Shown: in pieces, positions 1 through 64,000 of the stretch | Numbering within the stretch: the stretch's first letter is position 1 | Layout: each line of letters starts with the position of its first letter | Source: Clostridiales bacterium | GTDB taxonomy: Bacteria > Bacillota > Clostridia > Lachnospirales > Lachnospiraceae | Direction of reading: 5' to 3' | Length of the DNA: 64,000 bases | NCBI GenBank assembly: GCA_012520645.1 | Contig: JAAYNV010000027.1 | Span: 62,001-126,000 of the forward strand | Notes under the pieces: model-generated | Databases searched by the model: none | The model's input: only the letters and a program-made list of their open reading frames with translations | What the model was told of the DNA's origin: nothing | Made by a program: the position numbers and the translations under genes

Positions 1-87
1 ATGTCCGTTTGAATCCTGACAACGATAGTGTTGGAAGGGAAAAAGTTTGGTTCCTCTCTGTAGATTTTCGCGTAGTTTAGATTTCAT
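1..87 (-). CDS. AraC-family transcriptional regulator, N-terminal fragment (runs off window)
   Basis: Not in the ORF track because the window cuts it. Reading the minus strand from an ATG at 87 gives 29 open codons up to base 1, preceded by an AGAGG ribosome binding site eight bases upstream. The start of the peptide (MKSKLRENLQRG, then TKLFPFQHY) resembles the N-terminal cupin-like arm of AraC-type regulators of Lachnospiraceae, where a short charged helix is followed by a FPF-xxY segment. It is divergent from the MATE exporter, so it could control it. The DNA-binding domain lies outside the window, so the family call is an inference; that this is a real coding start is more certain. Confidence 0.55.
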   Translation of the reverse strand, partial: MKSKLRENLQRGTKLFPFQHYRCQDSNGH

Positions 88-256
88 AAAAGGACCTCTT
101 TAATCTGAATATAGTGTTATTTAGTATAAAGATAGTACAAGAATATACAGAATGTCAAGAATATAATAACATAGGTATGCAGAAAGGGCGTGAAAAAAGA
201 GCCGTATAAAAATAGTGCAGGAACCAAAGAGAAAAAGGAAAGGGCGGAGCAGCAAA
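88..256. other. Divergent intergenic region between AraC-like gene and MATE gene
   Basis: About 170 bases with AT-rich stretches (TATAGTGTTATTTAGTATAAAGATAG) that offer -10-like boxes in both directions. No clear operator repeat could be identified. Confidence 0.4.
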
Positions 257-1642
257 ATGGCAAAGAATGCGACAAGGGATATGACGGTCGGATCACCGAT
301 GAAATTGATTTTGGGATTTTCGGTACCGCTGTTGATGGGGTTTTTATTTCAGCAGTTTTACAGTCTGGTCGATACTGTGATTGTGGGAAAGATTCTGGGT
401 GTGGATGCTTTGGCGGCAGTTGGGTCAACCGGATCGGTCAATTTTATGGTCATAGGGTTCTGTATGGGAGTATGCAGTGGTTTTTCAATTCCAATTGCGC
501 ATATGTTTGGTGCAAAAGACTATGTCGGAATGCGTAAATATGTAGCGAATAGTGTATGGCTTTCCGGTGTCTTTGCAGTGGTTATGACTATTGCGGTATG
601 TGTATTATGCAGAAGTATCCTGGTTTGGATGAAAACACCATCCGATATTATAGAGCAGGCATATGAATATATTTTTATTATTTTTCTGGGTATACCGGTC
701 ACTTATCTTTACAATATGCTGTCTGGTATTATACGTTCGCTGGGAGACGCTAAGACACCGGTCATGTTTCTGGTGATGTCGGCTGTACTCAATATTTTTC
801 TGGATCTGTTTCTGATTCTTGTGATTCCGATGGGAGTAGCAGGAGCAGCATGGGCAACCGTAATCTCACAGGGAGTATCCGGAGTCTGCTGCCTGTTTTA
901 TATGAGAAAGAAATTTGAAATTTTACATATCCGCAAGGAAGAGTGGAAGACAGAGCTGCAGCTGATGAAGAATCTTTGTAATATGGGTATTCCGATGGGG
1001 CTTCAGTATTCGGTTACGGCTATAGGCAGCATTATTTTGCAGACTGCGGTAAATACGCTTGGGTCTTTGGCGGTAGCCAGCATTACGGCAAGTAATAAGA
1101 TTGGCATGTTTTTCTGTTGTCCGTATGATGCAATGGGCTCTACTATGGCAACTTATGGTGGACAGAATGTGGGAGCAAAGAGATTAGACCGTGTGCATCA
1201 AGGCATGAAAGCCTGTGTCCTTTTAGGTGCGGTATATTCGGTTTTTGCATTTGGTGTACTGAGCCTGTTTGGGAAGGATCTGGCACATTTATTTGTAGAT
1301 TCGGCAGATCCAAAGCTGTCTGAACAGGTAGGTCAGTTTTTATTTATCAGTTCCATGTTTTATTTTCCGTTGGCATTGGTGAATATTGTCCGCTTCATGA
1401 TTCAGGGATTAGGATTTTCGAAATTTGCAATATTGGCAGGTGTCTGTGAGATGGTGGCAAGAGCACTGGCGGGTTTTTTACTTGTTCCGAGATTTGGGTT
1501 TATTGCAGCGTGCTATGCCAGTCCGTTGGCATGGATTTTGGCGGATCTGTTCCTGATTCCTGCATATTTTCATGTTATGAAGCGGTTGAGCCGGATGTTC
1601 GGTCTGGAAGAGGGTACAAGGCAGTACTGTAAAAGTGTATAA
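257..1642 (+). CDS. MATE family multidrug/toxin efflux transporter
   Basis: A 461-residue polytopic membrane protein of the MATE (multi antimicrobial extrusion) family, which exports drugs or metabolites in exchange for Na+ or H+. The N-terminus has the family pattern (MTVGSP, then FSVPLLMGFLFQQFYSLVDTV) and VGxxALAAVG follows; a second half with the same layout begins near residue 240, giving the usual twelve helices in two bundles. I chose ATG 257 rather than the GTG at 215 because a GGAAAGGGCGG stretch precedes it and MATE N-termini are short. It is divergent from an AraC-type regulator at 1-87. Substrate unknown. A second, distinct MATE gene lies at 10820. Confidence 0.93.
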   Translation: MAKNATRDMTVGSPMKLILGFSVPLLMGFLFQQFYSLVDTVIVGKILGVDALAAVGSTGSVNFMVIGFCMGVCSGFSIPIAHMFGAKDYVGMRKYVANSVWLSGVFAVVMTIAVCVLCRSILVWMKTPSDIIEQAYEYIFIIFLGIPVTYLYNMLSGIIRSLGDAKTPVMFLVMSAVLNIFLDLFLILVIPMGVAGAAWATVISQGVSGVCCLFYMRKKFEILHIRKEEWKTELQLMKNLCNMGIPMGLQYSVTAIGSIILQTAVNTLGSLAVASITASNKIGMFFCCPYDAMGSTMATYGGQNVGAKRLDRVHQGMKACVLLGAVYSVFAFGVLSLFGKDLAHLFVDSADPKLSEQVGQFLFISSMFYFPLALVNIVRFMIQGLGFSKFAILAGVCEMVARALAGFLLVPRFGFIAACYASPLAWILADLFLIPAYFHVMKRLSRMFGLEEGTRQYCKSV

Positions 1643-1644
1643 AA

Positions 1645-1935
1645 CAACAACGATATGCCATGCACAGGGCATAGGAAATTTAAATATTTCCGGCGTGGAT
1701 AAGCATAGAAAATATTACTATTTGAAGCGTATCAAAAGAAGAAGCAGATGGGATGATAGCGTCCATGAATGAGGTGGAGCTTCTTTCCGTCAGGGATAAA
1801 AAAACTATTGAACGGGAATATAGGGAGACGATACAGAAAAATGACTGCATGGAGTGGATTCGACTGATCAAGACCATACAGTACCGTAAAAAGAGGCGGA
1901 ATCAAAATGGAATTGTGGTAAAGTACATCGGATAG
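1645..1935 (+). pseudogene. Decayed CarD-like transcriptional regulator with internal deletion
   Basis: Two reading frames carry pieces of one protein. Frame one, from about 1653, reads IGNLNISGVDKHRKYYYLK, the N-terminal CarD/TRCF-like segment of clostridial CarD regulators. After about 1725 the frame changes and the ORF ending at 1935 reads VSKEEADGMIASM, then an EREYRE and WIRLIKTIQYRKK stretch, which is the helical C-terminal part of the same family. The middle section, about 30 residues in intact relatives, is missing, and the protein ends early after KYIG. No good start codon or RBS precedes the first piece. CarD-like proteins bind RNA polymerase beta and tune promoter opening. Family assignment is from memory of the motif pattern. 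Confidence 0.68.
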
Positions 1936-1987
1936 TGCTATACTGTTTTGAAAGGAATATTTCAGAAGAGAGAATGGAGGAGAACGG

Positions 1988-2869
1988 ATGATTTATAAGG
2001 CAGAAAATGAAAAACTTGTCATTCAGGTCAATTCGCTTGGTGCAGAGCTTTGTTCGGTAGTGGATAAGGAAAGCGGAAGGGAGTATATGTGGAGCGGAGA
2101 TCCGGCTTATTGGAGCGGAATTTCCCCAGTATTGTTTCCGTTTATTGGCTGTCTGAAAAATGGCGGCTATCGTTATGAAGGAAAAGAATATGAGATCGGA
2201 AAGCATGGATTTGCCAGACGTATGGAATTTACCTGCAGCGGGCAGGAGCAGGATGCACTCTGGTTTACCCTGATGGACACGGAGGAAACCCAAAAGAGTT
2301 ATCCCTTTGCTTTTTGTCTGGAAGCGGGGTATGTATTGAGAGAGAAGACAATACAGGTAAAATGGCGTGTGACAAATCGGGATGAGAAAGAGATGTATTT
2401 TGCTTTGGGCGGACATCCGGCATTCGTATGTCCTCCGGCTTATCAGGAGGGAAATAGGACAGAATGCAGCATTTTGTTTGAAGGAAAGGAACGTATCGAA
2501 AGTGAGCGGATTGGGACGGATGGATTGATTATCGAAGGACATAATACCTATGAGCTTGAGCAGGGTATTCTGCCTGTTACGACAGGGATTTTTGATGGGG
2601 ATGCACTGGTACTGGATAACAGTCAGGTAAAGAAGATTTCTCTGTGTGATAAGGATAAGCAGCCTTATGTCAGTGTGATTTTTGATACGCCGTATGTCGG
2701 AGTCTGGTCTAAGCCGCAGGATGATGCCACTTATATCTGTATTGAGCCGTGGTATGGACGGTGTGACAGCAGTAATTTTGAAGGAGAACTTTCGGAGCGT
2801 CCATGGGGCAGAAAACTTTCACAAGGAGCGTGCTTTGAGGCTGGCTACGAAATCTGCATAGAGAAATAA
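1988..2869 (+). CDS. Aldose 1-epimerase family protein (LacX-like)
   Basis: A 293-residue galactose-mutarotase-fold protein. The pattern KHGFAR near residue 73 and GGHPAF near residue 141 are the two histidine motifs of the LacX branch of aldose 1-epimerases, which interconvert alpha and beta anomers of hexoses; a C-terminal IEPWYG stretch with the catalytic-type Glu also fits. ATG 1988 has GGAGGAGAACGG directly upstream. It stands alone between the CarD remnant and a converging transporter gene, sharing the terminator at 2912-2959. The true substrate in this subgroup is not known. Confidence 0.9.
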   Translation: MIYKAENEKLVIQVNSLGAELCSVVDKESGREYMWSGDPAYWSGISPVLFPFIGCLKNGGYRYEGKEYEIGKHGFARRMEFTCSGQEQDALWFTLMDTEETQKSYPFAFCLEAGYVLREKTIQVKWRVTNRDEKEMYFALGGHPAFVCPPAYQEGNRTECSILFEGKERIESERIGTDGLIIEGHNTYELEQGILPVTTGIFDGDALVLDNSQVKKISLCDKDKQPYVSVIFDTPYVGVWSKPQDDATYICIEPWYGRCDSSNFEGELSERPWGRKLSQGACFEAGYEICIEK

Positions 2870-2911
2870 GTGTAGTAAAATAAGAGAATACAGCAAGAGA
2901 AAGACTTATAA

Positions 2912-2959
2912 AAAATCCGTATGAAGAATCAAAAGGAAAGATTCTTCATACGGATTTTT
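2912..2959. terminator. Bidirectional rho-independent terminator between epimerase and NSS transporter
   Basis: A 19-bp perfect inverted repeat (AAAATCCGTATGAAGAATC and its complement) around a 9-base loop, with A-rich and T-rich flanks, sits between two converging genes, so it can end transcription from both sides. Confidence 0.9.
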
Positions 2960-2969
2960 ATACACTTGT

Positions 2970-4326
2970 TTATAAAGTGTTAATGCCAAAAGCATTTGCA
3001 ATGGAACTAAGTAAGATCAGCACAATCAGAATCGGAGCGATATACTTAATCAAAACCGTGTAGATCTTTTTGCTTTTGAATGGAGCGGACTTTTCGACTT
3101 CGTCCACGATTGCAGAAGGTTTGATGACAAAACCTACAAAAACACAGGTGAAAAATGCAACAACAGGCATTAATATACTGTTGCTGATAAAGTCAAAGAA
3201 GTCCAGGAAGCACATTCCAAGAAGCGTGATGCCGGACCATATGCCAAACCCGAGTGAGGAGGGAAGGGCAATGATAATCGCAGCGCCTAATACGATCAGG
3301 CAGGTTGTCATACGTTTTAAATGGAACTTGTCCTGTACAATGGATACGATTGTTTCCATCAGGGAGATGGAGGAGGTCAGTGCTGCAAACAGTACCAGAA
3401 CAAAAAACACAAGTCCAATGACGTTTCCGAATTTCATACTGGCAAAGACATTTGGCAGTGTAATGAACATCAGGCTTGGCCCGGAGGAAAGGACAGACTG
3501 GTCTCCGCCTGAAAAAGCAAAAACAGATGGAATAATAATCAGTCCTGCCACAAACGCAATTCCGGTATCAAACAGTTCAATGTTGCGCACAGAAGACTCT
3601 ACATTTTCGGAATCCGGTACATAGGAGCCGTAGGTGATCATAATACCCATGGCAAGAGACATGGAATAAAACAACTGTCCCATGGCAGCCAGAAGTCCGT
3701 TAAAAGAAAAGCGCGAGAAATCCGGTTTGATATAATAAAGGACTCCATCCATAGCGCCCGGAATGGTCAGCACATAGACCGCAATTCCGATAGAGAGCAG
3801 TACGAGTATTGGCATCAGGAACTTGCTGGCTTTTTCCACTCCTTTTTCCACACCCATCATAACAATGATTGCAGTTGCAGCGATAAACACTGCAAGCCAT
3901 AGAACGGGTTCTGCGGATTTGCTGATAAAGCCGGTAAAGAAGCTGCTGTCCGTAGCAAAACCTCCCTGTCCGGTCAGATAGACTGTAAAATATTTCGTTA
4001 CCCAGCCGCCGATCACACAGTAATAGGGAAAAATGATGATCGGTACAAGACTTGCCAGTATGCCCAGGAAGGAAAACTTTTTATTCAGGCAGGAAAAAGC
4101 ATAAAGAGCACTTTTTTTGGTTTTACGGCCGATTGCAATTTCCGTAATCATCAAACAGAAACCAAAGGTAACTGTCAGTAACAGATACAGGAAAAGAAAA
4201 GTTCCTCCTCCGTATTTTGCAGCCAGATATGGGAAACGCCAGATGTTTCCGAGTCCGACTGCAGAACCTGCCGCAGCCAGAACAAAACCGATGCGGCTTG
4301 AAAAATTATTTTTTTTTCTCTTTCAT
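2970..4326 (-). CDS. Sodium-dependent neurotransmitter-symporter (NSS/SNF) family transporter, 5' frame broken in A9 tract
   Basis: NSS family proteins import amino acids or related solutes with Na+. The ORF track gives only 394 residues from an internal Met at 4154. Upstream, the same frame continues without a stop through SSRIGFVLAAAGSAVGLGNIW and RFPYLAAKYGGGTF, the diagnostic TM1 of the family, which binds Na+ and substrate. A well-placed ATG at 4326 with an AAGGGG site starts MKEKK, but a run of nine A (plus-strand T at 4309-4317) puts TAA in frame after six codons; with eight A it would read MKEKKNNFSSRIG and give a normal 451-residue protein. In the present frame no ordinary start codon exists before TM1. 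This is either a real +1 frameshift, a phase-variable tract, a case of slippage, or a sequencing error. Confidence 0.88.
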
Positions 4327-4425
4327 TTTGATAAAACCCCTTATGTTAAAATTTATTACTAATAAAAATTAATTTTACCATAAATTAACATAGAAAGAAA
4401 GCTCGGAAAAAACATTCGAATTCTA

Positions 4426-4453
4426 TTGACAAAACATATAAAAGATATATAAT
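4426..4453 (+). promoter_or_regulatory. Sigma-A type promoter of the metal operon
   Basis: TTGACA at 4426-4431 and a perfect TATAAT at 4448-4453, 16 bp apart, stand 45 bp before the repressor start. The operator listed next begins 4 bp after the -10. Confidence 0.85.
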
Positions 4454-4457
4454 GAAC

Positions 4458-4477
4458 ATATGAACAATAATTCATAT
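4458..4477. promoter_or_regulatory. SmtB/CzrA-type operator
   Basis: A perfect inverted repeat ATATGAA-N6-TTCATAT. It matches the 12-2-12 type operators (ATATGAACANNNNTTCATAT family) bound by SmtB, CzrA and CadC repressors. It covers the expected transcription start, so a bound repressor would block the promoter, and it lies just upstream of the gene for such a repressor. Confidence 0.85.
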
Positions 4478-4498
4478 GAAAAATGGAGGAGTGAAAGG

Positions 4499-4867
4499 AT
4501 GAAGTTTGAGAAGGAACCGGTAGAGCAGTGCGAATATATACATGTGCATGATGAAATGGTCGAGAAGGTCAATGCCCAGATGCCAGATGAGGAACAGCTT
4601 TATGATCTGGCAGATTTCTTCAAGGTGTTTGCGGATTCTACCAGAATTAAAATCCTGTATGTGCTGCTCTGTTCGGAGATGTGTGTCTGCGATCTGGCGC
4701 AGATTCTGAATATGTCTCAGTCAGCGATTTCCCATCAGCTTAGAACCTTGAAGCAGATGGATCTGGTTAGAAATCGCAGGGAAGGAAAGACTATTTTTTA
4801 TTCCCTGTCAGACGGACATATTAAGACCATTTTAAGTCAGGGACTGGATCATATTGAAGAGGATTAA
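4499..4867 (+). CDS. ArsR/SmtB-family metal-responsive repressor (CadC/SmtB-like)
   Basis: A 122-residue winged-helix repressor that leaves DNA when it binds metal. Start chosen at ATG 4499 (GGAGG, 9-base spacing), not the upstream ATG at 4460, which lies inside the operator. Two potential metal sites are readable. The alpha-3 pair CVCDLA (residues about 61-66), together with an N-terminal Cys and His residues, resembles the thiolate site of CadC/ArsR. The C-terminal SDGHIKTILSQGLDHIEE has Asp, His, His and Glu at the spacing of the SmtB alpha-5 zinc site. The recognition helix is SQSAISHQLRTLKQ. It is the first gene of the packed metal operon, so autoregulation is likely. Zn, Cd, Pb or Co are candidate inducers. 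Confidence 0.92.
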   Translation: MKFEKEPVEQCEYIHVHDEMVEKVNAQMPDEEQLYDLADFFKVFADSTRIKILYVLLCSEMCVCDLAQILNMSQSAISHQLRTLKQMDLVRNRREGKTIFYSLSDGHIKTILSQGLDHIEED

Positions 4868-4898
4868 AAAACGGAAATGTAAAAAGGAGGATGTGACA

Positions 4899-5120
4899 AT
4901 GAAAAAAACTTATATTTTAGAGGATCTGGATTGTGCACACTGCGCGGCAAAAATAGAGACTGCGGTCGGAAAGCTGGACGGGGTGGAAAAATGTACCTTA
5001 ACATTTCTGACACAGAAGCTGGTGATTGAGGCAGAAGAGGAAAAAATTCCGGCGATCACAAAGGAAATTAAGAAGATTGTGAAAAAAACAGAACCGGATG
5101 TGACCGTCATAGAGAAATAG
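4899..5120 (+). CDS. Heavy-metal-associated (HMA) domain protein, metal chaperone
   Basis: A 73-residue single ferredoxin-like HMA domain. The metal site is DCAHCAAK near residues 10-17, where the family often has MTCxxC; Asp in place of Met-Thr is frequent in domains that serve Zn/Cd pumps. Start at ATG 4899 after AAAAGGAGG. It lies 31 bp after the repressor gene and 19 bp before an ATPase that lacks its own N-terminal HMA domain, so it probably acts as that pump's detached metal-binding module. Confidence 0.9.
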   Translation: MKKTYILEDLDCAHCAAKIETAVGKLDGVEKCTLTFLTQKLVIEAEEEKIPAITKEIKKIVKKTEPDVTVIEK

Positions 5121-5139
5121 GTGCAGGGGATGACAGATT

Positions 5140-7032
5140 ATGACAAAAAAGTTGAAAAAGAGAATTAAAAGAATTCTGGCAGGCGCAGCAGTGATGATCG
5201 GCGCTGTCGTCATAGAGAAACTGACAGGCGATATGTATCCATATGTTGTGTTTAGCCTGTTTCTTGCTGCCTATGTGATTGCAGGCGGTGATGTGGTGAA
5301 AAACGCGGTGGTCAATATCGGTCACGGTCAGGTTTTTGATGAAAACTTTCTGATGACACTTGCTACGGTGGGAGCGTTTTTTGTAGGAGACTATTCCGAA
5401 GCGGTAGCGGTTATGTTGTTCTATCAGGTGGGAGAATGTTTTCAGTCCTATGCCGTGAATAAATCCCGCAAGTCCATTACAGCGCTGATGGAAATCCGTC
5501 CGGACTATGCAAATGTCATACGGGACGGTAATGAGGAGACGGTAGATCCTGAGGAGGTAGCGGTAGGCGAACTGATCCGGGTTAAGGCAGGAGAGAGGAT
5601 ACCTTTGGATGGCATCATACGGAATGGCAATTCATCGCTGGATACGATGGCACTGACCGGAGAGAGTATTCCACGGGAGGTATTGTGCGGAGATGAGGTC
5701 ATAAGCGGTTGTGTCAATCTGCAGGGGGTGCTGGAAATTGAGGTGACAAAGGAGTTTTCGGATTCTACTGTATCCAAGATTTTGAATCTGGTGGAAAGTG
5801 CCGGCAGCAGAAAGGCAGAGGCAGAAAACTTTATTACAAAATTTGCGAGGTATTATACGCCCATTGTTGCGGTCTGCGCATTACTGTTAGCGATTCTTCC
5901 GCCGACTGTGCTCGGTGCAGCACAGGGGCATATGGCAGCGGGAAATATCTGGTCTGACTGGATTTACCGTGCTTTGACCTTCCTTGTGATCTCCTGTCCC
6001 TGTGCACTGGTTATCAGTATTCCGCTTAGCTTTTTCGGGGGACTGGGAGGTGCCAGCAAAAACGGTATTTTAATTAAGGGAAGCAACTATCTGGAGGCGC
6101 TTGCCACAGCAGAAGTAGTTGTTATGGATAAGACCGGTACACTGACCAAGGGAACCTTTGGTGTAAAGAATGTGACTGTAGCAGAGAAAGCAGACTGCTC
6201 TGCGGATCGACTGTTAGAGCTTGCTGCGTATGCAGAGAGTTATTCGAATCATCCTATTTCCCAATCGCTTCTGGAGGCATATGGAAAGGAAGTGGACGCT
6301 TCCAGGATCGGAAAGGCAGAGGAAATAGCCGGGCATGGAGTACACGTCTTTGTAGACGGAAAGGAAATTTATGCTGGAAACAGCAGACTGATGGAACAGC
6401 AGGGGATTTTTTATGAGGCAGTCAGAGAGACAGGAACCGTTGTTTATATAGCCTGTGATGGCATTTATCTCGGCTATATTCTGATTGCAGATGAATTGAA
6501 GGAGGATGCGGCGGATGCCGTAAGGGGACTTAAGGAAGCGGGAATCAAAAAGCTGGTGATGCTCACCGGAGACCGGAAGGAAACGGCACAGGAAGTGGCA
6601 GGGAAGCTCGGAATTACTGAAGTACATGCGGAGCTTCTGCCTGGGGATAAAGTGGACCGGATGGAAGAACTGATGCAGTCCAAATCAGAAAAAGGAAAGC
6701 TTTTATTTGTCGGAGACGGCATCAATGATGCACCGGTGTTAGCAAGAGCCGATATTGGAATTGCCATGGGCGGGCTTGGTTCGGATGCTGCAATTGAAGC
6801 GGCAGACATTGTCATCATGACGGACGAGCCGTCCAAGATTGCAAGGGCGATGCAAATATCCGTAAAGACACTTGCAATTGTCAGACAGAATATTATCTTT
6901 GCCCTTTCAGTAAAAATTCTGGTGCTTTTGCTTGCGGCTGCCGGTCTGGCTTCCATGTGGGCAGCTGTTTTTGCAGATGTTGGTGTGGCAGTGATTGCCA
7001 TATTGAATGCCATGAGGGCTTTAAAGGCTTAA
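5140..7032 (+). CDS. Heavy-metal P-type ATPase, Zn/Cd/Pb class (ZntA/CadA-like)
   Basis: A 630-residue P1B-type ATPase that exports divalent metal ions at the expense of ATP. Motifs in order: TGES (about 170), the transmembrane CPC metal site SCPCALVIS (about 285), the phosphorylation site DKTGT (about 330), SNHPIS (HP motif) and GDGINDAP (about 526). A Lys in TM7 (FALSVK) and an Asp in TM8 (FADVGV) match the residues that define Zn/Cd/Pb pumps such as ZntA, and argue against a Cu pump. It has no N-terminal HMA domain; the preceding 73-residue HMA protein may supply that function. Third gene of the metal operon. Confidence 0.95.
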   Translation: MTKKLKKRIKRILAGAAVMIGAVVIEKLTGDMYPYVVFSLFLAAYVIAGGDVVKNAVVNIGHGQVFDENFLMTLATVGAFFVGDYSEAVAVMLFYQVGECFQSYAVNKSRKSITALMEIRPDYANVIRDGNEETVDPEEVAVGELIRVKAGERIPLDGIIRNGNSSLDTMALTGESIPREVLCGDEVISGCVNLQGVLEIEVTKEFSDSTVSKILNLVESAGSRKAEAENFITKFARYYTPIVAVCALLLAILPPTVLGAAQGHMAAGNIWSDWIYRALTFLVISCPCALVISIPLSFFGGLGGASKNGILIKGSNYLEALATAEVVVMDKTGTLTKGTFGVKNVTVAEKADCSADRLLELAAYAESYSNHPISQSLLEAYGKEVDASRIGKAEEIAGHGVHVFVDGKEIYAGNSRLMEQQGIFYEAVRETGTVVYIACDGIYLGYILIADELKEDAADAVRGLKEAGIKKLVMLTGDRKETAQEVAGKLGITEVHAELLPGDKVDRMEELMQSKSEKGKLLFVGDGINDAPVLARADIGIAMGGLGSDAAIEAADIVIMTDEPSKIARAMQISVKTLAIVRQNIIFALSVKILVLLLAAAGLASMWAAVFADVGVAVIAILNAMRALKA

Positions 7033-7049
7033 AATGAAAAGGGAACAAA

Positions 7050-7619
7050 ATGAAACATGTCCGATTAGAACCCATTCTGAATGGGAAAAATATCATAGAA
7101 ATTCTGGAACGTTTTCGGTTTTCGGAAGAAGATGAAGCATTGCTTATCAGCATTTATGCGGCGGTCAGACCTTTGATCCGGGCAGAAGCATGGTATGAAG
7201 AGACAGAGACTGAAAGGAATTGTATTGTGACACTGGGACGGTACGTGGATGAACTGGAGGACCTGTATCAGAGTGCCGGAGCGATATCGGAGGCATATGG
7301 GTTAGAATGTATTGCCATGGAGCTTTTGAATCAATGCTATGAAAGGCTGGCGGATGAATTTCAGAGATCCTGCGGCTGCCGGATTGCCTCCTTTGCATTT
7401 TACGGGGACGACGGAGTTTTTTCGCCCATGCGAGAGGTACTGGACAACTCCGGACAGAATACGGTACAATGCAGTCGGGCAGGAATGCTGAAACCGAAGA
7501 AAAGTGTGGTTTTTCGGGCAGGGTTAGCAGAAGCCGCAAAATGCGGCAGCAGCAATATCTGCGAAAGCTGCAAAAACCGCTTCTGTCCAAACAGGAAGGA
7601 GAACCAATGCGCGGATTGA
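7050..7619 (+). CDS. Methionine-synthase-activation-domain-like protein (corrinoid related)
   Basis: A 189-residue soluble protein. Its C-terminal half follows the layout of the reactivation domain of cobalamin-dependent methionine synthase and its stand-alone clostridial relatives: a helix with AMELLNQCYERL, then LKPKKSV where relatives have L-T-P-x-KSV, then a closing cysteine cluster CESCKNRFCPNR. The classical SAM-binding RxxxGY loop of MetH is not obvious to me, so enzymatic activity is not claimed. It starts 17 bp after the Zn/Cd ATPase and overlaps the corrinoid adenosyltransferase gene by 13 bases, which suggests coupled expression and a corrinoid-related role. Confidence 0.6.
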   Translation: MKHVRLEPILNGKNIIEILERFRFSEEDEALLISIYAAVRPLIRAEAWYEETETERNCIVTLGRYVDELEDLYQSAGAISEAYGLECIAMELLNQCYERLADEFQRSCGCRIASFAFYGDDGVFSPMREVLDNSGQNTVQCSRAGMLKPKKSVVFRAGLAEAAKCGSSNICESCKNRFCPNRKENQCAD

Positions 7620-8131
7620 TACATTTATATCATGGAGACGGAAAGGGAAAGACAACGGCAGCAGTCGGACTGGCAGTTCGGGCCCTGGGAGCAGGAAAAA
7701 AGATAGTTTTTCTGCAGTGTATGAAGGGAAGTGACACTTCAGAAATTACAGTGCTTCAGAAGCTGTCCGGCATTCAGATTCTGCGGAATACGGAGGATTG
7801 CGGGTTCTATAAAAATATGACGGAGGAACAAAAGCAAAGGATGCGGAGTATGCACGATGACAGTATGAGACATGCGCTGGAACTGATCCGGCGGGAGGAA
7901 TGCGATCTGCTCATACTGGATGAGATCACCTATCCGTTTGCATGGGAACTGATTGACAAGGAGCCGGTTTTAAAATTGTTGAAACATAAACCGGAGGAAT
8001 TGGAAATCGTCATGACAGGCAGAAATCCACAGCCGGAGCTTTTCGAGTGTGCGGACTATATTACGGAAATGTGCTGCAGAAAGCATCCTTATGAAAGAGG
8101 AATTGCAGCCAGAAAGGGCATCGAGTTTTAG
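7607..8131 (+). CDS. cobO: Cob(I)yrinic acid a,c-diamide / corrinoid adenosyltransferase (CobA/BtuR type)
   Basis: A 174-residue P-loop enzyme that transfers the adenosyl group of ATP to the cobalt of corrinoids, the last step in making coenzyme B12. The N-terminus reads [20 protein letters not shown], the variant Walker A of CobA/BtuR/Cob[13 protein letters not shown] is the Walker-B region and the C-terminus keeps [22 protein letters not shown] chose ATG 7607 after AGGAAGGAG, inside the end of the previous gene, rather than the track start at 7469, which is a shadow. It ends 1 bp before the copper ATPase start. Cobalamin genes between two metal pumps are unusual. Confidence 0.92.
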
Positions 8132-8132
8132 G

Positions 8133-10826
8133 ATGAAAAAGCAGAAATATAACGTGACAGGAATGACCTGCTCCGCATGCTCTTCGCATGTGGAGAAGAG
8201 TGTCTGTAAACTGGCGGGCATGGAAAAAACAACAGTCAATCTGCTGACAAACAGTATGCAGGTGGAATATGATGAAACGGTATTGGCGGAAGAGGATATT
8301 ATCCGCGCGGTGAAAAAAGCCGGATACGGAGCAACCCTTGCGGCAGAAAAAACATCCGGCACAATAGCGCAAACAGGTCATCCGGCAGAGCAAAGAACAA
8401 TGATAGAAGATGCAGAAAATATCAGAAGCAACGGAAAGCGGGTGAGCAGTACAGGGATCGTACGAGAGGAGGCGGGAAAATCAGAGCATGTCATGCGCCT
8501 GCGTCTTGGGATTTCCATAGCGTTCTGGCTACCTCTTATGTATGTAGCAATGTACCATATGTTTTATGAGTGGTTCTCCCTGCCCATACCGGCTTTTATA
8601 TACCGGTATTTTCATGGCACGGAAAATGCAGTGACCCTTGCTTTGACACAGCTGCTTTTGTTATTGCCGATTTTGTATGTGAACCGGAAATTTTTTGCAG
8701 TAGGTTTCCGGGCACTGTTTTATAAGAATCCGAATATGGACACCCTGGTTGCACTGGGGGCATCTGCGGCATTCCTATATGGAGTTTTTGCCATCTATCG
8801 GATCGGCTACGGGCTGGGGCATGGGCAGCTGCAGATAGTGGAGCAGTATGCGGCAGATCTTTACTTTGAATCGGCAGGAACGATACTGACACTGATCACG
8901 GTGGGAAAATATCTGGAAGATCGTTCGAAAGGAAAGACCAGTGAAGCGATTTCCAGACTGCTTGATCTGTCACCCAAGATGGCATTGGTAGAGCGAAACG
9001 GAGAGACCGTTGAGATACCGACCGGGGAAGTGGAAAAGGGAGAGGTATTTCTGGTACGTCCGGGCAGCTATGTTCCGGTAGATGGAGTGGTTTTATCCGG
9101 TACGAGCAGTATGGATGAATCTGCCATCACGGGAGAGAGTATTCCGGTGGAGAAAAAAGAAGGAGACAAGGTTGTCTCCGCGGCTGTGAATCAGGCGGGC
9201 TTTTTAAAATGCCGTGCTGTACGGGTCGGTGAGGATACAACGCTGTCTCAGATTATCCGTCTGGTAGAGGAAGCGAGTGCCACCAAGGCACCGATTGCTA
9301 AGCTGGCAGATCAGATTGCCGGTGTATTCGTACCGGTGGTCATGGGAATCGCACTGCTTGCTATGGCAGGATGGCTGCTTGCCGGGCAGAGCTTTGAGTT
9401 TGCCATGTCTACTGCAATTGCTGTACTTGTCATTTCCTGTCCCTGTGCCCTTGGACTGGCAACTCCGGTAGCGATCATGGTAGGAACAGGAGTCGGTGCA
9501 AGGCACGGCATTTTATTTAAATCCGGGGAGGCACTGCAGGCAGTACGTGATATTGATACGGTGGTGCTGGATAAGACGGGAACGATCACGCAGGGGAAAC
9601 CGAAGGTGACAGAAATCGTAAGTCTTGACACAGGGTGGCCCCAAAGAAAACTCCTGGCGTTAGCGGCATCTCTGGAAAAGTCCAGCGAACATCCATTGGC
9701 AGAGGCAGTTGTGACAGCCGCAAAGGAGCAGGAAATTGCCTTGCAGCCGGCGGAGGACTTTCAGGCGGTATTTGGAAAGGGCATCTATGGAAGGATGGCA
9801 TCCGGGAGAATATACTATATTGGCAAAAAAGCGTATCTGGAGGAAAAGGGTATACGGATTTCGAAAACGGATAAGGAGTTAATGGAAAGGCTTGCGGGAG
9901 AGGGAAAGACGCCTCTGCTTGTAGCAGGGGAGGAAAAGCTGCTCGGTATTGTGGCAGTTTCCGATCCGTTGAAGGAGACGAGCAGACAGGCATTGGCACA
10001 ACTTCAGAAAATGGGTATCCGAACGGTTATGCTGACTGGGGATAATCGCCTGACGGCACAGGCGATTCAAAAACAGCTGCCGATACAAGAGGTAATCGCG
10101 GAAGTGCTGCCCGAAGAAAAAGCGGAGAAAATACAGACGCTTCAGGAGGCTGGACACAGGACCGCCATGATCGGAGACGGTATCAATGATGCTCCGGCGC
10201 TGGCACTTGCCGATGTGGGCATTGCGATAGGTGCCGGAACTGATGTGGCACTGGAAAGTGCGGATGTGGTGCTTATGAAGAGCGATCTTCTGGATGCGGT
10301 AACTGCTATAAAACTGGGACGTGAAGTTATCCGTAATATTAAGCAGAATCTGTTCTGGGCATTTTTTTATAATTGTGTGGGTATTCCCATTACAGCAGGA
10401 CTTTTGTATCCAGTAAACGGAATGAAGTTAAATCCGATGTTTGGTGCAGCGGCTATGAGCTTAAGCAGTATTTTTGTAGTCAGCAATGCACTCAGGCTTC
10501 GTAATTTTAAGGATGGAAGGCAGGAAACGACAGGGGATGACGCAGAAAGGAATGAGATGCAGAATAGGAGAACGTCAACAGAACAGAACATACAAACAGA
10601 AAAGGAAGGTAATAAGATGAAAAAAGTAATTACAGTCGATGGCATGATGTGTGCACACTGCACGGGAAGAGTTCAAAAAGCACTGGAGGAGTTTTCTTTT
10701 ATAAGCAGTGTGGAAATGAATCTGGAAGCAAAAACCGCAACAGTGGAAACCGGAGAAGATTTTGATGCAGAGGCAGTGAAAAAGGCGATTGCCGAGGCAG
10801 GGTATGAGGTAACAGAAATATGTTAA
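8133..10826 (+). CDS. copA: Copper-translocating P-type ATPase CopA with C-terminal CopZ-like HMA domain
   Basis: An 897-residue P1B-1 ATPase that exports Cu(I). Domains: N-terminal HMA with MTCSAC (residues 11-16), eight helices, TGES (about 331), CPC in [11 protein letters not shown] (about 435), DKTGT (about 479), SSEHPLAE and GDGINDAP (about 680). The YN in TM7 (FFYNCVGIP) and MSLSS in TM8 are the Cu(I)-class signatures. After TM8 comes a charged, low-complexity linker of about 50 residues and then a second HMA domain (MMCAHC) at 829-897 that looks like a CopZ chaperone fused in frame. Start at ATG 8133, 1 bp after the adenosyltransferase stop; the track start at 8049 lies inside that gene. 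Confidence 0.95.
10617..10826 (+). CDS. Possible internal start giving free CopZ copper chaperone
   Basis: Inside copA and in the same frame, AAGGAAGG is followed seven bases later by an ATG that begins [15 protein letters not shown], a complete 69-residue CopZ-like HMA domain ending at the copA stop. The site sits after a charged linker, where a normal separate copZ gene would begin. This suggests that the ribosome can make both the fused pump and the free chaperone. Internal initiation is an inference from the SD and start codon; copA may instead simply be a gene fusion that kept its old start signals. Confidence 0.5.
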
Positions 10827-12142
10827 ACGGTCGGCCGGGCAGGGCGCTCTTTGTGTTTGCCCTGCCCATGATCATTGGAAATTTATTTCAGCAGTTCTAT
10901 ACGATGGTGGATTCCATAATCGTTGGAAAATATGTGGGAGAGAATGCGCTGGCGGCAGTCGGCGCTTCTTATGCACTTACGACAGTTTTTATTATGATAG
11001 CAATCGGAGGCGGCATCGGCGCATCCGTGATTACGAGTCAGTATCTTGGTGCGGGACAATATGAAAAAATGAAAACCTCCATATCGACAGCACTTTTGGC
11101 ATTTCTGGCAGTAAGTGTAATATTGGCTGTTTTCGGACTTGTTTGTAACAGGTGGATTCTGACAGCATTAAAGACTCCGGAGGATATTTTTACAGATGCC
11201 CTGCTTTATTTGAATATTTATTTTATGGGACTGCCTTTTTTATTTATGTATAATATTTTGTCGAGTATGTTCAATGCACTCGGAAAGTCAAGAATTCCAC
11301 TCTATCTGCTGATTTTTTCCTCGATGCTCAATATTCTGCTGGATTTCTGGTTTGTTTTAGGCTTGGGGATGGGAGTAGCCGGGGTTGCCATAGCGACTGT
11401 CATTGCACAGGGGCTTTCTGCGGTGATTTCTTTTCTTTTGCTGTTACAGCATTTAAAAACTTATACATCCGAAAAAAACATTTTGTTTGATATACCATTA
11501 CTTGGAAGGATGGTAAAGATTGCGGTTCCCTCTATTGTACAACAGTCTATTGTATCAGTAGGCATGCTGTTTGTACAGTCGGTGGTAAATACCTTTGGAT
11601 CTGCAGTGGTAGCCGGGTACTCTGCCGGAATGCGGGTGGAGTCACTTTGTATTGTTCCGATGATTGCAACCGGAAATGCGGTATCCACCTTTACGGCACA
11701 GAATCTGGGAGCAGGGGAGACAGAAAGAGTCAGAAAGGGCTATCGGGCAAGCTATGGAATCGTCATTGGATTTGGCATTTTAATCTGTCTTGTGCTGACC
11801 CTGTTTCACGAGCCGATCATTTCAGCTTTTTTGGATGAGACAACAAGTAGTACTGCATTTGCAACCGGAAAGGCATATCTGCAGTTCATTGCTTTTTTCT
11901 TTGTGTTTATCGGTTTTAAAGCATGTACGGACGGGGTGCTGCGTGGTGCGGGAGATATGGGAGTCTATCTTGCCGCCAATCTGGCAAACCTGTTTCTGAG
12001 GGTTACTGTTGCAAATATCTGTGCTCCAATCTGGGGCGTCCAGATGGTGTGGTATGCTGTTCCGATGGGATGGGCTTTGAATTATGTCATTTCCTTTGGA
12101 TGGTATCTGACGGGACGATGGAGTAAGAAAAAATTGATTTAA
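10820..12142 (+). CDS. MATE family efflux transporter (metal operon)
   Basis: A 440-residue MATE exporter. It begins [21 protein letters not shown], then [15 protein letters not shown] and ENALAAVGA, the usual first-bundle motifs; the repeat half starts near residue 230 ([17 protein letters not shown]). The ATG at 10820 overlaps the copA stop codon, so the two are translationally coupled. It is the last gene of the block; about 24 bp follow before the clpB promoter and no strong hairpin is seen. Substrate unknown. The position suggests export of a metal complex, a thiol or a toxic compound met together with metals, but nothing in the sequence proves that. Confidence 0.93.
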
Positions 12143-12165
12143 TACATTTTTTAGAAATCCTTCTC

Positions 12166-12193
12166 TTGACATTCTATTGACCGGTGTTATATT
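12166..12193 (+). promoter_or_regulatory. Promoter of clpB
   Basis: TTGACA at 12166 and TATATT at 12188, 16 bp apart, lie about 65 bp before the clpB start. A second TTGACC lies 11 bp after the first. No CIRCE element is visible. Confidence 0.6.
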
Positions 12194-12258
12194 TAATGTA
12201 GAACAAATAAAACAAAAAGAAATTGCATATAATACGAAAGGGAATGGAGGGAGCTGCT

Positions 12259-14841
12259 ATGAATATATCCAAATTTACACAGAAATCCGTGGAAGCGGTG
12301 GAACGTTGTGAAAAGCTGGCCTATGAGTACGGCAATCAGGAGATTGAACAGGAACATCTGCTTTATAGTCTGCTTACGATCGAAGACAGTCTGATCTTAA
12401 AGCTGATTGAAAAAATGGAGATTCAGAAGGAGCACTTTTTAAATCGGGTTCAGAGTGCATTGGAGAAACGTGTCAAGGTGCAGGGCGGACGGGTCTATGT
12501 GGGACAGCACCTGAATAAGGTGTTAATATCCGCAGAGGATGAGGCCAGGGCGATGGGGGATGAATATGTCTCCGTAGAGCATCTGTTTTTGTCCATGATC
12601 AAAAATCCAAATAAAGAGATCAAAGAGATCTTCCGGGAATACGGTATTACGAGAGAACGTTTTTTACAGGTACTTGCGACTGTGCGCGGCAACCAGAAGG
12701 TGACAAGCGACAATCCAGAGGCAACCTATGATACGTTGGAGAAATACGGACAGGATCTTGTGGAAAAGGCAAGGGCACAGAAGTTAGATCCGGTGATCGG
12801 CAGGGATTCGGAAATCCGGAATGTGATTCGGATTTTGTCCAGAAAGACCAAGAATAATCCGGTATTAATCGGTGAACCGGGTGTCGGCAAAACAGCGGTT
12901 GTGGAAGGACTGGCACAGCGTATCGTACGTGGAGATGTGCCACAGGGCTTAAAGGATAAGAAAATCTTTTCCCTTGATATGGGAGCGTTGGTGGCAGGGG
13001 CAAAATACCGCGGTGAATTTGAAGAACGTCTGAAAGCGGTGCTGGAGGATGTCAAGAACAGCGACGGACAGATCATCCTGTTTATCGATGAACTGCATAC
13101 GATCGTAGGAGCCGGAAAAACAGACGGTGCGATGGATGCTGGAAATATGTTAAAGCCAATGCTTGCCAGAGGAGAACTGCATTGTATCGGAGCCACGACT
13201 CTGAATGAATATCGGCAGTATATCGAAAAGGATGCGGCACTGGAACGACGTTTCCAACCGGTATTGGTGGACGAGCCGACGGTGGAGGATACCATTTCCA
13301 TTCTGCGTGGATTAAAAGAGCGTTATGAAGTTTATCATGGCGTAAAGATTATGGACAATGCACTGGTCAGTGCGGCAACGTTATCTCATCGTTATATTTC
13401 GGATCGTTTCCTGCCGGATAAGGCAATTGATCTGGTGGATGAGGCATGTGCCCTGATTAAGACCGAACTGGATTCCATGCCGACGGAGCTGGATGAACTA
13501 CAGCGGAAGGTAATGCAGCTCGAGATTGAGGAGGCGGCTTTAAAGAAGGAGGATGACCGACTCAGTCGTGAGAGGTTGGAAAATCTCCAGAAGGAGTTAG
13601 CGGAGTTAAAGGCAGAGTTTAATAACCGAAAGGCGCAGTGGGATAATGAAAAGGCTTCCGTGGAGAAGCTTTCCAAGCTGCGGGAGGAAATCGAAGGAAT
13701 CAACAGCCAGATTCAGATCGCACAAAGAGAAGGCAATCTGGAAAAGGCGGCAGAATTGTCCTATGGGAAACTTCCGGCCTTAAGAAAGCAGTTAGAAATC
13801 GAAGAGGAAAAAATCAAAGCAGAGGACTTGGCTCTTGTACATGAGAGTGTTTCGGAGGAGGAAATCGCCCGAATTATTTCACGATGGACCGGTATTCCGG
13901 TTTCTAAACTGACTGAAAGTGAACGGAACAAGACGCTGCATCTGGATGAAGAACTGCATAAGCGCGTCATCGGACAGGATGAAGGCGTGACTAAGGTGAC
14001 GGAGGCAATCATTCGTTCCAAGGCGGGGATCAAGGATCCGACGAAACCGATTGGTTCCTTCCTGTTTCTGGGACCTACCGGTGTCGGTAAGACGGAACTG
14101 GCAAAATCGCTGGCAGCAGCACTCTTTGATGACGAGAACAATATGGTCCGTATTGATATGAGTGAATATATGGAGAAATATTCTGTCTCCCGCCTGATCG
14201 GAGCGCCTCCCGGATATGTGGGCTATGAGGAAGGCGGACAGCTGACAGAAGCCGTTCGGAGAAAACCATATTCGGTCGTGCTGTTTGATGAGATTGAAAA
14301 GGCACATCCGGATGTGTTCAATGTTCTGTTGCAGGTATTGGATGATGGAAGGATTACCGATTCCCAGGGACGGACAGTGGACTTTAAAAATACGATTCTG
14401 ATCATGACCTCGAATATCGGAGCGGCTTATCTGTTAGAAGGAATTGATGAGAACGGAAAGATAAACAGTGATGCGGAAAAACTGGTTTTGGAAGAACTGC
14501 GGGCACATTTCAGACCGGAATTTTTAAACCGGCTGGATGAGACGATTTTATTCAAGCCGCTTACAAAGACAAATATCGGCGGCATTATTCATCTGATTAT
14601 CGCAGATCTGAACAGACGTCTGGAGGATCGGGAAATTTCCATTGAACTGACGGATGCGGCAGAGCAGTCTATTGTAGATAATGCCTATGATCCGGTCTAT
14701 GGTGCACGGCCATTGAAGCGGTATATCCAGAAATATGTGGAGACGCTTTCTGCCAAGCTGATTCTTGCGGATGCAGTGGGTCCAAAGGATACCATTTTGA
14801 TCGATGCAGTGAATGGAGAACTGAAAGCAGGAAAAAAATAA
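12259..14841 (+). CDS. clpB: ATP-dependent chaperone ClpB (protein disaggregase)
   Basis: An 860-residue Hsp100 disaggregase that pulls polypeptides out of aggregates with the DnaK system. Start at ATG 12259 (GGAGGGAG), giving [17 protein letters not shown], rather than the track start at 12223. Order: Clp N domain (1-150), first AAA+ module with GEPGVGKT (about 205) and a Walker B FIDELHT, a long Glu/Lys-rich coiled-coil M domain (about 405-535) that separates ClpB from ClpC/ClpA, and a second AAA+ module with GPTGVGKT (about 604) and [11 protein letters not shown]. Length is typical. It is a single-gene unit with its own promoter; the downstream gene starts 25 bp later and could be cotranscribed. 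Confidence 0.98.
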
Positions 14842-14866
14842 AATAAATTAGCAGGGGAGAATGCTT

Positions 14867-15922
14867 ATGAGTGGAAGTCACATTGCAATTCCTACCGTCC
14901 TGAAGGTAGGAAAGGGAACATTGAAAAATATTGGAAGTTATATTAAGGCAAGCGGTTTTGAAAATGCGGTGCTCTATTTTGGAAACGGATTAATTGACCT
15001 GTTTGGATATGAGGTGTTAGATCCGTTAAAGGAGGAAGGCGTCAATATTCTGGAATACCGGGAAGTGGATTCTGTCAGAATCGAGGATATTATAGAGATG
15101 GCGTTTGGAATCCATACAAAGGCACAGGTCATTGTGGGCATTGGAGGCGGCAAAGTGATCGATGCCGCCAAATATGCAGCCTACCTTAGAAAACTGCCGT
15201 TTATCAGTGTACCGACTTCCGCTTCCAGTGACGGGTTTTCCTCTGCCAGTGCATCGTTGATTGTAAACGGCAGAAGAAATTCGGTTCCGGCAAGAATGGC
15301 ATATGGTATTATTGTGGATACGGATGTGATTAAAAGTGCACCGGAGAAATTTTTGTATTCCGGTATCGGAGATCTGGTGTCTAAGATTACGGCACTATAT
15401 GACTGGGTCTATGAGGATCAAAAAGGCTACACGGTACTCAATGACTGTGCCATGATGATTGCCAAAAAGGCGGTCAACAGTTTTGTGCGGACTCCTTTTG
15501 AGAGCATTCATGATGATCTGTTTTTACGGGAATTATTGGATTCCCTTGCCATGAGTGGGATTGCCAATGAGATTGCAGGAAGCAGTGCACCTACAAGCGG
15601 CAGTGAGCATCTGATTTCGCATGCTCTTGACAAGCTGCTTGAGAAACCGCAGCTGCACGGGATTCAGGTTGGTATTGCGACCTATCTGATGAGTAAGGTG
15701 CAGGATCACCGATATAAGAGAGTCAATACAATCTTTACGGATACAGGCTTCTGGAATTATGTCAGTACGCTTGGCTTAAAGAGAGAGGAATTTGAAGAGG
15801 CGATTGATCTGGCCCCATCTATCAAACCGCACAGGCATACCTATCTTCATGAAGAGCGGTACAGAGAGCTTGCAAAGCAGGTTCTTTATGAGGATGAAGT
15901 GCTGAAGAAAGTGTTTGGATAA
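14867..15922 (+). CDS. egsA: sn-Glycerol-1-phosphate dehydrogenase (EgsA/AraM type)
   Basis: A 351-residue iron-containing-alcohol-dehydrogenase-fold enzyme that reduces dihydroxyacetone phosphate to sn-glycerol-1-phosphate, the archaeal-type lipid backbone that some Firmicutes also make. Visible are the dinucleotide loop GIGGGKVIDAAKYAA, PTSASSDGFSSASAS, and metal-ligand His residues in SGSEHLISHALD and the later LHGIQVG. GGGGAGA fits ATG 14867 (6-base spacing) better than the ATG at 14861. It is ended by the strong hairpin at 15929. Substrate specificity is inferred from the EgsA/AraM pattern and not proven. Confidence 0.85.
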   Translation: MSGSHIAIPTVLKVGKGTLKNIGSYIKASGFENAVLYFGNGLIDLFGYEVLDPLKEEGVNILEYREVDSVRIEDIIEMAFGIHTKAQVIVGIGGGKVIDAAKYAAYLRKLPFISVPTSASSDGFSSASASLIVNGRRNSVPARMAYGIIVDTDVIKSAPEKFLYSGIGDLVSKITALYDWVYEDQKGYTVLNDCAMMIAKKAVNSFVRTPFESIHDDLFLRELLDSLAMSGIANEIAGSSAPTSGSEHLISHALDKLLEKPQLHGIQVGIATYLMSKVQDHRYKRVNTIFTDTGFWNYVSTLGLKREEFEEAIDLAPSIKPHRHTYLHEERYRELAKQVLYEDEVLKKVFG

Positions 15923-15928
15923 AATGAA

Positions 15929-15980
15929 CAGCGTCGGTGTTTAAGGACCGGTATACCTTAAACACTGACGCTGATTTTTT
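15929..15980 (+). terminator. Rho-independent terminator after egsA
   Basis: An 18-bp stem starting CAGCGTCGGTGTTTAAGG, with one G-T pair and a 9-base loop, followed by six T. Confidence 0.93.
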
Positions 15981-16280
15981 CATTCCTATGAGGATCAGAT
16001 TGCGGCGGCAAAGGCGGCTTATAATCAGTCACAGATGAGCCATATGTTAGATGAGGCAAGAGAACTGGGCGAAAAAATCGCAGAGAAGAGAGAAGAGCTG
16101 GAGCCGAAGACTGCAGAAGAGAGAAAAGAAGAACTGGCAGAAGAGGCGGTTGAAAAGGTCACCGGAACCGAGCAGGACAAAGGTACCTTAGAGGAAATGA
16201 TGGAAGAGAAGGAAGAAATCATCGAAGAGATGAAAGAGCAGAGGATGGAAGAAAAGAGGATGGAAGACAGGATGGAATAG
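15981..16280 (+). pseudogene. Remnant of a charged helical protein (5' truncated)
   Basis: The track ORF 16035-16280 encodes 81 residues almost entirely of Glu, Lys, Arg and Met, a predicted single helix or coiled coil (EARELGEKIAEKREELEPKT onward). Reading upstream in the same frame continues protein-like sequence HSYEDQIAAAKAAYNQSQ back to the T tract of the egsA terminator, without any usable start codon. There is no clear RBS before ATG 16035. I read this as the C-terminal end of a longer gene cut by a rearrangement right after the terminator. An expressed 81-residue protein from ATG 16035 remains possible. I do not recognise a function. Confidence 0.5.
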
Positions 16281-16301
16281 TAAGAATTCCATCCTGTTTT
16301 T
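16267..16301 (+). terminator. Hairpin terminator overlapping the end of the charged ORF
   Basis: ACAGGATGGAAT and its exact complement around a 7-base loop, followed by TTTTT. The left arm covers the ORF stop codon region. Confidence 0.85.
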
Positions 16302-16327
16302 GTATGACGGACAACAAAATGCGGATA

Positions 16328-16356
16328 TTGACACCCCCAAAAAGCAGTACTATAAT
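16328..16356 (+). promoter_or_regulatory. Promoter of feoAB
   Basis: TTGACA at 16328-16333 and TATAAT at 16351-16356, exactly 17 bp apart, a consensus sigma-A promoter. Confidence 0.88.
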
Positions 16357-16371
16357 TTACTGGAATATAAA

Positions 16372-16386
16372 TGAGAACAATTATCA
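16372..16386. promoter_or_regulatory. Candidate Fur box in the feoAB leader
   Basis: TGAGAACAATTATCA matches the 7-1-7 Fur consensus TGATAATNATTATCA at all but two positions. It lies 15 bases after the -10 and before the feoA RBS, a position where a bound repressor would block transcription when iron is plentiful. Assigned by motif only. Confidence 0.6.
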
Positions 16387-16404
16387 AAAAAGGAAATGGA
16401 AGCC

Positions 16405-16692
16405 ATGACATTATATGAAGCGAAAAAGGGTGGACAGTATACGGTAAAGGGATTATATCTGGAAGAAGGAATCACCAGGCGCTTACAGGCATTGGGACTC
16501 AATGACGGGACGAAGGTAAATGTGTTGAACCGAAGGAAAAGGGGAGCTATGATCATTCAGGTGCGTGGAACAAGACTTGCACTGGGCAGGCATATTACGA
16601 CAGGAATCGAAGTTGGTGGAATGATGCAGGAAAAAGATGATAAGAACAAAGGAGACTGCAGAAAAGAGGATATGGGACATGACGCAGATTAA
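16405..16692 (+). CDS. feoA: Ferrous iron transport protein A (FeoA)
   Basis: A 95-residue SH3-like cytosolic protein that assists FeoB. It reads MTLYEAKKGGQYTVKGLYLE, then ITRRLQALGLNDGTKVNVL and RGTRLALGRHITTGIEV, the usual FeoA core. ATG 16405 lies 9 bases after AAAAAAGGA; ATG 16396, three codons upstream, is too close to that site. The C-terminal 15 residues are a charged tail and their coding sequence overlaps the start of feoB by 14 bases, so the two are coupled. Expression is probably iron-repressed through the leader site at 16372. Confidence 0.92.
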   Translation: MTLYEAKKGGQYTVKGLYLEEGITRRLQALGLNDGTKVNVLNRRKRGAMIIQVRGTRLALGRHITTGIEVGGMMQEKDDKNKGDCRKEDMGHDAD

Positions 16693-18685
16693 TGGAAAAG
16701 GACCGATACATGTAGCATTTGTAGGAAATCCAAATTGCGGTAAGACGACGCTTTTTAATGCAGTGACCGGATCAAAGCTAAAGGTGGCAAACTGGCCGGG
16801 CGTTACCGTGGAGAAAAAGGAGGGCTATGCACAGTATGAGGGAGAGGAACTGGTTTGTATTGATACACCGGGCATCTATTCGCTGACCTGCTATACAATC
16901 GAAGAAAAGGTAACCAGACAGTGCGTTATGGATGATGAGATCGATGTGATCGTAAACGTGGTGGATGCTTCCAGTCTGGAGCGGAATCTGTATCTGACCT
17001 TACAGCTATTGGAACTTGGAAAGCCGATGGTGCTGGCTCTCAATATGATGGATATTGTACAGGAACGCGGAATGGAGATTGATCTTCACAGAATGCCGGA
17101 AATGTTAGGTGATATCGCTGTTATTCCGGTATCGGCAGCCAGGCGGAGCGGAATCACAACCTTGCTTCATGCAGTGGTTCATCATTATAAGGAGGGACCG
17201 AAAGGGGATATCCTACACTATAATGAGGAAATTGAAGATAAAATCGCCAAGCTGGAGGTCATGATGCAGGCACATTATCCGGCGCATTCCTCGGTTCGCT
17301 GGCATGCCATTAAGCTTCTTGAGAATGATGAAGAGGTCAAAAAAGAACATCCAATCCAGACGATTAATGTCGTGGAAAGGAGCTATGAGAAGGAAATCAT
17401 TCAGCGGAAGTATGAATACATAGAACAGATCGTAAAGGAAGTTCTGTTTCACAGGGAAAAAAAGGCAGCTTCCACAGACCGGATCGACAGACTGCTTACC
17501 CATCCGGTATTGGGGATACCGATGTTTTTATATATTATGGGACTGGTGTTCTTTCTGACATTTACGGTAGGAGATGCTTTAAAAGGTATCTTTGAGGCAG
17601 CACTGGCAGTCTTTTCAGATGCGGCAGCAGGCATGCTGTCTTCCATTGGAGCAGCAGAATGGCTGCGATCATTGATTGTGGATGGAATCATCGCAGGAGT
17701 GGGAGGCATCCTGACCTTTATTCCCAATATCTTTATTCTGTTTCTGGCACTTGCGATTCTGGAGGATTCCGGTTATATGTCCCGTGTGGCATATGTTATG
17801 GATTCTCTGATGGGTAAGGTTGGACTTTCCGGTAAGGCGTTTTTGCCGATGATTTTAGGCTTTGGTTGTACTGTTCCAGCGATCATGGCAACTAGGGCAC
17901 TGGAAACGGAACACGACAGGCGGAAAACGATGATCGTTACACCATTTATGTCCTGTTCAGCACGTCTGCCGATTTATGTGCTGTTTTCCGAAATGTTTTT
18001 TTCAGAGCACGCAGGACTCGTCGCTTTTTCCATGTATGTGATCGGTATGGTGGCAGCTATTTTGACAGCTCTTATTTTAAACAGAATCGAAAAGGGAAGA
18101 GTCAATGATTCTCTGTTGATTGAACTGCCGGAATATAAGAGACCGAATACCAGAACAATCCGTATTTATGTCTGGAACAAACTAAAGGATTATTTGACCA
18201 AGGCAGGAACAACTATTTTTCTTGCATCCATCGTGATCTGGTTTGTGCTCAATTTCGGCATGGGCGGAAGAGTGGAAAGTCCGGCGGAGAGCTTCGGGGC
18301 CATGATCGGACATGTGCTGTCGCCGCTTTTGGCGCCGGCGGGACTTAATATGTGGCAGATTGTTGTAGCACTGATTTCCGGTGTTTCAGCAAAGGAGGTT
18401 GTGGTATCCAGTTTTGCCGTGCTGTTTGGCGTAACCAACGCAAATTCTGCGGCGGGAATGCAGACTATTGTGGAAAATATTCATGCCGTTAATCCGAATT
18501 TCGGACCAGTCAATGCGTATGCTTTAATGGTATTTTGTTTGTTGTATGTACCATGTGCGGCAACCATAGCAACCATCAAAAAGGAGAGTAATTCCTGGAA
18601 GTTTACAGCTGGGATGGTAATATTCCAGATTCTGTTTGCATGGGTGGCAGCCACGCTGGTTTTTCAAATTGGGAGTCTCCTTTGA
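16679..18685 (+). CDS. feoB: Ferrous iron transporter FeoB
   Basis: A 668-residue GTPase-coupled membrane protein that imports Fe(II). The N-terminal G domain has G1 GNPNCGKT (residues 16-23), the switch region NWPGVTVEKKEG, G3 DTPG and G4 NMMD; a helical GDI-like region follows to about 270 and then a membrane domain with two Gate motifs (GFGCTVPAIMATR and SGVSAKEVVVSSF). I moved the start from 16637 to ATG 16679 because the conserved sequence begins there. It is followed by about 120 bp and then an iron-rich hydrogenase gene. Confidence 0.97.
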   Translation: MTQINGKGPIHVAFVGNPNCGKTTLFNAVTGSKLKVANWPGVTVEKKEGYAQYEGEELVCIDTPGIYSLTCYTIEEKVTRQCVMDDEIDVIVNVVDASSLERNLYLTLQLLELGKPMVLALNMMDIVQERGMEIDLHRMPEMLGDIAVIPVSAARRSGITTLLHAVVHHYKEGPKGDILHYNEEIEDKIAKLEVMMQAHYPAHSSVRWHAIKLLENDEEVKKEHPIQTINVVERSYEKEIIQRKYEYIEQIVKEVLFHREKKAASTDRIDRLLTHPVLGIPMFLYIMGLVFFLTFTVGDALKGIFEAALAVFSDAAAGMLSSIGAAEWLRSLIVDGIIAGVGGILTFIPNIFILFLALAILEDSGYMSRVAYVMDSLMGKVGLSGKAFLPMILGFGCTVPAIMATRALETEHDRRKTMIVTPFMSCSARLPIYVLFSEMFFSEHAGLVAFSMYVIGMVAAILTALILNRIEKGRVNDSLLIELPEYKRPNTRTIRIYVWNKLKDYLTKAGTTIFLASIVIWFVLNFGMGGRVESPAESFGAMIGHVLSPLLAPAGLNMWQIVVALISGVSAKEVVVSSFAVLFGVTNANSAAGMQTIVENIHAVNPNFGPVNAYALMVFCLLYVPCAATIATIKKESNSWKFTAGMVIFQILFAWVAATLVFQIGSLL

Positions 18686-18808
18686 TAAAAAAATAACAAT
18701 TTCGGGAAAAGCCCTTGATTTCCCTGCCTGTTTGTGTGAAAATAGGAAAGGATAAAAAAGCGTAGATTTTCGCTTTATTTTATGGAAAAGAAAGGTTAGG
18801 GAACACAT

Positions 18809-20293
18809 ATGAGAGGAATTGAAACACAGGTCCGTAAAATGCGTCGCCGGGTATTTATGGAAGTGGCAAAGCTGGCCTATGAATCAAAGAATCTGATTGA
18901 TGACATGGAAGCACTTCCATATAAAATTGTGGATTATGATGAGTCCGTATATCGTGAAAGCATCTATAGAGAGCGTGCGATTGTCCGGGAAAGACTCCGC
19001 CTTGCCATGGGCATGAGTCTCAGACCCGAAAATCAGCCGGTGCATGTGACACAGGGACTGGAGGAAAGCAATATTTCCGAAAAATACTATGAGCCGCCGT
19101 TAATGCAGGTAATTCCGTCGGCATGTAATTCCTGTCCTGAGAATCGCTATGAAGTAACCAATAAATGTATGGGCTGTGTGGCGCATCCGTGCCGGGAGGT
19201 CTGTCCACGCGGTGCCATCAGTATGGTAAACGGAAAATCATATATTGATCAGGAGAAATGTATCCGCTGCGGTAAGTGTAAGTCGATCTGTCCGTATGAT
19301 GCGATTTCCCATCAGGTACGTCCTTGTGCAGCGGCATGCGGTGTTGGTGCCATTAAAAATGATGAAAAAGGAAGAGCCTGTATCGACAATGAAAAATGTG
19401 TATCCTGTGGTCAGTGTATGGTAAATTGTCCGTTTGGCGCAATTGCAGATAAATCACAGATTTTTCAGTTGATTCGTGCCATGCAGGCAGGCGGTAAGAT
19501 TATTGCGCAGGTAGCACCTGCATTTGTAGGACAGTTTGGTCCCAAGGTGACCCCGGATATGTTAAAAACCGCATTGAAAGAGCTTGGCTTCGCCGATGTC
19601 TATGAGACGGCGATCGGAGCGGATCAGGGAGCCATTGCAGAGGCTGAACATTATGTACATGAGGTGGCAACCGGAAAGCTTCCGTTCCTCCTGACCTCCT
19701 GCTGTCCATCATGGTCGGTTCTTGCAAAGAAATTTTTCCCGGAAACGATTGATAATATTTCCAATGCACTGACTCCAATGGTGGCAACGGCAAGAATTAT
19801 TAAAAAGGAGCATCCGGATGCACAGGTCGTATTTATTGGACCGTGTGCGTCGAAGAAGCTGGAAGCATCCAGAAGAACGGTACGATCGGATGTGGATTTT
19901 GTTATTACGTTTGAAGAACTGGCAGGAATGTTCGAAGCAAAGGGAATTTTGTTAGAAGAAATTCAGGCGATGGATGAACTGCACGGAGCCACTTCGGCTG
20001 GACGCGGATACGGTGTAGCTGGTGGTGTGGCAAGTGCGATTGAGGAATGTATTCGGGAGTATTATCCGGATGTGGAGGTCAATATTGAGCATGCCGAAAG
20101 TCTGGCAGAATGTAAGAAGATGCTGATGCTTGCCAAGGCAGGCAAGAAGAACGGCTGTCTGATTGAAGGTATGGCATGCCCGGGCGGTTGTATTGCCGGA
20201 GCCGGAACGAATATTCCGATTGTACAGGCACAGAAGGAAGTAAAGAACTTTAAGGATGCGGCGGCTGAAAGATTACCGCATCCGGAAAGTTAA
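18809..20293 (+). CDS. [FeFe] hydrogenase, monomeric, ferredoxin-type clusters (group B-like)
   Basis: A 494-residue enzyme that interconverts protons and H2 with an H-cluster. The N-terminal helix region is followed by Cys-rich ferredoxin-like segments: CMGCVAHPCREVC, CIRCGKCKSICP and CVSCGQCMVNCP, enough for three or more [4Fe-4S] clusters. The H-cluster domain carries TSCCPSW (about 295), GPCASKK (about 344) and EGMACPGGC (about 453). The second motif has Gly where most biochemically studied enzymes have Met (MPCxxKK), which fits the less-studied group B proteins of Clostridia. No NADH or small-subunit partner is nearby. It lies downstream of feoAB. The role in fermentation, H2 evolution or sensing, is open. 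Confidence 0.93.
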   Translation: MRGIETQVRKMRRRVFMEVAKLAYESKNLIDDMEALPYKIVDYDESVYRESIYRERAIVRERLRLAMGMSLRPENQPVHVTQGLEESNISEKYYEPPLMQVIPSACNSCPENRYEVTNKCMGCVAHPCREVCPRGAISMVNGKSYIDQEKCIRCGKCKSICPYDAISHQVRPCAAACGVGAIKNDEKGRACIDNEKCVSCGQCMVNCPFGAIADKSQIFQLIRAMQAGGKIIAQVAPAFVGQFGPKVTPDMLKTALKELGFADVYETAIGADQGAIAEAEHYVHEVATGKLPFLLTSCCPSWSVLAKKFFPETIDNISNALTPMVATARIIKKEHPDAQVVFIGPCASKKLEASRRTVRSDVDFVITFEELAGMFEAKGILLEEIQAMDELHGATSAGRGYGVAGGVASAIEECIREYYPDVEVNIEHAESLAECKKMLMLAKAGKKNGCLIEGMACPGGCIAGAGTNIPIVQAQKEVKNFKDAAAERLPHPES

Positions 20294-20346
20294 GATAGAC
20301 TGCGCAATTTGCAGAAAGTCAGACAAGAAAGGTATGGTTATTTACA

Positions 20347-21801
20347 ATGGGAAAAATAAGAACACGTTTTGCACCGAGCCCGACAGGACGTATGCATGTA
20401 GGAAATTTGAGAACAGCACTTTATGCGTATCTGATCACAAAGCATGAAAACGGAGATTTTATTCTCCGTATTGAGGATACCGATCAGGAGCGTTATGTGG
20501 AAGGCGCGGTTGATATTATTTACCGTACGCTGCAGAAGACCGGACTGATCCATGATGAGGGACCGGACAAGGACGGTGGTGTTGGTCCTTATGTACAGAG
20601 TGAAAGACAGGAACAGGGCATCTATCTGGAATATGCCAAGAAGCTGATTGAGAAAGGGGAGGCATATTACTGCTTCTGTGATAAAGAGCGTCTGGCAAGT
20701 CTGACACAAGAGGTGGCAGGAAAAGAAATTACGGTGTATGACAAGCATTGTCTGCATTTGTCCAAGGAAGAAATCGAAGAGAAGTTAGCAGCAGGAGTGC
20801 CGTATGTAATCCGTCAGAATAATCCAAAGGAAGGAACCACGACTTTCCATGATGATATTTATGGAGATATTACCGTGGAAAATGCGGAACTGGATGACAT
20901 GATTCTTATTAAATCGGACGGATATCCGACCTACAATTTTGCAAATGTAGTGGACGATCATTTGATGGGAATCACCCATGTGGTCAGAGGAAACGAATAT
21001 CTTTCTTCTTCCCCGCGTTATAACAGACTGTATGAGGCCTTCGGATGGGAAGTGCCGACCTATGTGCATTGTCCGTTAATTACCGACGAGCAGCATCAGA
21101 AGCTTTCCAAACGATGCGGACATTCCTCGTATGAGGATCTGATCGAACAGGGCTTTTTAACGGAGGCGATTGTAAACTTTGTGGCACTGCTGGGATGGAG
21201 TCCGGCAGGAACCGAAGAAATTTTTTCACTGGAAGAGCTGGTAGAGAAATTTGACTATCATCACATCAACAAGTCTCCGGCAGTCTTTGACTATACGAAA
21301 CTGCGGTGGATGAACGGGGAATATATCAAACGGATGGATTTTGACCGTTTTTATGAGATGGCGCTTCCGGTCATACAGGAGACCATTCATAAGGAACTGG
21401 ATTTTAAGAAGATTGCAGAGATGGTTAAGACCCGTATAGAGGTTCTTCCGGATATCAGAGATCATATTGATTTCTTTGAAGAACTGCCGGAATATGATAT
21501 TGCAATGTATACCCATAAGAAGATGAAGACTACGGCAGAATCTTCGCTGGAGGTATTAAAGGAGCTGCTTCCCCGCCTGGAGGCACAGGAGGATTACAGC
21601 AACGATGCACTGTATAAGCTTCTGACCGATTATGTGGCAGAGAAGGAGTGCAAGAACGGTTATGTGATGTGGCCGGTGAGAACTGCAGTTTCCGGCAAGC
21701 AGATGACCCCTGCCGGAGCAACCGAAATTATGGAGGTGCTCGGCAAAGAAGAATCCATTAAACGTATTCAAAAAGGAATTGAACTGTTAGAAAATGCCTG
21801 A
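20347..21801 (+). CDS. gltX: Glutamyl-tRNA synthetase
   Basis: A 484-residue class I aminoacyl-tRNA synthetase that charges tRNA-Glu. The HIGH-equivalent is [15 protein letters not shown] (about residues 9-23) and the KMSKS-equivalent is KLSKRCG (about 252). The C-terminal all-helical anticodon-binding domain is complete. The start ATG 20347 is preceded by AGAAAGG. It overlaps the helicase gene by 8 bases, an arrangement that implies cotranslation. Confidence 0.97.
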
Positions 21802-23695
21802 TTTATCTGAAAACATATCTCAGTCTATGGCAATCAGCCACTTTCAGGGACCGGCGCTTGTGCTCGCCGGTCCGGGAAGCGGCAAGACTTTCACGATTAC
21901 CAAACGAATCCAGTATTTAATAGAACAATGTAAGGTGAAACCGGAGCATATTCTGGTGGTGACTTTTACCAGAGCTGCAGCTTCAGAAATGAAGGAGCGG
22001 TTTTTAAAGCTGACCGGAGAAAAAAGCAGTGAAGTGAGCTTTGGAACATTTCATGCCTGTTTTTATTCGATTTTAAGAAGAGCCTGTTATCCGGCAAAGC
22101 TGGAGCTTTTGAGTGAGCAGGAAAAGCGTATCCGGGTCAGAGAGGCTGTGCGCCGCTATGAGCAGGAAGAACAGGAAATCAATCAGGACAGCGGCAGCAA
22201 AGCTGGCAGACGCTTTTGGACTGAACTGTCTCCTGAATCAGAAGAAAGTCTTTTACAGGATCTGTCACGTTATAAAAACAGTGGGCAGAAGATGTCTGCG
22301 TATGAGCCGCTCAGTGTAAAAAAGGAAATGCTTGCCTATGTCTGGAAGGAACTGGAACAGTATAAGCAGCTGGTGCACCGGATTGATTTTGATGACATGG
22401 CAATTCAGTGCTATACCCTATTTTTAAAACAACCGGAGCTTTTAAAGCAGTGGCAGGAGAAGTTTCAGTATATTCTGGTGGACGAGTTTCAGGACATTAA
22501 TGAACTGCAGTATCGTGTCATGTGTCTGCTTGCCGGAGAGAAAAAGAACTTGTTTATGGTTGGGGACGATGACCAGTCAATTTATGGATTTCGGGGAGCC
22601 AGACCGGAAATTATGAAAAGAGTACTACGGGACTTCCCGGAATGCAGTACCATGCTGTTAGAACAAAATTACCGGAGCAGCGGCAATATTATCAGGGCCG
22701 CCGGATATGTCATACGGGAGAACAAAAACCGGATGGCAAAGGAAATCCGTGCAGTGCGGGATGCGGGACAGTCAGTCCGCATCCGGGAGTTTGAGAGCAG
22801 ACAGGATGAAACGGAATTTTTGATGCAGGAGCTTTCGGCATTATGGCAGAAAGAAAAAGAAACGGGAAATGCGGAGCGTAAAATACTGGAGGATACCGCG
22901 GTTATTTTCCGTACGAACCGGGAAATGGCAGACTTTGCTGGACATCTTATAAAAAAGGGAATTCCATTTTCCATGAAAGAGACCGGGAGAAATATGTTTG
23001 ACACGGCAGTTGCCAGAGATATCCGTACCTATCTGCGTTTTGCCCAGGGGGAACGTTACCGGAATGATTTCTATCAGATTATGAACAGACCGCTCCGGTA
23101 TATTCCAAGGGATATTGTAAAAGGACATACCGTACATCTCGGTAAGCTTCTGCATGATTGTGAGCGGTATTATCCGGGGCTTGTGGAGGAAGTGGAAAAA
23201 TTTTCTGAGGATATGGAGCGGATGAGCACGATGCAGCCGTATGCGGCAATTCGTTATCTGCGTAAGGGGGTCGGCTATGATGAGCACATCCGGACTATGC
23301 CGGATGCAGAGGATAAGCTGGAACTGGCAGAGCAGATTACCGACAGCGCCAGGGGGTATGCAACACTGGCAGAATGGGAAAACTATATCGAAGAATATGC
23401 AGCGAAGCTGTCGGCGGCATCCAGTGACAGGGAGACGAAGGGGTGGGATGGTGTACAGATGATGACTATGCACGCTTCCAAGGGGTTGGAATATAAGAGG
23501 GTTTATCTGCCGCATTTAAATGAAGGCAGCATTCCGCACAAAAAGTCAGAGGCTTTCGAAGAACTGGAAGAGGAGCGCAGGATGCTCTATGTGAGCATGA
23601 CCAGAGCAAAGGACAGTTTGTGCATGACCTATGTAAAGGATAAACAAAAAGCAGCATCCAGATTTCTGGAGCCGCTTTTAAAAGGGAAGATCTAG
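21794..23695 (+). CDS. UvrD/PcrA-like superfamily 1 DNA helicase
   Basis: A 633-residue 3'-5' helicase of the UvrD/Rep/PcrA group, active in DNA repair or replication restart. Motifs: [13 protein letters not shown] (Walker A, near 28), TFTRAA (Ia), VDEFQDIN (II, about 229), [13 protein letters not shown] (III), EQNYRSS (IV), [15 protein letters not shown] (V, about 557) and YVSMTRAK (VI). It is about 100 residues shorter than PcrA, with the C-terminal extension missing, as in the short UvrD-like helicases common in Lachnospiraceae. ATG 21794 lies within the end of gltX. Confidence 0.92.
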
Positions 23696-23715
23696 TATAG
23701 AAGGACGTTGGGAGA

Positions 23716-24042
23716 CTATTCACCGTCTACCAGTTCATCAAATTCGGCGTTGTCCAGATATTCATCAAAGGCATCCGATACCATTTCGTATTCCTCATCG
23801 TCTTCGATGTACTGAAGCTCCGGTTCCGCATTGACATTATTTTCATCTTCAAAATAGCGGTAGAACCAGACTTCTCCGTCCTCATTTTTACCGTCCTCAT
23901 TGAGCGGGAGCAGTACAATATAGTCCTGCTTCTGCACCGTAAGGATCGTTACGATACCACAGGTCACATTGCTACCGTCTTCTAACTCCAGATCTACGGT
24001 CATTTCTTCGTCGTTAAAATCAATATCATTGTTATTTCCCAT
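23716..24042 (-). CDS. DUF1292 domain protein
   Basis: A 108-residue, very acidic soluble protein (DFNDEEMTVDLELEDG, YRYFEDENN, IEDDEEYEMVSDAFDEYLD). The pattern of a short beta-rich core followed by an acidic tail is that of DUF1292, a family of unknown function in Firmicutes. It is encoded convergently to the helicase and divergently to the debranching-like gene, with AAGGAGAGG before its ATG. Confidence 0.82.
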   Translation of the reverse strand: MGNNNDIDFNDEEMTVDLELEDGSNVTCGIVTILTVQKQDYIVLLPLNEDGKNEDGEVWFYRYFEDENNVNAEPELQYIEDDEEYEMVSDAFDEYLDNAEFDELVDGE

Positions 24043-24200
24043 TGTTGTACCTCTCCTTCGTTTTTTTTATTGTAGCTGATATCGAACAGAAGTGCAACCG
24101 GAAGAACAGTCAGCCTTAATGAAAAATCTTTTCCGATTGCATGATATGTGATAATATAGAGTTATATGAGTTTACGACAGAGCGTGAAAGGCGGAACAAT

Positions 24201-26216
24201 ATGCAAAAACAATTTCACTTGAAAAAGGGTACGCCATATCCGTTAGGAGTTTCAGCAGCCGGGACGCAGATTAATTTTGCGGCGGTGATGAACACAAAAG
24301 AAAAGAATGGAATACTTCTCTATGAACGCAGTACGCGAAAGCTTGCAGCCAGAATTCCGTTTTGTGCAAAGGAAAGTACAGGAAATATCTGTTGCGGGAT
24401 GTTAGAGAATTTTGAACCGGATCAATACCTGTATAATTTTTACAGTGGGGATCTGGAATATACGGATCCTTATGCAAGAGCTGTATGCGGAAACAGAAAG
24501 AAATACGGAGAATTCCGGTTATCGGATGAGTATGATTGGGAGGAAGATAACCTTCCTGAGATTCCTTATACAGAAAGCATTTTTTATCTTCTGCATGTCA
24601 GGGGATTTACAATGCACAGAACTTCCGGCGTGGAGCATAAAGGGACCTTTCTTGGGATACAGGAAAAGATTCCTTATTTGAAAGAGCTGGGTATTACTAC
24701 GCTGGAGCTGATGCCGGCCTATGAGTTTGAAGAAAAAGAGCCGAGTGTGATGAAAGAACCGATTCCTGTGCCGGAATATATGCAGGAGAGATACAGAAAT
24801 GCGCAGGATATTATCAAATCTGCAGCGCCGTTTGCAGCGGAGGAAAAGAAAAAGAAATCGGTCAGATTGAATTACTGGGGCTACAAGAGCGGAAGTTATT
24901 TTGCACCGAAGCGCTCCTATGCAGCGGGGGAACGTCCGGATGTTGAATTGAAGAATCTGATTAAGGAACTGCATCGAAATCATATGGAGATTATTCTGCA
25001 GTTTTATTTCCCAAAGGAAGTCAAACAGGGCTACATTCTGGAGGTATTAAAATACTGGATTTTGAATTATCATGTGGATGGGATTCATATCAAAGGGGAA
25101 CGGATTCCGATTACCCTGCTTGCGACAGAACCGCTTCTGGCAAACCGTAAGCTTCTCCATCATGAACTGCCTCTTCAGGAAATTTATGGAGAAGGGGAAC
25201 AGCCGGCATATCGAAATCTTGCCTTTTACCGGGATGATTTTATGTATGATATGCGTAAATATCTAAAAGGCGATGATAATATGCTGCAGTCTGTTGTGGA
25301 ATATACAAAAAGGAATACAGGCAAGGCTGCATTCATAAATTTTATGACAAACTATTATGGGTTTACGCTGGAGGATCTGGTTTCCTATGACAGAAAACAC
25401 AATGAAGCAAACGGTGAGGAGAACCATGACGGCACTGATTTTAATTTCAGTTGGAACTGTGGAGCAGAAGGAAAGACAAGGAGAAAATCGGTCAACGAAT
25501 TGAGATTAAAGCAGAAAAAGAATGCCATGACTCTTATGTTGCTTTCGCAGGGTACACCACTTATTCGTGCCGGAGATGAATTTTGTCAGACCCAGAAGGG
25601 GAATAACAACCCTTATTGCCAGGATAATGATATTTCATGGCTTCACTGGGACAGGATGGAACAGGAGAAAGAGTTTTTTGAATTTGTAAAGATGCTGATC
25701 AAGTTTCGTATGGAACAGCCTGTTTTCCATATGGAAGAACCGTTTCGTATGGTGGACTACCGTTCCTATGGTTACCCGGATCTGTCACTGCATGGTGAAG
25801 AGGCATGGAAGGCATATATGCACGGCTATGAGCATCATATCGGAATGCTTTATTGCGGCAGGTATGCAATGCCTTCGATAGAAGGGCAGGGAACCGCCGG
25901 AAAGGAAGCTGATCGTGAGAAAGCTGTAAAACAAGAACCGGCGCAGTTGTTTTATGCTGCCTATAATATGCACTGGCAGAGGCACTTTTTTGGCCTTCCG
26001 TCGTTGCCGGAGGGAGAGGAGTGGAAGCTGGTTTTTACAACGGACAACAATACATCTGAAGCGGAGCAGCTCATACGGAAACAGGAAGAAAATAAACAGG
26101 AAAAGGGCTGTAGAATCTGTATACCGCCTCGAACGATCAGTCTGTTCAAAAGTCAAAAGTCGGCACGAAAGAGCCGGAATAGAAGTAACGGAGGGAGTAA
26201 AAGGAAGAAAGCATGA
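24201..26216 (+). CDS. Glycogen-debranching/isoamylase-like protein with degenerate catalytic motifs
   Basis: A 671-residue GH13 protein related to GlgX/isoamylase, which cleaves alpha-1,6 branches of glycogen. Start at ATG 24201 with AAAGGCGG, not 24141. The scaffold is clear: a CBM48-like N domain, YNFYSGDLEYTDPYA, LNYWGYKSGSYFAPK, and the GlgX signature LVSYDRKHNEANGEENHDG. The catalytic positions are not conserved. Region II reads VDGIHIK, with Lys298 where the Asp nucleophile should be. Region IV reads NYYGFTL, with Tyr-Tyr where His-Asp stabilise the transition state. The region I DVVxNH is EIILQFYF, and the acid Glu is not in place. It is probably catalytically inactive and may bind glucan or play a structural or regulatory role. 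The C-terminus is Lys/Arg-rich. Confidence 0.85.
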   Translation: MQKQFHLKKGTPYPLGVSAAGTQINFAAVMNTKEKNGILLYERSTRKLAARIPFCAKESTGNICCGMLENFEPDQYLYNFYSGDLEYTDPYARAVCGNRKKYGEFRLSDEYDWEEDNLPEIPYTESIFYLLHVRGFTMHRTSGVEHKGTFLGIQEKIPYLKELGITTLELMPAYEFEEKEPSVMKEPIPVPEYMQERYRNAQDIIKSAAPFAAEEKKKKSVRLNYWGYKSGSYFAPKRSYAAGERPDVELKNLIKELHRNHMEIILQFYFPKEVKQGYILEVLKYWILNYHVDGIHIKGERIPITLLATEPLLANRKLLHHELPLQEIYGEGEQPAYRNLAFYRDDFMYDMRKYLKGDDNMLQSVVEYTKRNTGKAAFINFMTNYYGFTLEDLVSYDRKHNEANGEENHDGTDFNFSWNCGAEGKTRRKSVNELRLKQKKNAMTLMLLSQGTPLIRAGDEFCQTQKGNNNPYCQDNDISWLHWDRMEQEKEFFEFVKMLIKFRMEQPVFHMEEPFRMVDYRSYGYPDLSLHGEEAWKAYMHGYEHHIGMLYCGRYAMPSIEGQGTAGKEADREKAVKQEPAQLFYAAYNMHWQRHFFGLPSLPEGEEWKLVFTTDNNTSEAEQLIRKQEENKQEKGCRICIPPRTISLFKSQKSARKSRNRSNGGSKRKKA

Positions 26217-26758
26217 ACTGGTGGAAACATTTCCGGACGATTACTTATCATAAATACTTAGTCATGAAAGGATGCTTTGCAGTTGGACTTTACTGGCAGG
26301 GAATCTGTCATGATCTATCCAAATATTCTCCGGCAGAGTTTTGGGTAGGAGCAAAATACTATCAGGGGAACAGAAGCCCAAACAATGCAGAAAGAGAGGA
26401 ACTTGGTTATTCCGGAGCGTGGCTTCATCATAAGGGCAGGAACAAGCATCATTATGAGTATTGGATGGACTACTGTATCAATCAGCCGGACCGGATCATG
26501 GCGCCGTTCAGAATGCCGGAAAGATATGTGATAGAGATGTTTATGGACCGAATTGCGGCATCTAAGGTATATAATAAGGAAAAATATACAGATTCCTCTC
26601 CACTGCAATATTATCAGGGCAGTCTGGAAAAAGCACCGGATTTTTTACATGAGGATACGAGAAAGGAATTGGAACAGCTGCTTTCCATGCTGGCAGAATC
26701 AGGAGAAACGGAGACGTTTCGTTACATTCGTAAGGAGATATTAAAAAAGAGCGTATAG
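26213..26758 (+). CDS. DUF5662 family protein
   Basis: A 181-residue soluble protein rich in His, Tyr and Trp. It has a run of metal-ligand-like motifs: CHDLSKYSPAEF near residue 32, then LHHKGRNKHHYEYW near 75. The HD pair and clustered histidines resemble a small HD-like metal-binding fold, and the whole matches the pattern I know as DUF5662. Function unknown. The ATG overlaps the stop codon of the debranching-like gene by 4 bases (ATGA), so the two are translationally coupled and may act together. Confidence 0.8.
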   Translation: MNWWKHFRTITYHKYLVMKGCFAVGLYWQGICHDLSKYSPAEFWVGAKYYQGNRSPNNAEREELGYSGAWLHHKGRNKHHYEYWMDYCINQPDRIMAPFRMPERYVIEMFMDRIAASKVYNKEKYTDSSPLQYYQGSLEKAPDFLHEDTRKELEQLLSMLAESGETETFRYIRKEILKKSV

Positions 26759-26834
26759 GAAAAGACAGCAGCTGGCACAAGTGCAAGCCTTCTGACATAC
26801 ACTAGGAGTATAAAAGAAGGAGTGAAAAGAAATT

Positions 26835-27170
26835 ATGAATTGTTTGTGCTGGTTATTGATTTTACTATGCTGCGGAAGAAATAATAGTTGGGGAAACAAC
26901 TGTGGCTGCGGCAGGGATAATGACTGCAGAAGGGATAACGACCGTAGAAGGGACAATGACTGTGGCTGCAAGAAGGACAATGACTGCAGAAGGGATAACG
27001 ACTGTGGCTGCAAAAATGACAATGACCGCAGAAGGGATAACGACTGCGGCTGTGGCAGAGACAGCGACCGGGACAGAGATAATGACTGCAGCAGACCCGT
27101 ACCACCACCGCCAATGCCTCGTCCTTTTTCGGGATTCCCGGGTCAGGGAACATGCGGCTGTGAAGAATAG
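26835..27170 (+). CDS. Cys/Asp/Arg-rich tandem-repeat small protein
   Basis: A 111-residue protein that starts with a short hydrophobic, Cys-containing segment (MNCLCWLLILLCCG), followed by about nine copies of a six-residue unit of the type RRDNDC or CGCKxDND, then a proline-rich turn (PVPPPPMPRP) and a final CGCEE. The codons repeat too (GACTGCAGAAGGGATAAC-like units). An AAGGAG site precedes the ATG by 11 bases and a terminator follows. The track ORFs in the other frames over this stretch are shadows of the repeat. Small Cys-rich repeat proteins like this recur in Lachnospiraceae, but I know no function. Membrane anchoring with metal binding or surface coating are possibilities only. Confidence 0.72.
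   Translation: MNCLCWLLILLCCGRNNSWGNNCGCGRDNDCRRDNDRRRDNDCGCKKDNDCRRDNDCGCKNDNDRRRDNDCGCGRDSDRDRDNDCSRPVPPPPMPRPFSGFPGQGTCGCEE
26904..27090 (+). repeat. In-frame 18-base coding repeat
   Basis: Imperfect tandem units such as GACTGCAGAAGGGATAAC and AATGACTGTGGCTGC recur about nine times inside the Cys-rich gene. All units keep the frame, so copy number can change without breaking the protein. Confidence 0.8.
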
Positions 27171-27211
27171 TTTTTGGGGGAATGGATTAAAAGAATATTC
27201 AGAAACCGAGG

Positions 27212-27243
27212 GAACAGGCTGGAAAAAATCCGCCTGTTCTTTT
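27212..27243 (+). terminator. Rho-independent terminator after the Cys-rich gene
   Basis: GAACAGGC and GCCTGTTC around a 12-base loop, followed by TTTT; also suitable for the converging rluA-family gene. Confidence 0.8.
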
Positions 27244-27262
27244 GATGTCAGATAGTGTCATT

Positions 27263-28156
27263 TCATTTCGAAATATCAGGAAATAAACATTGCATATCCG
27301 GCGGAAGAGGTGCGGTAAAGTGCAAAGCTTTTCCGGTGATTGGATGGGAGAAGGAAAGACTGTAGGAATGGAGTGCCTGACGGCTGATTTTGGAAAAATC
27401 AGGGTGATATAAAAAGTCACCTAACAGGGGATGCCCAAGATGTTTCATATGCACCCGGATCTGGTGTGTACGTCCGGTTTCCAGAGAGAGCTTTAAAAGG
27501 GCATATTCCGTTTGTTGACAAAGTACTTGATAGTGGGTAACGGCATGCTCTCCGTGATCGAAGTCTATTACGCGTTCAATAGAGGAATCCGTAGCTCTTG
27601 CAATCGGAGCATTTACGGTGCCGAAAGGTTCTGAAAACTGTCCAGAGGCAATCGCCAGATAGTTACGTTTCAGTTTCCGTTCTGCTGCCATGCGGGAGAG
27701 GATGGCTCCACTTACCATGTGCTTGGCAAGGAGCGTCAGTCCTGTGGTATCCCGGTCCAGGCGGTTGATGCAGCGGAAAACATAGGGGATATTTCTGCTT
27801 GCATAATAATAAGCGACAGCATTGGCAAGAGTATGTTCGTAGTGATTCATGGAAGGGTGTACAGGCATATTGGCAGGTTTATTGAGAATCAGAATATCTT
27901 CATCCTCATAGATAATATTGAGAGGAGCGTATACAGGAAGAATCTTTTTGGAACTTTCCGTTTCGGTCAGGTGAACAGTCAGAATGTCTCCGGCGCAAAG
28001 CTTTTTTGTCACATATTCCCAGCGCCCGTTTAAGAGAATGCTTTCTGGTATTTTTTTTAAAGCTATGATATTTGAATGGGAAAACCCTTTTCTTTTCAAA
28101 TATTGTTCGATGGTCAAATCCTCTTCGGTAATAAGAAATTCGAAATCACGTTTCAT
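27263..28156 (-). CDS. RluA-family pseudouridine synthase
   Basis: A 297-residue enzyme that isomerises uridine to pseudouridine in rRNA or tRNA. The catalytic Asp is in INRLDRDTTGLTLLAKH (about residue 135), the RluA motif. An S4-like RNA-binding stretch occupies residues 10-60 (TIEQYLKRKG and LLNGR). Downstream are the KRNYLAIASG and TGRTHQIRVHMKHLGHPLLGD motifs. I start at ATG 28156 (AGAAAGG upstream) rather than the TTG at 28186. The target position on RNA cannot be told from sequence. Confidence 0.93.
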   Translation of the reverse strand: MKRDFEFLITEEDLTIEQYLKRKGFSHSNIIALKKIPESILLNGRWEYVTKKLCAGDILTVHLTETESSKKILPVYAPLNIIYEDEDILILNKPANMPVHPSMNHYEHTLANAVAYYYASRNIPYVFRCINRLDRDTTGLTLLAKHMVSGAILSRMAAERKLKRNYLAIASGQFSEPFGTVNAPIARATDSSIERVIDFDHGEHAVTHYQVLCQQTEYALLKLSLETGRTHQIRVHMKHLGHPLLGDFLYHPDFSKISRQALHSYSLSFSHPITGKALHFTAPLPPDMQCLFPDISK

Positions 28157-28249
28157 GGGAATAGCCTTTCTAAAATTGGAAATCAATATTGACAGATGAA
28201 TTATAAATGCTAGTATAAAAGAAAATCAAGAAAAAAGGAGCGGCTGGAT

Positions 28250-28474
28250 ATGGATGAGGAAAAAATGATCGAAGAAATTTTAAAGCATCTGGATGGTGAA
28301 ACAGAGTCTGGGGTTCACAGGATGAGTGTGAACATGGATATTTTGGCAGAGCAGGAAAAAGAAGTATCCCATAAATGCTGCGTGGCATACGGAAGGCCCG
28401 CCAATGAAACGGTGGGCCTGCTTGACATGTATACCGATTCCACAGTGGATATGCCGGATAACGAAAGGCGTTAA
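28250..28474 (+). CDS. Small uncharacterised protein (74 aa)
   Basis: A 74-residue acidic protein starting MDEEKMIEEILKHLDGETESGVHRMSV-like sequence, with a KCC pair in the middle and a VGLLDMYTDS tail. The AAAGGAG site nine bases before ATG 28250 is strong, so expression is likely. It is divergent from the pseudouridine synthase gene and ends 6 bp from the converging potD. I do not recognise a family; the Cys pair might bind a metal. Confidence 0.7.
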   Translation: MDEEKMIEEILKHLDGETESGVHRMSVNMDILAEQEKEVSHKCCVAYGRPANETVGLLDMYTDSTVDMPDNERR

Positions 28475-28480
28475 ACTGGT

Positions 28481-29545
28481 TTAATTGGATTTTACTTCTT
28501 TCCAGACTTCATTGTAAAGTGCATCGCCTTCCTCACCAAGATAATGGAAAGTTTCCAGATTTTCATAGTCGGAGAGTGTTGGGAATGCAATCCTGGAATT
28601 GCGGATCTCTTCGTCCTCGATCAGTTCTCTGGCAGCATCGTTTGGAGTCGAGTAGGTGATATACTCGAAGTTTTTCAGTGCAATATCATCACGGCACATA
28701 AAATCAAGGAATTTTTGTGCATTTTCCATATTCGGTGCATTTTTCGGAATGACCCAGCAGTCCAGCCATACATTTGTGCCTTCCTTTGGAATGACATATT
28801 CAAGATCCGGATTTTCGCGCTGCGTATAGATGGCTTCACCGGAATAGATCACGCCGATTGCTGCCTCGTTTCCGATCATTTTGTCACGTACCTGATCAAT
28901 GACATATGCCTGTACAAGCGGCTTCTGTTCGATCAGGGCATTTTTTGCCTCCTCTAACTCGGCAGGATTGGTAGAATTCATGGAATAGCCCTTTAATTTC
29001 AGAGCGACCATAAATGCGTCCCGGACAGAATCCTGCATCAAAATATTATCCTTATATTTTTCATCCCAGAGAACGGACCAGCTGTCGATCGGCTCATCTA
29101 CCATGGTTTTATTGTAAAGAATGCCCACAGTACCCCAACAGTAGGGGATGGCATACTGGTTCTTTGGATCAAATTCCTTTGCCTGTTCATAATACTGTGC
29201 TCCGATATTGGTCTTGGCATTCGGAATCTTTTCAAAATCAATTTCAGCAAGCAGATCGTTTTCAATCATTTTCTGAATCATGTAATCGGAAGGGCATACG
29301 ACATCGTAGGCAGAGGCGCCGGCTTCAATTTTCGGATACATGATTTCATTGGTTTCAAATTCATCGTATATGACCTTAATACCGGTTTCTTCTTCAAACT
29401 GTGTGATTGCATCCGGGTCGATGTATTCTCCCCAGTTATAGACAACGACTTCTCCGGCAGAAGCGGTATCCGAGGCAGCGCCGCAGCCGGTAAAGAGAGT
29501 ACTGACACTGATAAGAAGTGCCGCAAGCAGAGTACATTTTTTCAT
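28481..29545 (-). CDS. potD: Spermidine/putrescine ABC transporter substrate-binding lipoprotein
   Basis: A 354-residue periplasmic-binding-protein-fold lipoprotein that captures polyamines outside the cell. The signal peptide ends in a lipobox at STLFTGCG, then the mature chain starts with EVVVYNWGEYIDPDAI, the PotD/PotF signature. WGTVGILYNK and YVIPKEGTNVWLDCWVIPKNAPN are further family landmarks, the last with the acidic and Trp residues that hold polyamine amines. It is the last gene of the minus-strand pot operon and is separated from potC by 25 bp. Confidence 0.95.
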   Translation of the reverse strand: MKKCTLLAALLISVSTLFTGCGAASDTASAGEVVVYNWGEYIDPDAITQFEEETGIKVIYDEFETNEIMYPKIEAGASAYDVVCPSDYMIQKMIENDLLAEIDFEKIPNAKTNIGAQYYEQAKEFDPKNQYAIPYCWGTVGILYNKTMVDEPIDSWSVLWDEKYKDNILMQDSVRDAFMVALKLKGYSMNSTNPAELEEAKNALIEQKPLVQAYVIDQVRDKMIGNEAAIGVIYSGEAIYTQRENPDLEYVIPKEGTNVWLDCWVIPKNAPNMENAQKFLDFMCRDDIALKNFEYITYSTPNDAARELIEDEEIRNSRIAFPTLSDYENLETFHYLGEEGDALYNEVWKEVKSN

Positions 29546-29570
29546 AATAGATTCTCCTTTATAAGTGGTT

Positions 29571-30377
29571 TTATGTTTCAGCAGTTTGTTTTTTCTGCCT
29601 TTTATCGTCTGCAGGATTGATGCGGTTTGTCGTGAAATTTACTAACAAAAGAAGTATAAGCACAGTTACAAAAATAATGGTAGAAAGTGCATACATTTCC
29701 GGTTTAATACCTTTGCGGACCTGCGTATAGATTTTGGTGGAAAGTGTATCAAAGCCGGGTCCCTTGGTAAAGTGCGTAATAATAAAGTCATCCAGAGACA
29801 TGGTAAATGCCATCAAAAATCCGGAGCAGACACCGGGCAGGATATCCGGGAAGATTACCTTAAAAAACGCATAGAGCGGAGAGGCACCCAGATCCAGCGC
29901 AGCCTCATAGGTGTTTGGATTCAGCTGCTTTAAGCGGGGCATGACACTTAAAATCACATATGGAATGTTGAATGTGATATGGGAGAGCAGTACGGTTGTA
30001 AAGCCCAGCCGCATGTTCAGTGTAATGAACAGAAGCATCAGCGATATTCCGGTTACGATTTCGGCATTTAACATGGGAATGTTCGTAATACCAAGTAAAA
30101 TGTTCCGGCTTCTGCGTTTCATACTGTGGATGGAAATAGCCGCTACCGTACCGATCAGAGTGGCGATCAGAGCGGATAACAGTGCTAAAAGCAGCGTGTT
30201 TTTCAGCGCTTGTTTGATGATGGAATCGTCCATTAAGGAAAGATACCATTTCCATGTGAATCCGCCCCACTTGGAGCGGGTTTTGCTTTCGTTAAAAGAG
30301 AGCACCATCAGGGCGGCAATCGGAGCATAAAGGAATATAAAAATAAGAATGATATAAAAACGTTTCAACAGTTTCAC
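29571..30377 (-). CDS. potC: Spermidine/putrescine ABC transporter permease PotC
   Basis: A 268-residue inner-membrane permease with six helices. It contains the EAA loop EAALDLGASPLYAFFKVIFPDILPG that contacts the ATPase, and an SLDDFIITHF segment characteristic of PotC. Its start overlaps the end of potB by 4 bases. Confidence 0.95.
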   Translation of the reverse strand: MKLLKRFYIILIFIFLYAPIAALMVLSFNESKTRSKWGGFTWKWYLSLMDDSIIKQALKNTLLLALLSALIATLIGTVAAISIHSMKRRSRNILLGITNIPMLNAEIVTGISLMLLFITLNMRLGFTTVLLSHITFNIPYVILSVMPRLKQLNPNTYEAALDLGASPLYAFFKVIFPDILPGVCSGFLMAFTMSLDDFIITHFTKGPGFDTLSTKIYTQVRKGIKPEMYALSTIIFVTVLILLLLVNFTTNRINPADDKRQKKQTAET

Positions 30378-31192
30378 AGCATGCTTCCCTCCCCATCCTT
30401 GTCAAATATCGATGAAAGTATCATATTGATTACAATAAACACCATTAAAACAATAGAAAGTCCGCTTCCCAGATGCCAGTTGGAGGCTTGTGTAAATTCC
30501 TGTTCGATTACGTTGCCGATCAAAAGAATCTTGCTTCCGCCTAAGAGGTTGCTGATTACAAAGGTAGTCAGTGCAGGAACAAAGACCATTGTAATGCCGC
30601 TGATCACACCGGGAAGGCTCAATGGAAAAATGATTTTGAAAAAGGTCTGAATACCATTGGCTCCAAGGTCTCTGGCGGCATTGATTACGTTTATATCAAT
30701 TTTGCCAAGTACATTGTAAATTGGCAGAACCATAAACGGCAGGAAATTATATACCATGCCAAGGACGATGGCGGATGGGGTGTTGATGATGTTTAAGGCA
30801 GGCAGGTGCAAAAAGGCGAGGACACTGTTAATGACGCCTGTTTTTTCCAGCAGAGTCTGCCATGCCAGCGTGCGGAGTAAAAAGTTCATCCACATCGGCA
30901 GAATAAAAATAAAAACGATAAAACTGTGCTGATTGACATTCATTCCGTGCAGGATCATGGCAAGAGGATAGGCAAGCAGCAGGCAGATGACCGTACTCAA
31001 AAAGGAAAGACCAAGGGAAAGCAAAAGCGCCTTACTGTGCTCAGGAGAGAGCATGGCACCGATATTTTCCAAGGTAAAAGCTCCTGTTTTATCGGTCAGT
31101 CCATAATAAAAAATCATACAAAGCGGTATGATGATAAAAGATACCGCCCAGAATACATATGGAGTAGAAAGATATTTTTTCTTATTGTTCAT
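30374..31192 (-). CDS. potB: Spermidine/putrescine ABC transporter permease PotB
   Basis: A permease of about 272 residues with six helices and the EAA-like loop [25 protein letters not shown]. The start is uncertain. ATG 31192 gives [15 protein letters not shown], the usual short cytosolic N-terminus, but lies 12 bases after the AGGAGG; ATG 31213 would add seven residues and place AGGAGG inside the gene. Both overlap the 3' end of potA, so coupling is likely either way. Confidence 0.93.
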
Positions 31193-32258
31193 CGATGCCA
31201 ATTGCCTCCTCATCCTCAGAAGCCGGTTTGTTCATAATCTGGATATTGAACGGATCCACGCGGATGCCGACCTTTTCTCCGACCGGATGCATGAGGGTGG
31301 AATGGACAAGCCATTCAAAACCACCTGCAGAGACTTCCATCTCATAGTGAACTCCTTTAAAAATCAGGTGCGTGACAGTTCCTTCCAGTGTTCCGTTTTC
31401 AGGGGCTACTAACTCCACATCCTCCGGACGGATGACTACATCAACCGGTTTGTTCGTACCAAAGCCTTTATCAACGCAGGCAAACTGCACACCCAGAATA
31501 TTTACCAGTTCATCCCGTATCATAGTAGAAGGAATGATATTACTGTCTCCGATAAAGTCGGCAACAAAAGCATTTTCCGGTTCGTTATAGATGCTTTCCG
31601 GGCTGCCGATCTGCTGAATATAGCCCTGGTTCATGACCACAATCGTATCGGACATCGTAAGAGCTTCCTCCTGATCGTGAGTCACATAAATAAAGGTAAT
31701 GCCCAGTTCGTTCTTCAGACGGATCAGTTCATACTGCATATCCTGACGTAGTTTTAAATCCAGTGCACCTAAAGGTTCATCCAAAAGCAGCACCTTCGGC
31801 TCGTTTACAATAGCACGGGCAATGGCAATACGTTGCTGCTGACCGCCGCTTAAAGAATCCGGCATTCGTTTTTCAAAACCATCCAGATTCACTAACTTTA
31901 AGGCATATTTAATCTTATCATTGATATAGGATTTGCTTTTATTTTTGATTTTCAGACCAAAAGCGATATTCTCGGCAATATTCATATGTGGGAAAAGAGC
32001 ATACTTCTGGAATACTGTATTTAACTGCCTTTTGTTGGGCGGAAGTTTTGTAATATCTCTGCCGTTTGAAAGGACAGCTCCCTTGTCCGGTGTCTCAAAA
32101 CCGCCTATGATTCGCAGGGTTGTGGTTTTACCGCAGCCGCTTGGACCAAGCAGAGTCAGAAATTCATTTTCACGAATGTACAGATTCAGATCATCTAATA
32201 CAATATTGTCCCCATAGGATTTGGTAATGCCGACTAAGTCAATCAGTTTTTCTTTCAT
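31182..32258 (-). CDS. potA: Spermidine/putrescine ABC transporter ATP-binding protein PotA
   Basis: A 358-residue ABC ATPase. Walker [10 protein letters not shown] (about 38-46), signature [14 protein letters not shown], Walker [13 protein letters not shown] and the H-loop THDQEEAL are all intact. After the nucleotide-binding domain comes a TOBE-type regulatory region (residues about 240-340). It energises PotBC. Together with potB, potC and potD it forms a complete polyamine importer. Confidence 0.96.
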
Positions 32259-32306
32259 GGTGTGCCTTCCTTACATATTGATAAAATGTAATATCCGTTC
32301 GTAGTA

Positions 32307-32846
32307 TCAGAAACTCGGTGGACTGCTGATCCATAGGATCACTGCACCGGTCTTGTTGTTTGCTTCAATATAATGTGTGGTTGAAGCTGTAAAATAAAAG
32401 GATTCCCCCTTTTTTGCCTTGTAAATCTTCCTGCCCAGATGGATGGTAATGCTGCCTGAAAGCACATAGCCGAATTCTTCTCCTTCGTGAGGGTTATCCG
32501 GATATGTCGAACCGCCGGGGGCAAGTGTGAGCCGGATTGGCTCCATCATATTTTTCTGTGCATTGGGGATGATCCATTCGATTTTATTGAAAAGAGAGTC
32601 ATCGACCTTTTCAAAATAATCCGTGTCATGAAATACAATTTGTTCCTCGTCCTCTTCGCTGAAAAAATCTTTCAGATCGGAGCCTAGGCACTGTAAAATA
32701 TCAACGAGAGTGGCAATGGAAGGAGAAGTGATATCACGTTCCACCTGCGAAATAAAGCCCTTGGAAAGCTCCGCGCGGTCTGCTAATTCCTCCTGTGTCA
32801 GTCCTTTTTGGACACGTAGCTCCTTTAATCTCATTCCAATTTTCAT
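32307..32846 (-). CDS. XRE-family regulator with C-terminal cupin domain (polyamine operon regulator)
   Basis: A 179-residue protein: helix-turn-helix at residues 3-60 (LKELRVQKGLTQEELADRAELSKGFISQVE) and a cupin barrel at about 105-175 (HEGEEFGYVLSGSITIHLG, KKGESFYFTASTTHYIEA). This is the PuuR-like architecture used to sense small metabolites, often polyamines. ATG 32846 fits better than the TTG at 32858. As the first gene of the pot operon it probably regulates its own promoter; a palindrome in the leader (32911-32927) is a candidate operator. Confidence 0.92.
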   Translation of the reverse strand: MKIGMRLKELRVQKGLTQEELADRAELSKGFISQVERDITSPSIATLVDILQCLGSDLKDFFSEEDEEQIVFHDTDYFEKVDDSLFNKIEWIIPNAQKNMMEPIRLTLAPGGSTYPDNPHEGEEFGYVLSGSITIHLGRKIYKAKKGESFYFTASTTHYIEANNKTGAVILWISSPPSF

Positions 32847-32910
32847 AAGAATAATCAAGCCCTTTCCAATGTCTGTAAAATATATTTTTCACACTGACTT
32901 CTTGCGATAT

Positions 32911-32927
32911 GTAAACAAAAAGTTTAC
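32911..32927. promoter_or_regulatory. Candidate operator palindrome in the pot operon leader
   Basis: GTAAAC-AAAAA-GTTTAC is a perfect 6-bp inverted repeat 25 bp downstream of the pot -10, upstream of the regulator start. Likely bound by the XRE-cupin regulator; inference from position. Confidence 0.5.
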
Positions 32928-32951
32928 TGATGCTAAACAAATACATGGATT

Positions 32952-32979
32952 ATTATACTGCGCAATGTGGGAAAGTCAA
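32952..32979 (-). promoter_or_regulatory. Promoter of the pot operon
   Basis: On the minus strand TTGACT (32979-32974) and TATAAT (32957-32952) are 16 bp apart, about 105 bases before the regulator start. Confidence 0.75.
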
Positions 32980-33058
32980 TGCAAAAATTGTAAAATATAT
33001 TAACAAAATTATGCAGGTGTGATAAAATAAAAAAAGCATGTGGAATGGAGGAATCCAA

Positions 33059-34135
33059 ATGAAGAATGAAAAGTATGTGGCTTATGTATCCACTTATACT
33101 ACGAAAGGCGATAAGCATGGCATCAAAATCTATGATGTGGATTTGAAGCACGGAAGATTGACGGAAAAGGACCAGGTGGAAATTACGAACTCGTCCTATG
33201 TCACAATTTCACATAACCGGAAGTATCTTTATTCCATTACCGACTTTGGAGTGGAGTCCTATGAGATTATGAATGATGGTTCTCTGAAAATCAAAAACCA
33301 TGCGTCCATTAACGGCATGCGGGGATGCTATCTTTCCACGGACTATGAAGACCGCTATCTTTTTGTAGCCGGTTATCATGACGGAAAGATTACGATTTTA
33401 CGGCTGAAAGAAAACGGAGAGATCGGAGAGATCACGGACGAGCTGTTTCATAAGGGACTTGGCAGCATAGCAGAGCGTAATTTCCGTCCGCATGTAAGCT
33501 GTGTCAAGATGACCAGAGATAACAAATATCTGTTGGCGGCAGATCTGGGAATGGATCATGTGAATGTATACCGATTTAACCATGAAACCGGAAAAATCAA
33601 ACAGGCAGACGTAATCCGAAGTGAGCAGGAGTCTGCACCGCGGCATGTAAAGATTTCCAAGGATGGGAAATATGTTTATATCGTACATGAATTAAAAAAT
33701 TATATTGATGTATATACTTATAAGGAAGTCAATAATAACCCGTTTTTTGATAAGATTCAGACCATTTCAACACTGAATGATTATCATGCAGGAGGTTCTG
33801 CAGCAAGTGCCTTGAATTTTTCGGATGATGACGACTATGTGATCAGTTCCAATGCAGGAGACAACAGCGTCATTATTTATAAGGTAGATCATAGGGACGG
33901 GAAACTTGCCAAGCTGTTTTGTCTTCCGATCAGCGGTGATTATCCAAAAGATGCAAACATGTTCCCGGATAATAAGCATCTGGTTTCTTTGAACCATGAA
34001 TCCAATACGATGACTTTCTTCAATGTAGACCTGAAAAAAGGATTAATCGTCATGAATGGAAAGGAGATACCGGTGGACCGGCCAAACTGTATTATTTTCC
34101 ATAGACTTCCGGAGACAGAAGAAAAGAAAGCATAA
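33059..34135 (+). CDS. Lactonase family protein (6-phosphogluconolactonase-like beta-propeller)
   Basis: A 358-residue seven-bladed beta-propeller. Repeated blades show patterns like YVTISHNRKYLYSITD, HVSCVKMTRDNKYLLAADLGMDHV and HVKISKDGKYVYIVHEL, typical of the YbhE/Pgl lactonase family (hydrolysis of 6-phosphogluconolactone or a related lactone). Start at ATG 33059 with TGGAGG nine bases upstream. The gene stands alone with a very strong terminator over its stop codon. Substrate is inferred from the family only. Confidence 0.88.
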   Translation: MKNEKYVAYVSTYTTKGDKHGIKIYDVDLKHGRLTEKDQVEITNSSYVTISHNRKYLYSITDFGVESYEIMNDGSLKIKNHASINGMRGCYLSTDYEDRYLFVAGYHDGKITILRLKENGEIGEITDELFHKGLGSIAERNFRPHVSCVKMTRDNKYLLAADLGMDHVNVYRFNHETGKIKQADVIRSEQESAPRHVKISKDGKYVYIVHELKNYIDVYTYKEVNNNPFFDKIQTISTLNDYHAGGSAASALNFSDDDDYVISSNAGDNSVIIYKVDHRDGKLAKLFCLPISGDYPKDANMFPDNKHLVSLNHESNTMTFFNVDLKKGLIVMNGKEIPVDRPNCIIFHRLPETEEKKA

Positions 34136-34180
34136 CAAAAGCGGAAACCCATAAAAGACAGGGTTTCCGCTTTTGTTATG
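34131..34180. terminator. Strong terminator between the lactonase gene and aroC
   Basis: A perfect 20-bp stem (CATAACAAAAGCGGAAACCC and its complement) with a 10-base loop, flanked by A-rich and T-rich stretches within the stem, between converging genes. It begins within the lactonase gene's last codons. Confidence 0.9.
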
Positions 34181-34241
34181 CTTAGGTTTTCCCACGCAGT
34201 CTGTGGTGAGAAAACCGGTCTGGGATCGTACTTGTATAAAA

Positions 34242-35342
34242 TCAGTTCTGATAAAAATCTACAATCTTATCCAGTCTGGAGCTCATGTTCATAAGCAGTG
34301 CATCGGCTAATGTGATGGCAGCCATGGCTTCGACCACGACGACTGCTCTAGGTACAATGACCGGATCATGGCGCCCTTTGATCTGGACCTTGATTTCTTC
34401 CCCATTTTTATTTACCGTATCCTGTTCTCTGAATATCGAAGGAGTCGGTTTGATATGGGCACGAAGAAGAATCGGAGAACCGTCACTGATACCGCCAAGA
34501 ATACCGCCAGCGTGGTTGGTGCTTTTTTTAATATGACCGTTTTGTATACAGAATGGATCGTTATTGACTGAGCCGTTTGCCTGAGAGCAGAGAATGCCGT
34601 CACCGATTTCCACTGCTTTGACTGCGCCGATTGACATAACCGCTTTTGCAAGGTTGGCATCCAGTTTTTCAAAGACTGGATTTCCGAGTCCGGCAGGAAC
34701 GCCAGTAATGAGACATTCGACAATACCACCCGCAGAATCCAGATCTTTCATACAGTTTTCCAGATAAGCTTCAGCACGTTTGGAAGCCTCCCGGTCCGGC
34801 ATGGCAGTGGGTGTTTCTAAGATGGCAGAAGCATCAAAGGCATTTGGATCAATGGTGACGGGACCGATGGAACGGGTATATGCCTGAATCTCAATTCCAA
34901 GAGTTTTGAGCAGTTTGGCGGCAATGGCACCGGCGGCTACGCGACCAATAGTTTCACGACCGGAGGAGCGTCCCCCGCCACGATAATCGCGAAAGCCGTA
35001 TTTGGCATCGAATGTATAGTCGGCATGACCTGGTCTGTAGTAGCCTGCAATTTCACTGTAATCATGGGATTTTTGAGAGGTATTTCGCACCAAAAGAGAA
35101 ATGGGTGTTCCGGTAGTGCGTCCCTCAAAGATACCGGATAAGATTTCTACACAGTCATCTTCTTTACGCGGTGTTGCAAAACGGGACTGTCCGGGTTTCC
35201 TGCGGTTTAGATAAAACTGAATGTCTTCTTCTGTGAGCGCAAGTCCGGCAGGACAGCCGTCTACTACGACGCCGAGTGCCTTTCCATGGGATTCTCCCCA
35301 GGTTGAAAGTGTGAATATTGTTCCGAATGATGAACCAGCCAT
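34242..35342 (-). CDS. aroC: Chorismate synthase
   Basis: A 366-residue FMN-dependent enzyme that makes chorismate from EPSP, the end of the shikimate pathway. Family landmarks: [22 protein letters not shown] at the N-terminus, [19 protein letters not shown] with the basic residues of the active site, and [20 protein letters not shown] near the C-terminus. No other aromatic pathway gene is next to it. It is divergent from the carboxypeptidase gene. Confidence 0.97.
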
Positions 35343-35516
35343 GCGAATGGATCTCCTTTTTTTCGAATTTGTTTTTTATTATAACGATTATAACGAAAAG
35401 AAGAGGGGCATTCAAGAAAATGTTTCCGTTTTGTTTCTATTTTTGCAAAAAATGGTGTACATTTGAAAAAAATATGTTAACATAAAAATATATGACTATG
35501 CTTAAGGTGCAGAAGT

Positions 35517-36620
35517 ATGCCTAAGAGAAGCATGGAGAAAACAAAAGCAAAAGGGATTTGGAACATGATCCAGAGAACATGGTCGGAGAGAAGTATATCC
35601 AGACTTCTCCAATATGGCAAAAAGCATAAATTTATGAAGCTGCCGGTTTTGCTTGCAGTTTTAATTATACTGTGTCTTTCAAATACAGGCAGACATTTTG
35701 CATCTAATGGGAAGAAGTATGCGTCCACAGCAGTTATATTTCTGTTTTGCGCTATGAGCAGCAGTTTTTCTTTTCCTTCGCTGACTGCCATGACGGCAGA
35801 GGAGAGCGGCATGGGGCAGGAAAGAACTGTAGCATATGATACCGGAAATGGTGAAATGTCAGGGCTGTATGGAGAGAAACAACAGACGGTAGAATTATTG
35901 GATGACAGTGATGTATTAGATGGCTATGAGGATGCAGAACTTGGTAATTTGGAGGATATTGATAAGTATACGTTGGATGAAATTCTGGCGGAGAATCAGG
36001 ATGTGGCGATTCCGCAAAATGAGGAGGACGGACAAGGAAAAGAAGTCGTATTTGAGAAAAATGACTGGAAACTTTTGCTGATCAATAAGCAGCATCCCAT
36101 ACCGGAAGATTATTCCTTTGAACTTGGAACGATCAAAGGTTCCATGAAGTGTGACAAGCGAATTTTAGAGGATTTGTTGTCTATGCTTCAGGCGGCAAGA
36201 GAGGATGGCGTCAGTCTGGTTATCTGCTCCCCTTATCGTGACTTAAACAGACAGGAAGTACTCTTTGACCGTAAGATCAAGGCATATATGAAAATGGGAA
36301 TGAGTTATATGGAAGCCTATAAGACGGCATCACAGGCAGTGACGGTTCCGGGAGCCAGCGAGCACCAGATCGGATTGGCGCTGGATATTATCAGTAATAA
36401 TTATTCCACGCTGGATGAGGGCTTTGGAGATACGGAAGCAGGAAAGTGGTTGGCAGCCCATAGCTGTGAATACGGATTTATTCTGCGTTACCCGAAAGGG
36501 AAAGAGTATATTACAAGTATTGAATATGAGCCATGGCATTTTCGGTATGTTGGAAAGGATGCCGCCATGGTGATTACGGAAAAAGGCATTACACTGGAAG
36601 AGTTTGTAGAAAATTTGTAA
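35517..36620 (+). CDS. D-alanyl-D-alanine carboxypeptidase, VanY-like (peptidase M15B)
   Basis: A 367-residue envelope enzyme with a zinc M15B domain that trims the terminal D-Ala of peptidoglycan stems. The N-terminal 80 residues hold a basic cytosolic segment and hydrophobic stretches (LPVLLAVLIILCLS and VIFLFCAMSSS), suggesting membrane anchoring. An acidic linker follows (about 100-180). The catalytic domain shows SPYRDLNRQEVLFD, then SEHQIGLALDII with the His and Asp zinc ligands, and EPWHFRYVG with the catalytic Glu and third ligand. Divergent from aroC. Confidence 0.92.
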   Translation: MPKRSMEKTKAKGIWNMIQRTWSERSISRLLQYGKKHKFMKLPVLLAVLIILCLSNTGRHFASNGKKYASTAVIFLFCAMSSSFSFPSLTAMTAEESGMGQERTVAYDTGNGEMSGLYGEKQQTVELLDDSDVLDGYEDAELGNLEDIDKYTLDEILAENQDVAIPQNEEDGQGKEVVFEKNDWKLLLINKQHPIPEDYSFELGTIKGSMKCDKRILEDLLSMLQAAREDGVSLVICSPYRDLNRQEVLFDRKIKAYMKMGMSYMEAYKTASQAVTVPGASEHQIGLALDIISNNYSTLDEGFGDTEAGKWLAAHSCEYGFILRYPKGKEYITSIEYEPWHFRYVGKDAAMVITEKGITLEEFVENL

Positions 36621-36663
36621 TTTTAGAGGAAAGGTATCGTTTCAAAATAGGTTTAAATTTAGA

Positions 36664-37806
36664 ATGGAAAAGAGTGGGACATATAAACTGTTAAAGACGG
36701 AAGGAAGAGCCAAACGCGGAGAATTTCATACAGTGCATGGTGTGATTCAGACTCCGGTATTTATGAATGTGGGTACGGTGGCAGCCATCAAGGGAGCTGT
36801 GTCGACAGAGGATCTGGAACAGATCGGGACACAAGTGGAACTGTCTAATACTTATCATCTGCATGTGCGGCCGGGAGATGAAGTGATTAAAAAATTAGGC
36901 GGTCTGCACAAATTTATGGTATGGGACAAGCCAATTCTGACGGATTCCGGTGGATTTCAGGTGTTTTCATTAGCAGGGCTTCGTAAAATTAAAGAAGAGG
37001 GTGTTTATTTTAATTCTCACATTGATGGAAGAAAAATATTTATGGGACCAGAGGAAAGCATGCGCATCCAGTCTAATCTGGCATCTACGATTGCCATGGC
37101 ATTTGATGAATGTCCTTCCAGCCGTGCTGACCGGATGTATGTACAGAATTCCGTGGAGCGTACGACCAGATGGTTGGAGCGTTGCAAACGGGAGATGAGT
37201 CGGTTAAATGCTTTACCGGATACCATCAATCAAAACCAACTTTTATTCGGTATCAATCAGGGGGCTGTTTTTGCGGATATCCGTATCGAGCATGCCAAAA
37301 GAATTTCCGAAATGGAGCTGGACGGTTATGCCCTGGGAGGTCTTGCAGTTGGTGAGACACATGAGGAGATGTACTATATTCTGGAGGAGACGGTACCATA
37401 TCTTCCAAAGGAGAAGCCAACCTATCTGATGGGTGTGGGTACTCCGGCGAATATTCTGGAGGCGGTAGAGCGCGGTGTGGATTTTTTTGACTGTGTCTAT
37501 CCGACCAGAAACGGCAGACATGCACATTTATATACGAATCAGGGAAAGATTAACCTGCTGAATGCCAGGTATGAACTGGATGACAGACCAATTGAAGAGG
37601 GGTGCCAGTGTCCGGCATGCAGGAGATATTCCAGAGCCTATATCCGACATTTGTTAAAGGCAAAGGAAATGTTGGGCATGCGTCTGTGCGTGCTTCATAA
37701 TCTGTATTTTTATAATAAGATGATGGAAGAAATCAGGGAAGCGTTGGATGAAGGAAGATTTTCGGAATATAAGAAGCAGAAGCTTAAAGGGATGGAGAAG
37801 GAATAG
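36664..37806 (+). CDS. tgt: tRNA-guanine (queuine) transglycosylase
   Basis: A 380-residue enzyme that swaps guanine-34 of Asp, Asn, His and Tyr tRNAs for preQ1. Active-site motifs DSGGFQVFSL (near 95) and GIYPTRNGRH-like DCVYPTRNGRHAH, plus the zinc site CQCPACRRYSRAYIRHL, are intact. The ATG is not preceded by a strong RBS. Placement directly before yajC is a common bacterial arrangement. Confidence 0.97.
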   Translation: MEKSGTYKLLKTEGRAKRGEFHTVHGVIQTPVFMNVGTVAAIKGAVSTEDLEQIGTQVELSNTYHLHVRPGDEVIKKLGGLHKFMVWDKPILTDSGGFQVFSLAGLRKIKEEGVYFNSHIDGRKIFMGPEESMRIQSNLASTIAMAFDECPSSRADRMYVQNSVERTTRWLERCKREMSRLNALPDTINQNQLLFGINQGAVFADIRIEHAKRISEMELDGYALGGLAVGETHEEMYYILEETVPYLPKEKPTYLMGVGTPANILEAVERGVDFFDCVYPTRNGRHAHLYTNQGKINLLNARYELDDRPIEEGCQCPACRRYSRAYIRHLLKAKEMLGMRLCVLHNLYFYNKMMEEIREALDEGRFSEYKKQKLKGMEKE

Positions 37807-37839
37807 TAAGCATGCAATTATAAAATCTTTCGAAAGCCC

Positions 37840-37868
37840 TTGCGGGAATGGCAAATTTTGTGTATGAT
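37840..37868 (+). promoter_or_regulatory. Promoter of yajC
   Basis: TTGCGG at 37840 and TATGAT at 37863, 17 bp apart, between tgt and yajC, so yajC can be expressed separately. Confidence 0.6.
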
Positions 37869-37939
37869 ACTTGTTAGCATTGCATTTGTAGCTATCGTCA
37901 TAGCTATAGATAGAACAGTTTACCAGGAGGAAATGGAAA

Positions 37940-38260
37940 ATGGGTATTTTAATGAGCGGTGACGCAGCGGCGGCAGGAGCAGCAACGGGAACCGGAGCAT
38001 TTATGCTGATTTATATTGTCGTAATCGTAGCGTTCATCTACTTTTTAATGATTCGTCCTCAGAAGAAGGAACAGAAGAGAATGGGGACTATGTTATCAGC
38101 TCTGGAAATTGGTGACAGTATTCTGACCAATAGCGGTTTCTACGGTATTGTAATCGACATTACAGAAGATACTGTTATTGTAGAGTTTGGCAACAACAAA
38201 AACTGCCGTATCCCGATGCAGAAAACAGCGATTGCGCAGGTGGAGAAAGCAGGCGAATAA
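37940..38260 (+). CDS. yajC: Preprotein translocase accessory subunit YajC
   Basis: A 106-residue protein with one N-terminal membrane helix (FMLIYIVVIVAFIYFLMI) followed at once by the family motif RPQKKEQKRMGTMLSAL and a small beta domain (GDSILTNSGFYGIVIDI). It associates with SecDF near the Sec translocon. AGGAGG lies upstream of ATG 37940. Confidence 0.95.
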   Translation: MGILMSGDAAAAGAATGTGAFMLIYIVVIVAFIYFLMIRPQKKEQKRMGTMLSALEIGDSILTNSGFYGIVIDITEDTVIVEFGNNKNCRIPMQKTAIAQVEKAGE

Positions 38261-38304
38261 AAATCGCTGCGGACTGTTTTTACTTTCACATGAAATGGGC
38301 AAGT

Positions 38305-38343
38305 GAGGAAACCTTGATAAATAGAGGTTTCCTTATTTTTTAT
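38305..38343 (+). terminator. Terminator after yajC
   Basis: GGAAACCT and AGGTTTCC around a 10-base loop, followed by TTATTTTTT. Confidence 0.85.
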
Positions 38344-38543
38344 CAAAAGAATGGTGATTTGACAGATGAATGTAGTTTTGGATGCCGTCCGCTTGTTTTT
38401 GGATAAGAGAATATGTGCTGATTCCATAACCTACATTCATACTTGATATTACCAGCTATTCCCTGCTATAATCATGTACAAATGGAAGGTGGTATGAAAA
38501 AATCCATCCTCCCATATTGAAAATCAATTCTTGGAGGAAAAGC
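38344..38543. other. Intergenic region before leuB
   Basis: About 200 bases with no ORF of note. It contains the leuB promoter and a leader of only about 70 bases. I looked for a T-box stem-loop and antiterminator as expected for amino-acid genes and saw none. Confidence 0.6.
38443..38472 (+). promoter_or_regulatory. Promoter of leuB-ilvD-ilvB
   Basis: TTGATA at 38443 and TATAAT at 38467, 18 bp apart, about 70 bases before leuB. Confidence 0.7.
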
Positions 38544-39626
38544 ATGAACTTGAATATTACCTGTATTCCGGGCGATGGAATCGGACCGGAAATCGTAAGA
38601 GAAGCTAAAAAAGTACTGGATAAGGTCGCAGAGAAATTCGGACATCACATTACATATACGGATATTCTGATGGGTGGGGCATCCATTGACGTACATGGTG
38701 TGCCTCTGACTGAGGAAGCGATTGCTACAGCCAAGGCGGCAGACGCAGTGTTAATGGGCTCCATCGGCGGGGATACGAGCACCTCTCCGTGGTATAAGCT
38801 GGCTCCGAATTTAAGACCGGAAGCAGGACTTTTAGCACTTAGAAAGGCACTGAACCTGTTTGCAAATCTTCGTCCGGCAGTACTCTATGATGAGTTGGCG
38901 GGGGCATGTCCGTTAAAGGAGGAAATCAGCAAGGCCGGTTTCGATATGATGATCATGCGTGAGCTGACCGGAGGTCTTTACTTTGGAGAACGCAAAACGG
39001 TGGAGGAGAACGGTGTGCGTAAGGCGATTGACACCTTAACCTATGATGAAAATGAAATCCGCCGTATTGCCATTAAGGGCTTTGACATTGCCATGAAGCG
39101 TAAGAAAAAGGTGACCAGCGTGGATAAGGCAAACGTACTGGATTCCTCCAGACTTTGGAGAGCGGTTGTAAATGAAGTGGCAAAGGATTATCCGGAGGTT
39201 ACACTGGAGCATATGTTGGTTGATAACTGTGCGATGCAGTTAGTAAAGGATCCGGCACAGTTCGATGTAATTTTAACGGAGAATATGTTTGGGGATATCC
39301 TTTCGGATGAAGCCAGCATGGTGACCGGTTCGATCGGAATGTTAGCCAGCGCGTCATTAAATGATACCAAGTTCGGTCTTTATGAGCCCAGTCACGGTTC
39401 TGCACCGGATATTGCCGGAAAGGATATTGCGAACCCGATTGCTACGGTACTTTCTGCATCCATGATGTTACGCTACAGCTTTGATCTGGATAAGGAGGCA
39501 GATGCCATTGATCAGGCCGTAAAAAAGGTGCTGCAGGATGGCTACCGTACAGGAGATATTATGTCAGAGGGCTGTAAACAGGTGGGCTGCACGGAAATGG
39601 GTGATCTGTTAGCAGAACGCATCTAA
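38544..39626 (+). CDS. leuB: 3-Isopropylmalate dehydrogenase
   Basis: A 360-residue NAD-dependent decarboxylating dehydrogenase of leucine synthesis. [14 protein letters not shown] opens the fold; [23 protein letters not shown] carries the substrate-binding arginines; and [22 protein letters not shown] plus [18 protein letters not shown] are the family signatures. Start at ATG 38544 with TTGGAGG, not the upstream 38517. Its partner genes leuA and leuCD are not in this window. Confidence 0.97.
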
Positions 39627-39731
39627 ATGATAGTGGAAGAATGATATAAAATATGGTATTCTAAAAGGAATAATGTGAAGGTCAGAATTCATTCGCAGAT
39701 GGTGTGGATGTACATGGAAGGAGAAAAAGAA

Positions 39732-41402
39732 ATGAGAAGTGATTCCGTAACAAAGGGCACCGGACAGGCGCCGCACAGAAGCTTATTTAATGCACTCGGA
39801 TATACGGAGGAGGAACGTAACAGACCGTTAATCGGTATTGTCAGCTCCTATAATGAAATTGTACCGGGGCATATGAATCTGGATAAAATCGTAGAGGCCG
39901 TAAAAATGGGTGTAGCCATGGCGGGAGGTACACCCATTGTGTTCCCGGCAATCGCAGTCTGTGACGGTATTGCCATGGGACATATCGGCATGAAATATTC
40001 TCTTGTGACCCGTGATCTGATTGCGGATTCCACAGAGTGTATGGCGATGGCACACGGTTTTGACGGTCTTGTGTGTGTACCGAACTGTGATAAGAACGTA
40101 CCGGGACTGTTGATGGCGGCTGCCAGACTGAATATTCCGACCATTTTTGTATCCGGCGGACCGATGTTAGCCGGACATGTACACGGACAGAAGCGAAGCC
40201 TTTCTTCTATGTTTGAAGCAGTCGGAAGTGTGGCAGCGGGAACGATGTCAATGGAAGAACTGGCTGAGTTCGAAGAAAAGGTATGCCCAACCTGCGGTTC
40301 CTGCTCCGGTATGTATACCGCAAACTCCATGAACTGTCTGACCGAGGCACTGGGTATGGGACTGAAAGGAAACGGTACGATTCCTGCAGTTTATTCTGAA
40401 AGAATCCGTCTGGCAAAGCATGCCGGCATGAAGATCATGGAACTGGTAGAAAAGGATATCAAGCCGAGAGATATTATGAATGAGAAGGCATTTCTGAATG
40501 CTCTGACGGTAGATATGGCGCTTGGCTGTTCTACAAATTCCATGCTGCATCTTCCTGCAATTGCTCACGAAGCAGGTGTGGAGCTGAATGTGGATATTGC
40601 CAATGAACTGTCCGCTAAAACACCAAACTTATGCCATCTTGCTCCGGCGGGACCGACCTATATGGAGGATTTAAACGAAGCGGGCGGCGTTTATGCTGTG
40701 ATGAATGAATTAAATAAGAAAAATCTGTTATATACTGATCTGATAACGGTGACCGGAAAAACAGTCGGAGAGAATATTGCAGGCTGTATCAACAAAAATC
40801 CGGAGGTTATCCGTCCGGTTGAGAATCCATATTCCGAAACCGGTGGTATTGCGGTACTGAAAGGAAATCTGGCACCGGATTCCGGTGTCGTGAAACGTTC
40901 TGCCGTCGTACCGGAAATGATGGTACACGAAGGACCGGCAAGAGTTTTTGATTGTGAAGAGGATGCGATTGCTGCAATCAAGGGAGGAAAGATCGTAGCA
41001 GGTGATGTGGTTGTAATTCGTTATGAAGGACCGAAAGGCGGACCGGGCATGCGTGAGATGTTAAATCCGACTTCTGCGATTGCAGGTATGGGACTCGGTT
41101 CCAGTGTTGCACTGATTACAGATGGACGGTTTTCCGGTGCTTCCAGAGGAGCCTCCATCGGACACGTTTCACCGGAGGCGGCAGTCGGAGGACCGATTGC
41201 ACTCGTGGAAGAGGGCGATATCATCAGCATCAATATTCCGGAAAATTCATTAAATGTAAAAATTTCGGATGAAGAGATGGCAGCACGAAAAGCAAAATGG
41301 CAGCCGAGAGAGCCGAAGGTTACGACCGGATATCTGAGCAGATATCGTGAGCTTGTTACGAGCGGAAATAGAGGAGCCATTTTAGAGGTTCCGAAAGCAT
41401 AA
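39732..41402 (+). CDS. ilvD: Dihydroxy-acid dehydratase
   Basis: A 556-residue Fe-S dehydratase of valine, leucine and isoleucine synthesis. The start ATG 39732 follows AAGGAG and gives [19 protein letters not shown]; the track start at 39675 adds a non-conserved stretch. Cluster cysteines are in [19 protein letters not shown] and [39 protein letters not shown] ends the family core. Located 105 bp after leuB and 18 bp before ilvB. Confidence 0.97.
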
Positions 41403-41420
41403 ATACGGAGGGATGAAGCA

Positions 41421-43100
41421 ATGCAGCTGACAGGGGCAGAAATTGTAATCGAATGTTTAAAGGAACAGGGAGTCGATACCGTTTTCGGTTATCCCGGTGG
41501 TACGATCCTGAATGTATATGATGCGCTTTATAAGCATCAGGGAGAAATCAAGCATATCCTGACCTCCCATGAGCAGGGGGCAGCACATGCGGCTGATGGT
41601 TATGCGAGAGCGACAGGCAAGGTTGGTGTATGCCTTGCGACGAGCGGACCGGGAGCAACGAATCTGGTTACCGGTATTGCAACTGCATATATGGATTCCG
41701 TACCGATGGTAGCAATTACGGCGAATGTAAACCTGCCGCTTCTGGGAAAGGATACCTTTCAGGAGGTAGATATCGCAGGTGTGACTATGCCAATCACAAA
41801 GCATGGCTATATCGTAAAGGATGTCAATATTCTGGCAGATACCATCCGTAAGGCATTCCATATCGCAAGAAGTGGAAGACCGGGTCCGGTGTTAGTGGAT
41901 ATTACCAAGGATGTTACTGCAAATACGTGTGAATATGAAAGAAAAGATCCTTTGCCCATAGAACGTGTAAACCGTTACACAGAGGAGGATATCTGTGCAG
42001 CAGTCAGCCTGATTGAGAATGCGAAAAAGCCGTTTATCTATCTGGGCGGCGGTGCAATTCTTTCCGGAGCATCCGAAGAGGTGCGGAAGTTTGCAAAGCA
42101 GATTGATGCACCGGTATGCGATACGCTGATGGGAAAGGGTGCATTTGACGGACACGATGAAATGTATACCGGAATGATCGGCATGCACGGTACAAAGGTA
42201 TCCAATTTCGGTGTCAGCGAGTGTGATCTTCTGATTGCACTTGGGGCACGCTTTTCCGATCGTGTAGTTGGCAATGCAGCAAAATTTGCATCGAATGCCA
42301 AGGTATTACATATTGATATTGATGCAGCGGAAATCAACAAAAATATCCGCACCACCGCCTCTGTAGTAGGGGATCTGAAGGAGGTTCTTACGCAACTATG
42401 CGGCAGAATCGGACAGCAGAGCCATCCGGAGTGGACTGCCCATATCAAAGAACTGAAAGAAAAATATCCGCTTCGTTATAATGATGAGAATCTGTCTTGT
42501 CCGTATGTAATCGAGGAGCTGGATCGTGTGACAGAGGGAAAGGCAGTGATCAGTACCGATGTCGGACAGCATCAGATGTGGACAGCGCAGTATTATAAAT
42601 ATTCGGAGCCTAGAACTTTTCTGTCTTCCGGCGGACTTGGTACGATGGGTTATGGTCTTGGTGCCTGTATTGGAGCTAAAATGGGAAGACCGGATAAAAT
42701 CTGTGTCAATGTGGCGGGTGACGGTTGCTTCCGAATGAATATGAATGAACTGGCAACGGCAGCACGCTATAATATTCCGATCATTGAGATCGTGATCAAC
42801 AACCATGTGCTTGGTATGGTAAGACAGTGGCAGACCTTGTTCTATGGACAGCGCTATTCCCAGACTGTATTAAATGACGGTGTGGATTTCTGTAAGGTTG
42901 CAGAGGCACTGGGCTGTGCCGCGATCCGTGTTACTTCCAAAGAAGAGGTAGCACCGGCGCTTCAAAAGGCAATTGCCATGAACCGTCCGGTACTTATTGA
43001 CTGTATGATTCCGGAGGACGACAAAGTATTTCCAATGGTATCGCCGGGCGCTCCGATTAGTGAAGCATTTGATGAACAGGATTTGCTGAATAAGCAATAA
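41421..43100 (+). CDS. ilvB: Acetolactate synthase large (catalytic) subunit
   Basis: A 559-residue thiamine-diphosphate enzyme that condenses pyruvate with pyruvate or 2-oxobutyrate. FGYPGGTILNVYDAL and the catalytic Glu in TSHEQGAAHAADGYAR near residue 50, FQEVDIAGVTMPITKH, and the ThDP motif GDGCFRMNMNELATAARYNIP followed by NNHVLGMVRQWQ are all present. No regulatory subunit gene (ilvN/ilvH) adjoins it; either it is elsewhere or this enzyme works alone. The next gene starts 6 bp later. Confidence 0.95.
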   Translation: MQLTGAEIVIECLKEQGVDTVFGYPGGTILNVYDALYKHQGEIKHILTSHEQGAAHAADGYARATGKVGVCLATSGPGATNLVTGIATAYMDSVPMVAITANVNLPLLGKDTFQEVDIAGVTMPITKHGYIVKDVNILADTIRKAFHIARSGRPGPVLVDITKDVTANTCEYERKDPLPIERVNRYTEEDICAAVSLIENAKKPFIYLGGGAILSGASEEVRKFAKQIDAPVCDTLMGKGAFDGHDEMYTGMIGMHGTKVSNFGVSECDLLIALGARFSDRVVGNAAKFASNAKVLHIDIDAAEINKNIRTTASVVGDLKEVLTQLCGRIGQQSHPEWTAHIKELKEKYPLRYNDENLSCPYVIEELDRVTEGKAVISTDVGQHQMWTAQYYKYSEPRTFLSSGGLGTMGYGLGACIGAKMGRPDKICVNVAGDGCFRMNMNELATAARYNIPIIEIVINNHVLGMVRQWQTLFYGQRYSQTVLNDGVDFCKVAEALGCAAIRVTSKEEVAPALQKAIAMNRPVLIDCMIPEDDKVFPMVSPGAPISEAFDEQDLLNKQ

Positions 43101-43106
43101 GGAAGT

Positions 43107-44537
43107 ATGAGTAAAATAATACCAAAGAAAAGATATGGGATCCTTAAATATTTCATAGCTGTCTTTATGGCTGCCTGCCTGCTGGCAGGTGGCTATTTTG
43201 CCATGTGCCGCTATTATGAAAATGCGGATTTTATCTGTGGTACTTGGATTAACGGCATCTATTGTGCCGGGAAGACAATTGGAGAGGTAGAACAGGAGCT
43301 GATTGCACAGGAGAAGGACAGCACACTTACCGTAGTGGATAAAAATGGAAAGGAACAGCAGATTCATGCTGAGATACTCGGATCGGATGCCATTCGGTAT
43401 GATTATAAACCGGAGCTTTGCAGAATCAGTGCCGGGCAGGTAGTAGGAAATTGGATACTGGATACCTTTCACAGTGTACACTATGATGTAAAGCCGGAGA
43501 TTACCGTATCAAGGGAGGCTTCGGATCGGGCAGTAGAAAAATTAAAATGCGTGATGCAGGCGGAGCAGATCAAAAATCCTGAGGTAGTGATTCTGAAATC
43601 GGAAAAGGGCTATTTTTTGAAGAATGAGAAAGAAGCTTTTCTGGAAACTTCCAAAGTTAAAGAGGCAGTGTATGAAGCACTTTTGAACTGTGAGGAAAGG
43701 GTAGATTTAAGAGAAACAGGTTGTTATATGTCATTGCCCTATACGGAAGCAGAGCAAAGTGAACTGATACTGTGGGAAAAGGTGGAGGACTTTCAGGACT
43801 GTGGAATCATCTATCAGTTTGGGGAGGAGCAGGTAGCCGTTGACGCTTCGGTGGTCTGTGACTGGATCAAACTGGATGAGAAAGGGCAGTTTGTCCTTGA
43901 TAAGGAAGGCAATCTGGTATTTGATAAGACGAAGGTTAAGGAATACGTGGCGAGACTGGCAGAGGAGTATGATACCTATGGGGGTGTGCGGGAATTTCAG
44001 ACAACACGTGGTGATGTAGTGACGATAGACGGAGGCACCTACGGCAATAAACTTAATCAGAAGGAAGAGGTAAAGTATCTGACAGAGGCTTTTTTAAATG
44101 GAGCAAAAGAGGTACATGAACCGGTTTATGAGAGAAAAGCATGGGCGCAGGGGAAGGATGATATCGGAGACACTTATATTGAAGTGGATATGGGTGAGCA
44201 GACCATGTACTATTATGAGAAGGGAACATGTCTGATTAAAACGCCGATTGTAACCGGAAATATGATGCGCAGAAGGGATACACCGGCAGCGGTTTGTTAT
44301 GTGTATGAAAAACAGAAGAACCGTGTGTTAAGGGGACCGGGTTATGCGGCAAGAGTGAAGTTCTGGATGCCGGTAAAGGGAGGCATCGGAATCCATGATG
44401 CGTCCTGGAGGGATGAGTTTGGTGGAGAAATCTATAAGACGGACGGTTCCCATGGCTGCATTAATACGCCATATGATGCAATGGAAAAACTCTATGAAAG
44501 AGCCGAGATTGGAACGCCGGTTGTGATGTTTTATTGA
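43107..44537 (+). CDS. L,D-transpeptidase with peptidoglycan-binding region (YkuD family)
   Basis: A 476-residue envelope enzyme that forms 3-3 crosslinks or attaches proteins to peptidoglycan. One N-terminal membrane helix (YFIAVFMAACLLAGGYFAM) is followed by an extracellular region of two similar segments (about 45-340) of the PG_binding_4 type seen in such clostridial proteins. The C-terminal YkuD domain has IEVDMGEQTMYYY, IGIHDASWRDEFGG and the catalytic SHGCINTPYDAMEKLYE. It begins 6 bp after ilvB, so it may share that transcript although the functions are unrelated. Confidence 0.93.
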   Translation: MSKIIPKKRYGILKYFIAVFMAACLLAGGYFAMCRYYENADFICGTWINGIYCAGKTIGEVEQELIAQEKDSTLTVVDKNGKEQQIHAEILGSDAIRYDYKPELCRISAGQVVGNWILDTFHSVHYDVKPEITVSREASDRAVEKLKCVMQAEQIKNPEVVILKSEKGYFLKNEKEAFLETSKVKEAVYEALLNCEERVDLRETGCYMSLPYTEAEQSELILWEKVEDFQDCGIIYQFGEEQVAVDASVVCDWIKLDEKGQFVLDKEGNLVFDKTKVKEYVARLAEEYDTYGGVREFQTTRGDVVTIDGGTYGNKLNQKEEVKYLTEAFLNGAKEVHEPVYERKAWAQGKDDIGDTYIEVDMGEQTMYYYEKGTCLIKTPIVTGNMMRRRDTPAAVCYVYEKQKNRVLRGPGYAARVKFWMPVKGGIGIHDASWRDEFGGEIYKTDGSHGCINTPYDAMEKLYERAEIGTPVVMFY

Positions 44538-44566
44538 AGTCATTTTTCGGAAAAGTGGAAAATAAA

Positions 44567-44594
44567 TTGACAATTGTTATGAAATGTGTTATTA
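44567..44594 (+). promoter_or_regulatory. Promoter of serC-serA
   Basis: TTGACA at 44567 and TTATTA at 44589, 16 bp apart, about 55 bases before serC. The -10 is weak. Confidence 0.5.
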
Positions 44595-44648
44595 CAGTAA
44601 AGTGGTAAAGCAGATAAAAGGCTGCTTTCAATACAGGAGGGAATAGAC

Positions 44649-45731
44649 GTGTCCAGAGTTTACAATTTTTCAGCAGGTCCGGCAGTTTTACCTGAGGAAG
44701 TGTTAAAAGAAGCTGCAGATGAGATGTTAGATTATAAGGGAACCGGTATGTCCGTTATGGAGATGAGCCATAGGTCCAAGGCTTATGATACCATCATTAA
44801 GGAGGCAGAGGCTGACTTAAGAGAACTTATGAACATTCCGGATAACTATAAAGTGCTGTTTTTACAGGGGGGTGCCAGCTTACAATTCTCCATGATTCCG
44901 ATGAATCTTATGAAGAATAAAGTGGCTGACTACATTGTAACAGGACAGTGGGCTAAGAAAGCATATCAGGAAGCATGCAAATATGGTAAGGCAAATAAAA
45001 TTGCATCCAGTGAGGATGAGACTTATTCCTATATTCCGGATTGCTCTGATCTTCCGATTTCAGAGGATGCAGACTATGTATATATCTGTGAGAACAATAC
45101 GATTTACGGAACCAAGTTCAAGACACTTCCGAACACCAAGGGAAAGACACTGGTAGCGGATGTATCTTCCTGCTTTTTATCGGAGCCGGTAGACGTGACA
45201 AAGTATGGTGTGATCTACGGTGGCGTGCAGAAGAATATCGGACCGGCAGGTGTGGTAATCGTTATCATTCGTGAGGATCTGATCACAGAGGATGTACTTC
45301 CGGGTACCCCGACTATGATGCAGTATAAGATTCATGCGGATGCACAGTCTTTATATAATACACCGCCTGCATACGGTATTTATATCTGCGGTAAGGTATT
45401 TAAGTGGCTGAAGAAACAGGGTGGCTTAAAGGCAATGCAGGAATATAATGAAAAGAAAGCTAAGATTCTGTATGATTTTCTGGATGAGAGCAAACTGTTC
45501 AAAGGTACCGTCAGAAAAGAAGATCGTTCCCTGATGAATGTGCCGTTTGTGACAGGAAGCGATGAACTGGATGCGAAGTTCGTAAAAGAAGCAAAGGAAG
45601 CTGGTTTTGAGAACTTAAAAGGACATAGAAGCGTAGGCGGTATGAGAGCCAGCATCTACAATGCCATGCCGATCGAAGGCGTGGAGAAGCTGGTAGAGTT
45701 TATGAAGAAATTTGAAGCAGAGAATGCTTAA
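44649..45731 (+). CDS. serC: Phosphoserine aminotransferase
   Basis: A 360-residue PLP enzyme of serine synthesis. It opens with a GTG start (ACAGGAGGG upstream) giving MSRVYNFSAGPAVLPEEVL, the classical SerC N-terminus. LFLQGGASLQFSMIPMNL and the PLP lysine segment YGGVQKNIGPAGV are intact, and the end has GHRSVGGMRASIYNAMP. It lies 25 bp before serA. Confidence 0.97.
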   Translation: MSRVYNFSAGPAVLPEEVLKEAADEMLDYKGTGMSVMEMSHRSKAYDTIIKEAEADLRELMNIPDNYKVLFLQGGASLQFSMIPMNLMKNKVADYIVTGQWAKKAYQEACKYGKANKIASSEDETYSYIPDCSDLPISEDADYVYICENNTIYGTKFKTLPNTKGKTLVADVSSCFLSEPVDVTKYGVIYGGVQKNIGPAGVVIVIIREDLITEDVLPGTPTMMQYKIHADAQSLYNTPPAYGIYICGKVFKWLKKQGGLKAMQEYNEKKAKILYDFLDESKLFKGTVRKEDRSLMNVPFVTGSDELDAKFVKEAKEAGFENLKGHRSVGGMRASIYNAMPIEGVEKLVEFMKKFEAENA

Positions 45732-45756
45732 GGAAAGGTAGAGGGAGAGAAAAATA

Positions 45757-46920
45757 ATGTTTAAGTATCATTGCCTGAACCCTATTTCAAAGGTGGGACT
45801 GGATGGTTTTACTGCCCAGTATGAAAAGACAGATAAGGTAGAGGAAGCAGAAGGTATTTTAGTCCGTAGTGCTGCCATGCACGAGATGGAACTGCCGGAA
45901 AATCTGCTTGCCATTGCAAGAGCCGGTGCAGGAGTCAATAACATTCCGTTAGATAAGTGTGCACAAAAGGGGATTGTAGTATTTAATACACCGGGTGCCA
46001 ATGCGAACGGTGTAAAAGAACTTGTTATTGCTGGTATGCTGCTTGCATCCCGCGATGTCGTAGGCGGTATCAACTGGGTTGAGAGTGCTAAGGATGACGA
46101 GAATATTGCAAAGGCTGCAGAGAAGGAAAAGAAAAAATTTGCCGGAACCGAAATTGCCGGAAAGAAGTTAGGTATCATCGGTCTTGGTGCGATTGGTGTC
46201 AAGGTTGCAAATGTGGCAAGACATCTTGGAATGGAAGTATATGGATATGATCCGTATGTTTCTGTCAATGCAGCATGGAGCTTAAGCCGTGATGTCAAGC
46301 ATGTTTTGAATGTGGATGAGATTTACGAGCAGTGTGATATTATTACGATTCATGTTCCGCTTTTGGATTCTACCAAGGGCATGATCAATAAGGATGCCAT
46401 CGATAAGATGAAGGACGGTGTCATTCTTTTGAATTTTGCAAGAGATCTGCTGGCAAACGAAGAGGATGTGCTGGCGGGTATTCAGGCAGGAAAAATACGC
46501 AAGTATGTTACGGATTTCCCGAATACGACAACAGCCGGAAAAGAGGGCTGCATCGTCATCCCGCATCTGGGTGCATCTACAGAGGAGTCAGAGGGCAACT
46601 GTGCGAAAATGGCCGTAGAAGAACTGATGAATTATCTGGAGAATGGAAATATTGTAAACAGTGTGAACTATCCGAATTGTGATATGGGTATCTGCAATCA
46701 GGCAGGTCGTGTGGCAATCTTCCATAAGAATATTGCTAATATGATCACAAAGTTTACGGCATGCTTCGGTGACAATGGAATCAACATTTCCGATATGATG
46801 AATAAATCCAGAGGAGAAGTGGCATATACATTAATGGATATTGAAAGCTCTGCTACGAAAGAGATTATTGAGAAGCTTTCCGGTATTGAAGGTGTATTCC
46901 GCGTCAGAGTTGTAAAATAA
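45757..46920 (+). CDS. serA: D-3-Phosphoglycerate dehydrogenase
   Basis: A 387-residue NAD-dependent enzyme, the first step of serine synthesis. The Rossmann motif is GIIGLGAIGVKVANVARHLGM; the catalytic His is in IPHLGASTEESE; NFARDLLANEEDV contains the catalytic Arg, with Asp-Leu in place of the common Gly-Glu. The last 75 residues (FHKNIANMITKFTACFGDNGIN onward) form a C-terminal ACT domain that may bind serine as feedback inhibitor. It is paired with serC. Confidence 0.95.
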   Translation: MFKYHCLNPISKVGLDGFTAQYEKTDKVEEAEGILVRSAAMHEMELPENLLAIARAGAGVNNIPLDKCAQKGIVVFNTPGANANGVKELVIAGMLLASRDVVGGINWVESAKDDENIAKAAEKEKKKFAGTEIAGKKLGIIGLGAIGVKVANVARHLGMEVYGYDPYVSVNAAWSLSRDVKHVLNVDEIYEQCDIITIHVPLLDSTKGMINKDAIDKMKDGVILLNFARDLLANEEDVLAGIQAGKIRKYVTDFPNTTTAGKEGCIVIPHLGASTEESEGNCAKMAVEELMNYLENGNIVNSVNYPNCDMGICNQAGRVAIFHKNIANMITKFTACFGDNGINISDMMNKSRGEVAYTLMDIESSATKEIIEKLSGIEGVFRVRVVK

Positions 46921-46951
46921 CGGCGGCATAGCGCAGAAATGGTTTTGTTAA

Positions 46952-47000
46952 AAGAAGAGGATGAAAAGTCAGTGTCAGAGACTTTTTCATCCTCTTTGTT
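46952..47000. terminator. Terminator after serA, shared with the converging small gene
   Basis: GAGGATGAAAAGT and ACTTTTTCATCCTC pair with one bulged base around an 11-base loop, followed by TTTGTTGTTTT. Confidence 0.85.
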
Positions 47001-47018
47001 GTTTTGAAAGAGCCGGTT

Positions 47019-47288
47019 TTATGGAAGCATATCGCCGTAGGTATTCATATTACCTAAGGTAGACTGGAATTTTTTCTCGCGTTCTACGGATGCTTCACTG
47101 GCAAGATCCATATACAGGATGAAAATGTCCTCTACGGTAGAGTTTTCTTCCTTCGCGATTTCCTCCATTACAGGTTTTAATTTTTCGAGCTGATAGGAAA
47201 TCTGAACCTTTTGCGGATCGATTCCGTTCAGTACTTTGTCAGCGTATTCATTGATTCGTTCCAAGATTTTCTGATTCTTATCTGTCAT
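47019..47288 (-). CDS. Small helical protein of unknown function (89 aa)
   Basis: An 89-residue, mostly helical soluble protein (KILERINEYADKVLNGIDPQKV, LEKLKPVMEEIAKEENSTVEDIF). The AAAGGTCG site before ATG 47288 is moderate. It is convergent with serA and divergent from glgB. I recognise no domain, though similar short proteins are common in Lachnospiraceae. Confidence 0.75.
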   Translation of the reverse strand: MTDKNQKILERINEYADKVLNGIDPQKVQISYQLEKLKPVMEEIAKEENSTVEDIFILYMDLASEASVEREKKFQSTLGNMNTYGDMLP

Positions 47289-47440
47289 AATTCAAGCGAC
47301 CTTTCCTTTGTTTGATATAAAAATAATTTTAACACCCGCTAACATTTCCCGCAAGTGCTTGTATAAGATTGGGGTTTTTGTTATGATAAAATATAAGCGG
47401 AAGCAATGACGCACGACATTATAGCACAGGGGGACACAGC
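47289..47440. other. Divergent region between the small helical gene and glgB
   Basis: About 150 bases; holds the glgB promoter. Nothing else recognised. Confidence 0.4.
47359..47387 (+). promoter_or_regulatory. Promoter of glgB
   Basis: TTGTAT at 47359 and TATGAT at 47382, 17 bp apart, about 50 bases before glgB. Confidence 0.6.
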
Positions 47441-49813
47441 ATGAATGACAGACTTTATAAATTAATGGATTGGCCGGAAATTGAAGCGATAGTTTATTCA
47501 GAGGAGGACGATCCACATCATATTCTGGGACCGCATATTGTAGGAAACGGAGTACTTGTGCAGACATATATCCCGGGAGCAGATTCCGTACGGCTGCAGG
47601 TAAAGAACGGAAAGACTTATCGTATGGAATTAGCGGATGAATCCGGTTACTTTGCATGTCTGCTGCCTGGCAAAAAGATTCCGGAGTATACCTATCTTGT
47701 AAAGAGGAAAAACAGTATAGAGCAGGAAATAGAGGATCCGTATCGTTTTGAACCGGTGATCAGCAAACGTGACACCCATAAGTTTAATACAGGAATTCAT
47801 TATGAAGCATATCGGATTCTGGGAGCACACTGCATGAGTATAGATGGGGTAGAGGGAGTGCATTTTGCTGTTTGGGCTCCAAATGCTGTGCGTGTCAGTG
47901 TAGTAGGTGATTTCAATGACTGGGATGGCAGGGCGCATCAGATGCGCAGATTATGGGATTCCGGTATTTTTGAGATCTTTGTGCCGGGAGTGCCGGAAGG
48001 TAGTATTTACAAATATGAGATTAAAGTCAAAGGAGGACTGACCTATCTGAAGGCAGATCCTTATGCGTTTGGACAGCAGCTTCGTCCGGAAACTGCCTCT
48101 GTAGTTCGTCGGATCGATGGTTTTGCATGGGAAGATGAAGAATGGATCAGTAAAAGAGCGGAATATCAGAATCCAAAGCAGCCGGTCAGCGTATATGAGA
48201 TGCATCTGGCATCCTTTAAAAAGCCCAAAGATGAAAAAGTTTTCTATAATTACAGGGAACTGGCACCCGAGGTTATTTCTTATATCAAAGAGATGGGATA
48301 TACCCATATTGAATTGATGCCTGTAATGGAGCATCCTTTTGATGCGTCATGGGGCTATCAGGTCATAGGTTATTATGCACCGACCTCCAGATACGGTACG
48401 CCGGAGGATTTTATGTACTTCATCAATGAACTGCACAAGGCAGGAATCGGTGTGATTTTAGACTGGGTGCCGGCACATTTTCCGAGAGATACCTATGGAC
48501 TTTCCAACTTTGACGGTACCTGTCTGTATGAGCATGCGGATCCGCGAAAAGGAAGCCATCCTCACTGGGGAACACTGATTTATAATTACGGCAGACCGGA
48601 GGTGGCAAACTACCTGATTGCCAATGCGCTGTACTGGGTAGAGCAGTTCCATGCGGACGGTATCCGTATGGATGCGGTGGCCAGCATGCTGTATCTGGAC
48701 TATGGTAAAAGTGACGGCGAATGGCTGGCAAATATGTATGGCGGCAATGAAAATCTGGAGGCTATGGAATTTTTAAAACACTTAAATTCTGTTATGCACA
48801 AGAGAAATAAAGGTGCGATCACGATTGCAGAGGAATCTACCGCATGGCCGAAGGTGACAGGGGATCTGAAGGAGGACGGACTTGGCTTTGACTTTAAGTG
48901 GAATATGGGCTGGATGAATGACTATCTGCAGTATATCAAATATGATCCATATTTCAGGGCCCACCATCATGGTGAACTGACCTTCAGCATGATCTATACT
49001 TATAGTGAAAAATTTATGCTGGTATTTTCTCATGATGAGGTTGTACATGGCAAGGCGACCATGATCGGAAAGATGCCGGGTAAGAGAAAGGATCAGTTTG
49101 CAAACCTGCGTGCCACCTATGCGTATATGATGATGCACCCGGGCAAAAAACTGTTATTCATGGGGCAGGATCTGGCGGAATATGATGAATGGAATGAAGA
49201 ACGTGAACTGGAGTGGAATCTGCTTGAAGTAGAGGAACATAGACAGATTAATACGCTTATGAAGGAATTGAACGGCTTCTACAGAGAACATCCGTCTTTG
49301 TATGCCATGGATGATGAGCCGGCAGGCTTTGAGTGGATCAATAATATGAACGCTGAGGACTGTGTGCTGACCTTCTTAAGAAAAACGGACAAGACAAAGG
49401 ACATGCTGCTTGTTGTGGTGAATTTTGCCAATGTGGAGCGGAAGGAATACCGTGTTGGAGTTCCGTTTGCTGGAAAGTATAAAGAATTGCTTAATACGGA
49501 TGCAGAGAAATATGGTGGAAATGGTATTGTCAATAAGAGACAGTGCTGCTCTGATGAAAAGGAATGGGACGGAAGAGAAAATTCCATCGAGATCAATGTG
49601 GGACCGCTTAGTGTTGCTGTATTCAGTTGTGTACCTTATACGGAAGAGGAACTGAAGGAGATGGTATTAAAGGCTGCCCTGAAAGAGAAAGAAGAAGCAC
49701 TAAGGGCTGTGAAACTGGCAGAGGAGCGTGCAAGAAAAGCGGAGATTGAACTGGAGAAGGTACGGAAGGCAAAAGCAGAAAAAACAAAAAAGAGAAAAAA
49801 ATCAGAAAAATAA
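47441..49813 (+). CDS. glgB: 1,4-alpha-glucan branching enzyme
   Basis: A 790-residue GH13 enzyme that creates alpha-1,6 branches in glycogen. Order: N-terminal GlgB domain, CBM48 (about 130-225, VHFAVWAPNAVRVSVVGDFNDW), the catalytic barrel and a C domain. The catalytic residues are intact: nucleophile Asp in ADGIRMDAVASML (about 410), acid Glu in ITIAEEST, and FSHDEVVHGK (about 529). It is longer than typical because the last 60 residues form a Lys/Glu-rich helix (KEKEEALRAVKLAEERARK onward) that looks like a coiled coil. ATG 47441 follows AGGGGGACAC. The MscS gene begins 20 bp later. Confidence 0.97.
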   Translation: MNDRLYKLMDWPEIEAIVYSEEDDPHHILGPHIVGNGVLVQTYIPGADSVRLQVKNGKTYRMELADESGYFACLLPGKKIPEYTYLVKRKNSIEQEIEDPYRFEPVISKRDTHKFNTGIHYEAYRILGAHCMSIDGVEGVHFAVWAPNAVRVSVVGDFNDWDGRAHQMRRLWDSGIFEIFVPGVPEGSIYKYEIKVKGGLTYLKADPYAFGQQLRPETASVVRRIDGFAWEDEEWISKRAEYQNPKQPVSVYEMHLASFKKPKDEKVFYNYRELAPEVISYIKEMGYTHIELMPVMEHPFDASWGYQVIGYYAPTSRYGTPEDFMYFINELHKAGIGVILDWVPAHFPRDTYGLSNFDGTCLYEHADPRKGSHPHWGTLIYNYGRPEVANYLIANALYWVEQFHADGIRMDAVASMLYLDYGKSDGEWLANMYGGNENLEAMEFLKHLNSVMHKRNKGAITIAEESTAWPKVTGDLKEDGLGFDFKWNMGWMNDYLQYIKYDPYFRAHHHGELTFSMIYTYSEKFMLVFSHDEVVHGKATMIGKMPGKRKDQFANLRATYAYMMMHPGKKLLFMGQDLAEYDEWNEERELEWNLLEVEEHRQINTLMKELNGFYREHPSLYAMDDEPAGFEWINNMNAEDCVLTFLRKTDKTKDMLLVVVNFANVERKEYRVGVPFAGKYKELLNTDAEKYGGNGIVNKRQCCSDEKEWDGRENSIEINVGPLSVAVFSCVPYTEEELKEMVLKAALKEKEEALRAVKLAEERARKAEIELEKVRKAKAEKTKKRKKSEK

Positions 49814-49833
49814 AAAAGAGGAGTTAAAGTGAA

Positions 49834-50721
49834 ATGGGTAAATGTCTGCCATATGGAGCGGGAATGCTTCTTACTGCTATGGATGAACTGAATCCGGGAG
49901 TGATTGAAAATTTCCTGCAGGAGCTTCCGGATAAAGCACTTCACCTTGGAGTGAGAGTATTATTTGCCGTAGTTTTTTTCATAATTGGTGCAGAAGTGAT
50001 TAAGCTGCTCAGAAAGATTGTAAGAAAGTCACTGACAAAGACCAATGCGGATACGGGACTGATCCAGTTTATGGATTCTTTTATTAAGGCAGCACTCTAT
50101 ATTGTGCTTGTATTTATGGTGGCGGAGAGCTTCGGTGTGGATGCCACCAGTATTGTGGCACTGCTTGGCTCTGTAGGTGTGGCAATCGGTCTGGCAATTC
50201 AGGGCAGCCTGTCCAATTTTGCGGGCGGTGTGCTGATCTTGCTGTTAAAACCCTTTAAGGTCGGTGACTATATTATTGAGGATTCCAAAGGAAATGAAGG
50301 CACGGTACAAGAGATACAGTTATTTTATACAAAGCTTGTGACACCGGATGACAAAGTCATTGTCCTGCCAAACGGAACACTGGCGAATACCAGTCTGACC
50401 AATGTGACAGCTACCGAGGTGCGTAGAATGGAAGTGAAGGTTGGTATAGCCTATGATGCCGATATGCAGAAGGCAAAACAGGTGCTTTACGAGGTCCTGC
50501 AGACGGACAGTGCTGTTTTAAAAGAATATGAAAAAAAGGTTTATGTGGATGAACTGGGGGACAGCTCAGTTGTCATGGTGCTGCGCTGCTGGTTTAAAAA
50601 TGAGGACTACTGGGAAGGAAAGTGGCGCATTACGGAAAATGCAAAGCTGGCACTGGATGCCAATGCGATCAGTATTCCCTATCCGCAGATGGATGTTCAT
50701 ATTCAGAAGCAGGAAGTATAA
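49834..50721 (+). CDS. Small-conductance mechanosensitive channel (MscS family)
   Basis: A 295-residue membrane channel that opens on membrane tension to release solutes. Three helices: about 38-60, 82-102, and the pore helix with SIVALLGSVGVAIGLAIQGSLSNFAGG, the glycine/alanine-rich MscS TM3. The cytosolic beta domain reads FKVGDYIIEDSKGNEGTVQEI and VLPNGTLANTSLTNVT. ATG 49834 follows GAGGAG; the inner Met 16 residues later, nearer the conserved part, is an alternative start. Confidence 0.94.
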   Translation: MGKCLPYGAGMLLTAMDELNPGVIENFLQELPDKALHLGVRVLFAVVFFIIGAEVIKLLRKIVRKSLTKTNADTGLIQFMDSFIKAALYIVLVFMVAESFGVDATSIVALLGSVGVAIGLAIQGSLSNFAGGVLILLLKPFKVGDYIIEDSKGNEGTVQEIQLFYTKLVTPDDKVIVLPNGTLANTSLTNVTATEVRRMEVKVGIAYDADMQKAKQVLYEVLQTDSAVLKEYEKKVYVDELGDSSVVMVLRCWFKNEDYWEGKWRITENAKLALDANAISIPYPQMDVHIQKQEV

Positions 50722-50739
50722 AAGGAGACAAAACAAGCT

Positions 50740-51405
50740 ATGGATAAAAAAGAAATATTTGCAAAAGTAGACCACACGCTGCTACAGCAGAATGCAACAT
50801 GGGAGGAAATCAGGCAGATCTGTGAGGATGCCATGGCATATCAGACGGCATCCGTCTGCATTCCACCCTCTTATGTGAAACAGGCGAAGGAATATGTAGG
50901 AGATAAAATGGCAGTCTGCACGGTCATTGGCTTTCCAAATGGCTATAATACGACAGCAGTCAAGGAATTTGAGACAAGAGATGCTATCGCAAACGGTGCT
51001 TCGGAAATTGATATGGTCATCAATATCGGATGGGTAAAAGATAAGCGATATGATTTGGTGGAAGAAGAGATACGCATTTTGAAAAAAGCATGCGGCAATC
51101 TGGTGCTCAAGGTCATTATCGAAACATGTCTTTTAACCGAAGAAGAAAAGATTAAGATGTGTGAGATCGTGACCAGGGCAGGAGCGGATTATATTAAAAC
51201 CTCCACCGGTTTTTCTTCGGCAGGAGCCACCTTTGAAGATGTGGCATTGTTTGCAGGACATGTGGGAAAAGACGTAAAGATTAAAGTGGCAGGAGGAATT
51301 TCCTCTTTTGCGGATGCAAAGCGTTTTATAGAGCTTGGTGCCGGCAGACTTGGAACGAGCCGTATTGTAAAGCTTGCAAAGAATGAGCAGACGAGCGGAT
51401 ATTAA
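50740..51405 (+). CDS. deoC: Deoxyribose-phosphate aldolase
   Basis: A 221-residue class I aldolase that splits 2-deoxyribose-5-phosphate into acetaldehyde and glyceraldehyde-3-phosphate. The TIM-barrel motifs [29 protein letters not shown] and [16 protein letters not shown] (Schiff-base Lys) and KVAGGI are complete. It starts 18 bp after the MscS gene and ends 24 bp before an AraC regulator. No other deoxynucleoside catabolic gene is adjacent. Confidence 0.97.
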
Positions 51406-51428
51406 GCACAGGTCATGGGGAAAAGGAA

Positions 51429-52268
51429 ATGAAAGATCTGGAAATCATAAAGAGGCTGATTGGAGAACGTGTAACGGAAGAACAGCTTAAAAATGTAGAC
51501 TGTTTTTTGCAGAAAAATCTTGGATTGTTCATTCCTTCGCTTGGAGTATGCGGTTATGCACAGCAGAAGGGACATACGCATCCTGCGTATATGGTGGTCA
51601 TTTATTTTGCGGATACCCGTACTAAAATAAGTCATTATCCTGCAGTGATTTATTCGCCTGGTATACCGCACGATGATGAACCGGATCTGCATTATTATTG
51701 TATTATGATCGAACCGGAATTTTTTGAGAGTCAGTATGCACTATATTCCGGTGAAAAGTTTGAGCAACAGGTTCTGGAATTTGAAATTTGTTCGGATATT
51801 TTGAAAATGTTAAACACCTTTGCTTTTGAATGCAGCAAGCGTATGCCAAATTTTGAGATTACACTGGATGCGCATGCGACAGTCATCACGCATTGGATTA
51901 TCCGGAGCATTTTAGGAGAAAGCTTTCAGATGCGTGCCATATCTTCGGATTATTCTGTGGCAAGAGCACAGCATTTTATGGAACAGCACTATTCGGAAAA
52001 GATAACGGTGAAGGAGCTGGCAGAGCTTGGTTATATGTCGGTTTCCAGTCTGAACCGGAAGTTTAAGAAGGAAACTGACAGGACACCGATGGAATATTTG
52101 ATTGAATTGCGGATTGAAAAATCCAAGAAAATGCTGCGCCGCAGAAATACTTCCATGGCGGATATTGCTATACACTGTGGTTTCAACACGAGTGCACATT
52201 TTTCAGCCTGCTTTTACAAACATACAGGGAAAACGCCATCAGAGTATCAATCCAGATATGTTGAATAA
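51429..52268 (+). CDS. AraC-family transcriptional regulator
   Basis: A 279-residue regulator. The N-terminal half is a cupin-like sensing arm with HTHPAYMVVIYF and HYPAVIYSPGIPHDD, and the C-terminal 95 residues hold the double helix-turn-helix of AraC/XylS proteins (ARAQHFMEQHYSEKITVKELAELGYMSVSSLNRKFK, then DIAIHCGFNTSAHFSACFYKHTGKTPSEYQSRY). It is the likely controller of the gene that follows 90 bp downstream, or of deoC; neither is proven. Confidence 0.93.
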   Translation: MKDLEIIKRLIGERVTEEQLKNVDCFLQKNLGLFIPSLGVCGYAQQKGHTHPAYMVVIYFADTRTKISHYPAVIYSPGIPHDDEPDLHYYCIMIEPEFFESQYALYSGEKFEQQVLEFEICSDILKMLNTFAFECSKRMPNFEITLDAHATVITHWIIRSILGESFQMRAISSDYSVARAQHFMEQHYSEKITVKELAELGYMSVSSLNRKFKKETDRTPMEYLIELRIEKSKKMLRRRNTSMADIAIHCGFNTSAHFSACFYKHTGKTPSEYQSRYVE

Positions 52269-52358
52269 ATTTTGAAAAACAGTGACTGTATTGTGATATA
52301 AAAAATCTCCCGGGCGGATTAAAATAGCTGTAAAATCATGGAAGGGAGAGAGTATAAA

Positions 52359-52775
52359 ATGACGAAAGAAGAAATATTTCAGTTAATGAATGAAAATCCT
52401 GCGTTTCATCTTGCTACGGAGGAGGATGGACAGCCCAGAGTCAGAGGGATGCTTTTGTACCGTGCGGATGAAAACGGGATTATTTTTCATACTGCATCCT
52501 GCAAGGATGTATTCAAACAGATTCAGAAAAATCCAAGGGTAGAAATGTGCTTTTTCGGTAAGGGAGTGCAGGTCAGAGTCACAGGCGTTCTTAAACATCT
52601 GGAAGATGAGTCGTTAAAAGCAGAGATATTTGCCCATCCGACCAGAAAGTTCCTGCAGGCATGGAAGGAAATGGGAGTGGATGACATGCTGGAGGTATTT
52701 TGCCTGAAAGGCGGCGAGGCAGTCACCTGGACGATGGAGACGAATTTCAATGAAAAGGAGCCGGTGCAGTTGTAA
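52359..52775 (+). CDS. Pyridoxamine 5'-phosphate oxidase-like flavin protein
   Basis: A 138-residue split-barrel protein of the PNPOx/flavin-reductase type. FHLATEEDGQPRVRGMLLYR, IIFHTASCKDVFKQIQKNPRVEMCFFG and VQVRVTGVL are the usual core strands. Start at ATG 52359 (GAAGGGAGAG). It probably binds FMN or F420-like flavin, but the reaction is unknown; relatives are annotated only as PNPOx family. Followed by a terminator and tRNA-Thr. Confidence 0.88.
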   Translation: MTKEEIFQLMNENPAFHLATEEDGQPRVRGMLLYRADENGIIFHTASCKDVFKQIQKNPRVEMCFFGKGVQVRVTGVLKHLEDESLKAEIFAHPTRKFLQAWKEMGVDDMLEVFCLKGGEAVTWTMETNFNEKEPVQL

Positions 52776-52833
52776 GCAGAAAATAAGACCAAAGTCACAC
52801 CAGCTTTATTATGAAAATAGAGAATCGGGAAAA

Positions 52834-52876
52834 CCCGCATAAACTTTGATTAAATCAACGTTTATGCGGGCTTTTC
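52834..52876 (+). terminator. Terminator after the PNPOx-like gene
   Basis: An 11-bp stem (CCCGCATAAAC / GTTTATGCGGG) with a 15-base loop that can itself pair TTGAT with ATCAA, followed by CTTTTC. Confidence 0.85.
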
Positions 52877-52881
52877 ATGTA

Positions 52882-52954
52882 AGCTGAAAATGGGACTCGA
52901 ACCCACGACCCCTTCATTACGAGTGAAGTGCTCTACCAACTGAGCTATTTCAGC
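52882..52954 (-). tRNA. tRNA-Thr (anticodon CGT)
   Basis: On the minus strand 73 bases fold as a complete cloverleaf. The acceptor pair is GCTGAAA/TTTCAGC, the D arm GCTC-AGTTGGTA-GAGC, the anticodon stem CTTCA/TGAAG with loop CTCGTAA, and the T arm GTGGG-TTCGAGT-CCCAT. The anticodon CGT reads ACG (Thr). The last base is the discriminator T. No CCA is encoded. Confidence 0.97.
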
Positions 52955-53198
52955 TTGTCAGAATATTTTCGACAAATGATATTATATCCATTTTAGGTGC
53001 ATTTTGCAAGGGATTTTATAAAATCATTATAAATAGGTTGATTATACGAAATAAACTGCCGAAATAAAATACAGAACAAAATATTCAGATAAATAATAGA
53101 ATATGTAAAAGAAGTTGCAAAATAATGAACAGTGTAGTATAATAAAAATAGTAAAAAAGAACTACACTTGATTCAGATAGGGGAAGGCAGGGGATTTT
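52955..53198. other. AT-rich region between tRNA-Thr and HPr-like gene
   Basis: About 240 bases, markedly AT-rich. It contains the likely tRNA promoter region on the minus strand and the HPr-like promoter on the plus strand. No ORF or repeat seen. Confidence 0.4.
53115..53143 (+). promoter_or_regulatory. Promoter of the HPr-like gene
   Basis: TTGCAA at 53115 and TATAAT at 53138, 17 bp apart, about 55 bases before ATG 53199. Confidence 0.72.
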
Positions 53199-53432
53199 AT
53201 GACATCGGTATCTATATTACTCAATACCACGGAAAAAGCGATTACTTTTATCAAAGATGTCTCAAAATACTCTGAGAACATGGATATGGAAGCGGGCAGG
53301 ACTTTTATTGATGCAAAATCCATGCTTGGAATCTTCAGTCTGGATCTGAAAAACCCGGTGACGCTTCATATTCATGCAGATGGTGCGAGAGCGGATGAAA
53401 TTGTGGACGAATTAAATAAATATCGCTGTTAA
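53199..53432 (+). CDS. HPr-like protein lacking the phospho-accepting histidine
   Basis: A 77-residue HPr-fold protein. By eye it aligns with HPr over DVSKYSENMDMEAGRTFIDAKSMLGIFSLDL, including the serine equivalent to Ser46 (AKSMLGI). The active-site loop GIHARPA of HPr is replaced by LNTTEKAI, so His15 is Thr and Arg17 is Glu. It therefore cannot carry phosphate from enzyme I to PTS permeases. The closest functional idea is a Crh-like regulator, which also lost His15 but keeps Ser46 for CcpA control. Not adjacent to any PTS gene. Confidence 0.82.
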   Translation: MTSVSILLNTTEKAITFIKDVSKYSENMDMEAGRTFIDAKSMLGIFSLDLKNPVTLHIHADGARADEIVDELNKYRC

Positions 53433-53448
53433 AAATAAGTGGAAGGGG

Positions 53449-53697
53449 TTGATTATCGCATACGGACAAGAAAGTACTTTCAGGGTATCATCGGTTATTT
53501 TAGTTCCCAAGCTTCACTATCAGGGGAACAAAAGACAGGAACAGAAGGAGGAACCAAAAAAGGCAGCATCTTTTCAGGATATTTTGAATAAGGCTACCGG
53601 GGCAGGAGAAGAAATCAATGATTGTGTAACAAGAGGTTATACAAGATATGGTGGAAGCTGTGAATTCTTATATGTAAAAAGAGAATATCGGCGCTAA
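53449..53697 (+). CDS. Small uncharacterised protein (about 82 aa)
   Basis: An ORF of 82 codons beginning with TTG, directly after a GGAAGGGG stretch, 16 bp after the HPr-like gene. The middle is basic and Gln-rich (KRQEQKEEPKKAASFQDILNKA) and the C-terminus is YTRYGGSCEFLYVKREYRR, aromatic and basic. The end pattern, a YT turn and then an aromatic strand with a final REY, occurs in other small Lachnospiraceae proteins I recall, which supports a real gene. No ATG is available, so the start is uncertain. Function unknown. It ends at a terminator. Confidence 0.55.
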   Translation: MIIAYGQESTFRVSSVILVPKLHYQGNKRQEQKEEPKKAASFQDILNKATGAGEEINDCVTRGYTRYGGSCEFLYVKREYRR

Positions 53698-53703
53698 AAA
53701 AGT

Positions 53704-53763
53704 GAGTATCGCATAATAAGTAGTTTTCACATGAAAGCAGCTTATCGTGCGATACTCTTTTTT
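53704..53763 (+). terminator. Terminator after the small ORF
   Basis: GAGTATCGCA and TGCGATACTC pair around a long loop with an inner stem, followed by six T. Confidence 0.85.
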
Positions 53764-53894
53764 GGATACACTTTGTCCGGTTCATGAAAGTGCAGAATGG
53801 AAATAGAAGTTGCAGAAAGCAAGAATGGTTCGTATAATATAAAATATATGCAATAAGAAGAAAAGACCTAACGGTGAGGAGGAAAAGAAAAAGG

Positions 53895-54743
53895 ATGAGT
53901 ATTGGAAAAAAAATAGGATATGGGTTCCTGTCGGTTGTCCCATTTTTTGGAATGCTGTTCACACAGCTTATGGTAACGGTAGGTATTATGATACTTCTGG
54001 CAGTCAGTATGATGTACCAGGATGGCAGCGGGGAGCTGATGGGTTATATTGCAAGAGCCGGAATGCTCATTATGAATGACTACTATATAGAAACGATCAT
54101 GGCGACACAGATTGTATCGCTTTTCATTTTTGGATTGTGGTATTATCTGGCATTTGTACGAAAAGAGGAAAGAATTGATACAAAACCGCTATGGAGTGTC
54201 AAAAATCTGGTGAGTTTTTTGATGATCGGCTTCAGTGTCTATCTGTTTATAACGTTCTATATGGAAGTGGTGAATCTGTGTTTGCCAAAGCTTATGGAAG
54301 AGTATATGCAGCTTATAGATATGAGCCGTATTGCGGAATTGTCAGTGGTCAGTACGATTGCTTCAATAGTGCTTGCACCGTTAGGGGAGGAAACGGTATT
54401 TCGGGGACTTACCATGAAGTATCTGAGAAAGGCAGGCGCTGGATTCTGGGTTGCCAATATCATACAGGCGGCATTGTTTGGAGCGCTGCATTTAAACTGG
54501 GTACAAAGCAGTTATGCTTTTGGACTTGGCATCTTTCTGGGGTGTATGGGGAGACGTTTTCGAACGCTTGCGGCTCCGATGCTCCTTCATATGATTTTTA
54601 ATTTTTACGGAACTTATGTCGCAGTACTTATGGAAGATATGCCGGAAAATATCTGGCTGAAATTTTTGATTGCGCCGGTGGCTGTAGTGCTTGCTTTTAT
54701 CGCTTTCAAATGGATGGGAAGGGTAGAGGAACCGGTCGGATGA
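53895..54743 (+). CDS. CPBP family intramembrane metalloprotease
   Basis: A 282-residue membrane protein with about seven helices. The diagnostic CPBP (Abi/CAAX protease) motifs are LGEETVFRGLTMKYL (Glu-Glu and Arg of motif 1), LFGALHLNWVQ (motif 2) and LHMIFNF (motif 4). Members cleave membrane substrates or confer immunity to bacteriocins; no bacteriocin gene is visible nearby. Start at ATG 53895, not the GTG at 53874. The stop codon lies in the loop of a terminator. Confidence 0.9.
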   Translation: MSIGKKIGYGFLSVVPFFGMLFTQLMVTVGIMILLAVSMMYQDGSGELMGYIARAGMLIMNDYYIETIMATQIVSLFIFGLWYYLAFVRKEERIDTKPLWSVKNLVSFLMIGFSVYLFITFYMEVVNLCLPKLMEEYMQLIDMSRIAELSVVSTIASIVLAPLGEETVFRGLTMKYLRKAGAGFWVANIIQAALFGALHLNWVQSSYAFGLGIFLGCMGRRFRTLAAPMLLHMIFNFYGTYVAVLMEDMPENIWLKFLIAPVAVVLAFIAFKWMGRVEEPVG

Positions 54744-54760
54744 TTTCCGACCGGTGTTTT
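54731..54760. terminator. Bidirectional terminator over the CPBP stop codon
   Basis: A perfect 10-bp stem ACCGGTCGGA/TCCGACCGGT with a 5-base loop, followed by GTTTTTA on the plus strand, between converging genes. Confidence 0.88.
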
Positions 54761-55567
54761 TAAAGGTGTTTTTTATACCAATGTTCGATCTGTTGAATGC
54801 ACTGATATAGAAACATCGCAATCAGACATAGGATCAGGATGGAGGTAATGACGAGGTTGAGCTGGAAGACCTGACTTCCATAAATGATCAGATAGCCAAG
54901 CCCCCGTCTGGCAGCCAGAAATTCTCCGATGATGACACCGACCAGTGCCAGCCCGATATTCACTTTCATAGTACTGAGGATTGTCGGTATACTGCCGGGA
55001 AGAATGACTTTTTTGTATACATCCTTCTTTTTTCCGCCGAGTGTATAGATAAGTTTTATTTTTTCTTCGTCTACTTGCCTGAAACCGGTGTAAAGACTGA
55101 TAATACAGCCGAACAGGGCAACGGAAATGCCTGCTACGATGATCGTTGTCATTCCGGTTCCAAGCCAGACGATAAAGAGCGGAGCCAGAGCGGATTTCGG
55201 CAGACTGTTTAAGATGACAAGGTAGGGTTCTAATATTTCAGAGGCACTTTTGGAATACCAGAGCAAGGTGGCACATAGGATACCAATAAGAATCACTAAA
55301 AGAAAGCTGAGTACGGTTTCACATAGTGTAATACCAAGGTTTGAAAACAGTGTGCCGTCTTTCAACATGGTAATAAAGCAGATCGCAATACGGCTGGGAC
55401 TGCTGAAAAAGAAGCCGTCGATCAGACCAAAAGTGACGGCAAGCTCCCAGAGAATGAGAAAAGCCGCGAGTAAAAAAAGACGGGACAGGCGGATAGAGGT
55501 ATGGTGCTTTTTATGTGCTAACAGAAAGGATTCTTGTGCAGAAAGTTCAGCTTTTTTGTTTTTTCAT
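54760..55567 (-). CDS. ABC transporter permease (SsuC/TauC/ThiX-like), frame broken near start codon
   Basis: A permease of the nitrate/taurine/thiamine-precursor group, with GTGMTTIIVAGISVALFG and the EAA-like loop KLIYTLGGKKKDVYKKVILPGSIP. The track ORF starts at 55368 (202 aa) and lacks TM1. The same frame is open upstream through LFLLAAFLILWELAVTFGLIDGFFFSSPSRI, the missing first helix. The only good start is ATG 55567 (GGAGGAG, 7-base spacing), but A6-C-A6 after it leads to a TGA after six codons. Losing one A from the second run (plus-strand T at 55552-55557) would give MKKQKAELSAQ and a normal 268-residue protein, and would also end the overlapping ATPase gene at a natural TGA. Confidence 0.85.
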
Positions 55568-56327
55568 TGGATAACTCCTCCCACAATTGATTAAAATATG
55601 CACCGAATTCGGGAGCTTTTCTGGCTGCAAGCGGGGAGTCGTCGGCAAGGGTCAGGTGGATGTTAACTTCCGCTTTGACAGAAGCAGGTCGGGCAGAGAG
55701 GACGAGCACACGGTCGGCAATACTGATGGCTTCGGAAAGGTCATGTGTAATGAGAATTGCTGTTTTACCGGATTGGCGGATAATATGGCAAATGTCTGCA
55801 GAAACCGTCAGTCTGGTCTGGTAATCCAGAGCACTGAATGGTTCATCCAAAAGCAGAATTTCAGGGTCAAGGGAGAGGGTGCGTATAAGTGCGGCACGCT
55901 GCCGCATACCGCCGGAAAGTTCGCTTGGTTTTTTGTGGCGGAAGGCATAAAGACCATAATCTTTTAACAGCTGATCGACATGCTCTTTGTTTTTGCTGGT
56001 CAGTTTTTTCTGGATTTCCAGACCAAGAATAATATTCCGGTAAACGCTTCGCCATTCAAAAAGATGATCATGCTGCAGCATATACCCGATTCGTGGATAG
56101 TGGATAGAGCCATCCGGATTCTGGAAGGAGATGGTTCCATTTTCCGGTTCCGACAGTTTGGCAATGATATTGAGCAGGGTGGATTTCCCGCAGCCGCTTG
56201 GACCGACCAGTGCCAGAAATTCGCCGTTTTTTACTTGAAATGTAATGCTTTTCAGGGCGGGGATTTCACCGGTTAAGCTGTGATAAGAGAAGTCGATGCC
56301 TTTTAGAGTAAGGAGTGGTTCGTTCAT
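55518..56327 (-). CDS. ABC transporter ATP-binding protein (SsuB/TauB-like)
   Basis: A 269-residue ATPase with Walker A GPSGCGKST (near 42-50), Q-loop YMLQHDHLFEW, signature LSGGMRQRAALIRTL, Walker B ILLLDEPFSALD and H-loop THDLSEA. These are features of the ATPases of aromatic/sulfonate or pyrimidine importers. The last residues after LWEELSNEKT are probably read in the wrong frame because of the A-run difference noted for the permease. No substrate-binding protein gene adjoins the pair, so the substrate cannot be judged. Confidence 0.92.
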   Translation of the reverse strand: MNEPLLTLKGIDFSYHSLTGEIPALKSITFQVKNGEFLALVGPSGCGKSTLLNIIAKLSEPENGTISFQNPDGSIHYPRIGYMLQHDHLFEWRSVYRNIILGLEIQKKLTSKNKEHVDQLLKDYGLYAFRHKKPSELSGGMRQRAALIRTLSLDPEILLLDEPFSALDYQTRLTVSADICHIIRQSGKTAILITHDLSEAISIADRVLVLSARPASVKAEVNIHLTLADDSPLAARKAPEFGAYFNQLWEELSNEKTKKLNFLHKNPFC

Positions 56328-56476
56328 GGCGTCCCCCTTCGTTTCAATATATCATATACTATGTCATTTTTTGCTTTTTTGTGCCCAGAGTGGTACTTTT
56401 TTATTTACTTTATTGCAATGAAGTGCGATATATGTTAATATCAAGTTCAGATTTAATAAACTTGGAGGATTGTTTT

Positions 56477-57871
56477 ATGGCACAGCTTTGGGGAGGACGT
56501 TTTACAAAAGAGACGGACAAGCTCGTCTATAACTTTAATGCGTCCATTTCGTTTGATCGGAAATTTTATAAACAGGATATAGAGGGTAGTGTTGCCCATG
56601 TTACCATGCTTGCAAAGCAGGGCATTCTTACGCAAGAGGAGAAAAATTCAATTCTGGAGGGATTGCATGGAATTCTTCAGGATGTGGAAAGCGGAAAATT
56701 GGAGATTACAGATGAATATGAAGATATTCACAGTTTTGTAGAAGCGAATCTGATCGACCGGATCGGGGAGGCAGGGAAAAAACTTCATACAGGCAGGAGC
56801 CGCAATGATCAGGTGGCACTGGATATGAAGCTTTATACGAGAGCGGAACTTGTGCAGACGGCGGAACTTGTAGAGGAACTTTTAAAGGTACTGCTGGCTA
56901 TGATGGAAGAGCATCTGGATACGTATATGCCTGGATTTACCCATCTGCAGAAAGCACAACCGATCACGCTGGCTCATCATCTGGGGGCTTATTTTGAAAT
57001 GTTTAAGAGGGACATGCAGCGGCTTCAGGATATTTATGAGAGGATGAATTACTGTCCGCTCGGCTCCGGGGCACTGGCAGGCACGACCTATCCGTTAGAC
57101 AGAGAGTATACAGCTAAACTGCTTGGCTTTTATGGTCCGACTTTAAACAGTATGGATTCGGTTGCAGACAGGGATTATGTCATCGAATTTCTGGCAGCAA
57201 TGTCCACGATTATGATGCACTTAAGCCGCTTTAGTGAGGAAATTATTATCTGGAATTCCAATGAATACCGTTTTGTGGAGATTGATGATGCGTACTCTAC
57301 CGGGAGCAGTATTATGCCGCAGAAGAAGAATCCTGATATTGCAGAATTGGTACGGGGAAAGACCGGAAGAGTCTATGGTGCACTTACGTCCCTGCTTACT
57401 ACGATGAAGGGACTTCCGCTTGCTTACAATAAGGACATGCAGGAGGATAAGGAGATGGCATTTGATGCCATGGATACTGTAAAGGGATGTCTGGCGTTGT
57501 TTACAGGTATGCTTAGAACGATGAAGTTCAGAAAGGATGTTATGGCAAAGAGTGCCATGAACGGTTTTACCAACGCCACTGATGCAGCGGACTATCTGGT
57601 AGGAAAAGGTGTTCCATTTCGCGATGCACATAGCATTATTGGAAAACTTGTGTTATACTGTATAGAAAAGGATACTAGCATTGATGCACTGGAACTTTCA
57701 GAACTGAAAGAAATCTGTCCTGTATTCGAAGAGGATATTTATGATGCGGTCAGTTTAAAAACCTGCGTGGAGAAACGGCTTACGATTGGTGCTCCGGGGC
57801 AGGAAATGATGAAAAAGGCAATCGCAGAGGGCAGAAAATTTTTGGAGAGCAGCTGGCTGTTTGGGAAATAA
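56477..57871 (+). CDS. argH: Argininosuccinate lyase
   Basis: A 464-residue enzyme that splits argininosuccinate into arginine and fumarate. Start at ATG 56477 after CTTGGAGG, giving MAQLWGGRFTKETD; the track start at 56315 is far upstream. TGRSRNDQVALDMKLY, GFTHLQKAQPITLAHH and the fumarase-superfamily signature GSSIMPQKKNPD are intact. argG is not adjacent. Confidence 0.97.
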   Translation: MAQLWGGRFTKETDKLVYNFNASISFDRKFYKQDIEGSVAHVTMLAKQGILTQEEKNSILEGLHGILQDVESGKLEITDEYEDIHSFVEANLIDRIGEAGKKLHTGRSRNDQVALDMKLYTRAELVQTAELVEELLKVLLAMMEEHLDTYMPGFTHLQKAQPITLAHHLGAYFEMFKRDMQRLQDIYERMNYCPLGSGALAGTTYPLDREYTAKLLGFYGPTLNSMDSVADRDYVIEFLAAMSTIMMHLSRFSEEIIIWNSNEYRFVEIDDAYSTGSSIMPQKKNPDIAELVRGKTGRVYGALTSLLTTMKGLPLAYNKDMQEDKEMAFDAMDTVKGCLALFTGMLRTMKFRKDVMAKSAMNGFTNATDAADYLVGKGVPFRDAHSIIGKLVLYCIEKDTSIDALELSELKEICPVFEEDIYDAVSLKTCVEKRLTIGAPGQEMMKKAIAEGRKFLESSWLFGK

Positions 57872-57955
57872 AACGATAGTGAACCGCGAAGAATGCCGGG
57901 AAGGTGAAGCGGTCCTTATAAATGAAAAATGAAAAAGATGTGAGGAGATTGAAAA

Positions 57956-59041
57956 ATGAGTGAAAAACTGAAAGTGGGTATCTTAGGTGGCACAGGTATG
58001 GTAGGACAGAGATTCATCGCTCTGTTGGAGAAGCATCCGTGGTTTGAGGTGACTACGATCGCGGCAAGTCCGAGGTCTGCCGGAAAAACTTATGAAGAGG
58101 CAGTAGGAGGCAGATGGAAAATGGACACTCCGATGCCGGAAGCCGTTAAAAATATTGTTGTCATGAATGTCAATGAAGTAGAGAAAGTAGCTGCGGAAGT
58201 GGATTTTGTATTCAGTGCCGTAGACATGACCAAAGAAGAGATTAAGAAAATTGAAGAAGAGTATGCAAAGACAGAGACTCCGGTTGTGTCCAATAACAGT
58301 GCACACAGATGGACACCGGACGTACCGATGGTGGTTCCGGAAATCAATCCGCAGCATATGAAGGTCATCGAGTTCCAGAAGAAACGTCTTGGCACGACAA
58401 GAGGTTTCGTAGCGGTAAAACCAAACTGCTCCATTCAGTCCTATGCTCCGGTATTAACTGCATGGAAGGAGTTTGAACCGTATGAAGTAGTTGCTACGAC
58501 ATATCAGGCAATTTCCGGTGCCGGAAAAACGTTCAAAGACTGGCCGGAAATGGAAGGCAATATTATTCCGTACATTGGCGGGGAAGAAGAAAAGAGCGAG
58601 AAGGAACCGCTTCGTATCTGGGGTGAAATCAAAGACGGTGTAATTGTTCCGGCAAAGAGTCCGGTTATTACATGCCAGTGTATCAGAGTACCGGTATTAA
58701 ACGGTCATACAGCCGCTGTATTTGTAAAATTTAAAAAGCAGCCGACCAAGGAACAGCTGATCGAAAAACTGGTGAACTTTAAAGGGGTACCGCAGGAGCT
58801 TGAGCTGCCAAGCGCACCGAAGCAGTTTATCCAGTATCTTGAGGAGGACAACCGTCCCCAGGTGGCAATGGATGTAAATTTTGAAAATGGTATGGGAGTC
58901 AGTGTGGGACGTCTGAGAGAGGATACCGTATATGATTGGAAATTTGTTGGATTATCCCACAATACAGTCAGAGGAGCAGCAGGCGGAGCCGTGCTTTGTG
59001 CAGAACTGTTAAAGGCACAGGGGTATATTACAAAAAAGTAA
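57956..59041 (+). CDS. asd: Aspartate-semialdehyde dehydrogenase
   Basis: A 361-residue NADPH enzyme of lysine, threonine and methionine synthesis. GILGGTGMVGQRF binds the cofactor, VAVKPNCSIQSYAP contains the catalytic cysteine, and QAISGAGKTF follows. The length and motif spacing, including RVPVLNGHTAAVFV, are those of the longer Asd type found in archaea, fungi and some Clostridia. ATG 57956 follows TGAGGAG. About 85 bp separate it from argH. Confidence 0.95.
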   Translation: MSEKLKVGILGGTGMVGQRFIALLEKHPWFEVTTIAASPRSAGKTYEEAVGGRWKMDTPMPEAVKNIVVMNVNEVEKVAAEVDFVFSAVDMTKEEIKKIEEEYAKTETPVVSNNSAHRWTPDVPMVVPEINPQHMKVIEFQKKRLGTTRGFVAVKPNCSIQSYAPVLTAWKEFEPYEVVATTYQAISGAGKTFKDWPEMEGNIIPYIGGEEEKSEKEPLRIWGEIKDGVIVPAKSPVITCQCIRVPVLNGHTAAVFVKFKKQPTKEQLIEKLVNFKGVPQELELPSAPKQFIQYLEEDNRPQVAMDVNFENGMGVSVGRLREDTVYDWKFVGLSHNTVRGAAGGAVLCAELLKAQGYITKK

Positions 59042-59070
59042 AAAAATGAGGGTATGGAGGAAGGTACGTC

Positions 59071-60792
59071 ATGGATGAACTGCACTATCAGATTGATTTG
59101 TTATCAGCTATGAATCAGAAACTTGGCAGTAATGAAAAGATGTATCGTGCAATCTTCGATACCTCCATGAATGCCTTTCTCTATTATAGCTTTGAGGAAG
59201 ACAGACTGGAGATTTTGGGGAATTGGGAGCATTTTTTTAATGTGGAGATCACGTCATTAAAAGATATTACAAGAATTTATGATCTGGTTGAGGAAAAATA
59301 TATATTTCCGCTTAGGGATGCCATCTTCCTCGAAAAGACCGGAAAAGAGTGTGTGACACAGGAATGCCGGAGTGCGGATGGCAAAATCTGGATGGAATGT
59401 GAGGTAACCGTGTCTTACGAGTGCGGCAGTATACCGTCGGAAAAGGTCATTCGTTTCCGGGATATTACAAAATTTAAGCGCCAGAATGATGAACTGTCTT
59501 ATCTGGCTTATTATGATGTCCTGACAGGTCTGTATAACCGGAATTATTTCATACGGATTTTAAGTGACTGGATCGGTCAGGCGAAGGAAGAAAATGCCGT
59601 TGTCAGTGTCCTGTTTGCGGACATTGATGATTTTCGAAAAATAAATGATGGTATGGGAATGATTGTGGGAGACGATCTGGTACAGCAGGTAGGTCAGTTC
59701 CTTGGAGAACTGCGGGAGGATAAGGTTATTGTTTCGCATTTTAACAGTGATCTTTACTGCATTGCCATATATAATCCATGTGGAACGAGAAGTGTGGAAC
59801 ACATTTACCATACGATCAAAGAGCGGATGAAATTCCCTTTTGTGTTGGCAGAGGGTGGAGAATTGAATATTTCGATCAGTGTCGGTGTGGCAGAATTTCC
59901 TGAGGCAGGCAACAGTGCAATCGAACTGATTAATTGCGCTGAAATTGTCATGTTCAAGGCAAAGAACAAAGGAAAAGCACGGATACAGTATTTTGATGCA
60001 CCGATCTTAAATGAATTCCTGAAAAATGTGGAAATGGAAAATAAGCTGAAAAATGCAATTGCAGAGGACAGCTTTGTTCTCTATTATCAGCCGCAGTATG
60101 ATGTGAAGACCGGAAAGATGCGAGGGGTAGAGGCGCTGGTAAGATGGAAGGATAAAAGCGGAAAGATGATTAGTCCGGCAGAGTTTATCCCGGTTGCAGA
60201 GAAGAGCGGTCTGATTGTACCGATTGGAAACTGGGTGCTGCGGAAAAGCATTTCCACATTTGCGGGGTGGAAGGAAAAATATGATTATGATATGATTCTG
60301 TCCATTAATATTTCGGCAATCCAGTACAAAAAGCAGGATTTTGTATCAAAATTAATGTCTCTGTTGAATGAATATGGTGTCGAATCAAGAGAGATTGAAT
60401 TGGAGATTACGGAAAGCATATTAATTGATGATTTTGAGGAAATTACAAGGAAGATGCATGCGCTTAGGGAGTATGGGATACGAGTGTCTATGGATGACTT
60501 CGGAACGGGGTATTCCTCCCTGTCTTATTTAAAGGGGTTGCCGATTGATACGCTGAAAATTGACAAATCCTTTATTGATACTCTTACAACAGACGAGGCG
60601 ACCAAGACGATTACAGAGGCTATGATCAGTATGGTGAAAAAGCTGGGCTTGGAAACGGTCGCAGAGGGTGTGGAGACAGCAGATCAGCTTGCCTATTTAA
60701 AGTCCATTGACTGCGATAATATTCAGGGCTTTTTACTGGGAAGACCGATGCCCGAGGCTGAATTGGAAAATGTCATAAAAAATCAGATATAA
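59071..60792 (+). CDS. Cyclic-di-GMP phosphodiesterase: PAS-like, degenerate GGDEF and EAL domains
   Basis: A 573-residue soluble signalling protein. N-terminal residues 1-140 look like a PAS sensor ([36 protein letters not shown]). A GGDEF-fold domain follows ([30 protein letters not shown]), but the signature itself is FNSDLY instead of GGDEF, so no cyclase activity is expected. The EAL domain (about 330-573) is complete: [54 protein letters not shown] and [10 protein letters not shown]. It should hydrolyse c-di-GMP, with the inactive GGDEF as a possible GTP sensor. Confidence 0.92.
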
Positions 60793-60809
60793 ATAAAAGA
60801 TATATAGTA

Positions 60810-62207
60810 ATGGTGGGAATAACTATGGTTTTGGGGCGGGAGACGCAGAGAGATTATCTTGAACAGTTTTATAATAGAAGCGGAAGTCAGCTTATTGTTA
60901 TGTATGGTGCAAAGGGCGCCGGTAAGACATATTTGCTGAAGGAGTTTATGAAGAATCGGCAGTGTTGTTATTATCAGGCCAGATCTTGTTCGGATAAGGA
61001 ACAGGCGTATCTCTGGAGCCGGGAACTGAACGAGAGTGGAACGGAGGAGAAGTTAAAGAATCCGGATTATGATGCAGTAGCGGAGTATGTAATCCGAAAA
61101 GAAGATGCAGCAGACAAACTGATTCTTGTGATTGATGAATTTCAGCATATGGTTAAAAATGGCAGAGATTTTATTCAAAGCATGGTTAAGCTTCTGCATC
61201 ATTCATGGAGTAAGAGAGAGGTGCTGATCATATTGTGCAGTTCCTGCATCGGCTGGGTAGAAAACAGCATGGTGACACGCATGGGGGAGGCTGCATTTGA
61301 AATTTCCGGATTCCTTAAACTAAAAGAACTTGGTTTTGCAGAACTGTACCGTTATTTTCAGGACAGCTTTGACGTCGATGAATGTGCTGGACTTTACAGT
61401 GTTCTGGGCGGCAACCCAGGCTGTTGGAAGTGGATTGATACGTCAAAAAGTCTGAAAGATAATATTTGCGAATTATTTTTACAACAGGACGGAGCGCTGG
61501 AAAGAGCAGCCAGAGAGCAGGTGGAAAGTCAGCTTCGGGAGGCAAACGTATACCATACTATTCTGGCAGCGCTTGCTGCGGGCAGTCAGAAGCTGAATGA
61601 TCTATATCATGATACCGGCTTTTCCAGAGCAAAGATCAGTGTGTATCTGAAAAATCTGATGGAATTGGAAATTGTGGAGAAGATTTTCTCTTTTGACACG
61701 GAAGGACGTGAGAATACGCAGAAGGGAGTCTATCGGATCAATAATCATTTGGTTCGTTTTTATTTCCGTTTTCTGTATCCGCATTTGAGTGCGTTGGCGA
61801 TTCTTACGCCAGAGGAGTATTACGAAAAATATGTTCAATCGGAATTGCCTGGTTATGTGGCAGAGTTTTTCGGCAAAATATGCTCCCAGTATCTGGAACA
61901 GGAAAATCAGCAGGGAAGACTTGCAGCTGATTTTGTAAAGAGCGGGGAATGGGTAGGCAAGATGGGCAGTCTGGATTTTGTAGCACAAGATGAAGCGGGT
62001 TATACAATCATCTGTGGCTGTTCTTATGAGGAGCCGGTTATGGATTATATGAAATATGCCGGTTATATGGAATGTGCAAAGTCAGCAAAGCTTAAGCCGG
62101 ATGAGGTTTATCTGTTTGCCCGAGAAGGTTTTGATGAGAAAATCTGTGCTCTTGCAAATGAAAATGAAAGGGTACATACGATTGCATGGAGAAATCTTTA
62201 TATATAG
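60810..62207 (+). CDS. AAA+ ATPase with DUF234 C-terminal domain
   Basis: A 465-residue ATPase of the archaeal-type MNS clade (STAND-like). Walker A GAKGAGKTYLLK (about residue 34), Walker B LILVIDEFQHM, a winged-helix region (NDLYHDTGFSRAKISVYLKNL) and a C-terminal DUF234 region with nuclease-fold-like character (FVKSGEWVGKMGSLDFVAQDE and IICGCSYEEPVM). Such proteins are found widely in gut Firmicutes with unknown targets. The start may be ATG 60825, 5 codons in. Its 3' end overlaps the topB start by 22 bases. Confidence 0.88.
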   Translation: MVGITMVLGRETQRDYLEQFYNRSGSQLIVMYGAKGAGKTYLLKEFMKNRQCCYYQARSCSDKEQAYLWSRELNESGTEEKLKNPDYDAVAEYVIRKEDAADKLILVIDEFQHMVKNGRDFIQSMVKLLHHSWSKREVLIILCSSCIGWVENSMVTRMGEAAFEISGFLKLKELGFAELYRYFQDSFDVDECAGLYSVLGGNPGCWKWIDTSKSLKDNICELFLQQDGALERAAREQVESQLREANVYHTILAALAAGSQKLNDLYHDTGFSRAKISVYLKNLMELEIVEKIFSFDTEGRENTQKGVYRINNHLVRFYFRFLYPHLSALAILTPEEYYEKYVQSELPGYVAEFFGKICSQYLEQENQQGRLAADFVKSGEWVGKMGSLDFVAQDEAGYTIICGCSYEEPVMDYMKYAGYMECAKSAKLKPDEVYLFAREGFDEKICALANENERVHTIAWRNLYI

Positions 62208-64000
62208 CGGAAAAGCCCAGTGTGGCAAAGGAATTTGCCAAGGCTTTGAAATACAGCATGAAGAGCCGGGATGGCTATTTAGAGTCTGAAGAAGCCATTG
62301 TAACATGGTGTGTCGGACATCTGGTTACAATGAGTTATCCGGAGGCTTATGATGAAAAATACAAACGGTGGTCTCTGGAAACCATACCCTTTATTCCGAA
62401 GGAATTTAAATATGAGGTGATTGACAGTGTCAAAAAGCAGTTTCAGATTGTCAGCGGGCTTTTGAACAGAGTGGATGTCGTAAGAATATATGTCTGTACG
62501 GACTCCGGAAGAGAAGGAGAGTATATTTACCGTCTTGTGGAACAACAGGCTGGTGTACATGGCAAGGAAAGAAGAAGGGTTTGGATCGATTCACAGACAG
62601 AGGAAGAAATATTGCGTGGAATCCGGGAAGCGAAGGATCTGTCTGCTTATGACAATCTTGCAAATGCAGCTTATCTGAGGGCAAAGGAAGATTATCTGAT
62701 GGGTATTAACTTTTCCAGAGCACTTACCTTAAAATACAGTCAGACGATCAAGAATTATTTAAAGACTGACAGGGCAGTTGTATCCGTCGGGCGTGTTATG
62801 ACCTGCGTACTTGGTATGGTTGTAAATAGAGAAAGGGAGATTCGAAGTTTTGTAAAGACCCCCTTTTACAGGGTTATTGGAAAGCAGGCGTTTTCCGGAC
62901 ATGAATTTGAAGGTGAGTGGAGGGCGGTGGAAGGCTCCGGCTATTTTCAGTCCCCGATGTTATATAAAGAAAATGGTTTCTTAAAAGAAAAGGATGCAAA
63001 GGAACTCGTTTCCAAATTGAGTGAAGAGCCGCCGGAAGTCCCGGTGGTAGAGAAACTGGAGAAAAAGAAGGAAACGAAAAATCCGCCCCTTTTATATAAT
63101 CTTGCCGAACTGCAAAATGACTGTTCCAAGTATTTTAAGATCAGTCCGGATGAGACACTTCGTATTGTACAGGAACTGTATGAAAAGAAGATGACCACTT
63201 ATCCCAGAACCGATGCCAGAGTTCTTTCCACGGCGGTGGCAAAGGAAATTTATAAGAATATAAACGGTCTGAAGGCATATGCACAGACGGCAGGCTTTGC
63301 TGCTGAAATTCTGGAAAAGGGGAGTTACAAAGGCATTGCCAAAACACGTTACGTTAACGACAAGCAGATTACGGATCACTATGCGATCATTCCGACGGGA
63401 CAGGGGCTTGGAAATCTCAATTCCCTTCATCCGGTAGCTGCGAATGTTTATGAGATAATCGTAAGACGCTTTTTCAGTATATTTTATCCGCCGGCAGTTT
63501 ATCAGAAGATTGCACTTACTACTGCATTAAAGGGAGAGAAATTTTTTGCGAATTTTAAGGTACTTGCAGAACAGGGATATCTTGCCCTGCAGCAGTTTTC
63601 TTTCCAGAAGAAGAAAGCAGAAAAGGAAGATCAGGAAGAGAGTAAGGCAGAGGAACTGGAGGAAAGCTGTGACACTTCCTTTATGGAGGCGCTTTGCAGT
63701 TTAAAAAAAGGAATGCCGGTGGAACTTAAGGAATTTTTTGTGAAGGAAGGAGAGACTTCACCACCCAAACGGTATAATTCCGGTACGATTATTCTGACGA
63801 TGGAAAATGCAGGACAGTTCATTGAGGATGAAGAACTGCGTGCGCAGATCAAAGGAAGTGGAATCGGAACCAGTGCAACCAGAGCAGAAATCTTAAAGAA
63901 ACTGGTTCATATCAAGTATCTGGCACTGAATAAAAAGACACAGATTATTACACCGACCCTGCTTGGCGAAATTGTGTATGATGTTGTGAAAAATTCCATA
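62186..64000 (+). CDS. topB: DNA topoisomerase III, N-terminal 605 residues (runs off window)
   Basis: Absent from the ORF track because it has no stop in the window. From ATG 62186 the frame is open to base 64000 (605 codons). The protein opens MEKSLYIAEKPSVAKEFAKAL, the Toprim start of TopB, continues with TWCVGHLVTMSYPEAY and TDSGREGEYIYRLVE (acidic metal site), and has the catalytic tyrosine in MTTYPRTDARVLS. It relaxes and decatenates DNA with a single-strand break. The start lies inside the AAA/DUF234 gene, which suggests coupling of the two. The insert near residues 475-505 (KKKAEKEDQEESKAEELEES) is acidic and lineage-specific. Confidence 0.94.
   Translation, partial: MEKSLYIAEKPSVAKEFAKALKYSMKSRDGYLESEEAIVTWCVGHLVTMSYPEAYDEKYKRWSLETIPFIPKEFKYEVIDSVKKQFQIVSGLLNRVDVVRIYVCTDSGREGEYIYRLVEQQAGVHGKERRRVWIDSQTEEEILRGIREAKDLSAYDNLANAAYLRAKEDYLMGINFSRALTLKYSQTIKNYLKTDRAVVSVGRVMTCVLGMVVNREREIRSFVKTPFYRVIGKQAFSGHEFEGEWRAVEGSGYFQSPMLYKENGFLKEKDAKELVSKLSEEPPEVPVVEKLEKKKETKNPPLLYNLAELQNDCSKYFKISPDETLRIVQELYEKKMTTYPRTDARVLSTAVAKEIYKNINGLKAYAQTAGFAAEILEKGSYKGIAKTRYVNDKQITDHYAIIPTGQGLGNLNSLHPVAANVYEIIVRRFFSIFYPPAVYQKIALTTALKGEKFFANFKVLAEQGYLALQQFSFQKKKAEKEDQEESKAEELEESCDTSFMEALCSLKKGMPVELKEFFVKEGETSPPKRYNSGTIILTMENAGQFIEDEELRAQIKGSGIGTSATRAEILKKLVHIKYLALNKKTQIITPTLLGEIVYDVVKNSI

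Follow-up and report, generated by a model that had tools for sequence, protein, structure and literature searches.

The window, the whole 64,000-nucleotide stretch of Lachnospiraceae DNA analysed here, encodes a predicted catalytically dead relative of the glycogen-debranching enzyme GlgX, hereafter pseudo-GlgX. We put at roughly 55% the probability that this protein is a GlgX paralogue whose catalytic activity disappeared a single time, early in the history of Lachnospiraceae, and which persists as a cytoplasmic protein that binds alpha-glucan without catalysis. The gene and two domains of its product were delimited as follows:

24201-26216, + strand: pseudo-GlgX, a predicted catalytically dead GlgX/isoamylase-like protein of 671 amino acids (open reading frame list, profile and PDB searches, alignments, AlphaFold2, Foldseek)
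24201-24467, + strand: N-terminal CBM48-like beta domain, residues 1-89 (profile alignment with the GlgX N-terminal domain)
24582-25577, + strand: (beta/alpha)8 barrel, residues 128-459 (AlphaFold2 model, Foldseek)

The frame is open over 671 codons, as the preliminary description had stated. With Pfam the protein matched the alpha-amylase catalytic domain and nothing else, CBM48 remaining below threshold on residues 1-89. Against TIGR02100, the NCBIfam model of GlgX, it scored 288.3 bits and did not reach the equivalog cut-off of 640.9 bits. A PDB search returned archaeal TreX/GlgX 2vnc as the nearest solved structure (4e-65), with Chlamydomonas and plant ISA1 and Streptomyces GlgX as further top relatives, and the profile of the family matched that of GlgX with an E value of 6e-180, the three-domain GlgX fold being shared. 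The AlphaFold2 model, computed from an alignment of 53 family members, reached a mean pLDDT of 88 and contains all eight barrel strands (residues 128-131, 167-170, 263-270, 294-299, 317-320, 340-343, 377-380 and 452-456); its first Foldseek matches were ISA1, GlgX and TreX, with TM-scores of about 0.75. A full-length GlgX/isoamylase fold is thus predicted, and the earlier claim that the scaffold is preserved together with its signature holds on both counts, LVSYDRKHNEANGE and GNNNPYCQDN being intact. On these sequence and profile comparisons the window gene is a descendant of the gene for GlgX, that is, a GH13_11 paralogue.

The catalytic columns were read from alignments with the PDB enzymes and with 35 canonical GlgX proteins and from a profile-profile comparison. 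Alignments place the following degenerate regions in the window protein:

24987-25016, + strand: region I, E263-K272, EIILQFYFPK against EVILDVVFNH
25077-25100, + strand: region II, D293-E300, DGIHIKGE against DGFRFDLA, with K298 in place of the nucleophile
25149-25175, + strand: region III, K317-L325, KLLHHELPL against KLIAEAWDA, with H321 in place of the acid Glu
25344-25367, + strand: region IV, M382-T389, MTNYYGFT against xTCHDGFT, with Y385-Y386 in place of His-Asp

The PDB, canonical-GlgX and profile alignments agree that Lys298 stands in place of the Asp nucleophile, as had been proposed from the sequence, and the Arg ahead of the nucleophile is replaced by H296. The other losses named in the preliminary description were confirmed by alignment as well: the His-Asp of region IV is Tyr385-Tyr386, the DVVxNH motif of region I is gone (Q267-FYFPK for DVVFNH), and the acid Glu is displaced, its column holding H321 and the nearest Glu, E322, lying one position off and not being conserved. 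That description had missed two deletions relative to GlgX: about 45 residues are gone behind region I, and some 14 behind region II.

Alignment with relatives showed that the triad is incomplete in all 84 homologues. One of them has the nucleophile Asp, 16 have the acid Glu and 15 the third Asp; none has all three, and two together, the maximum, occur in 3. Position 298 is occupied by N, M, I, L, V, K and other residues, with no conserved replacement. Because the same losses recur across the 84 homologues, the substitutions in the window protein go beyond chance. L029 (genome G006; region II DGFVLDEW) is alone in the family in having the nucleophile Asp, and its other catalytic residues are absent. 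Alternative catalytic residues were sought by profile-profile alignment, AlphaFold2 secondary structure and column conservation, and no conserved Asp or Glu was found to replace the triad. The family thus combines a GH13_11 fold with lineage-wide replacement of the nucleophile and most catalytic residues, as in proteins of the ISA2 type. Judged by these columns, the window protein likely cannot work as a debranching enzyme. Since it lacks the triad that defines the active GlgX family, it lies outside that family; nor is it an orthologue of ISA2.

In a search of 61 genomes, 30 of the 37 sampled from Lachnospiraceae proved to encode a protein of this kind, and a contig scan gave 80 named loci, 54 of the pseudo type and 26 canonical GlgX. 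The 54 loci come mostly from records named as Lachnospiraceae, with a few under looser names, and cover Acetatifactor, Butyrivibrio, Roseburia, Dorea, Oribacterium, Velocimicrobium and other genera. Two members of the pseudo family, L020 (an open frame of 813 amino acids) and L096 (863 amino acids), are markedly longer than the usual 560-700 amino acids. We then used a family-specific model covering residues 223-386, where pseudo and canonical proteins differ, and defined a strong match as E below 1e-24. Such matches were found in about 196 of 250 Lachnospiraceae genera, a count from which the weak matches in G005 and G268 were left out as probably canonical GlgX. In a Clostridia sample of 391 genomes strong matches were restricted to Lachnospiraceae, with none in about 370 genomes elsewhere; four partial matches of about 1e-16 outside the family come from frames of 702-752 amino acids, as canonical GlgX would give.

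A tree of the 84 pseudo and 35 canonical proteins, the latter all with intact active sites, was split into these two sets by one branch with 100% support. When type I pullulanase was included as outgroup under a mixture model, pseudo and GlgX proteins together formed a clade with 100% support, inside which the pseudo proteins again formed a 100% clade. Because the triad is present in GlgX as well as in the pullulanase outgroup, its loss is derived, and the trees indicate that catalysis was lost once, early in Lachnospiraceae. Comparison with the same-genus orthologue (71% identity) gave a dN/dS of 0.14 and less than 0.28 in every sub-region, against 0.11 for the adjoining UvrD gene; dS is high and these values are approximate. 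The ratio indicates purifying selection. The view that this is a conserved pseudo-glycosidase and not a case of recent decay is therefore upheld by family-wide occurrence, a single fully supported clade, purifying selection and the lack of an alternative Asp/Glu triad. A recent pseudogene was likewise ruled out by the intact frames, the dN/dS value, the one ancient clade and the family-wide presence. Searches of phage and defence libraries gave no match relevant to the window protein.

Of 177 columns near-invariant in canonical GlgX (at least 95%), the pseudo family retains 71, each in no fewer than 80% of its proteins, and has lost 66. The deleted loops account for 29 of these losses, and the remainder are mostly clustered in regions I-IV. 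Three retained segments hold residues equivalent to glucan contacts of GlgX:

24870-24884, + strand: retained NYWGY, residues 224-228, with W226 and Y228 equivalent to GlgX glucan contacts W222 and Y224 (alignment; PMC9530166)
25389-25472, + strand: retained loop DRKHNEANGEENHDG...SWNCGAEG, residues 397-424, including E406, equivalent to GlgX glucan contact E470 (alignment)
25599-25628, + strand: retained GNNNPYCQDN loop, residues 467-476, with N470 and Y472 equivalent to GlgX glucan contacts N534 and Y536 (alignment)

In S. venezuelae GlgX, acarbose is contacted at the -1 sugar by W222, Y224, H271, D342, E378, W380 and H449 and further out by R212, E470, N534 and Y536 (Schumacher et al., PMC9530166). 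We mapped these contacts by alignment, the PDB chain index being the published number plus 3. In the window protein the -1 contacts fall on W226, Y228, K272, K298, region III and Y385, and the outer ones on E406, N470 and Y472, while R212 maps to a variable insert. Across the 84 pseudo proteins W226, an aromatic residue at 228, N470 and an aromatic residue at 472 are each found in 84 and E406 in 83, whereas the equivalents of GlgX H271, D342, E378, H449 and D450 are variable. At E406 the pseudo family keeps Glu, the glucan-contact residue of Streptomyces GlgX, where many Bacillota GlgX proteins have Trp. This Trp is present in 22 of the 35 canonical GlgX proteins (for example L031, L036 and L139) and possibly reflects changed substrate binding in these active enzymes. 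Against TreX, GlgX and ISA1, segment 376-520 of the window protein scored 164, 153 and 136 bits. By contrast, it scored only 33-34 bits against plant ISA2, an independently inactivated isoamylase with no glucan in its central channel (PMC12510319). The retained pattern fits a groove that would still hold an outer alpha-glucan chain without cutting it. The retained loops, which are invariant in active GlgX too, may also be kept for folding or structure, and a groove without 45 residues of its cleft wall may no longer bind glucan.

Directly downstream of pseudo-GlgX lies a gene that the preliminary description had considered to be coupled to it:

26213-26758, + strand: DUF5662 protein (profile match; 4-bp overlap with the pseudo-GlgX stop, ATGA at 26213)

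The gene block GltX-UvrD-DUF1292 (- strand)-pseudo-GlgX-DUF5662 is an old one, found in part in many genera, with variants in which a TraX-like gene is inserted or TrpS lies downstream; no glycogen genes were found in this neighbourhood, which consists of GltX, UvrD, DUF1292, DUF5662, TraX and TrpS. Translation of the two genes is often coupled: the 4-bp overlap occurs in 10 of 27 measured contexts, the window included, and in most others the genes are at most 28 bp apart. The proposed link is thus partly supported, the two genes being closely paired in many genera. DUF5662 nevertheless exists in genomes without a pseudo-GlgX gene and in other families, so inherited gene order may explain part of the pairing. 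In 17 of 76 contexts (for example L099 and L104) a gene for a TraX-like membrane protein directly follows pseudo-GlgX, and DUF5662 was found about 570-780 bp further on in the TraX contexts L088, L099, L104, L107, L111, L113 and L134. Alignment of DUF5662 relatives revealed invariant H33-D34, H72-H73 and H79-H80. Its model is mostly helical, and a fold search gave no significant match, HD-type hydrolases being among the top non-significant hits. The invariant His-Asp and paired His motifs suggest a metal-dependent hydrolase-like protein. Just past DUF5662, a small open reading frame (26835-27170, + strand) encodes a hydrophobic N-terminus followed by tandem repeats rich in Cys, Asp, Asn and Arg, with a period of 42 bp and related periods. 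A promoter and terminator scan yielded nothing above chance.

Glycogen synthase (glgA) was detected in 242 of 250 Lachnospiraceae genomes. Co-occurrence with glgA was taken up as a check on a role in glycogen metabolism: pseudo-GlgX is absent from 5 of the 8 glgA-negative genomes against 49 of the 242 glgA-positive ones (Fisher p 0.013), but several of the negatives are incomplete assemblies. The window genome (88% complete) encodes glycogen synthase, several alpha-glucosidases and two GlgB-type enzymes; an active-type GlgB lies 23.2 kb from pseudo-GlgX (47441-49813; TIGR01515, 873 bits), in agreement with the preliminary description. At the thresholds used this genome contained no canonical GlgX and no type I pullulanase, and a candidate GDE_C domain (PF06202) was rejected, its one match scoring 21.5 bits in an 837-amino-acid frame.

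We suggest that pseudo-GlgX would grip glycogen by its outer chains, leaving these uncut, and might thereby recruit or modulate GlgB, GlgP, GlgX, pullulanase or alpha-1,6-glucosidases, or influence particle structure; DUF5662, often on the same mRNA, could be a partner or a mere neighbour. From the near-invariant distal contacts, the lost wall of the -1 subsite and the purifying selection we infer a putative glucan binder. Against this stand the lack of glycogen genes among the neighbours and the presence of the gene in two genomes without detectable glgA, G067 and G273 (95% complete). The near-invariance of the distal contacts also argues against a barrel that has become independent of glycogen and now does no more than bind other proteins, DUF5662 perhaps among them, like the barrels of 4F2hc/rBAT. 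We regard such a scaffold as improbable, although the old active-site face is variable with no new conserved polar cluster, the neighbours are not glycogen genes and the pair with DUF5662 is tight; the occurrence of DUF5662 apart from pseudo-GlgX and in other families speaks against it too.

The debranching genes of the carriers bear on two further explanations. Canonical GlgX is present in 9 of the 30 sampled carriers, including the same-genus genome G001, and type I pullulanase scores above the cut-off in 8. These are candidate partners if the dead protein hetero-oligomerises with a functional debranching enzyme and directs its action on glycogen, as plant ISA2 does with ISA1 (PMC12510319). 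Yet canonical GlgX is missing from 21 of the 30 carriers, and both enzymes are missing from 15, the window genome included, which argues that such a partner cannot be general, and an obligatory ISA2-type GlgX partner was ruled out as a general rule by the 21; we consider a subunit of this kind doubtful. All of the 15, some of them 96-100% complete, have glycogen synthase, so the debranching step of these species is unaccounted for. Pseudo-GlgX could fill this gap were it still an enzyme acting through other residues, by altered debranching, transfer or other chemistry. This we hold to be highly improbable, since the nucleophile, acid and third-Asp positions are all variable and the strand ends show no conserved acidic pair that could take their place. 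Returning to the glucan-binding reading, a more far-reaching form of it is that most Lachnospiraceae use a non-catalytic, glycogen-binding, DUF5662-coupled protein derived from GlgX in core glycogen handling, which in species without a known debranching enzyme would be the adaptor that lets other alpha-glucosidases debranch. We offer this as a tentative and rather unlikely extension; if true, it would describe an independently evolved bacterial counterpart of plant ISA2.

We found no description of a bacterial pseudo-GlgX family in the open-access literature searched, and the family is likely new. It is a conserved protein of a main gut bacterial family and is probably often annotated as a debranching enzyme. 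In one published survey of glycogen genes in the gut, 20% identity across 50% of the length was enough for a GlgX homologue to be accepted (PMC10395257). Pseudo-GlgX would probably pass this threshold, so that some Lachnospiraceae would have been scored as debranchers though they lack GlgX. Genome surveys are likely mistaken where they list pseudo-GlgX among functional debranching enzymes. The family also offers a bacterial system, in which deletion and complementation are possible, for the non-catalytic roles of isoamylase-like proteins that have so far been studied mainly in plants.

Compared with the GlgX/isoamylase enzymes of GH13 subfamily 11, for which E. coli GlgX (2wsk), TreX (2vnc), S. 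venezuelae GlgX (7u39-7u3d) and ISA1 served as references, pseudo-GlgX has the same overall fold, domain order and distal glucan-contact residues, as well as the KHNExNGExNxDG...SWNCGxEG and GNNNxYCQDN loops. It differs in lacking the catalytic triad and the His/Arg/Trp set of the -1 subsite, in the deletion of two loops and in scoring far under the GlgX equivalog cut-off. The heavy chains 4F2hc and rBAT (GH13_34/35) are also derived from GH13 and have a barrel without catalysis that serves as a protein platform. Pseudo-GlgX resembles them in having an alpha-amylase-family barrel without catalysis, but they are membrane-anchored subunits of eukaryotic transporters whereas it is predicted to be soluble and derived from GlgX. 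In our view the nearest known analogue is plant ISA2, a non-catalytic GH13_11 paralogue in which catalysis was lost once in an ancestor and which is conserved through its whole lineage (PMC12510319). ISA2 needs ISA1 as partner, with which it forms a hetero-oligomer that steers the active enzyme; it binds glucan at SBS1 only, its central channel being closed, and carries an extra N-terminal beta-sandwich ahead of CBM48 (PMC12510319). Pseudo-GlgX has no such extra domain, its CBM48-like strands beginning at residue 6 in the AlphaFold2 model, often has no GlgX in the genome and retains the distal residues of the central groove. In each of the two lineages, independently, catalysis was lost once in an ancestor and the non-catalytic protein was conserved thereafter.
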